DNA from: Siderastrea siderea
Lineage: Eukaryota > Cnidaria > Anthozoa > Scleractinia > Rhizangiidae
NCBI GenBank assembly: GCA_964030785.1
Contig: OZ034975.1
Coordinates: forward strand, 45,663,569 to 45,727,568
Length of the DNA stretch: 64,000 nucleotides
Direction of reading: 5' to 3'
Below the pieces are notes generated by a model. The model searched no databases. It had not been told where the DNA came from and saw only the letters and a list, made by a program, of their open reading frames with translations. Numbering within the stretch: position 1 is the stretch's first letter; the number at the start of each line of letters is the position of its first letter. Position numbers and translations under genes: made by a program. This document shows, piece by piece, positions 1-64,000 of the stretch.

Positions 1-19
1 ATTATCGATTACAACTTAC

Positions 20-3000
20 ATTGCACATCCAATAAGGTCTTGGCTCCAGGGTATGTAACCAGGCCGCTGGAATCAAACGTTTTGGCGGTGCACTGGTAAA
101 CGCCGGAGTCCGCGCGGCGAGTGGACTTGATAAACAAAGCCCCGGATGCAATGATAGTCGCTCGAGCGTCAGTTGTGGCGTCGCTACCATCTTTAGTCCA
201 ACTATAAACAACATTCTCACTTGGCAGATTTGTATCTGTCAGACATTCTAAAACAGCAGGATACTTCTCTACCACAGCTTTTCGACGAGACGGCAGGCCA
301 ACTTTTCCTAAGGAAAGGAAATACACATTCAAGGTTAGATATTGCAGTTCCAGAGCCAGGAAGCACTAAGGACACAGGACTGCCAATATTGCATTGCGTA
401 GAGAGTATGGGTGACCTGCGGTAGAAGCGTCAATGTGGTGACAGATTTTATGCAGTGAAGTCCACAAGTCGGTCTAGCCGAGGCGGAATGAAAACGTGTA
501 TGTGCTTACGAGAAATAATGGCTGCTCTCCTAAAGCACAATGAAAGAACTTTTTTCCTACTTAGAAAATTACACAACTTTTGAACACGCAAAAATGAATT
601 GATAGAATGCAAACCAAGTTGTTGGAAAATTGTGATAAATTTACGAAGTGTTATTTCACCAAGCGGATAACCACAGCTTAATTAAAGTGACACCCGCGTT
701 TAGCGTCCGTGTGCCGATAAGTGGTAAGAATAAGATTGCCAGTCGCAAAACCACAGAATTTTATTATCAGAACACAAGCAAATCTCTTCAAACAATGACT
801 AGAGTAGGTGGTTGTCTAGTTAATGAAAACTCAAAGCCTGAATGCTAGTTTTAAAAAAAGCAAATACAACCAATAGCGCAGAGGCCGAGCCAAATAGCAG
901 CAAAAACGAAATGAATGCACCAACAACTATCTCTCGCATGCGACCTTTCACCTAGAATACAAATGTTCTGGCATGACTGAAACAACACGCTAGGCACACG
1001 TCTAACAATTAAACTTTCGCCAGTTTCACAAACAGAACTTCGTTGGTTTACTGACAATCGGCATCTCGGTGACGGGGCAGCAAAATTTCTGAACTTTAAA
1101 CATCCATGTTGAAGGCCGAAAGTAGAATACGATTTACCGCTAACTCTATGTAAAGTCTGTAAACGATCAAAATTATATTGTGTGCTAAATCCCATAATCT
1201 TCAAACTAACAAAACCTCAACAACGTTACCACTGAATGTATAAACTGTGAAATAATCGCCAAAGGACTGAAACCCACACCAAAAGACAAACAAACCCTTT
1301 GCTATCAAGGAGGAGTAAATAAAATATCCATGTGCTTTGTAAGAATAGAATACATCTCTTGTTACCTTGAGATAACCTTCCCAAATTTGTGCTTGCCACT
1401 ATCAACAGTAACTTAATCATCCAGAGTTTCTGTTTCGCTTTCTCTATAGTAGACCTCATTTCCAACAAAGCTTTTAAGTGTTTTAGAGCATTATCCTTCA
1501 CAATGTGAGCAAAAAAGATTAGGCTCTCCCCACAAAACAATTCCGAACCATCCGCAATTAGCAGAGATCAAAAGTGGAATACGAAACTTGTATCAAGTAA
1601 CCTGCACTTCAAAACGTCTTTGTTTTTTTAGTGACAATGTCAATAATTTCCTACAAATCTGTTTTAAAGCTCTATTGATCAGCCAGTGACAAACTGGTCA
1701 TTAAAAATATGCACATCGTCTGAGAAAAAGGTTATCCTTTCGTTGCAATCGTCGGCCTAACAGCTTACAAAGGCTGCAAGAATTATACTCACAATATAAT
1801 TTCTCAATGTTTTTTCCGACCAGATAAGGTAATTCTGTAATTCAATTCGGAAAATTGAGTACAAGCGAGTTAAAAAGGAACCCATATCTTGCGATCAAAA
1901 TTTCTCAGAGTGCTTTTGCGGTACTAGAGATTCCATATTTAGCACAACCCCCGGAACTGGTTTAAGTGGGTAAATACACTTGGGAAGGGTTTGTATTTTT
2001 AAACGTTCACCCAACATTAGGAAAATTCCTTAATGGGCGCTTTGATTGAGGGAAATTATCAGGCATATTGCAAAGGAACCAAAGAATATTCAGAACAGAC
2101 TCTAAATATCGACACTGTTGGTATTTTGTGCGTTTGTTTATCTTGACTACCAATTTAGTGCCACGACAAAAGTTTAAAGGTTTTATAAAAAACTAGCGCA
2201 GTGGTCACGGTCAGGTGCTTGCTCATCAAATAGTCTATGCTAACAAAAACGGACAAAAACTTCATAAACGCAAGTTAAATATCAGTTCCATTTGGCAACA
2301 AGCTTAACCTTGGTCCAGATAGTGATGGCAACTAAATCCCTCTCCAGGGAGTGCCAAGAAAGTATTGCGTTGTATTGTATCCTTTTCCAATGTTTGATTC
2401 CTGTTATTTAATTTGTCGAGTACTGTTTCACAAAACAAACCACCATTGTTTGATTTCGACTGGCTACGCTGGCTACGGATACTCTTTTCTAGATGTCATC
2501 AGTAGTCAACAGATGTACCCGTTTTCCTAATTTGACAAGACTACTACGGTACGTAAGCAACCCTATCAATGGTCAGCGTTTTCTTCTACAGCAGGTAATT
2601 TTTTTTAGCTTCTTTCAAAAAATCTTTTTCTAATGATGCAGAAATACTGCTTCGAAAAGCAAAATTGAGTTCTTTTGGGAAACTTTTTGGTTTTCTCAAA
2701 ATTCAGTACAATATAATTCCGTCCCTTTGGGGAAGGTTTTGGAATACGTTTAAAAAAGATTTTAGATTGCTCGGAATAGACAGAATTTCGTTTCGTCTGC
2801 AAGTTTTACGTTTATTCGAAATAGGGAGAATTGTTTTCTTTGGAAATTGATATTCCGTATATTCCGGTATTTCTAAAGAACGGTCCAAAACAATGCACCC
2901 TAAATTTCGCCGTCAGCTCCTTCTCATCCTACTGCCGTTCTGTCAAACTGCCCCACGACAGTAAACATAATTGTTGATTTTTTGCTATAATTTAGGCACG

Positions 3001-6000
3001 TTCTACCCTTTGTAGCAGGTTACCTTGTGCCATAAAAAAAACTTGTAAACGCTCGCAAAAATAGAGAAGAAAATGTACAAAACATGTGTTATCTAATACA
3101 TGGCACGCCTATAAAAGCTCCGAAGAAGAACAAAAGCAAACGGTTGTTATAAAGGAAGGAAAACCAAACGTACCAAGTTGAAAGGGCGAATACGGAAGAT
3201 GTCTACAGGATGAATTATGAAGGAAGGAAGGATGCCATATCATGAATGGATGGTCTTTAATTATATAGTGTTAATGGAAATATTGAGGTTAAAAGGCCCT
3301 AAGGTGAACAGTGAACGACTGCTATACTTAAGGTGATTTTCGTGTGTATGGCCTAAAAATATGTGTCCATTGTAATGTATAGGAGTTAAAGGGGTTATGA
3401 CACGCTATTTTAGTATCTTCTTAAAAAGCTCAAAAGTGTCTTCGCATCAATTGAATTCCAAAAATAATGGTCTAACTTTGTTATTAAAGACTATCTTACG
3501 GCAATGAACTGTTTCCTGTCGTCTGTTGCTACCGATGGCAAGGATGGAAATGGATTGAAACTTGAAAAAATTGGGCCAATTTTTTTAAGTTTTCATACTA
3601 TGTCTTCAACAATCACCAAAAATATTATTGTGGTTAGCTCTCTATGAAAAAATTCATTTGATATCTTCCTCACAGTTTTAGAGGAGTATTTTGTGTATGA
3701 GTAAAGGCACTAACTAATGAATTGAGCACAGAATTGACCCAAAATAGCAGAATCCTCGTGACATGACCCCTTTAATTAAAGGGTTTGGTCACAGGAAGAC
3801 GAAAAAAAAAACCCTTATTTACATTTTTTACGATTCTTTCAATTTCATCCCACTAATGCTGTACTCTTTGTTACAGTATAATGGCATAACTGAAAAACAA
3901 ACCGACGGCCAAAAATAGATTTTATCAGCCCCGTAGAGATCGGTAATAAATTCAAGCTTGGTTGTCGCATATTCATCTTTGACTTTGTGACATTTTGTGC
4001 ATTTTAAAAGTGTTTTAGCCATTTCCTTAACATTTATTCAATACGCAAATTCAGTAAACGACAATTTCGTAAACGAACTTGGCAGGGAAGAAAAAATAAG
4101 CTTTATAGTGTGCGCTTCAGTCGTGATAAAGGACGTACACTAAATTAAATCCTAGAATCGACAAAATAGAAGAACGGAAAATGGCGTTTTTCTTGGTGAA
4201 GACGTGAACGAACGAAAGCAAAATTTGCAGATGAATAAATCACCTCCATGTTCTTAACTCTTGGTGTTGACTCGACAAGAAAAGCCATCGATACCCCTGG
4301 AAAGAGAGCCTTGAGAAAGTTCTAACTTGACTGAGACTTTTAAAATTATACTAAATGAACAGATTTAAAGTAAACTTTAGTTATTTCTCGCCATCCTCAA
4401 AATTTTATCTACATCACTTTTGTCGCTAGTATCTTTTTAGTTATTTCTCGTTATCCTCAAAATTTTATCCACATCATTTTTGCCGCCAGTATCTTTTATA
4501 TTGAGCAAAATCTTATAAGTTACCATTGTCGCAATCTTAGAGAGTTTGAGGGTCACAGCATTATTGAATAGTCTGCTATTTCGTGTTACACGGACGTTAT
4601 ATCTGTTCTGTAATAATGAATCGATGTTATTCTGTTCTGTTTCCTTCCAGAAGCATCGATATTTTTCCTGTTTCAGGTTTCCAGAAAGTGGGAAGCAAAC
4701 TTTAAAAAAAACACCTTTCTTCGAGCCTAGAACAGGCATCGCACATTGCGGGGTGCAAAGGACAGGTGCGGGGACCGCGCAGAAAAGATATTAGGGAGCT
4801 TAAGCAACCACGACGGCAACGCCAAGGAAAACGTCGCTTTGAAAATGACTTCCAAATATTTCAAACTTCTTCGCGATAGTTTCAACTCGTTCAATCTGAC
4901 TAATGTAGCCGAACAATCCGGGAGCTGACTCTGTAAGGACGGCGTTACAGTTCAGGTAGAAAAAAGAAAATTCACTGTCGTGCGTTCACGTTCTACATAA
5001 AACTTTGAATTTGGTCATTTCACGTTGTTGTTTTGCAGAGGACGGCAAAGAAATGTACCAAAATCTGTATCGCACGTGCAGAGTCATTGTTTTGCTAATT
5101 AAACCATTTGTTTTGTGACGTTCTCGTCAGCCGTCGCCGTCGTGTTTGCTTAAGTTCCCTATTGTCAACGGGAAAACGACAAATTAAAGAAGATTCTTTT
5201 TTTAGACCCACACAATTCCGGTTGCTTGAACAAGTTATTCCCGCCCAGGAAAAATATGAAGAGCTAAATATAACTGGAGGTGCTCTATTCAAATATGTGC
5301 GGATATTTGTACGGTGCAGTGATGATTTTTGCATCTGAGAAGAAATTGTTTTTTACGTACGATTAATGGTAACGTCAAACACGTGATTAAGTTCCCCAAC
5401 AGAATTAGCCGAGGAGCACTGGTACCGACCGCTGTCTTCAGGTACAACAGCTGTTATTGTAAGTACTTGACTTCCGGTTGAGACAGAAGCCCGCTCAAAT
5501 GGTATTCGCGCCCCATGTCTAAACCACTCCACTTCCGGTTCCGGTGCACCGCCAACCAAGCAGCGCAGAGACAAAGAATCGCTTTCGTTAGCAGTTATTT
5601 TGTCCAGCGGTTTCTTTAGGAAGAAGGGAGGGACTGGGACTGGCAGAGGGGCTGGCAGAGCGAAACAAAGAGAGAAGTCGAAAGGTTAAAAGTTAACATA
5701 TGAATTCAGTAGAAGTCCTTTCGTTCTTTCGGCCGCAATTTTAAAATGTTTCACAGGACGTTTGGCGCCATGATTGCACCACTTCAAAATGACGGCAAGA
5801 AAGCGCGAAAGGACACATTAGACCTCAAAAGGCTTATTAACTGAAGGAAAGATTAGATTAGCTCCATGCGCGTACAGAAAATGAAACGGTTGAAGTCGAG
5901 CACATAGCGAATTCCGTGTCCAAACGTAAAGCTAACAAATTTATGACAACAAAGAACAGGAAGTCGAAAAGATGCACAAAGAAATCCTAAAAAGCAAAGA

Positions 6001-9000
6001 CAAAACACAATAATTCGATTGTCAGGACTGTGGACTGTAGAATGCAAAAGAAATAGAACAAATGAAACGCATGTATTGTTATAAGTGGTTATAAAATGAA
6101 TTTTAAAAGAAAATTAAATGCATGCGTCGTGATAAATGGTTATAACATTAATTTACAATTAACTATCAATAACTTCAAATTACATAATTTACTTTTACCA
6201 GTTTTAACGTACAATTGACTAACCATCTTAATCATCCAGATCTGTTATTAAAGGCACCCTTATTTTGTTGTCGTATTGATTGTATAATGCACTCAGCAAC
6301 GACTTCGAAACCCAGCTTTTTCTATTTTTTTGTGGTGGGGGGGGGGGGATGGGGAAGCAAAGGTTTAGTTTAATGTAGTCAAATTTTATAAGCCTCCGGC
6401 ACTGTATGGAAATCAAATTGCGCATTATTTTAGACGAAAGTCAACTCAGTTGTGGTTTAACACTGCTGCTAAGGCTCCTATAAACGGCAAGCTATAAAAG
6501 TTTGCAAACTCTACTGAAAGTCATTTTCATACCCTAGAGTTATCGTAAACTTTATTCGATGAACTAAAAAGTCGTTCGACCTTCTTTAACGGAACCAAAG
6601 ACATTTTGTCCACTAATGTCAAGAGTATTCAAGGTTTGTTTGGTTGAGAGTAGAAAACACTTGTTTGGCAAAAAGGTTTACAAGTTAAATATCAGTTTGA
6701 CGCTGTTCAAATAGTTTCAATGCATACAGGAATACAGACTTGTTCCGTTTTCGCCAACAGTTTGGCAACACATCACCCTACTGTTCTTTCAATATTCATT
6801 CATGCCAACTTTTAACTGCCAACACAAATGTAAAATTAGCGTCCAAAACACGATTTATGATTCGACGTAAACGGCAAATCACGAGTCTCATGACAAAATC
6901 ACACACGTTTCACGACCTTCGTACATCATCACGAGTGGAATTTCAAGCATTCGCGACATTATAAACGAGTTTACATTTTCACCAGAAAGTAAGTGGACTT
7001 GGCTTGAACTCATCGAGCTTAAAGGGCACTTACGTTAAACCGGGGAAGCGTCTGTGGTCTTTGGTGTCGTTCTTTTCAATCGCCATGATACCTCTCACTT
7101 CAAAGACCAGAATGACCTCAAATCTGTAAATCTTGCTAACTTATTACGTTCTTTTCATTCCATTCGTTGAATACTCCGTTCTAACGCATAATTTAGGAAA
7201 ACGAGAGTCAGGTATTGCCCAGGACCGCACCGGCGACAAGGCAACGTAATGTGATCCCCATTTGCACAAAGAATTGATTACTTTCAGTCATTCAACAGAA
7301 AACAGCTGTTGAAGATGCAAAATCATTTTTATTGGGAGCGCAAAACTAGTCTATATATTGTGCTCTTTCAAAGTGCATCAGTGGGGTTAAATTCCTGTGT
7401 TCTGGAGTCATAGCTAAGCGGTTTTACCTTTAAGACTGTTTTATGGAGAGCTGTGCTTGCCCACGTAGTATAGTTCGCTTATCAGTGTTTTGTAAAATGT
7501 TATTTGAGATTTTTGGGTTTTAATCTTTTCCAAAGCCTGGCCCCTCGTAAAGAAACAAGGACGGAGCGAAGACAGTTATTTTGCTTTGCTTCACTTGACA
7601 CGCCTAGTTTTCAGCGCCATGGGAAGAAACTTGCTAAAGGCGAAAATGTATTTGCTTTTCCTTTGTAAAGTAATTGAAGAGCTACATGTTGAATTTGTTT
7701 TGGCACGGGTTCTGTTTGCCTAGAAAGGAAATTTCATTAAAACACAATGAGCCACAAAGTGAATGCGAAAACTAGATTTGGTTTACACAAAGCAGATGAT
7801 GCATTTGAAATACACACGGTCGAAATGAATTATGCAGAAGATACTGAAAAGACTTCCACCGTCCGTGGCTTAGTTTGTTTTTGACTGTGTTGGATGTTTG
7901 TTCCTGATTTAGGATTAAAAACTTACATTCCTAACATCGATATCAAAGACCATTCGCTTTCCTAGAAGGACGAAAAAAAACGGAACATCTAGGACATTTA
8001 ACAAACTAAAATTTTTTTTTTCCTTGCGTGCTCATGTATTGACAATGTTATTTCAAAGCTGGCGAAGCTTTCAAAAGACTACAAGTAGCTTTACTTTGCC
8101 CGGGTCAGGTCATACGACCTCCCAGGAACATTATTGTTCGATTATTCAAAATTTGTTCTTCAAATCTGACAGGTGTTTCGCCCTGATCACATAGACAAGC
8201 CTTGTTGCCATGGTGATTTCAATAGAGTGTACATTTTTATAAAACAAAATGTCGTTCGGTTTGTTTTTTTATTTGAGCAAACAAAAACGTTATTGCAACT
8301 CAAAACTGAGTTTCCTGATTTCCTGTGTTCCATCTAGTTATTAACTACTGCTGTTACAGCTTATTTCTCTTGGATAAAAAGCTTGATAGGTTGTTTTAGT
8401 TCCATTACTTTTTAAAATGTGAAAATGCTAAGAAAACTTGGTGTATCACAGTATAAAAGCCTGCAACAGAAATGCTTATTGGAGTAAAATGAATTCCAAA
8501 AGCGCTACGTATCTTTCTTTTGAGTGAAAAGAAAACCTCGGATGTGACAAGCGAAGGCAAACTGTCAATATGGCAGTGCTTTCGGTCAATAACGGGTAAA
8601 ACCTTTTCAAACATAGGATATTAAATCGGGGCCTTGTTTACTTGCAAGGGAAAACTTTTCCCTGGACGTGAAGCGGCAAATTAACTGGCGGGTTGTTTTT
8701 TGTGGTTAACTGGAATTTTTCACAACAATAAAAGTCGACAAACGGAGTGTTTTTCGCCATGGTCAGTTCATTTACTTGTCAATTGGATTACATTGGGTCG
8801 AAAGAGAAAGCGGTCATTATCTTACAACATTGTACAGTTCAAAAAATGGCGGCCGCACTTGTTTGCTGTTTTGTTGTCGCAACTTTTTTCAAATACTGTC
8901 GAATAAAACAACTGAATCGAAACGTACTTTGAAAAGTTATCCCATTTATGTGTGGAAGTATTGTCAACGCCATAAACTTCTTGGTGTCAAGAACTCGCGG

Positions 9001-11849
9001 AGAAAACAAGTATTTAGTCACCTTCGAAAAGAGTTTGATGCTCTCTAGATAACTGGCTCAACGCCGCTCATTGATTCTGTTTTGTCCATTCTTGTTCAAC
9101 ACAAAGCAAGTGTGAAAACTATGACAAAAGACATTTAATAATGCTTTTCATAAATTCGAAAGATTACAGAAACAATTCACCCTGGCAAATTTCGCCTTTC
9201 GTCGATTTTATGCGGAACATTTCAGTTTCGAATCTGAAGCTTTTCGGCCCAATTGAATACTATCTTAAATTTTCAGTGCTGGCTTATCACAAAGCTTTGT
9301 CGGTCTAACATAGCAATTATGCCCTTACAATGTAATGCCCCGAAGTTAGAACACCACAATGCATATTTCAATTACAAGGGATTAACAAAGCGGTTTGTCC
9401 ACAAGAGAAGGAAAGCTTTGGTCTTTTATGCCGCTCTTGCTTTTTGACATTATAGCTTCCAACCTGTAGCTGTGGCCGCAATAGTTATGTATGTATCAAT
9501 TCTATTGTAGTTTGCCTGACCGTTATCAATGTTATTTAGAAGCTTATAGGATCCATGTTGCGCCCACCGAAGCTTTCAAATTCAAAGTCAAACAATAGAA
9601 TACCGCAAAGGTACAAAGATTAGGTTTTGTACACGAGCATAGAGAGATCTTTAAACGACGCGGAACCGGCAAATTTTAGAAGCATTCGTGACGCTTTGGT
9701 CCTTTAACGGTTTCCTATAACTTTAAAAATAATCATAAAGAGTCCATTTACAACGCAAGGAGTTTAGAATGTTACTCTTGCTTTCAAGCTTACGAAAAAC
9801 GGAAAATAAACGTTTTGTTAACTCTAACTAGTGTCGCGGGTTTTTTTTGCGTTCTCAAATGGACATTCTCAAACGAACTAAAAAAGTTTGTTTTCTTTTT
9901 AAAAAGAACATCACTAACTGCCGTTTTGAACAAACGTTTGAAATTTGCTTTAAAAGAATTTTAACCCATGTAAATTTATTCGCCTCACAGATTACTCAAA
10001 CCAAAACATTTTAATAGATATCAAAGTATCGCGAGTTTTCAGTATGAGGCTGGGAAGCGGTTTTAAAAAAATTCCAAAAAATCATTTTTAGTTGTAACAA
10101 TTAAAAGCGAAAATTCGTTAACAAGAAATCCTCAGAAGACGATTTAGGAAAGCATTAAAATGCGGGAGCCCCATCGAGTGCATAAATCACGCTACCACTA
10201 GAAATACGATAAAAACAATGGCGGTCATGAACTATAAAATAGGTATAAACTTTTCCCTTGTAAGCAACACAGGATCACAGCACGTTAAAACCATCCATAC
10301 GTGACTGGCATAATTTTTTTCATTTTAAGCGCGAAGAATGAACAGAAAACATGATTGACTTGTACGACATTTACTACGCTTAATACAGGTCTAAGCCGTT
10401 TTCAACAGGTTTCGTTTGGGAGTACTTAGTAGCATGATAGAAATTTAGCGTCCCGAATAACTGATAAAATTCTGATTCCAAGGTACTATTAATTAAAAGT
10501 GAGTTAACTATATAATTCACCCGTTATAAACCGAAACAACAAATTCATTTACTAGTATAAACGAATTTGTTTTGAGCAAGTACCGTGCGCTAATGCATAT
10601 GTCGGCCTTTAGATATCGCGCGCGTATTTGTAATATATAGATAACAAAATTATAACTTACCAATAACTTTCAAAACAATCCACCTCCCGTGCGTTAAGAT
10701 TGTACTATCCGCACCTGACTGCATCGTTCTACAACGATAAATTCCCGCATCGCTTTCCTTAGCACTAGACAGCAATATCGCCGAACTATTGATCATATGC
10801 AGGCGACGTGAGTAACGTGAATCGATATGAGGTTTGAAGTTCATAAACTTCACAAAGATCGGACTTTTCGAGCCATTTTTTCGCCATTCCAAAAGCTGAG
10901 ACACTTGACCTAATTTCACAGCGTCGCACTGTAATATAGCATCCGATCCAAGCTTTACTTCGATTTCCAAAGGTGGGCTTTTTCCTCCTCCTGGGTCCGT
11001 ATTTGACGAAGATCCTTGCGCTAGACCTGAAGGAAGAAGGAAATAAATAATATTTTCAAACATTCTTGTTTAAGGAATTGTTCGAAGCATTTGCCAAATA
11101 AATTTGCCGCTGGCAATCGTTTACAATTGCTTTATTATAGATATGATCGCTGGTTCAATGATCCTGAAGGGCTCTGGTTTTCACGTGTTGAAATACAGAA
11201 CGCGTGTGTGCTATAGTTACACAGCTGTAGTGTAGTTACAGCCAAGGGGAGACCAGTCGACGGACGAATATGGTGACGCTGTAAACCTCAGCGGGCAAAC
11301 GTAACCGAGAAAACGTTCAAATTATTTGCCAGAGTCCTAAAAGCTGCGAGGAAGTTTAACACAAACAAAAACAGCGAAAACTCTCCTAGATTTTAATTCT
11401 TGAAGTGACTATCGACGACAGATCGTCATGCGATCGATCGTACGATAAACGAACGCATTTAGCCGACTTGAGAAGACTTACAGTGCGCTGAGTGCCCTGT
11501 AGATGGATGGCAATTCCAGTCGATTGCAGGCAAATACACTACAAAGTTTGTAGCGATTATGAACAAAAACAAGCACCTCATTTCGCTTTTAATGATATTT
11601 CAGCGCACAACAAGGGTAGTGGTTTCATCGCTGATGAATAATATTGGACGCGTGATATTACGGTTAGAAAATCGCATCCGTTTGTTGTGTTTAGGGATTT
11701 TAAGTACGCTCCTAGAATTCCTGATTTAAAGCCCAGATATTCAACACATCTTTTGGCAATCGTGTGATAATTATAGAAGAAAGCGCTGCAAACTTACCTC
11801 GTTGAAACGAAGTGAAAAAGCAACACATCCACAAGATGTACCAAAACAT
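20..11849 (-). CDS. Immunoglobulin-domain secreted or membrane protein, 5' part (continues past left edge)
   Basis: Four exons, read high to low: 11849-11798, 11026-10661, 5639-5361, 307-20. Exon 1 begins at an ATG and encodes 17 residues rich in F, W, C and L that look like a signal peptide. Exons 2, 3 and 4 each encode one Ig-type domain with the conserved Cys, Trp and D-x-G-x-Y-x-C pattern: LQC/EWRK/DAGIYRC, LRC/EWFR/DSGRYQC, and LEC/SWTK/DSGVYQC. Every intron is phase 1 and all four junctions keep frame, as is usual for shuffled Ig modules. The last donor (positions 18-19) again leaves phase 1, so the gene goes on beyond position 1. About 328 residues are visible. A role in cell adhesion or as a receptor ectodomain is inference; membrane and kinase or phosphatase parts, if any, are outside the window, so I give no symbol. 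Further in-frame exons could be hidden in the 5-kb introns. Confidence 0.8.
3390..3771. mobile_element. Non-autonomous inverted-repeat element with TTAA target duplication, copy 1
   Basis: A 382-bp element with no coding capacity. TTAA occurs at both borders (3386-3389 and 3772-3775). The ends are imperfect inverted repeats: left AGGGGTTATGACACG, right end reverse complement AGGGGTCATGTCACG. A second copy in the opposite orientation, split by the retrotransposon, lies at 37863-43068. TTAA duplication is the signature of piggyBac-type transposition, so I infer a piggyBac-mobilised MITE. The superfamily rests on the TTAA and terminal repeats alone. Confidence 0.7.
4381..4500. repeat. Two tandem copies of a 60-bp unit
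   Basis: Positions 4381-4440 and 4441-4500 both start TTATTTCTCG and share CCTCAAAATTTTATC and AGTATCTTTT blocks, with a few substitutions between them. It is a simple tandem duplication inside an intron. Confidence 0.85.
5640..10660 (-). other. Intron 2 of the Ig-domain gene
   Basis: A 5.0-kb AT-rich intron between the first and second Ig exons. Apart from a G homopolymer near 6336-6349 I see no gene, tRNA, long terminal repeat or well-formed inverted repeat. Short open frames here have no recognisable domains. Confidence 0.5.
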
Positions 11850-13743
11850 GACGCTATGGAACCTAATAAAAAGACCACATTAAGGACGCGAGTTAATAGA
11901 CCACGATACTTCAAAATTTCCTTCCCTATCCCTCGATGATTCCACGCAATGCTCTACCAACCTTTTGCACATGATTGTGAAAATAACACGAGAGACAAAG
12001 CGGTCCTTAATCGGACACACACTACCGAAATGGACATCTATAAAACACTAAACTCACCAAAATGGAAACTTCCGAGATAACAATTGACGGACGACAGGGT
12101 CATACGTTAGCCAATCAAATGGCGAGCTGATTTTTTAAGTTGACAAGTAAATTGATGACATGACACCAAATGAATCGACACTCGGCTGCGTGGGTTTCTG
12201 TACGATTTCACGCTCTGCGCGTTAACTTGCGTGGTATACAAACACTCTGCAAAATAAATCTCTTTCGAGGTGAGTCTTAAACAGTTTTGCAGCAGAAATA
12301 AAGGTGGTCAAAGAAGTGCAAATTCTTAAGTTTAAAAACACCGGAAGCGGCAAAAGCCTTCGAATCTGTCAAGTCCTATTGTTTTCAGGTAAGAGAACAA
12401 TAACAATAGAAATCACTTCGAATTTATAATTTAACCAATTATGCTTGAAAGGTTAATTGTTAGACATATAAATAAGAAATATCTGATAGCGAGGCTTTGG
12501 AGTTGCGTTCGATGCAATTTTCCTGGGAAAATTTGGGTTGTAAACTATTTTAATAGAGCTTTTAGAAAATATAGACTAAGGGGCTGTTTTCCTCGTCAAA
12601 ACATGACAAAAATTGCGTTCTCAGTAAATATTTTTCAACCGCAAATAGTCCCTCGCCCTAAAATTTCCAACTTTTACGTCACACCGGATGACCTAAGGTC
12701 GAGAATCTGCGAATAAACTTAAAAAAATTCTCAAGATCTACGATTAAGTTGAAGATATGTTTTCTGAGCAAACTGTCTTTGAGATATGAGACCATGTGGG
12801 CATGGAATAAACGCATTTGTTCTACCTCTTCAATGTAGGGAACATACACAGATTACTTCAATCCTAAAGTCAACTGTTGTGTTTTGATGTGGTTCCTGTT
12901 GTGGTCACTTTTGAGTCTGTGCATCTATTGAGGTAGAGAAGTATTTTCTACGGTCAGTACTGTTCATTATGCTTGCGCTGTCGGGTGGAGTCATAACGTG
13001 TTCCGACTATTCAGAAGTACTTTGTGCTGTTTGTTTTTTTCTGAAAATTTTCAAAATAGTTTAGATTTAAAACGTTTGATACTTATGTGAGTAAGAGGAT
13101 CAGTTTATCAAAATTCCGCTCTCTCTTGGAGAGGGGAAGTGAGAGCGGAGGATTTTAAACCTCCTCAGAAATTAGTCTAAATTAAACACAGCAGGCATCG
13201 CACAGGGCACCGCCTTTTTATTTGATCCAGGGGTCAATTGTCACCCCCAACCCTAAATAACCACACTACGTACCGCCCCCGGATGCTGGGTTATTATATA
13301 TTGTATCTTTTTCCATTCCTGTGGTCAGTTGCTTCAAATGACATAAGTGTAAGAAAGACGTGATATGCTATATGTCACGACAATAGTAGTTCGCCCTAAT
13401 ATTACAATAGAATCTTTCATCATTAGCATCATTATTGAAAACTCTTGTTCTGTTGTTCTAAGTTTCTATTTCACGCCAACTCAGACATACGGACCATTTC
13501 TCCTGCGGCTCACAAATTTTAGCATGTTTAATATAACCTTAAACGAACCACCTTTAAGAACTATGTAAACTCTACCCAATATGCGAAAAGAATAGTCCCT
13601 GCAAGTCATGTTGTCTATTGCAGTCTCAAGACTTCGGAAATCTTCGGACGTCTTCGGAAATACAGCGATGACAACTTAAATCTTCATCATTTCAGCACAC
13701 AAAAGGCAGCGACACAAAAAGGTAAAAGAAAGGAAAAAGAAAA

Positions 13744-13764
13744 AAGAGAGAGAGAGAGAGAGAA
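13744..13764. repeat. GA dinucleotide microsatellite
   Basis: About ten perfect AG units inside purine-rich sequence (13728-13768). Confidence 0.85.
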
Positions 13765-15750
13765 TCAAAAGCTATTGTTAACCAACTCATGAATATGAAA
13801 CGCGAGACCAAAGAGACGCTAGCTGCGACAAAATATTCATAGCAAGAGAACCCGGCAAATAACACGTGGACAGGTGGCTTCACGACAAGCTGGTGAAACC
13901 GAAAAAAATTTCCTTCACTGAACAGTTAGTCAGTCGCCTTACCTTACTATGAATATAGAGGGGTTATAGTGAAGTGAAGCGGATTAATCCCCAAATTGTG
14001 CATGAATCCTGTCCTTAGCTAGTATGAGCCAAATGACAAACAAGAGTTCTCTTAACTGCCGGGTCTTAACTTTTATCTTTCAATACATCTTGTACGATAA
14101 TTCAAGTTAATTCTCGCCTCAAGACTGAATTGTCTCTCAACGAACATTTCCGTGTATATTTAAGACAAAATTTTGTTTGATCAACACACTCTTCCTCGAT
14201 AGAATACGAGAAATTTCCTTCTCTTACTAGAAAATTTTACTTTATCTTGAAATCGCGTTAAGTTACTTTATTCGAAACTATATTCCCCTTCACAGTGGCA
14301 CGTCAATTTCAAATACCTTAGTAAACACGCGCTTTAATTTCCTATTATAAGGTACCTCACAGACTAGACATCGACGCCGCAGAAGACAAGCGATGAAAAA
14401 CAAGCTCGAAGTCAGCACTACTCCGTCAAAGCCCGACATGAGAGAGTCTATTGATCTCAAAGATCACATACCTCATCCCACACACTACGTTACGACCCAA
14501 CTGCCTAACGGTTCAAATGCTTGACGTGTGGCAAAGTCACTGTTCTCAGGACTAAAATCCAATTTCAGGTCGAAGAACCGAAAAGCTAGTAAGATGCATT
14601 TTACTCTTTCTACAACAAAGCCAAGCTAGGATATATTTAACGGGCTCCTTATTGTCTCTGACTGGAGTGCAAGAGCCGCCTACTATCAGAACATGTAAAC
14701 TCGTTTGAATATTAATTCTAATACATCATCTCTTGACATTTTTCTTGTGTATTGCGTGGAGTAGTTTCTGGAGGGCTTGGCAAAATAATTTTCTTCAAAA
14801 TTCAATATTTCAATGTGCAACGGAAAAACACTGCGAACACTTGTTTTTGGCCAAAACAAGCAGGCAGTGTACTCAAATATTTATTGAGCGACCACACTTT
14901 ACCTTGAGAACAGCAACATGGTAGCTGAAAAATGCGTTATGTTTGTTTAAAATATTTGCTTTATGTACACGGCCCCACAAGCTTCTTGCTTTAAATCTAA
15001 TCGTGTATAAATAAAGTTGCTTTACCTGTAACTTCACATAAATCTTTGCAACGAATTTCGTAAAACTGAACGCTAAGGCGAGATGATTGTTTGAGCGCGA
15101 GAGCGGTCGAAACATGAGTGATGATATTTGGTCGGACTTACTCACTATAACCGACTGCCATCGTTAAAGTTAGACTGTGATAACAGAGAATTCTAAAATA
15201 CATGGTAAGCTAAGAGAGGAGAAGAATTCCTCTTGAATTTGCCCAAAAACATCAGCGGAAGCTGAAAACAGTCCCAGGGGCCATTTTAGCTCGGTAGCCT
15301 TGCGAACATATAGCTCAAGCCTCTTTAGTCTGACATCCACCCCCGGCCCACCTGCGAAACCAGATTTTGATCGTCAATAGCGTGACAAGGCAATTCATTG
15401 AGTGCAAAGCTGACGTCAAGATAGCTCATTTTCCTCTATATCCGTCTAGCCTAGCCTCTAGTCTTAAACGTCAATCGTCTCTTCAACCTATCCCATGGTA
15501 GAATAGTTCAGGACCTAATATTTCAGGATATTCCGAGTTGTGTGATAGACCAGCCTAAACACGAGAAACATAGGAAAACGTTTGAAGCCTTGCATACAGA
15601 ACCGTTTTCTCCAGTCTGGTTATATTTCATGTTATTTAACCTAACAAAACATCCTGTCTGTTCAGTAGTGATACTGTACTCGACTCCCGAAGGAAAAGTA
15701 CTGGTGGTGCTTTTCACTTTGTTTTCTTCCAAAGGAGATGAAAGAATTCT

Positions 15751-15930
15751 AGAATAAACGAAAAAATAATTCTTGTCACAAGGTCTGAAAAATTTGTAAG
15801 CGAAGCTTTCGACTGTATCGCACAGTCTTCATCAGCGATTAAAGTGAGCTCACGTTGTCACGATACAGTCAAAAGCTTCGCTTACAAATTTTTCAGACCT
15901 TGTGACAAGAATTATTTTTCCGTTTATTTA
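15751..15930 (-). mobile_element. Fold-back element carrying a hammerhead-like motif
   Basis: Two arms of about 70 bp (15751-15820 and 15861-15930) are near-perfect inverted repeats around a 40-bp centre. The pairing runs from AATAAACG at the outside to GACTGTATCG / CGATACAGTC at the inside. Read on the minus strand, the left arm plus centre contains a hammerhead-type core (see 15795-15844). The right arm lacks the CTGATGA half and has AAAA in place of GAAA, so it is at best a degenerate partner. This layout matches what is known of Penelope-like element termini and retrozymes, which carry hammerhead motifs. No reverse transcriptase is present here. I found no clear target duplication. Confidence 0.65.
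15795..15844 (-). ncRNA. Hammerhead-like ribozyme motif 1
   Basis: Minus-strand order: helix I strand (15844-15836), CTGATGA core (15835-15829), an extra A, helix II GACTGT/ACAGTC (6 bp) closed by a GCGAT loop, GAAA (15810-15807), then a helix III reduced to A-U and G-C with no loop (AGCU), giving cleavage triplet CUU before C15802. Helix I pairs 15802-36, 15801-37, 15799-39, 15798-40, 15797-41 and 15795-43, with two mismatches. The conserved CUGANGA and GAAA boxes, paired helix II and compatible helix I make a real hammerhead descent likely. The extra A after the core and the weak helix III leave activity open. Confidence 0.6.
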
Positions 15931-16599
15931 CAACCAAGGTCAAGATTAACGTACATAGTCAGTTCTAGAATAGTTTCAGTCATGAATCGCTTTTCGAAAT
16001 ATCCAGTGGCACATTTCGTGGAGGATGTCTTCATTTTTGTGAACATGATGAATGGTGCTTAGTACTTGACCATTTTCTCATCGTTTATTGTTATTTACTT
16101 ATTAATCAGATCGCGCTACACAATTCTGTCAGACCATGTACCTTACAATTTGTCAACTCATGAAAGAAACTTTTGTCAGTCAAAAATACACTGCACTACA
16201 CCTAAGGATAATGGAATTTTGAACGGAGGTGTGCTGGTAGCACTCAATACTGCAGCCTGTGCTCTTCCGGCTCTTTTACGCCTGAATCCTACCTTTATGC
16301 GGTGAAATCACCGAGAACCAGGCTTCGCGCGAACAGGGAGAACAGGGAGAATCCTGACCAGCCTAACCGTAAAGTGATCTAAAATCTTTCCCCCTTTCGA
16401 TACCAAAACAGCAAAAATATGTGCCTTATCAGGCAGTCATGCAGAGAAAACATAACCGTTCTTATTTCCTGACCGAAACATTCAAAATCCATGTATCAAA
16501 TCCATTGGCCACACGTACCTATACGTGTGTGGCTTATCCTGGGCTTATGTAAGGGGAAAAATATACGGGATGACTGATCCTTACGACAATTAAAGAAAG

Positions 16600-16800
16600 A
16601 CACAGAGGACGAAATAAATAAATAAAAATTATGCAACAAAAAATTGCCCGATGTTTCGGTTTGCAAAACAAACCTTCTTCAGGGGCTACAGGAGTAAAAT
16701 GAGTAAATACGTTACAGGACCGTTAACATGGAAGATGAAACATTTAAAATACATGTGAAACTATTAAACCGCTAAAAAGAATTCTCAACTTTGAGGAGGG
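16600..16800 (-). mobile_element. Penelope-like terminal remnant (probable)
   Basis: A short AT-rich segment built around a second hammerhead-like motif (16646-16686), flanked by ATAAATAAATAAAA-type sequence at 16614-16628. There is no reverse transcriptase nearby. The family is inferred only from the ribozyme-like motif and its reduced helix III; borders are approximate. Confidence 0.45.
16646..16686 (-). ncRNA. Hammerhead-like ribozyme motif 2
   Basis: Minus-strand order: helix I GCCC (16686-16683), CTGAAGA core (16682-16676), an extra A, helix II GGTTTG/CAAACC (6 bp) with a short T-rich loop, GAAA (16657-16654), CAT, then C16650 and helix I partner GGGC (16649-16646). Helix I is a perfect 4-bp pairing. 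Helix III would be A-U plus a C-A mismatch with zero loop. If the ancestor had GAAACGUC, a single CpG-to-CA change explains the mismatch. The architecture, including the extra A, matches motif 1. Confidence 0.6.
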
Positions 16801-19573
16801 TTTAGTTTTCGGATATCCCTTAAAAGTGTAATTTAAGTAATAAGAATGATTAAAATAATCCCTTCACTCGCAACAAGCTGCGGTTTTAGACATTTCAGAA
16901 AAAAAGGTTCTTACTTCTCAGAACTGAATAATTCACCAGTTTTGAGTAAACAAATACCTTAATAGATTAGGCTCTCCAACTGTCCAATTCGAAAGTCTTT
17001 CACCCCAAATAACAGTGTCCGAAAATACAACTTTAAGAGTTCTGGTTCTAAGTGTGTCTAGCGTGCATGTGTAATTTCATGACAACAATTGTTCCACAAA
17101 CCGATTCCAACCGAATATCACAGCAAGAGAAACATTTTTCTGAAACCGCATAACGTGGGTTCATTCATGCGGTTTTCCACTAGTTCACCCACATGGTTTA
17201 TCAGTGCATGATCGTCTGCGAAACTTTTCAATCTTCTTATAACAATTCTAATGGCTAAAACGTCGAAGTTGTTGTATTATTTGTTTTATACTAGTCGACT
17301 TATAATTTGTTCAACTCCGGAAAGCTAATTAAAATGAATTCAGTGAATCTAACATCAGTTGATACTTATCGGAATTCAGTTCTCATATCCATTCAGCTGT
17401 CCATTGACTCTTTGTGAAAACAATTTGCCTTGAGTAATCTTGAATGCAGTAATGTTGATTTCAAGGTCGGAAAAAACAAACAATTTTTCGCAGTAGTGTG
17501 TGCAAAATATTCTTGTCTTTAAGCTGAAGCCGAGAGCTAAAAACAAATCTATAGATACAGTAAAACTTCATATAGTCTCCCGGAATGTATGGTTAGTATG
17601 ACAGGTCATTGTTTATATTACGTTTTACATTTTCTAGATTGTAGTTGTACAACATTAAAACAAAAGCCTTTAAAAAAAGAATTTCTTACCTTAAAGACTC
17701 GGGCTAAATTCCGTGGAACTCAAATCACTGTTGAGAGAAACAAAACAGGCAGTGTTTATAATCAGATTATAATGGCGACGCAGACATTTTGAAGAAGATC
17801 AATGCTAATATTTTATGAGTTCAGTGCCGTTTCGTTTTCGGTCAAAATGTGGGCTTGATATACAATTTGAAGAACCATTTTTTTGGCGACATCAGTTACT
17901 TACCATTAAGCCGACAGCTTCAGCTAAAAGCTGCGAGATTCTAGCATTACATGAACGAAACGAAACAGCACACTTGGAGCAAAAAGAAATGAAAACGGAA
18001 AAAAAGAGAATAGATTAATTCGCGATCGGGAAATACAGAAGACGCCACTCAGCATGCTGTGAATTTCATCCAGCCGAGTCAAAATAAAACTCATTAGCAT
18101 GAGTCAAAAGATTTGGTAAATAAATATCGAAATATAACCATGGATTTTCAAAATCCCCATGAAAGCAAAGCCATCAAAAAACACGAAGCCATGAAAATGC
18201 ACGCACGTGTACTCTCAAAATTAATGTTGAACTGTACACAAGTTGAAAATGACTTGACTCAAATTCTACAACCCGGGATATGAATATTTCATTTAATGAG
18301 CTATTTTCGTTTTAGAATCAAAATTTACTATCTATTCAATTTTTCGGTTGTTTTCGTTGTTGTTAGTTAATTATAGCTCAACACGAGAAAGGAATTGCAA
18401 CTTTCGGTAAAAAACAAATGAATGAAAAATACGTTGAGCTACCATAGCTATCACTGAGTCATATTAATTAATATTGTTAATTCTCCAATCTTTACAAGCA
18501 CTCCGAATACAGCTGAGAAGAATCATTAGAAAAACATTCGAAAAAAAAATTACCAGACCTTAATTTAGTCCACATGGAATCGTCAATTTAACTTTCCAAT
18601 GGCGTCCTTGTTTTACTTAGTGGTTTTCGTGAAGTTCTCAAGTTTTAATACTAGAAGAAATATTGATAAATACACCGTCATTTTGAAGAAGGTATGCAAC
18701 AATATCTTAATGGTTAAAAGTGTTGGTAGACACTGTTATTTTCTGCATATTTTTCTTGCAGTTTAAATGATGATTAAATCATTAGCTCAACAAGAAACAA
18801 TACGTTTGTGTTGTTTATACTTTTTCTGTTAATGAAACACAGAGAGGTTGACTGAATAGGCCCGGTAATATGGATGGACCCGAAGGATTTGAAATCAAAG
18901 GAGAACATTTTGCCGTTTCGGACACTTTAGCAATTCACCTGTATAAGGGTTTTGAGGCCATTGTACTCCGTCTACTTTTTTATTGACACATTCGTTAATA
19001 TATGATAACGAGTTACATTGTGGTACAAAGCGTTTTCTGTTTACCTTTAAAAAACCCGGCCCCTGAAAACTACCCGTGAAAGAAAAGCTGGCCTGTTTTG
19101 GCATAAAATAAACAACTTACCGTTACTACTGAAGGAACTTCGGAATATCAGTTCGTAAAGGAAAGTGGTTCTGCCTTTTCCAATCAGTCAATTGTAGAAT
19201 TTCTATCCTGAATCACCGCTTTTTTTTTTGTTGAATCAGTTGTCGGGAGCACAATGAACACGTATATCCGTAGAGGAATACTGAACCCAAAATTCTTTTC
19301 CAGTCTATTTTAGTCGAGTACGGCCTATTCCACAATCACAGCACTAACAAAACCGGTGCCAAAACATTTCAGTCTCAACAAGCTTGTCACTGTTTACTGA
19401 GATTCTAAAGCAAGAGAGGTACAGAATTTTTAACATGTTCTGCCGCGTCTGTAGCTGAAAATCTGTACCGCCGCGTTTGCAGCCGAAAATCTCAAAACCT
19501 TTGCTTTCCCTCAACAAAAATTTAGTCCGTTGAACAAGTGGTTAAAGCGCAAACACCGGCATACTTATTTACT

Positions 19574-19673
19574 AAAAGCCAATTGCAAGGCTGATCGGAC
19601 AGCTAAGAAGGGTAATTTAAACATGTTAAAATTACCCTTCTTAGCTGTCCGATCAGCCTTGCAATTGGCTTTT
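19574..19673. repeat. Perfect 45-bp inverted repeat (long hairpin)
   Basis: Left arm 19574-19618 and right arm 19629-19673 are exact reverse complements, separated by 10 nt. The arms start AAAAGCCAATTGCAAGG. As RNA this would form a 45-bp hairpin without mismatch. It could be a small fold-back transposon or a hairpin RNA precursor; the lack of any mismatch suggests recent origin. Confidence 0.85.
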
Positions 19674-19786
19674 TGTTTTATTCAACATTGCTCATCCTGA
19701 TCTACACCAAGATCTGGCTTCACCTCGCTACTGTTTGTCCAAGTGGTCCTTGCATCGAGTTACGTAATACTTATTTACTCGCTGTT

Positions 19787-19938
19787 TAGACTGCTAGCAG
19801 TCCCCTTCTGGATAGTCGAGAGGGCGCGCGAAATAGCCGAGCGAAAAAGCTGAATAAAGCGCGAGCTATCAACAGTGCGGTGGGACTGGAGCGAGGAGAA
19901 AAAAAAAACGAGAAGAAAAAGGGACTGCTAGCAGTCTA
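19787..19938. mobile_element. 152-bp inverted-repeat element with 9-bp target duplication
   Basis: Ends are an 18-bp inverted repeat beginning TAGACTGCTAGCAGTCCC. The direct flanks are identical 9-mers CTCGCTGTT (19778-19786 and 19939-19947). A 9-bp duplication is typical of Mutator-like (MULE) elements, so I infer a MULE-mobilised MITE. No coding capacity. Confidence 0.75.
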
Positions 19939-21678
19939 CTCGCTGTTATAATAATGCAACTGAAAATGTTCAAAGATATAGCATATTAATTCTAGTTTAG
20001 TTGGCAGAAAAAGTTAGAGGGAGATCTGGGGTTGAACACATACGCGCGTGGAGGAAGCGTGGAAGAAGTGGCACGAGCGTGGAACGCGCAAAGACAAAAG
20101 TCACGGTTCTCGCCTCGGGTGTTTAGGTGTACTTTAATCAGAGTCCTGTAAATAAGGACAGCATGTGCTATAACGTCTTTGAAATGAACAAACATAACTG
20201 TATGACAGTGTCGAGACAGTAAAGCTTGTGCTATGAAAATAATTACACGGAGGTTGTTGCTTTTGTGCGCTATGGGTCTTGCAGACGGGAAAACAGACAA
20301 CCAACAAACAACATTAAAACAGTCGCATCATTATTATAACAAACTGAATACAAAAAGCAATTATACACAGGACATGATTATATGAACTTGCACGTAAAAG
20401 ATGATACTCTAGGAAACGTTTGAGAAAACGACAGTTCTTGGTATCTCCATGTTCTATATTGAAGTAGAAATAAGTGCGAAAACAAACAATAAAATGAATT
20501 CTAACGTGACGTCCTTGAAGGGTCGTGCTAGTTTGAGCTAATTACAGTCTGTTTTCGTCTGCTCAACTCTCTCGGCAGAGGAAGCTAGAAGATCAAGTGC
20601 GAAACTACAGAACTGGGATCGCAGCAATTTTGCACGAAAACAAGAAGACCACCGTCAGCGATTTCATGTTGGATGGGACTGGGTTCAACCAGAATCAAGG
20701 TTATATTATCAACAGACTGTTAGACAATCAATAAACTTACCGTGTTTTGCAGCCAATATTGAAACGCAACTCAACACGTATCTTCTGGTCAAACTAACCC
20801 TTCAGTATCACATGAATATCATGCTGAGCTGGATAGACAAGTAAACGGTTAGTTTCTCACGCAAGTTTCTCACGCGCTGTAATTCAAGGGCAGACTCGAA
20901 CGGAAACACTTGTTGGTTATTCATGTTTTTCACAATGTTTCAGTGATTTACTTTGTTTTCTGGATATGCGTCGCTGAGTCTGCTGTTTCCAGAATTAACC
21001 ACAGAGAAAGAGAGTAAAAAAGGTCAAAGAACTACGAGTAGATTTATCATTGACAGAACCTATCAACGGCCACACACAACCCATTTAAAAGCTGAGAGAG
21101 CTACTAACAGCTAAAAGAAACCAACCGTGCGCTGAAAAACGGTACTGAACTTCACCTTATCAGATCGTCACATCTTTCTTGCTTCCTTTCGATGACCCAC
21201 TTTTAGAAAAGAAGAAAGCTTTGACTTTAAAAAGGTCTTATCACTCCGGAAATAACGCGTCTTCCAAGACAAAGACACTAGAGGCGTGCATTTTAATAAG
21301 ATCACATTCAATTTACAAGGGGTCACGATCGTCTGAATTGTATAGGCCACTCCTGTCTGTTGGTCTTGCCTGCGGTGGTCTTAAAAGCGTCTCAAATATA
21401 AGGTATCTCAAGACGCTTATTTCAACCCCATTGACACTGCTTACGCTAGTGGCGGTCGAAGCTTGCTGGTTGGAAGGGGCTCGGATTATAAAAGGGGGAA
21501 AGGGGGGAATTGGGAAAGGGTGGAGTGAAAAATCTTCCTAATAAAGAAACAAAAAAGGCTGCGTAGATTCGCAAATTAGCTCTCTCCACCCAGGTGTGTA
21601 AACTGGTACCAAGTGACGAAAGTATAGATACTGGGGATAACCTGCGATCGAGTGGAGTCCATAAAAGGCAGTGGTCGG

Positions 21679-21714
21679 CGGGGTGGAGGTGGGGGGTGGT
21701 TGGGGGGGATTGGG
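21679..21714 (+). other. G-quadruplex-prone G-rich tract
   Basis: Four or more G-runs of three to seven lie within 36 nt, separated by short T/A-containing loops. It satisfies the usual sequence rule for an intramolecular quadruplex on the plus strand. No gene association is visible. Confidence 0.5.
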
Positions 21715-24700
21715 AGTAAACTCCTTGTTTCCTCATGCACCGGAGATTAAAGATAATAAGCCAGCCGGGGCGACGCTCAAGAGAGACTGCGAACAAACTT
21801 TTCCTTTCTCATTTATCATTCATCTATAGTGAGATAATCCGTCGCAGCTGAATTAAACCGAAAAGGCGCCAGGATGTTATGTGAGAAGACAAGCCATTTG
21901 AATATGGGAATGTGTCCCACAGTCAACTGGTGCTTGTATAAATGGAAAGTCTTCTATGTCCTCTACGTCGAAACTCGATGGAGAAAAGTTGTCTGCTTTG
22001 TTTTATGTATAAAATGTCTTGAAATGTAAATTCAGAAAAGAAGTATCCTCGTGGTAACACTTGGTCAGACAAAACATTTCACTAGATCAGACGATTTATT
22101 CGTCGCCACAATTATCCGTCTTAACTGAAAATTGTTTATTTATCCACTGATTCGTCTCTATTCAGGGATTTTAGTGAGCACGACCATAATGAACAGTCGG
22201 ATTATTCTAATAACCACTGCAAATAAGTGCCAGTGGTAAAGAGAGCAAAAGGAAAATTAGTCCAGTTTTAGTTACGCTTCCTTTTTAAATTACTGTGCCA
22301 TTAGTAAGTCCTATCTAATTTCTCTTTGCAATACATGTATAGCCTTCCGTCTTTTATTTGATCTTTTGGATCTTGAGGAGATAGGAGTCAGCGATCAGTT
22401 AGTGGAGAGATTTCAGTGTTCTACTGAAAGGTTTGCTTAAACATACTGTTCATGAACAGTGGGCATCGCTTTAATTGTTAAAACGAAGTAAAGTTTTTTT
22501 TTTTCGTTGAGTTCTCGAACTGTAACATAAGACGAAGACGGAAGTACAACTCTCTAAGCTACAATCTGATCTTAATTTTGCATTCAGCATTTTAAAGCAG
22601 AAAAGCCTATTCGGGGGGATTAAATTCCCCATTTATTCACGGCTGGATGTCTGCCTGCAGCGAAACTCTTGTCATTGGACAGTGAGACTGGATACCCGCC
22701 TAACGCAAAAGCTATCCTCCTTTCTGCTGGAATAGTACGTTTGAGCACCACACTGTAAAACAGATTTTTTTTGCTGTCATAGAGCTCTTTACATGTGCGT
22801 TTACATTTATTTCTTGCACCAACTGAACTCGTTGATTCGCCACTCATGAAGCTTTTCAGTGCAGTTAAGTGCAACAAATCAGAGCAAAGTATTTTTACAC
22901 CAATCAGGGACAAACGTGACCTGTCATTTTTACGTTCATGACTTTCACGCGACTATTGCTGAAACTGTCACGAGTTTCCACGCGAGTTTTGCGGGACGCG
23001 CGCGGGGAGGGTGAAGCATCCTCGGACGTCATACACTTCTTTCAAATTCACCTTAAATGGAAATTTGTGTAAAAGGCCTTAAACTACAACCTGACAACGC
23101 AGACGACTCAGTATTAAGTGTTATTACTCATTGTCGAGTAAAAAATGTTAATATTTGTTGTAACTCAGCTCTTGACCTTCAACTGAATTTGATTAGTTCG
23201 TGACTATATTCAAATATTATAGAACACAACTGAACTTTGCAAAGATAAATTAGAAAAGATAAGGTAAATGTCATTTTAAAAGAGGAATATTGAAAACCCT
23301 AGGTACATAATGATATCATATTCGGTGAGATTTTGGCAAATGACGAGGAGTATTCAAGTCATGGCCAAGGTTTCTTCTTTTGGCTGAAAGAGACAACGAC
23401 GTTATCTACGGTTCTTGTACAACTTTCGAATTAGTCGAGCTTTTTTAAATTCTGTAAAGATAGAATTAGTTGAAGAAGAAACACTGTTTGATATGCTAAA
23501 TCAGGAAGTCGCATACAAAATTTCAGCGTTCGTGAATTTTAAAATGAAACTAGAAAACGACTGGAAAAGACGACTGAAAATTTCAGCCTTATGTTCCGGC
23601 GAAAATTCTTTAATAAACTCTTCCATTGAATGAATACCCGCTAGCGTCGCTGAAGAAGCTAGATATTTAAAAGAAACTATCGCTTATGTACAATGGTGCA
23701 CGATTTGAGTCAACACTTTAATTTTTAAATTCCGCTTACCTTGAACGCCAAAGGGGGAGTTCCCCAGTCTTTTCCACGTTGTTTTTCGACAAGAAAGCAC
23801 AGTGACCTTTAATTTAGCCTTAAAAACTTGACTTCAAAGCTTTTAGACATATAATTGACGGTTGGTACCTTTTTACGGCTACAAATATCACCATAAAATA
23901 TTTCAGTGGATTTCATTCAGGAAACTGACAGATTGCACGTGTCTCGCATTCATTCATCGCTGATAAATGATGTCACTGTTAATTCTGGTGATATAAAATT
24001 GTTTGGTCTACAAACCCAACGTATCTAAAATGTCTTTTTGCCCTCCTTATTTCGCAAGTCGTTATAGATTAGGAAACGCCCAAATATACCATCAGTACAA
24101 AATTTAATCCAACGTTTTTCAGTGCATGAGGTTTGCAAGTTTTATGTCCGTTACGTCTTACAAACATTTCTCGCGCAATTTTACATGAGGTTTTTCAAAT
24201 CAAATAAAAGGCATTAGTAAAATACAAAACATCCTTTTGAAATTAGATAGAACACTTAAAATTTCAAAAACAGATTTCCTAAATGTCTATTTTTAATCCA
24301 TTTGACTTCAAAAGTGCACTTGTGGTGGCAACACGAAGATTGTATCATTTACAAGATACAATATCGATTTTAAAAATGAATTTCAACAAAAGCATAATGT
24401 CACTTTTCAAAACAATTCCTCTTCCGGTAGAACTAAACAAACAGTAAAACGATGAAGTTACTGAAAATTGATTTCCCACAAGTTAATTTCTTACTACGAA
24501 TATTCTATTCCCAAGATGTTTTTAGCATGTTCCAGTCTCTCAGATTAGTGTGTAATCACGAGTAGGAAAGGCACCCCACACGCGTTTTGTTTTCAGGTCC
24601 TCTTTCTTTATTCTGCCGTTCTCACTATCTCGCAGCCTGGAATGGGTAAAGTTTTCTTTTGCCTCACTCTTAAGATGAGGTCCAGCCAGCCAGTTTGACT

Positions 24701-25156
24701 GGGAACTGATGATTGCTCATGATAGATTGTGTAACTAAGAACTTATTCCAATGGGTTTTCATAAGATGGTTGCTCTTATACGTGATTCTAAATAAAGCAG
24801 GCTACTGTAAATAAGTTTTGCAGTGCCCTGTATGACTCAATGTAATACACGTTAACCTTGTCCTGGAAAGAGGCAAAAGACAAGAGTGACAACTTAATAA
24901 TGCAATTTTAGTGATTCCATGAAATTGCTAATTAAAATTACCATACCTGGTAAGAACTCAGTACATTTGAAATTTCTTTAAAAATCAGACATTGCTAAAA
25001 CTGAGCCAGTCTTCAACTCTTCACGGCAGTGTGCATATTTCTTGTTTTCTTTCTTTCTTTTGGTGCGCACAAAGAGTGAAATAATTGCAAAAATTTGTCG
25101 TCACCAAATGAAGTTGTCACTAAGTAAGAAGCCAACAAAAATTTTTGTAAAATAAG

Positions 25157-28100
25157 TTAAGAATAATACGGCCTGAACTGCCTATTGTTCATCTGAAGTG
25201 GACTGAATCGAGGACTAGGTGAACGACCCAAGTGTGGACTGTTTCTCCCTGGATAACCTTGTCCTCCATTCTGTTGCCATGGTGACATATCCCGCGGACT
25301 CCTGGGCGGGGTGTAGTTACCGTAACCAGCATTTCTCAAAAGAGGAGGGGGAGGAGTCATTAACCCATGACGTGGGCCGAACTGTCCATTTGGATTATCA
25401 AACGGAGACCATCTCAGTTGTGGATCATCGGGGAAACCATAGCCATAACTTGACGGACTTTGATTGCCTGGAGAATTTGAATTTGAATTCTGTCCTGCAT
25501 GGTTGACACTTATGGGTCTGCCGTACAAAGGAATGCCATCCATGAGGCGAATGGCATAAGGCGCAGATACCTCGTGTGAAAAGCTTACAAAACCATAGGA
25601 TTTTTGTCTGCCAGTTTCTTTGTCTTTTGGGATATGGACAGCTTCCAGTGGTCCAGCCTAAAGAAAGTTAATAAAACAGTTAGGGCACCAGACATTCTTA
25701 GAAAAGAAATTAAAATAAAGATTATAAAAAAGGAAGAGAAATACTTTAAAATCAGAAAGCAAGATAACCTAGCAATTACACTGTAATACGGGACGTGAAC
25801 AATCAATGAAATCGATGATCAAAAAATCAATCAACCAATCGATGACAATCGATTTCCTGTTGGTTAATGGACATTGATTGGTATCGGCCAATCGACCACC
25901 ACACAAAAGTGGCCACGACTCATCGTTGCCATCATCATCGTTGGCATTAAAAAAGTGTAGACATCTCACGCATGTACACAGTGTGTGAACTAGTTTGAAT
26001 GTTTGAGATGGGTTGAATTTTTCACAGGATTGTTCATATGGTTTCAAATAGTGTTAAAAATACAGCACAAGTCAACAACACACTTCACTGTAGCTGTTCC
26101 TTTCGTTATGCTGTTTATGTGAGTTTCTTTTTCTCACAGTGCCACTCAGAAATAAGTGAACAATGCAAGCGCAAAACACATGAACACTTTTGTATTTTTT
26201 TAACACGTCTCTGTTCACATGCCATGACAAGACAACATTTTCTGAGTTATCCATGTACAATTCCTAAGAATAATTTGGTGCAGGGTTTCAGTGTTATGTG
26301 TAAACAGCATGAGGCAAACTCCAGAACAACAAAAGACTTTTCGAAAACATGCTCTGAAAGGTTCAACCTCGTTCCAAGGATCTCTCTTTATAAATATCAG
26401 CCAATCACAAACTGAGCTGTGAAAAGTTATGAACAGTGATGTAATAATAATCAACTGAATAAAATAAACGTGAATAAATGTTGGCAATTATTTGTTTTCT
26501 CTTTTTCTAATTTAGGCTTAGTTGTCAGTGAATTGTCCAGGCTTGTAGATGTCGTTCCCCGCCATTTGGCAACAGTTCTGTTAGTAAATGAAAACATTTT
26601 TAGTAGTTGAATTACATTGGCATTCACACTTGTATGCACGCAGAGTCACCTGAGTCATTTGGTAGCTGGTGTGAGAATTAGTAAGCCTCTTGAATGGCTT
26701 AGCGGATGTCATGATTTATGGTCACAGTGGCGATAACTTTGAGCTGATTTTGTCGTCTTTCAATATTATTGTGATGGAATTATTACTGCACATGGCGCAC
26801 ATCAGAAGAAACAAGATGGCACCATTGAATTGGATGCTATACAACTTTAACCTTCTCAGACCTTCTGATGTCCTCCACGAAATATAAACCACCATTGGGA
26901 CAGAATGTAAGATTTATTGCACTTTTCACCATTAGAGTGCATTAAGAGACTGTGTTTTGGAAATCTTGATTGAAAACAAAATGCATCAAAAATGATAGCC
27001 AATAAATGACAATCGATGTCAGTTGGTATAGATAATTGATAAAAATTGACAATCGATAAAAACTGATAATCACAAATTTCTTAGGCATCGATTGTTCATC
27101 GATTATCAATATCAATCAATTAATTGGCATCGATTGTCATTGATTGATCGATTGATTTTCCAATCACTGCATTTCGTCGATTGTTCACATCCTGTTAATA
27201 CCAATGTATCTGGAAACAACAGTTGTTGACATAACCTGCGATCAGGCCGAATTTTAGCATCACTCTCATACTCTCTTACATTGGTCGCTTGCTAAAATTG
27301 GGCCTGACACAATCTCTCACAGGACCTTGTACCGGCAGCCAAATTTTGGCCGCGGGATTCTCACAATATGATTGGCCCTTTAACAATAGAGCTGTCAACG
27401 GAAGTAAATTGTCTACGAGACTCGCTCACAATTTCGATCCATCGCCAAGGAATAAGTCTGCCGAGCTAAATGTGTCACTCTAAGATATTCTTGTTGTTCT
27501 AGGAGAATTGTCATCATTATTTTCTTTCTCTCCTGAGAATGGCATTTGGTTTGACGCAAGCTGTCTCCCTCTTGGAGCAGAGAAGTACAGCAACAGCGTT
27601 TAATCGCATTGTGTCTTGAAATTTTCATTTGAAGGCTTCAGCTAGTATTGAAAATATAACCAGAGTAGTGGTTGTTTCTACGTTTTACAAAACAAATTGA
27701 ACAGCAGAGGGAACAGTATCTTTCGCCAGGAATGATCAACAAGTCAACTGATAATTCGGTAAACTTAGCAGTAAACTGACATTTAGCAAGAGCTGCAATC
27801 AGTGAGATGCTGTATTTGTTTTTCCCTAAGTAATAAAGATTTTCAGTTTATTCATTCAGTGTTACTAATGTCGTTTTATTGATCTCTGACATTTGATGTC
27901 AAAGGATCTGACTAGTTTTATAATAAATGTTCTTCATTTTAAAATTCGCTGCTGTTTAGAGAAATAATTCGCTGCTTTTCTCAAATATTTATCCTTTCTG
28001 GAGCTAAATTAAATTATAAAATACTTGTTTGTTTATAAACGGTCTTATTTATACCTTTATTCAAATGAATGGAACTGAAGGTATTTCTCTTAAATTTCCC

Positions 28101-29381
28101 AGGATTTTTTACGCAGAAAATCAGTGACAAACGTGTAGAGAATATTTCTGGATACCACCTGAAATGAGAAAAGATTCAAGCATGCAGCATATTTTGGTAC
28201 ATGACAACCTCGTTGCGTTCTAATTCTGAATTTTCATTCAGTTTCAGCTCAGACAGAGCAATTATGTACAATACTGGAACCTTCAAGTTAGCAATCATGT
28301 AAATTTGAGCGCTAGTGCCTAGAAGATGTATTGTAGCCTGTGATTTTCTCATTTTTTGCCGACATTTGCGTGACTTTTTGCAAATTGCTGTTATGGGAAA
28401 TTTGCATACCGAGTATGGAGGCAGAAGAAATTTTGATTGGCTGTTTTGTTGAGTGTCAATCAATCAAAAAAGTGGGCCGTAGACGTTCCGTAGAAGAGTT
28501 GTATCAGGCTCTATTTTTCATTTCGCCCCCTGAACGTTTCACTGAGCCAAACGAAAATAGAACCTGATCGCAGGTTATTGTTGACATAAAAACAAGATGG
28601 ATTACAAAACCCCTGGTAGAAATCCTATACAGGATCCTACCGGATTTTCTAGGATCCTACAGGATACTGTAATCCTACCCAGGATCCTAAATGGCACCAT
28701 GTTTTTTAAGATCCCACTCAGGATCCTGTAAAGTCTTTCAGGATCCTGCTTAAGATTGTCTAGGATCCTGTTTAGGATCCTATAGGATCTTGTTTAGGAT
28801 CCTATAGGATCTTAAACAGGATCCTAAATAAGATCCTATAGGATCCTGGGCAGAATTTCTACCAGGGACGATGGAAGACATGGCTCGATATTACAACGTG
28901 AATTGCAAGCACAGTAAGGATACACATAAACAGTAAGTACGCGTCCTTGAAGTACCTTCGCTCATACGCAAAATGCTCCTAAAACGCCAAAAGAAAGATA
29001 TCAAGCGAATTTGTTTCAGGTTTTCGTTTAATGTAAAACTTATAAACTCGAAGTGTTTGTAAACTGAATAGCTGACATTTAATACATCTCCCTTTAAGCG
29101 GAGACATAACCCTGCTATAACTTCGCTTCTAGGCAAGATGTAACAACCAAATTTACAAGCTCTGTTATTTTTAAAGTGCTGTTTCCAGAAGAATGGCTAG
29201 AACAAGATCAGATTGGTAAAAACCACGAGATGGCAGGTCTCTTGACAATCAATATAAGCTTATTTGGAAGCTAGTCAATTCGTACCTGTAAAAAGAGCTC
29301 CCACAGGATTTCTTCTGTTACACGGGATTCAAGGTTTCCTACAAAAACACAGCGTTCATCGCGTTCGACAAAAGTAGCCAT
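25157..29381 (-). CDS. RBM7: RBM7 orthologue, RNA-binding subunit of the NEXT complex
   Basis: Two exons: 29381-29286 (ATG, 32 codons) and 25657-25157 (166 residues plus TAA), joined in phase 0 to give 198 residues. One RRM spans about residues 9-85. RNP2 is CVFVGNL in exon 1, and RNP1-like KSYGFVSF is in exon 2. The junction reads LFLQ-AGPLEAVHIPKDK, which is the RBM7/RBM11 signature as I know it, followed by LYGRPI. The tail is rich in S, P, N, G and Y with SPS and SPR motifs and ends RPYYS, like the low-complexity tail of RBM7. In animals RBM7 joins ZCCHC8 and MTR4 to send promoter-upstream and other short-lived nuclear transcripts to the exosome. The 3.6-kb intron contains a large inverted-repeat element and a GGATCC-rich element. 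Human RBM7 is longer in the tail; I see no frameshift. Confidence 0.92.
25790..27194. mobile_element. 1.4-kb non-autonomous element with AATCGATT-rich termini
   Basis: The left end (CGGGACGTGAACAATC at 25790) and the reverse complement of the right end (CAGGATGTGAACAATC at 27194) are inverted repeats. Inside both ends are many variants of CAATCGAT and its complement (about 25800-25900 and 27000-27180), resembling subterminal transposase-binding repeats. The interior has no long open frame. Flanks share TAATA-like sequence but I cannot fix a target duplication. Confidence 0.6.
28611..28867. mobile_element. AGGATCCT-repeat inverted element
   Basis: Terminal inverted repeats CCCTGGTAGAAAT (left) and ATTTCTACCAGGG (right) enclose about 230 bp built almost wholly from the palindrome AGGATCCT or near matches, spaced 10-20 bp apart. 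No coding capacity and no clear target duplication. It can fold into several alternative hairpins. Confidence 0.75.
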
Positions 29382-29527
29382 AGATGACAGAAAAGACGGT
29401 ATTTCAAATTATAAATGCAAACAGAAAAGCGTGGCAGACGGAAGACCTCGTCCCCAGGTACGTCATGTAAGACACGTTCTAATGATTCTGATTACTTCGG
29501 CCCAGTTCCCAGCGGACAGGTGCGATG

Positions 29528-29985
29528 GCATCAGTCATTTCCAGCAGTGCCCATCCCCCCTCCCGGGCCGACCCCCGGGCATTAGCAGTTTTTGAAAACA
29601 AACCGGCAAATGCCCCACGGCGGGGACAAACAAGCTGTTCAAATGCCCCGCGGTACAGGTTTTCGAGCTTATCTCCATTCTAATCAAAGCTAAATCAGGC
29701 CAAACTAAGTCTGAAATAACTCTTATTTCTGTGTATTGCTTCAGTGATCATTAGTTCTTTGGATCTACCGTCTCATTTTGTCCTCTTTAGACAAAGTTAA
29801 TCACAAATTTATCGTCCTTGCCCGATAAACTTATCACTGAAAGGAAGTGACAGTACTGTGACGTGAAGATCACAAGACTGTCAAATGCCCCGGGGTATAC
29901 TAATGTCCGGCCCCCGGGACGGACAATGAGGAAAAATGCCCCACTAATGCCCGGGCGGATGGGCATCGCTGGAATTGACTGATGC
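29528..29985. mobile_element. Inverted-repeat element, GC-rich ends
   Basis: The left end starts GCATCAGTCA and continues TTCCAGCAGTGCCCATC. The right end is the near-complement GATGGGCATCGCTGGAA then TGACTGATGC. GCCCC-rich subterminal motifs (AATGCCCC) recur inside. No coding capacity; target duplication not evident. Confidence 0.65.
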
Positions 29986-30100
29986 ATAACATTAAGACAA
30001 GAGAAAAGAAAAAATAAAAGAAAAAAAGTAAAACAGAAAACACAGAAAGAAATAAAGGACCATGACAATTTTTGATGTAGGGGGATGCGCGTGCGCGAAC

Positions 30101-30303
30101 GACTCAACTGACGAGGTTTTGCCTGGGTTTTTCCAGGGCACGAAAAAGGTTGGGTTTTTCTGAGCGTTGGAAGCACTGCGTGAAGTTTGGGAGAAAAGCA
30201 AAAAACTTTCGCGCAGCAAAAAAGCGGTCAAGGTCCCCCCCCCCTAAAAAAAACAAACAAACAACGCTCAGAAAAACCCAGGCAAAACCTCGTCAGTTGA
30301 GTC
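30101..30303. repeat. Inverted repeat with GACTCAACTGACGAGG ends
   Basis: Arms of about 33 bp (30101-30133 and 30271-30303) are reverse complements. The inner part includes a second pairing around AAAAACCCA. Probably a small MITE; no target duplication found. Confidence 0.65.
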
Positions 30304-30644
30304 CTTCTGTAGAAACTAACTTCTTTATTGAAAAGGGGTCAAGTTTGACAGGTTCACTGCGCATGCCATGAAGGAGTGCGTGGAATTCTTTTACTGCAAG
30401 TTAGTCGGCGTGCAGACTTCTCCTATTTCCGCGAGGAGACGTCTGCACGCAGGCTAAACGGAGTCGTAGGCTCTGGGAACAAGTATGGGAACTCAGGCTT
30501 GTAAAGCCATAGTTTCTCAAAATGTTTCCGTGTATGCGCGCACAGGTCACAAAATATTTCCGAAAATCCTCAGAAAGTTTTTCATTCTCCACAATGAATG
30601 TTTTCAGCTATCAAGTGAAGGTGCCTTGCATTTTCATTGACCAC

Positions 30645-30680
30645 AAAGAAAGAAAGAAGGAAAGAAAGAAAGAAAGAACG
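30645..30680. repeat. AAAG tetranucleotide microsatellite
   Basis: Runs of AAAG or AAGG units with slight interruption. Confidence 0.85.
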
Positions 30681-32130
30681 AAAAACTACAAGCCATCCAA
30701 ACCATTGTAAATTTAACAAACTTTCATGATTTAATGTTTAGCTGTTTTTGTATTCTTAGTCCTTAGCACTCAGCTTATTCTACAAACAACTTGTTCTGAA
30801 TTCTGTAACAGACCAGTATTTCAAATTCAAGAACACTACTATGTACAATAGAAATTTATAATATTACTACTTCCAACGCCCTTTAATTTAAACAGAGAAC
30901 CAACAAAATGATAACACACCAGCTACTCCAACAATAATATTAATAGCTATGTAGAGATAACCTCCAGCCATCATAAAACAGTTTGCATGATATCCTAACC
31001 CTTTTCTGTCCAAAAAGAGTCAAGTCTTAAGCCACTTAGTATAACATGGTTCTAAGTTATGAGTGCATCTGATAAAACAGAAAAGAAAACAAGAGAAAAA
31101 CCCAGTGCCAGAACTGCATAACTGAATGCGGTACCATGTGTCTTAAAGTTAAGATACTTTTGGGATCATGATCAACTATCAGAAACTAATCCTCAGGGTC
31201 CCAAAGGGGTTTAGCAGTTTAGGACTCCAGGGCTAGGGCCTAAAATGTGCAAGGCTCCAGGGCTCTAGGGAGCAGAATTGGGTTTTTGGTCCTGAGCCCA
31301 GGTAGAGGAAAGCTTCTGGCTCTGAGCTCCATGACAAAAAGTTCCGCCCTCCAGGGACATCAACGACTCTCCCCCTGCCCACATCTCGGTACCCTAAGTT
31401 TTGCAATTTCTAAGAAAATATGGGCCCAGAGGGCAAAAATTGTGACAATTAAGACTCGCGTGTAGAGTTAAAATAAGGTTTAATGCTCGGAGCCTACACA
31501 GCCGCCCTACAGCACACTTCTTGAAACAAGCAAAGCACCTCCAAAAACCAAGCAAACAGCAAGCATCCCAAGCTTAATGCAGCATCAATCCAGTGCTATA
31601 GCTAAGCCAAAACAACAGGGTGAGCCAACCCAACCATTTATTAAGCAAATGTAAATAAATTTGTGAAGAATGTAAGCAGCCCTCGAAATTGTACAAAAGT
31701 TTTTAAAATAAAGGATATTGTGTAAATACGACACCCAAATTTTACAGAATCTCATTTTTTCCTGCACTGATACTCTAACTGTTCAATTTTGTTGTTATTG
31801 TTGCTCTTTTGGCTCAGCTAAAACACTGGAATTTATTAGTCTCTTCCTTAGATGTTTTAACCCTCTCACTCCTATGTTAAACCATTTGTCACAAATGACG
31901 TTGATGTGTTTTTTTTCAGTCGGTAGATGAAATTGTAAGGTATGACCAATTCAAATCAAAATCACCCTAGATTCAATTTTCCTGTGGCGCTATCCATTGT
32001 CAAGTTCCTACTATTCCTCTCTTTGGAGATGAAGGGTTATTTACAACTATGTACATTCCCAGTAAATGTTTAAATCAACTGTTTTATGAAGCAAGTTTTT
32101 TAAGTTTATAGTATAATTTAAAGTGTTTAT

Positions 32131-48609
<16,479 letters not shown>

Positions 48610-48952
48610 TTTGGAAATATGTGTGCATTCATACACTGGAGAAATGGGGCCAAATAGCTTTGCTCACGTCTGTAACACTGAAGAGCATCAAGGAAAATCT
48701 TGCTCTTTAGCGCTTCCCTCACCTGTCTCAGTCATTTGTTATCCGAAATGTTAAAATAACTAACTCAACAAATATAAACACGAAAAGTTCAGCTCCTTCG
48801 AATGCTGCGTACGGAAAACCAAAACAAGAGTGTATAGAATGACCTTCGGCACATCGAGCTTTTCACGAAGATCTTCCGACGGACCCGAACTGTGAACGAT
48901 TGTTCACGTCGAGTCGATTGGTTGTCGTGAGAGTCCGTTTCGTCTAAAAATC
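48610..48952. promoter_or_regulatory. Divergent promoter interval, DCAF8 / TTC12
   Basis: The two start codons lie head to head 343 bp apart. There is no TATA box in either direction at a convincing distance. A CGATTGGTTG element (inverted CCAAT, 48915-48924) and several CG-containing segments are visible. A shared bidirectional promoter is inference from spacing. Confidence 0.6.
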
Positions 48953-51900
48953 ATGGAGGAATCCACGGGCAAGGAAGAAGAGCTACAGAAATTTCTCGGA
49001 AAAGTCGACGAAATTGGTAGGCAATTTTTCTTTAAGTGACAGCCTGATTTCTGTTTTACAGTAGCAGGCATTGTTGGAGCGATGATAACAGCTCTTTGTT
49101 TCAAATCATCTGAAGCTTTTATATTTGTGATGTTTCTATGTAACCAGTTTGCTAGTAAGCTTATTAAGCTTAATTTATCTTACCTGATCGTCGAAATGCT
49201 TGCTCAAATACCTTAATTTCAATAAATTTTTGAGAGTTTAAAGGCACATTGTTTTGGTTTGAGCATTGTTTCGTTTTTTCTAAGGCACGAAAGTGTATTT
49301 TTAGACCATATTATATTGTAAACTCAGTTTTTGTTTTTATTTTCCATGTTCATTTATGGCAATATGAGCTGTGCTTACGATAGTGAGCCAGTTTAGTTAG
49401 ATTCATGGTCTACATTCCACAAGTCACAACTAAAATTCACTGTGTTGCAAATATGTAAAACAAACTAGACAGTGTCCCTTGGCCTTCTTGATGATGTTTT
49501 AGCCTGATTTAGTTAGAGATAGGGGCGACTGTTTAGCTTGTTTATATATTGGTAGCACAGTGACCTGTAATTGTGATCAGTGGACCTGTAAAGAAGACCA
49601 GCTGGGATGACTGATACACTGACAAAGGTAACCAGACTGACACAATGAACTAAACTGGGACAGTTTTATTGTTTGCACTTGCATATATAGCAAGAAGTAA
49701 TAGGTCATTTCCGAATTGCTTCTTGCCTCCCTATCAAAACAAGGATAGGTGCACAACCTTTCATATGAAAATGAGTTTTTATTTCCATGTAAATAAGACC
49801 AATTTTCGTATGAAAGGATGTGCACTTAGCTTTGCTTTAATGAGGAAGTTGAAGACAATTTGGAAATGGCTTGTTCTGTTTCTAAAATTTCCCAGATTCA
49901 TCATGAATCAGGAATGCTGGGTTCTGTATAGGCTCAGTCTCCAGCCGTGAGTGTCTCGATGCACCCGCGATTCTCGCCACCTTCACGGCTGGGCGCACGG
50001 GTTTGATTGCATGTCCGTGATGTCATTACAATTTTAATAATTATGCAGACAATCCACATGTCATTTGCTTAAATTCTATCTGTCTTTTTTTTCTATCGTC
50101 TTGAAGAAAAGCGAAATGCGAAAAGTATGCCTGAAACGTCATCCTAAAAGTGTGAAATTTCAAGAGAAAGACGAAATCCCGCTAAATTATGTCGCGCATT
50201 CTGCCCCGCAAATTTCAGGGGGCTTGTCTCTGATTGGTCAGTCTACACAATAACCAAACCCGTGCGCCCAGCCGTGAAGGTGGCGAGAATCGCGGGCGCA
50301 TCGAGACACTTTCTTCTGGAGACTGAGCCTAGGTTCTGTAGTACTCCCTTAGCAACCAATTGCTTCCTTAGTAACCAATCAAACCCTTTATTACAGACTC
50401 TATTATGAAAGATCTGACATGCGGTGACCTGGAAAGACAGAATAAAGCACTCAATGCAGCAGATGAGTTTTTGAGGCAACACAAAGCAGAAAATGGTGAA
50501 GATTCTGATGATGAATGCAAAACCAAGTCTGACAGAACAGTTATTTCTAAAGGCAATGAAAAAAGAAGGCTGGATCCTTCTACTGCTCTTGGTCAAATGG
50601 TAAGGTTGCTTACCATTGGGATCTGCACTGCATGCCTCCCCACCCCAACATTCTGGGATCTACCCCCTCCCCTTGACAGGGTTAAGAATCAAGAATGCTA
50701 ATATTCCAAACATCACAGTCAATAGGTGTAAGTGACATGTGCCCCTTATTGGTGCATTTTAGCTTTTTATCATGGATAGAGGTTTTTCTTCGGGTACTCC
50801 GGTTTTCTTCTCTCCTCAAAAACCAACACTTCCAAATTCCAATTAGATCCAGAACGCACAAACACATCTTAATGAGTTTCTGAGCTCCTAAGTGTTTTGT
50901 GGTTAGACAAATTACATTTTACATTTTTTTTACACTAGGCCTGAATTAGCTCTTCTGGGCTTGTTATAGGTTTAAAAGAAACACTTGTTGTTAAAGCATG
51001 TATCATTCACTTTGCACTAGATGTGGTGGTACTTCTCACAATTTGCATTATACATTTTTAAATCAAGAAATATTGTCTAATGACATACATGTATCTGCGT
51101 TTTTAAGAAGTAGGATGATAGGCCTGTGTGACTCCCACATGTTTCAGCCATTCTTATAATTTGTGCTCACCAGTATATATCAACACCTACTCTATGTTTT
51201 AATCGTTTGCTGCTTTTTATCTTGATCTTTCAACCAGTGTAGTCTATTGTATGTATGTATGGCATATTTGGTGTAGTTCTGAGGAATAAATGTATTCTGA
51301 AGTGAGCTGTTCATTTAAATGTTGCATGATTGTTCTTTATTTTTCTCATTTTAACACTGTTACAGTTAATATTATTTAACAATTTTCTAAACTTTTTTTA
51401 AAATTTTTATTGTTAGCGGGAAGCAGGTGAAGTTTGTGCTGGTAAGTAGTAATTTAACATGTCAACTATGTATGTTTATAGTACAATGCTAAATTTTGGC
51501 GTGCTCCCATTGGTCAAAATCGATCACGTGATGCAATAGTGTCTCTCCTCAGCGGGCACCTATCAGCGAATAGTGCCCGTCTTGTCAATTTTCGCTAAAA
51601 ATTTAGTGTCATACAATAAAAACAATAGAGTTCTTCTGTCTCAGGCCCTATGTGTGATAGGTTCCCTCAGAAATTTGATGTTCAAACTTCATATGAACCC
51701 TCGAACTACGTTCTCGGGCTAATATTTGTTGTGAACATCAAATTTCCTCGGGCAACCTATCACACGATAGTGCCTTCGACAGAAGAACTCTATTGTCTAA
51801 ATATACAGTATAGTCTCGCATCATGGTTAAACATAGACCAACACTTCCCCTGGAATAACAGACTTATTTTTATTTTATTTTTTCTTGGCAGAACAGTTTA

Positions 51901-54900
51901 TGAAAGCAGTTGAAGAAGATGCCAAGGAGAGAGCAAAGATAAAAAAAAGAAATGAGGCAGAAGCTGAAAAGTTAAAAGGAAAAGGGAATGATGCTTTCAA
52001 GGAAGGAAAATTTACCGAAGCCATCAGTAACTACACCATGGCAATCAACAAATGTAGTTCAAATCCTGTCCTCTACACTAACAGGGCTCAGGTGAGAAAA
52101 CAAGTACCTGTGTCATTCTCAGAGGGTGGAGTATGCATTAAAGGTTCACACCCTGTAGGGAGCCTGGAGGTACCACTCCCTATAGTGTGCCATATGGGGA
52201 GGCTCCACCCAAAAGGGGTGCCTTTTTTTAAGCTTGCAGTATACTAAAGGGTAGGGAAAATTGCTATCTTTTGTTAGTATACTGAAAGGTACTCAAAATG
52301 TGCTGCACAGTAAAAGAGATGGCAGCTAAAATAAAGTATAGAAAAGGGTGCCAAATTGTGGCAAAAATAACAGCAAGATACACATGAAAGCTTGGAGCCT
52401 TTGGTAACTGACCCAGGGCAACTAAATGCAGAAGCCATGGGATATTGTTTTGGTTTTCCTTGAGTTACAAGAAAAGGGTGCAATTTTTGCTGTAGGTATA
52501 TGAAAGCAGTGCAGTTTTGGTAAAAATGATTCCCTCAAAGGGTAAGGGTTTGAGCCTATGGGCAGAGCCCCCCTATGCAAATGGTACCCCTTCTTTATAC
52601 CATTCACACTGTTCAGTGTACACATCTCAGTTAGCATTTTTTTTTGTTCATTTGTAACCACAGGCATATATCAAGCTTCAAGGCTTTGATTCAGCTATTG
52701 ACGATTGCAACCTAGCTTTGAAGGCAAGTTACTGCAGCTGCACTGTATCAATGTTGAAATTGTCCTTTTGTAATTTGTGTTTAAAATGGCTGATGTTCGA
52801 AAAATTTTTGTTAGATTAATCCAAAATGTGTGAAAGCTTTTGTTCACAAAGCAAGAGCCTTGCAAGCTCAAGGAAAGTTTGATGAGGTATGGTTATTTGT
52901 CACCGTTCCATATGGTGAGTGTTCTTTGTGGCTCAATGGATGTTTTTCAATTTACGTTTTTTTGGATACCTCCATGTTCAAGTCACATATTTGTGATTTA
53001 GCTATTTTTCTCTTAAGCTTAAGCAGCTTTTAAGACTTTACTATGTTCCCTTCAGGCTGTAGCAGTTTTTGAGAGTGCTATTCAAGTTGCTCCAAAGCAG
53101 GAAAAGGTTCTTAAAGGTATTGTTTTACAAGTCAACTCTCATTTTCAAAAGAAGTTTTAAAATCTCCTCACTTCATTTTGTTGCCTAACAGTCTATCACT
53201 GTTTGGTTACTTTATTTAATTTTTTTAAGGACCCTGTTGAGAACTGCAACTGTGAAAGGGCTTCCTGTTAAATATTTCTATACCTGCCAAGTGTCACGCC
53301 TAAGGCGTGATTGTCACGCCTGTGGATCGAAAACTGCGATCTCATGCCCACTCACGCCTGCGTTCTCATTTCTCACACCTGGTGGAAAAGTTTGAGCCAT
53401 TATAGCCTTAACTGACTCATTTTGAAAAAATATAAAGTATTTAAATAAACTCGAACCAATGCGAGAAAATAATGATCGTACTTTCAGAAAAATTCGGATT
53501 TTAGTAAGGAAAGTCACTGGAGACATGGACATAGTCGTCGAGACGAGCTCCGTATAATCTTAAATGACCAAAGCATCCATTTACTGGCCATAAATCGGAA
53601 CGTCTTCGGAACGTCTTTGGAAATCTTCGGACGTCTTCGGAAATCGTCGGACATCTTCGGATATCATCGGTCCCCTACGAAAAATCTTGACACTCTCAGG
53701 ATAAAAATGTCACGCCGATGAATCACAAAAAGTTGGCAGGTATATATTTTGTGAAATTATATTGTTAGGTTTTCACAAACAATAGTCATGTACCTTATCT
53801 TAATAATATTGATGAGCGAAGGATGAAAATAAAATAATAATATATTTATGTAGTATTGAGTTAAATTTTTATCTGTAGTTTATATTGCAGAGGCTGAATC
53901 AGCAAAAAAGAAACTACAAGATGAAAAGGAGGTGGGATCAACCTTCTCAAAATGTTTTTGTAGTGATATGACTACATGTAGTAACCAGGAAGTCCTGGTC
54001 CCAGTGGGGGTACTCTGAATTTCAAGTAACGGGGAGGTGAGAATTGGGACATAAATCATTAAAACCCCAAAACACTCCCTGGACCAAAATGAAACCCCAA
54101 AAAATCCCATGCTTAGGCTTGCAGCCTTACAAATACCCAGAAGGGATTGTTAAATATTAAAACAACTACTTTTAAGACAACAAGTGTGCGTGTACTACAT
54201 ACGTGTTTCTGTAACACTTAGTGCAGTAACAATCTTTTTATACTGCAAATCTTCCCCTCTTTTTAGCACCCAACAAATTCCCTACTAAAATTAAACTACC
54301 CAAAAATACTTGCCAAAAGTTCTTACCCCAAAAAATCCCAACATTGTGAATTGCAACACAAAAAAATCCTTCTGCCTGCCCGTCACTTGAAATCCAGAGT
54401 ACACAACCCCGGGGGTCCTGGTTCTGTTTGCCTGCAAGGGAAGGAAGGCAAATGTCCTATGTGGCCTGAGTGGTCATGCAGAAGGTGTCGTTGGTCAGGA
54501 AAATTGCTGGCTGCCAACATCTTTTGGGTGGGCTGTAGGAGTCTTCTCAGCTCATTGTTACAGGCTGGCGAATGTGCAGGTGATGATTTGTTAGGTCCAA
54601 TTTCTTTCTTTTTTGTGAGGTTGAAAACTGTCCTGATTTAGGAAAATCTCTGCACTCCAACACTCTGCACTCTTGGGTGATTTCAACCAATTGGCTGTCA
54701 GCCTTGTGTTAAATTTCCATTTAAAGCACATGCTGTTCTAGCACTTGGCTGTCAATTCTTAAATAGAACCACAAATTGTAGCATGTGAAAGGACTTAAGG
54801 ACAGTGCCTACTTGAATATCTTGGACCAGACTAGAGATGCACAGGATGTATGCGCAGTATCAAAAGGAGGCACCGTCCTTAAAAATGGTGCTCATTGGCA

Positions 54901-57846
54901 TGCAAGAATCCAGTTGTGTGGTCTTAGAAATTTTAGTAATGTTCTGATTTTATCATAATTACAGGCTGTGAACTTAGCTGGGCAAGGAAATGGAGAGTTA
55001 ATAAAAGACTCAATCAATAGACTACAAAATAGCAACCTTGCTACATCGCAGTACGTTGAAGCAACAAGAACACTAGTCACCCTTCTTGATAGCAGTAAGT
55101 TAATGTGAAATGCGGTATAAATGTCTGTGTCTTTGTAAACTAATCCCCACCTGAAAACGTCTCATTTTTTATAAATGTTTTCTCATTTCTATTGTTGCAT
55201 TGCAGATGCCAATAAAACATTATTTAGATGTTATGGAGGTTTCCAGGTTACAGATTCTAATAAATCATTTAAAAAGTAAGTACAGTAGTAATATTCATTG
55301 TGTGAAGACAGTGCCAAACACTTTGGTTTCCTTTTCTTGTGGTTTTGTCTCACATCTGGTTGGTAGCTACCCAACTGGAAATGTCAAAATCAAATTTGGT
55401 TGTGTTAAGGATGGTGCCTTCATTTGTTACTGTGCATATGTTTTGTGCATCTAAGGATATTCGGGTTTCTTAAGGAATTTGCCTCCTAGTACGACAATAT
55501 TTTTGCGCAGCTTATGACTATGTGGAAAAGAAGATCTTAGCAAGGGCTATCAGAATCCAAAAAGAAAACTGGGGGTGACCATGCATTTTTGAGAGATAAT
55601 TGAGCTTAAATTTGGAAAGAAATTGCCATACATTCTTTGTATTTTAACACGTTCTTGGAATTATGGTTGCTTAATTACCTCTGAAAAATGCATGGTTACC
55701 CACATTTTTCTTTTTGGATTCCAATAACTCTTGCTAAGATCTACTTTTTCCTCATAGTACATGTCTATTAGAAGGCACTGTCCTCAAGAGCTTTTTGAAT
55801 TAGTAAACCAAGTGAGTAAGGATGACTATGAGGGTGTCAGTGCCATTATTTTTTTAATCCTGCGTAGGTATTGGGAAGGACCAGATGTATGCATCATGCT
55901 GGAAGATATTGACTTTGTCTGTGAAGTAATACGGATACTAATGGAAGCCTGTACTGATAATGGTAAGTAATGAGAAATCGTGTTTGTTGATTTTCATCCT
56001 GTTGCTGGATTATGATGCCCAAACTAATTACTCTGTAAGTGTCAATTACACAAACTAGCAATATCACTAATACGTCAATCAGTGACAAGCAATAAGAGGT
56101 CAATAAAGAAGTTATCTAAATTGAATTTTTAGACACATTCAAACAGGTGTCTTAGTTTGCCCATGAGTCTTTTAGTTAGTTAGTTGTTAAGTCATTATTG
56201 GTCAGTCAGTTTTTAGTTCGTAGTTGCTATAGCAACTGAGAACTATTGGGGCTGTCCTGGCATCGTGTGGAGTTGCGTTAACTCTTTGGCAACAAGCCCA
56301 CACAGCCATTCAAAGTAGAATCCTTCGAAGTGTATAAATGGGCGAGTTGTGACGGGCTCTTAACCAAGTTTTGCGCTGTCGCTGTGGATGAAGAATTAAT
56401 CAGAGTGTTTGGATCCTCGAAAATACCGTAGATTTTGATTTGCAAAGACAGTGCAGGAAGGAATCGGAAGGAAATGTTTACTCAGGCGCGTGTTAGGACT
56501 CGTTGGTCTTCAGTTTAGGTTGGCGTTCGCCAGCGGGTTAGGAACAGCTGGACGAGGAAAGAAATTGGTTAAGTTTAGTTGCTGTCGAAAAGATTGCAAA
56601 GAAGTCTTTGTGTGTTGATGTTTCTGATCTGCAAGTGCAAACATTTCTTTATGCATAAGTTGACTGGGGGAGATAATTGGTCATAATTAATAAATAAAGT
56701 CCACGAAACGCGATTGTGTACGTTTTCATTTGGTACGGGTTAAAGTTATAAACTATCAAAAATCATGCACATCATGATCTTACAGAAGTTCAAGGGTTTA
56801 TTTACAGCTTTCAGTTTGAGTTTTATGCGGTTTACTTTGAGCTTATATATATCTTGCTCGGAATTATCGGCCAGTCGACGGCCAGTCAGGATTTCCCCCG
56901 TACCCGCGTAATTAATAAATTAAATATTCCATGCATCATTGCCGTCATTGAGCTCTCCAGAATCGACCGTTATTGAAGTGTTTTTGGTTTCTGTAGTTCA
57001 TGTCAGTTTAATTTCGTAGTTCCCACAGTTGAATGTATTCGTGGAACAACCTTATGACATTGATCTGACGATTTAACTCGTTATTCTGAACTTCCCAAAT
57101 GATGTTTGTCCATTGATGATTACCAGAAGGATTCTTGAAATCCTTCTCATTTAGCTGCAAAAATGTTTTCTGTTGTCTTTCACTTAGCCTTTTAAAATGA
57201 GCTAATTCATGAGCTTTTCCTGGCACGAAAAGCTATTTAAATTTGATTTTCATAATTCAATTAGTACAATGTTTACATACGTGCAATGTTGGCATTTCTG
57301 ACACGAAAGTGTAATCGTCAATCTCAATTTTTTAAATAATCTCAAACAACTTATATACACGCAAAAACTAGCCCAACGTCTGTTTCTCTTTAATTATGTA
57401 AGTATTCTTAGTTCTGCACTAATTCTATTATTACAAAAGAAAAACACACGATTCTCCAGACTTATGATCATATTTCTTTTCAAATGCGAGACTACTTTTT
57501 CTAAACCTGTCATTTGTGGTCTCCCCGTTATTCTTTAATTTTGAGCTGCCTGTTACCCATTTAATGGTGACGCTCTCTATCATGCAACCACATCCTGCTC
57601 CTGATAACCCACTGATATACACTGAACAATAAAGACAGCGGAGGCAAAACAGTAGTAACATCTAACTGTAAAAACAACTGCGAACTATCCGAACGGATCC
57701 GCTCGTTGGTCAACTGGTCAGTCACTGGGTCTGTTGGTCAGTTAGTTTGTTGATTACTTATTACATAATACTGTTCAATCAGTTTGTCAAGCATTCATTT
57801 CATCAATCTGTCAGCAAGTTAGACTGTCAATGAATCAGTGAGTCAG

Positions 57847-57881
<35 letters not shown>

Positions 57882-59345
57882 GTCAGTCAGTTATTATTTA
57901 ATGTTAATGTAATAAAACCATTTTCAATTGGTTTTATTTCAGATCACAATGTTGAAGAGTTTCTGAAAAGAGATCACTCTCCTTGTTTCAATCGTCTTTT
58001 AAGAGATCCCACATCTCCAGTAATACGAACTGCTGTCACGTCATTCCTGCACCAACTCTCACAAACAGAAAAGGGAAGACTAGGCCTTATTATGTGCAGA
58101 GATATCAAATGGTAAGATGATAAGAACACTGCCTGATGACTACCCTGTTACCTAAAGGCAACTTTTAAAGCCGCGGCTACACGAGCGTTTTTCTGCTTGC
58201 GATGGTGATGCAGTTTTTTGAAAATTGTCATGTTGCCAGCGCGCAGCAAAAACTGCATGTGTAGCCACCCTCGCACAGGGGATGCGACAGCTGAAAAAAT
58301 TGCATTTTTTGTGACAAAATCACAGACTTTGTCGCTAAGTGTAGCCGCCGCAACGCCCTGGCGATGCGACAATTTTTAAAAAAATCGCATCGCCATCGCA
58401 AGCAAAAAATTGCTCTTGTAGCCGCGGCTTTATTACGGCAACAAATTTTTAGGAATGTTGTGACTGTCAGGCTAATTGCAAAAACTGGTTGCCACAGTAA
58501 TTTCTACTTCCAAATTTACCCTATTTTGGAGGTTGCAGAAGCAGAATAAGAAGAACATTATCCTACAGCTTGAAACATGTACATGTATAAGTTTGATTTT
58601 GTATCACATAATTTTAAATATTCAATTTTGAAAAAAGGAACGGTCCTTGTATTGTGCACTGTTATTGCACTTTTTCAATCTTGTTATCACTTTCCTCAGA
58701 ACGGAATACCATTCAAATAATAAACAATTTCTTGTTCAATTCCTGTTCTTTTTTGGGAATGTTGCTTTTCGTATTCAACCACTGAAATCTGTTGGTTTTT
58801 TTTTTCTCAGCAAATTCTTTTGTTTAATTGCAATTAATTAAAATGCCTGGAAGATACACCATCTCAAATAGTTGCTGGGAGGTAATATGGCCACCTCCTC
58901 ATTGCAGTCACTTTATTAATATTTTTTTAACCCAAGCCAAAGTGTGTGCAGTCATTTTCCTTATTTTACTCTATGTTTACTTGCAGGGTTACAGAAGCAC
59001 TCTTTTTACTTGTACAGAGAGGAACCAATACTGCTGTTGTGGCAATGTCCACAATTAATAATTTAGCACTAGAGCTAGGGTATGTCTGCTCATAATTTTA
59101 TAACAGTCGTTTAGTGTTGTCTGTTATTTAAACTGCTGAAGAATAAGAAAAAATAGTGACGCTTGGAATTGAATGTCTTGCACATACAGTGTATGTTGTA
59201 GTTAAATGTATTTATTTGTGAGACAAGTATTCCTGTTAGTGGATTTACCTCAAGCGTTTGAATGCCAATGTCCTCTTTCAGATTCTGTGAAAAAATCAGG
59301 GATCTGGTTGACAAAGATTTCCTGAGTATCTCTCAAAAGTTTGTG
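48953..59345 (+). CDS. TTC12: TTC12 orthologue, TPR/armadillo dynein-arm assembly factor (C-terminal part not found)
   Basis: Fourteen exons: 48953-49016, 50397-50599, 51417-51441, 51892-52091, 52664-52723, 52815-52886, 53056-53116, 53879-53931, 54965-55094, 55206-55275, 55772-55962, 57943-58111, 58987-59079, 59282-59345. They total 1455 nt (485 codons) in frame. The start LQKFLGKVDEI matches the N-terminus of TTC12. Three TPR motifs follow: KGKGNDAFKEGKFTEAISNY / NPVLYTNRAQ, AYIKLQGFDSAIDDCNLALK, and VKAFVHKARALQAQGKFDE. Then come a charged helix, LFRCYGGFQ, and helical repeats such as FLHQLSQTEKGRLGL and STINNLALELG, as in the armadillo part. TTC12 is needed for axonemal dynein arm assembly; human defects cause primary ciliary dyskinesia. 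The intron after exon 5 has a GC donor. The human protein is about 705 residues, so about 200 are missing. Reading through the last donor would stop at 59474. Confidence 0.88.
49929..50331. mobile_element. 403-bp inverted-repeat element with 9-bp target duplication
   Basis: Terminal repeats start TAGGCTCAGTCTCCAG and stay near-identical for about 75 bp on each side. The flanks are exact 9-mers GGTTCTGTA (49920-49928 and 50332-50340). A 9-bp duplication with long terminal repeats fits Mutator-like elements. It lies in TTC12 intron 1, about 65 bp before the exon 2 acceptor. No coding capacity. Confidence 0.85.
51623..51795. repeat. 173-bp fold-back repeat
   Basis: The ends CAATAGAGTTCTTCTGTC and GACAGAAGAACTCTATTG are perfect complements, and inner blocks TGTGATAGGTT, AAATTTGATGTTCA and their complements also pair. 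It sits in TTC12 intron 3, shortly before exon 4. Confidence 0.8.
52186..52593. mobile_element. Probable MITE in TTC12 intron 4
   Basis: The left end (GTGCCATATGGGGAGGCTCC) and the reverse complement of the right end (GTACCATTTGCATAGGGGGG) are imperfect inverted repeats followed by GCTC-containing blocks. Borders are approximate. Confidence 0.4.
53281..53742. mobile_element. 462-bp MITE with TA flanks and TCTTCGGA repeats
   Basis: Terminal repeats TACCTGCCAA and TTGGCAGGTA are flanked by TA on both sides. GTCACGCC motifs recur near both ends and a block of TCTTCGGA / CGTCTTCGGAAA repeats lies at 53598-53668. The same TCTTCGGA motif is found at 13626-13660. Confidence 0.65.
54003..54414. mobile_element. 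MITE with GTACTCTG-ATTTCAAGT terminal repeats
   Basis: The left part (GGGGGTACTCTGAATTTCAAG) pairs with the right part (CACTTGAAATCCAGAGTAC then ACCCCGGGGG). CCCCAAAA motifs repeat inside. Borders are approximate; it lies in TTC12 intron 8. Confidence 0.6.
55532..55742. mobile_element. 211-bp inverted-repeat element ending at the exon 11 polypyrimidine tract
   Basis: Left arm AGATCTTAGCAAG...CCATGCATTTTT pairs with right arm AAAAATGCATGG...CTTGCTAAGATCT over about 60 bp with few mismatches. The right end lies about 30 bp before the exon 11 acceptor of TTC12. Confidence 0.75.
55963..57942 (+). other. TTC12 intron 11
   Basis: A 2.0-kb intron with a possible LTR-like stretch at about 56150-56750, a CAAT microsatellite near the 3' end, and no other recognisable content. 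Confidence 0.5.
57848..57882. repeat. CAAT tetranucleotide microsatellite
   Basis: About eight perfect CAAT units, flanked by CAGT units on both sides. Confidence 0.9.
58167..58431. mobile_element. 265-bp MITE with GCCGCGGCTACA ends
   Basis: TAAAGCCGCGGCTACACGAG at the left pairs with TTGTAGCCGCGGCTTTA at the right, and the pairing continues through TTGCGATGG / CCATCGCAA. GCGATGCGAC motifs recur inside. No clear target duplication. It lies in TTC12 intron 12. Confidence 0.7.
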
Positions 59346-59913
59346 GTAAGAAAGATACATCTGATCATTTACTGGAATTTTGTGTGTCATGGAAGAGGCC
59401 AAAACAATGACAGATGGAGTGATTGGCCACATTTGCAAGTGAATGTTCTAGAAATAGGTAGACATCATTTCTGAAACATTGCTGGCCATTTCTGGCAATT
59501 GCCCACTTGTGATAACAACTTGCATGTAAGTTTATAGTTTGACTGGATGTTAAGACCAAGAATAATTCTTGAAGACCAGTAACCGGTAACTCTGTAATGC
59601 ATAACATCAGCACTCTCTGCGGGGCTACAAGTTTATTTGTGTGTCACGCACTGTTTGGTACTACCCTCATTCAACAAGGTGTTTTTTTATTATTTATTTA
59701 TCAGCACGGAGCGAGCCTATATAAGGAGGCTGAACTGTTCAGCCTGCCAATCACAAATCCCAAAGGACGACCAATGCTCCCATTTGATTGGTTAATACTG
59801 TCAGATCTAATTTTAGCGCGTATTGATTGTCTCGCTCTCCCGCAAAAATTCTGGCGATCGAATATCGAGTGTGTTCGCTTGGAAGAAATGTCGGCTTTAA
59901 AACAACAGGAGCG
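59346..59913 (+). promoter_or_regulatory. Interval after the last TTC12 exon, with a TATA/CCAAT-type promoter candidate
   Basis: CTATATAAGG (59718-59727) is a good TATA-box match. CCAATCAC (59750), CCAATGC (59773) and GATTGG (59786) follow at 23-60 bp. The next supported ATG is at 59914, so a start of transcription near 59750 is possible. No TTC12 exon is visible here. Confidence 0.45.
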
Positions 59914-61347
59914 ATGGCTTCAGGCGAAGAATTAAGAAAGGTATATTCTTGTCGATTTTGACTTTATATTTTTGTTCTTTCTTTTACTCGTGGGCGTATG
60001 TTGTTGAACAAATGTTTACTCAAACTGAAATTATTTGTCGTGTCTAGGTAGTACTGTTGCTGCCTGAACAAGAAATTGAGTCTCTTCGCTCCTTTGTGGA
60101 TTACAGCGGTGGGGAGATACTCACCATTGGAAAAACTCGAAAGAGACCGAAACTTATTGCCGAAGGCGAAGATAATAATGTACAACACGACGATGAAGCT
60201 GGTAAATAATTTATAAACATAGCTCAACTTGTATTAATAGTCGCAGTCGACATTCGCACAGTCATTACAGAGGTTGAATGTAATTGAAGCCGGTACCAAA
60301 ACAAAATATGTCTATGGTAATAATTTGTATTAGAATAAGTAGAAAGTACAACGACTTTGCAATTTATCATGGAAGTATTTAGGTATTGAAAGAAATATTT
60401 TATTTAGTTTCGAAGTTCAGTTGCTTCAATTACATTCAGCACAACTTGAATGCGAGATAAATTTATATTTGTAATTTGAAGCTCGTTGTTCGTTTGAAAA
60501 GATGTAAATAATGAAGTAAAGCATATTTTTAAAGTGGAATCGTAAAAAAGTAGTCTTAGGTCCAATAAATAAGGTCAAGTTTATTTCACGAATGTTTTAT
60601 ATTTTCAACATGCATTGGATTATGTAAGCTTATATAATTCTGTGATGTGTTTGATGAGTTTTATGCGATAAGGATAGGTATAAAAATAGCCTGCGCATAT
60701 AGGAATTACTCCTGTCAGACCTATTACAAAATTTAATGCGTTATATCAAAGGCACATATTTCTTTTGTTGTAGTTTATGGGCTTACTGTTTCTGCCCACA
60801 AATATGGTAATTAATTATTATCAAAATAATTTAGTTCAAATTTTATTCAGATATTTACAAAAGTCATATTCAGATAAGCTTATAATTTTTTGAGGAGCTC
60901 AATAAATCATATTCTACTTGAAGTCCTCCTTTTCTCGTTTGGTTTGTGAGAAAAACAACTAATAGTACTGGGTCTCCCTCAGCAAGGGAGAGTTCACATT
61001 ACACTTACAGCTTGGGAACACTAAGAGGACCGGAAGGAGTCTGTTGTAGTTTTTGTCTGCAGCTGCCCTGCGTAACAAGTCAAGACAAGGCTGCTTTTCT
61101 TTCTGCCCATGGACTTCCTCGTCCTCAGAATATTTCAAAAAGGTACAAGGATTATAAAGAGTTCTATCGAATGCTTAAAAGGGCTGGGTTGTGGGAAAAT
61201 CCCCTCTATCTGAATAAAAAGCATGAACTGGGAATTTTCATTGAAGATGTACGGGAGGTTCTTCCCAACTGTGTTGTGTCCGATGTCCGAAAGAGGTGGC
61301 CCAATCCACCACATATTCCGTATAAAGGACATGTGCCATCATCATAA
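59914..61347 (+). CDS. Small three-exon gene of unknown function
   Basis: Proposed exons: 59914-59940 (MASGEELRK, phase 0), 60048-60201 (VVLLLPEQEIESLRSF..., phase 1) and 60983-61347 (stop TAA at 61345-61347). They sum to 546 nt, 181 residues, all in frame. The start context GCGATGG is good. Another ATG at 59888 opens a 15-codon frame upstream. The middle exon carries a basic patch (KTRKRPK) that could be a nuclear signal. The third exon holds a conserved-looking stretch, DVREVLPNCVVSDVRKRWPNP then Y-x-G. It loosely recalls the ending of P2X7-type cysteine-rich domains, but I would not assign that. The exon 3 acceptor (60981-60982) is the least certain part. The gene ends 474 bp from the convergent transposase-like gene and may share a history with it. 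Confidence 0.55.
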
Positions 61348-61821
61348 ATAAATTGCTTATCAGCCTGATTGAGAACCCTCTTAATCACAAAGCTTGACAT
61401 TAAAAAGTAATATACCACTAGTTAAACATCTAACTAGGTGTGATCAGCTTTTAGTCAGTCATATTATGCTATGGTAGCTAATAAGTTAGGCAAGAGGACT
61501 TCTACAGTAAAATTACTCAAAGGATTTTGGAAATTATCATTGGCCCTTTGTCATTTGAATTTGAACTAAAATGAAGTCTCATAGAGGAATATTTATAATT
61601 TTGTTTGAAAAAAAAAATTCCCGGAATTTTATCTTAAAGTGGAGCTTATGGGAATAAAAACTTGTTTAGGGAGGGTGCTCAGATTATGGCTGATAGTGCA
61701 ATTATCTTATTTCAAATGTAAAAAAGGAACACTTGTCTTTGCCATCACATTCCTATGCAATACATAACATCTTGAAAATTTGAAAGTAATGGCTCTGAAG
61801 GGAACTGTAACCCCAAAGACT
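61348..61821. other. Convergent intergenic interval
   Basis: 474 bp between the stop codons of the two convergent genes. AT-rich; no terminator or repeat is recognisable. Confidence 0.5.
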
Positions 61822-63803
61822 TCACCAGTTAAAAGTAAAAAATGTTGCCCAGATGTTGTCCTTAAAAAAATATGTTTTGGGCTTCAGTACTCTGAAGGGT
61901 GCCACCCTGTCTGGTCTCTTGATGCTTTGGTACTGTTTTGTTGTGTAGACATCTCTGTCAACATTCTCATTCTGTAAATTAAAGAAAAATACAAAGTGCC
62001 AGTATTTCATGTACCATTTAGACCAGACCACATGATTGTCTCCTGGAAATAACATTGGTACAGTTTATAGCTTTGCAAACATTTGTTTCACCTTTCAGCC
62101 CAGTCAAAATGTCTTTGAGCAGAGGCAGGATGGCAGGAGTAGTAGGAAGTAGATAGATATAGAGGCCAGGAGCTTGTTTTAGAGTACAATGTGTTCAAGG
62201 TGTTCCTAGGTCCATTAACCCTGCCACTCATCATGCAAGAGTCTTCATATTTGTTCTAATTAGTTCTGTGTAAAGTGGGTGGCAGACACTTTGTTGCAGG
62301 TAGCAAATTCACAGGCTGCTGGCACATTTTGACTGGGCTGCACTTTATAGATAATGGTTCTTTCACTCCTTAGCATAAGATTCAGTAAGTGGTATTGCAT
62401 GTAGCTAACTAAACAGGGTTGTGTATGTTAGGGTAAGAGAAATTGTACAAGTAGAATGTGACTTACCCAGTCAAGACATGCTAAGTACACTCGCATGTTA
62501 TACACTTTGTCACCAAAGTGTATCCTTTTGGGGACATAAATTAGTAGGCAGTTATGGAAACTCTCGATGTAGTATGTGTCCCTGCACTGAAACAAGATTA
62601 AAGACAGTCAGTACTTACAAAAAAAGGCTTGGAAGGGTACACTGTGTTCCTTTATTAAACTCTAGATATTAGTACAAACCCATCACTACAATAAATACTC
62701 TTTCTTATTTTTGTATAGGCATGCAATTACCTATCCCCTTTGTGACAGGTGTCACATAACGCCTTCATTTCTTGTGAATCATCATCATCTGCCATTTTTT
62801 TGCGCCATTGCACGCATAAATGCCTCAGACATTACTGACTATTAAATACCTTAGCAAAATCCTCTGCATATTTGTACACTGAGGTACCCTTTATGGCCTT
62901 CAACAGTGCCTCTGCGGCTTCTGGGTTCTTGATAATTCTCTTTGTGGGCACATAGTCTCCCTGTGTCTTGCAGCGTGACTCTTGGTGGCAGTGTCTGTGA
63001 TTTCCCTTGGGGGAGTTATGTGTGTGTTTTTTTTAAGTGCATTTTCAGCTAATGTTTTGTTATGGCTATATACAAAGCTAGCCATATGGTTATGTAGGCT
63101 GATTAAATTGTACAAATTTAGAAATAGTCAACCTCAGAAAGGGTGTTTTTGCTTAATTCAGTTTAATACCTACAATTAATGAGAAAGCAGGGTCTTTTTT
63201 TCAAAACAGCACAACTTTTTCTGTGTGATATATTAGGGATTATTTTATGGTGCAATTTGGTTATTGTCTGAATACTTAATACATTCTCATTATCACCAGT
63301 AGTATAAAAATCAGGCTTTTTACTTATGAATATGCAAAATAAGGAATACAGAGTCAGTTATACCTTATAATGTTCCACAATGTTTGTCAGACTCGTCCTG
63401 AGTTTGTTTGGATCCCCTTCGCAGTTTTTCATGGAGTAGTAGAAGTGGGTTTTAATACTTTTCACTGAAATGTGATAGTTGAATGTTAGAAGTCTTCATT
63501 AAAGATGATCATGTTACATTGATTTTGTAGTTGTTTACCTTTGTCTGACAAATCAGTGAACCACACCTTTCCCTCAGTCTTCAAAGTGCCCTTTGCTATT
63601 TTTGTGATTGCTTTCTTCACACCTTTACCACCTAGGAAATTAATTTTGAAAGTAAACATTGTTTCTGTTTCCAAGAGATGCCATTTACTAGCAAGGAGGT
63701 TTCTTACCATGCCATGTATCAAAGGAATTTGAAATGCCACGGCTTCTTAGTTCATTCTTTATACCAACAACTGTGTCGTGGCTGACTTCTGTAATGTTTA
63801 GAC
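61822..63803 (-). CDS. Transposase-like multi-exon gene, 3' part (continues past right edge)
   Basis: Six exons, high to low: 63803-63708, 63631-63539, 63464-63364, 63005-62850, 62586-62467, 61971-61822 (stop TGA at 61822-61824). They join in frame to 237 residues, and the first exon starts in mid-codon, so more lies to the right. Visible motifs: SHDTVVGIKNELRSRGI, FDTWHGGKGVKK, THFYYSMKNCEGDP, CHQESRC, YAEDF, CRDTYYIESFHN, and NENVDRDVYTTK. The D-x-W-H-x-x-K block and the later R-D-T-x-Y-x-E-S-F-x-N block look like second and third acidic positions of an RNase H-fold transposase of a type widespread in cnidarians and fish. That assignment is from memory of the family, without a search. Five introns break this part, unlike most active transposases, which hints at a domesticated or intron-bearing family. 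The superfamily is not settled. Confidence 0.7.
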
Positions 63804-64000
63804 CTAGGGTATTTGAATTTTAAAAAGGAGTAAGGGACCCAGTCATTATTTAGAGGGTGGGGAGGGCTCATGCAAATAGGGGGACAGTCAATGATTTTTG
63901 TGCAAGGAAAAAAGGGGAGCACACACAAATTTATGCACACATATTAGGGAGGTTTAATGGCGTGAGTGGGTAAGATGGGGGAGGATCAGTGAAAAATGTG
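63804..64000 (-). other. Intron of the transposase-like gene, open at the window edge
   Basis: Lies upstream of the exon acceptor at 63804-63805. It is G-rich on the plus strand (63852-63900). No exon is visible before the window ends. Confidence 0.5.

What the first reader, a model, noticed from the sequence alone, without database searches (positions are those of the whole stretch)
15795..15844. Hammerhead-like ribozyme inside one arm of a fold-back element
On the minus strand the sequence has CTGATGA, a 6-bp helix II with a 5-nt loop, GAAA, a zero-loop two-pair helix III giving triplet CUU, and helix I with six of eight pairs. Seen directly: the boxes and pairings. Established: hammerheads occur in Penelope-like elements and in retrozymes, often with very short helix III that may act as a dimer. 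Inference: this fold-back is a retrozyme-like or Penelope-derived copy that may still self-cleave or be circularised. No reverse transcriptase is adjacent.
Basis: partly seen in the sequence, partly recalled or inferred. Interest (0 to 1): 0.8.

Follow-up and report, generated by a model that had tools for sequence, protein, structure and literature searches.

The report
Penelope retroelement copy carrying minimal hammerhead
The hammerhead-like motif is real: it is the small ribozyme of a Penelope-like retrotransposon family, here in a tiny head-to-head insertion in a coral-like genome that holds thousands of similar motifs, so it is a new member of a known kind.

Summary
Rfam finds no hammerhead there. 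A covariance model built from eight other motifs of the same genome, without either window motif, ranks 16694-16638 first (E 3.8e-6) and this one second (E 0.015). The genome has 2785 matches to one minimal-hammerhead pattern, against 1 for the reversed pattern. The fold-back (15757-15962) is an insertion of a GIY-YIG Penelope-like element (PLE): 10-bp target duplication, two tail-out cDNA arms, one with the 35-nt PLE tail. Exactly one tailed end is seen in 29 of 31 fold-back loci examined. So "Penelope-derived" is right; "retrozyme-like, circularised" has no support. Of 84 family ends found, 73 carry a full-length hammerhead across the cut and none seen ends exactly at it, so the copied RNAs were mostly uncut. 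Four ends stop 6-9 nt beyond the cut; unexplained. In this copy a long hairpin (-116.5 kcal/mol) should lock the ribozyme away. No activity was tested.

The parts
15747..15756 (.). left target-site duplication TTCTAGAATA
   Evidence: exact 10-nt direct repeat with 15963-15972
15757..15862 (-). tail-less PLE cDNA arm, element sense on the minus strand, holding the whole hammerhead
   Evidence: aligned with family ends
15791..15847 (-). minimal hammerhead motif; predicted cut between 15803 and 15802
   Evidence: covariance model built without it, 18.2 bits, E 0.015; descriptor
15861..15962 (+). tailed PLE cDNA arm, element sense on the plus strand; stops inside helix II's loop, so only the 3' half of the hammerhead, with GAAA changed to AAAA
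15926..15960 (+). 35-nt PLE tail extension
   Evidence: 34 of 35 matches to the family tail
15963..15972 (.). right target-site duplication TTCTAGAATA
16638..16694 (-). second minimal hammerhead, of another family; not part of this insertion
   Evidence: covariance model 29.8 bits, E 3.8e-6

Best explanation
15757-15962 is a 206-bp, heavily 5'-truncated insertion of a Penelope-like element with a GIY-YIG endonuclease. Shown: the element carries its own minimal type I hammerhead about 45-85 nt before (in element sense) the points where its inserted copies end; insertions of this family are mostly two cDNA arms joined head-to-head, tail-out, between target duplications, with the tail at one end only. 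Inferred: the endonuclease makes a staggered cut, each strand primes reverse transcription of element RNA at one of two internal start sites (one gives the tailed end, the other the tail-less end), and the two cDNAs are joined where they stop. Inferred: the ribozyme works poorly alone, because helix III is a zero-loop AGCU, and needs a second copy paired through that palindrome, or the element's protein. RNA cut at this hammerhead was not the usual template. In this copy the arms should fold on each other and keep the ribozyme inactive.
For: PLE coding sequence in longer copies (1499 relatives at E <= 1e-20). Exactly one tailed end in 24 of 26 loci and in 5 more. Direct repeats of 9 nt or more in 23 of 26. 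Compensatory change in all 6 tested pairs of eight motif families. Model search. 2785 pattern matches against 1 control. 73 of 84 ends with the hammerhead intact in length. Hairpin -116.5 kcal/mol. PMC11167929 (main-text section): a PLE protein cuts and extends both strands, starts at two internal sites, the tail is the stretch between them, and unprocessed RNA is the main substrate.
Against: PMC11167929 saw no difference of start site between strands in vitro, which does not predict a one-tail rule. The two arms of an element share source variants more often than shuffled arms do (18 both, 13 one only; null mean 8.1, P about 0.001, some columns linked), which also fits one cDNA folding back. 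Four ends lie 6-9 nt beyond the cut, which could be trimmed products of cleaved RNA. The model score of this motif alone is modest (E 0.015). MFE folding of the isolated motif keeps helix II but not hammerhead helices I or III, and 110 of 200 shuffles fold as well.
Confidence: 0.85

Rival explanations
1. Same PLE, but the head-to-head form arises by self-priming of one cDNA or from an antisense template, not by priming on both target strands.
For: PMC3846280 (passages) argues for self-priming from palindromes at inverted junctions. Several junctions here lie at or near the palindrome GTGAGCTCAC just upstream of the hammerhead, and arms share source variants.
Against: The arms have independent lengths, up to about 2.4 kb against 0.17 kb, and a single cDNA copied back on itself does not explain why one end has the tail and the other does not. 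Arms of one element differ from each other about as much as from arms of other elements, although a burst of insertions would give that too.
Confidence: 0.35
2. Retrozyme: a small non-autonomous element that moves through self-cleaved circular RNA.
For: Metazoan retrozymes carry type I hammerheads and occur in a coral (PMC7229834 passages).
Against: No tandem neighbours within 5 kb, 25 of 25 pairs divergent; PLE coding sequence between the arms; no helix III stem; ends lie beyond the cut, not at it.
Confidence: 0.02
3. Palindromic DNA transposon (MITE) with a hammerhead-like stretch by chance.
For: The window has several other palindromic elements.
Against: PLE coding sequence inside longer copies, variable inner ends, one-sided tail, duplications of variable length, and helix-preserving differences between motif families.
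Confidence: 0.01

Closest known systems
Minimal type I hammerheads of Penelope-like elements (Cervera and de la Pena 2014; Lunse, Weinberg and Breaker 2017: neither held, known here from recall, reference lists and passages of PMC7761336 and PMC6155905)
   Same: Hammerhead core with almost no helix III, in the terminal region of a GIY-YIG PLE, thousands per metazoan genome; may self-cleave as dimers
   Different: Helix III palindrome is AGCU, not the ACGU of most families here; an unpaired A after CTGATGA, in all ten families listed here, but six were found with a pattern that demands it. An extra nucleotide at this spot is known in a viroid hammerhead (title in a reference list; details recalled)
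Poseidon of Anolis carolinensis, PAc (PMC11167929, main-text section read)
   Same: GIY-YIG PLE with hammerhead before the RT start sites; tail is the stretch between two start sites
   Different: Here the two kinds of end go one to each side of an insertion in 29 of 31 loci; in PAc no strand difference of start site was seen in vitro
Penelope elements of Adineta vaga (PMC3846280, passages)
   Same: Inverted pseudo-LTRs, 8-10-bp target duplications, a 31-bp tail optionally at one of the inverted pseudo-LTRs, palindromes at junctions
   Different: Here direct repeats are mostly 10-15 nt and no direct-tandem neighbours within 5 kb were seen; that paper's text has no hit for 'hammerhead'
Metazoan retrozymes (PMC7229834, passages)
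   Same: Type I hammerheads in animal mobile elements, including a coral with more than 6000 motifs, most of them minimal PLE-like ones
   Different: Retrozymes are 150-450-bp tandem repeats with canonical hammerheads; this is a PLE fragment

Membership tests
Penelope-like element | reverse transcriptase joined to GIY-YIG endonuclease | tested here: met
   In copies L129 and L139: GIY-YIG above its cut-off (25.8 and 23.7 bits against 22.6); RVT_1 at E about 3e-5 but below its cut-off (24.2 and 24.3 against 29.6); homologs with RVT_1, PF26215 and GIY-YIG. The window copy itself has no coding part.
Penelope-like element | target-site duplication, inverted terminal pieces and an optional tail of 30-40 bp | tested here: met
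   compared with PMC3846280 and PMC11167929
Penelope-like element | tandem or partial-tandem copies with direct pseudo-LTRs | tested here: not met
   All 25 family neighbour pairs within 5 kb are divergent. Read as a family habit, not as exclusion: PMC3846280 describes inverted pseudo-LTRs too. Larger or unassembled tandems were not tested.
Hammerhead ribozyme, minimal type I | CUGANGA and GAAA boxes with NUH cleavage triplet | tested here: met
   family columns
Hammerhead ribozyme, minimal type I | helices I and II conserved as structure | tested here: met
   eight other families: 89.6% of cells paired, shuffles 54.1%. In this motif helix II is complete and helix I has a C-U mismatch at its third pair.
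Hammerhead ribozyme, minimal type I | match to a curated Rfam hammerhead model | tested here: not met
   both window motifs are missed although a model from this genome finds them
Hammerhead ribozyme, minimal type I | self-cleavage | not testable with these tools
   no bench work; genomic ends give no exact footprint
Retrozyme | short tandem repeats with canonical type I hammerheads | tested here: not met
Retrozyme | circular RNA intermediate | not testable with these tools
   no RNA data

The most novel reading that the evidence does not exclude
Every insertion of this PLE family uses both reverse-transcription start sites, one on each target strand, so the integration complex is strand-asymmetric by design (one-tail rule, 29 of 31 loci), and a minority of templates are hammerhead-cleaved RNAs whose cDNA loses 6-9 nt before joining (4 of 84 ends).
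Probability: 0.2. Interest if true: 0.55.

Novelty: new member of a known kind. Interest (0 to 1): 0.33.

Why it matters
The role of the hammerhead in Penelope-like elements is called a mystery in PMC7761336 (passages). A genome with thousands of such motifs lets one ask from cDNA ends alone whether cleaved RNA ever serves as template. In this small family the answer is mostly no. The one-tail rule constrains how these elements insert. The locus itself is ordinary.

Tried and rejected
Rfam: nothing at the curated cut-offs; weak hits are to microRNA, bacterial RNA and snoRNA models, all below their cut-offs, the strongest caused by the long hairpin. Viral-contig pattern scans gave 0, 39 and 81 stretches; helix II of 4 or more pairs was found in 4 of 39 (shuffles 1.4) and 5 of 81 (shuffles 2.6), several being one sequence repeated; dropped as comparatives. 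Pfam on three minus-strand frames of 14001-18500: none; the plus strand there was not scanned. The DNA-transposon reading, which the paired inverted matches suggested, was dropped. A script stopped with an error after its first tables and was redone. Full-length 5' ends (query L129:1400-1760), counts of AGCTT-type motifs and of motifs without the extra A did not complete. Not in the 31-locus count, because one-armed, interrupted, decayed or with an end missing: L151-L153, L157, L160-L163, L197, L199, L201-L203 (L142, L143 and L145-L148 are shorter fetches of loci fetched again as L158-L163). L140/L141 share flanks and duplication, L194/L195 share breakpoints, so about 29 of the 31 are independent.

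Full report
OBSERVATION. The minus strand at 15847-15791 has the parts described: CTGATGA, helix II, GAAA, a zero-loop AGCT, CTT, and helix I with 6 of 8 pairs. It also has an unpaired A between CTGATGA and helix II. Sequence simulated from the window's make-up gives 0.028 cores with helix II of 5 or more pairs per window; a looser descriptor gives 0.37. The window has two, both on the minus strand and both with the extra A; the second is 16694-16638. Rfam models match neither as a hammerhead.

GENOME COPIES. The window lies in an 831-Mb assembly. A host exon matches an RBM7-like protein; among the rows that carry a name the relatives are stony corals (Orbicella 41%, Oculina 47%); the higher-scoring rows are unnamed. 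I take the host to be a cnidarian, probably an anthozoan; the species is not known. A search with 15600-16100 gave 94 matches, 40 of 73 candidates scored, many as inverted pairs. Twenty loci were fetched first. Longer ones hold sequence between the arms that codes for reverse transcriptase and GIY-YIG endonuclease, with 1499 relatives at E <= 1e-20, of which 120 were listed. The fold-back is therefore a Penelope-like element.

ANATOMY. Aligned ends and direct-repeat searches show that insertions are bounded by a direct repeat, 9 nt or more in 23 of 26 loci (four of these with one mismatch; one, L155, inside a trinucleotide repeat). At one end a 35-nt extension precedes the arm. Of 26 fold-back loci 24 have exactly one tailed end, none has two, and two score as tail-less at both ends; of these L150 has a degraded tail by BLAST and L158 a partial one by eye (there as L142). 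Five more loci have one (L194 with L204, L195, L196, L198, L200). In the window the tail-less end is left and the tailed end right, with TTCTAGAATA on both sides. The inner parts are two cDNA arms of independent length that in most loci abut within a few nucleotides; L135, L138, L150 and L155 have gaps of 12-50 nt. All 25 family neighbour pairs within 5 kb are divergent. In the first 100 listed places of the larger hammerhead pattern, 11 of 14 such pairs are divergent too.

THE HAMMERHEAD IS A FAMILY FEATURE. Its 33-base core has 76 copies with up to 3 mismatches, 38 of them exact, control 0. In 33 copies of equal length, of 38 full ones, the boxes carry scattered single changes only; a few loci were fetched twice, so these are not all independent. 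The pattern CTGANGAAG...CGAAACGTC has 1365 + 1420 matches, control 0 + 1. Eight motifs of different helix II sequence, none from the window, show changes on both sides in all six pairs tested: 19 such cells against 6.4 in shuffles (0 of 500 as high), and sliding the partners removes it. Two of the eight (L149, L159) were picked by a descriptor that demands helix II, and the pattern fixes the first helix II pair of the other six; in those six the next three pairs hold in 17 of 18 (6 of 18 when slid by one; 17 of 5000 shuffles as high). Helix I, demanded of none, holds in 24 of 30 pairs across ten families including both window motifs, shuffles 12.3. A model from the eight ranks the window motifs first and second, E 3.8e-6 for 16694-16638 and 0.015 for this one; the third, 32517-32578, has E 3.2. 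Eight of ten families have a self-complementary tetranucleotide at helix III: AGCU here, ACGU in seven; the second window motif has ACAU and L149 ACGC. Such a tetranucleotide would let two copies share a helix III; that minimal PLE hammerheads may work as dimers is stated in PMC7761336 (passages).

DOES CLEAVAGE SHOW IN THE GENOME? The inserted copies end beyond the cut in element sense. A template cut at this hammerhead would give an arm whose inner end is at the cut. A tail-side pattern with up to 2 mismatches finds 84 ends; more divergent ends, and arms that stop before this stretch, are missed. Of the 84, 73 have the hammerhead core (up to 3 mismatches) beside them. I read the other 11: two carry the motif with a deletion (L122 right arm, L201), one is interrupted (C9:11601348, L204), two are an older decayed subfamily (L202, L203), two end inside the motif (window right arm, L141), and four (L197-L200) end 6-9 nt on the 3' side of the cut. 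None ends at it. The four lie in an AT-rich stretch with the palindrome AAATTT, so microhomology joining explains them as well as trimmed run-off from cleaved RNA would. By my reading about 13 of 50 inner ends of 25 loci fall within about 27 nt upstream of CTGATGA, near the palindrome GTGAGCTCAC; eight of these come from four short loci that the search with the window's own short copy favoured. BLAST ends are good to a few bases only. PMC11167929 (main-text section) found unprocessed RNA to be the main substrate and a hammerhead that cut only with protein.

ONE TEMPLATE OR TWO? Arms of one element differ from each other about as much as from arms of other elements. Variants seen in three or more elements are shared by both arms more often than in shuffles (18 both, 13 in one arm; null mean 8.1, P about 0.001; some columns linked). 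So both arms tend to come from one source or subfamily. This does not decide between priming on both strands and fold-back of one cDNA; the one-sided tail and unequal arms favour the former.

THIS COPY. The full fold-back RNA is predicted at -116.5 kcal/mol with its arms paired, z -19.4; the isolated motif at -10.1, with helix II but not hammerhead helices I and III, and 110 of 200 shuffles fold as well. The second window motif folds with both helices (-15.5, 9 of 200 shuffles). The 3' half of the ribozyme lies in the long duplex, so I expect little cleavage from this locus. The left arm is identical over 110 nt to two other places and to a third over 108, and the duplication is exact, so the insertion looks fairly young; it was not dated.

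WHAT IS NOT SETTLED. Whether both strands prime or one cDNA folds back; whether the ribozyme cleaves; what the four near-cut ends mean; the 5' end of full-length copies. I do not claim that the tail at one end is new: PMC3846280 (passages) describes a tail optionally present at one of the inverted pseudo-LTRs. Whether the strictness seen here is in print was searched only, in one open-licence library.

Noticed in passing
window 16638-16694 (minus): Second minimal hammerhead of another family, better model score than the given one (E 3.8e-6), with helix I GCCC/GGGC; helix III reads ACAU where most families have ACGU.
   Followed up: partly
window 38111-42927: LTR retrotransposon with a 1394-aa open frame (RT, RNase H, integrase) and 192-bp terminal repeats 99.5% identical, so probably young; related pieces lie inverted at 3382-3775.
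   Followed up: no
window 35790-36269, 19571-19676, 55517-55758, 51622-51796, 28719-28848, 49929-50331: Other inverted repeats or palindromic elements, apparently unrelated to the PLE.
   Followed up: no
L149 614-667 (minus), L159 1119-1169 (plus): Two further minimal hammerheads found by chance in flanking DNA, both with the extra A.
   Followed up: partly
L197-L200: Four PLE arms end 6-9 nt beyond the predicted ribozyme cut: trimmed run-off or AT microhomology.
   Followed up: partly
L202, L203: Older, divergent subfamily of the same element (about 73-74% identical over the hammerhead region).
   Followed up: no
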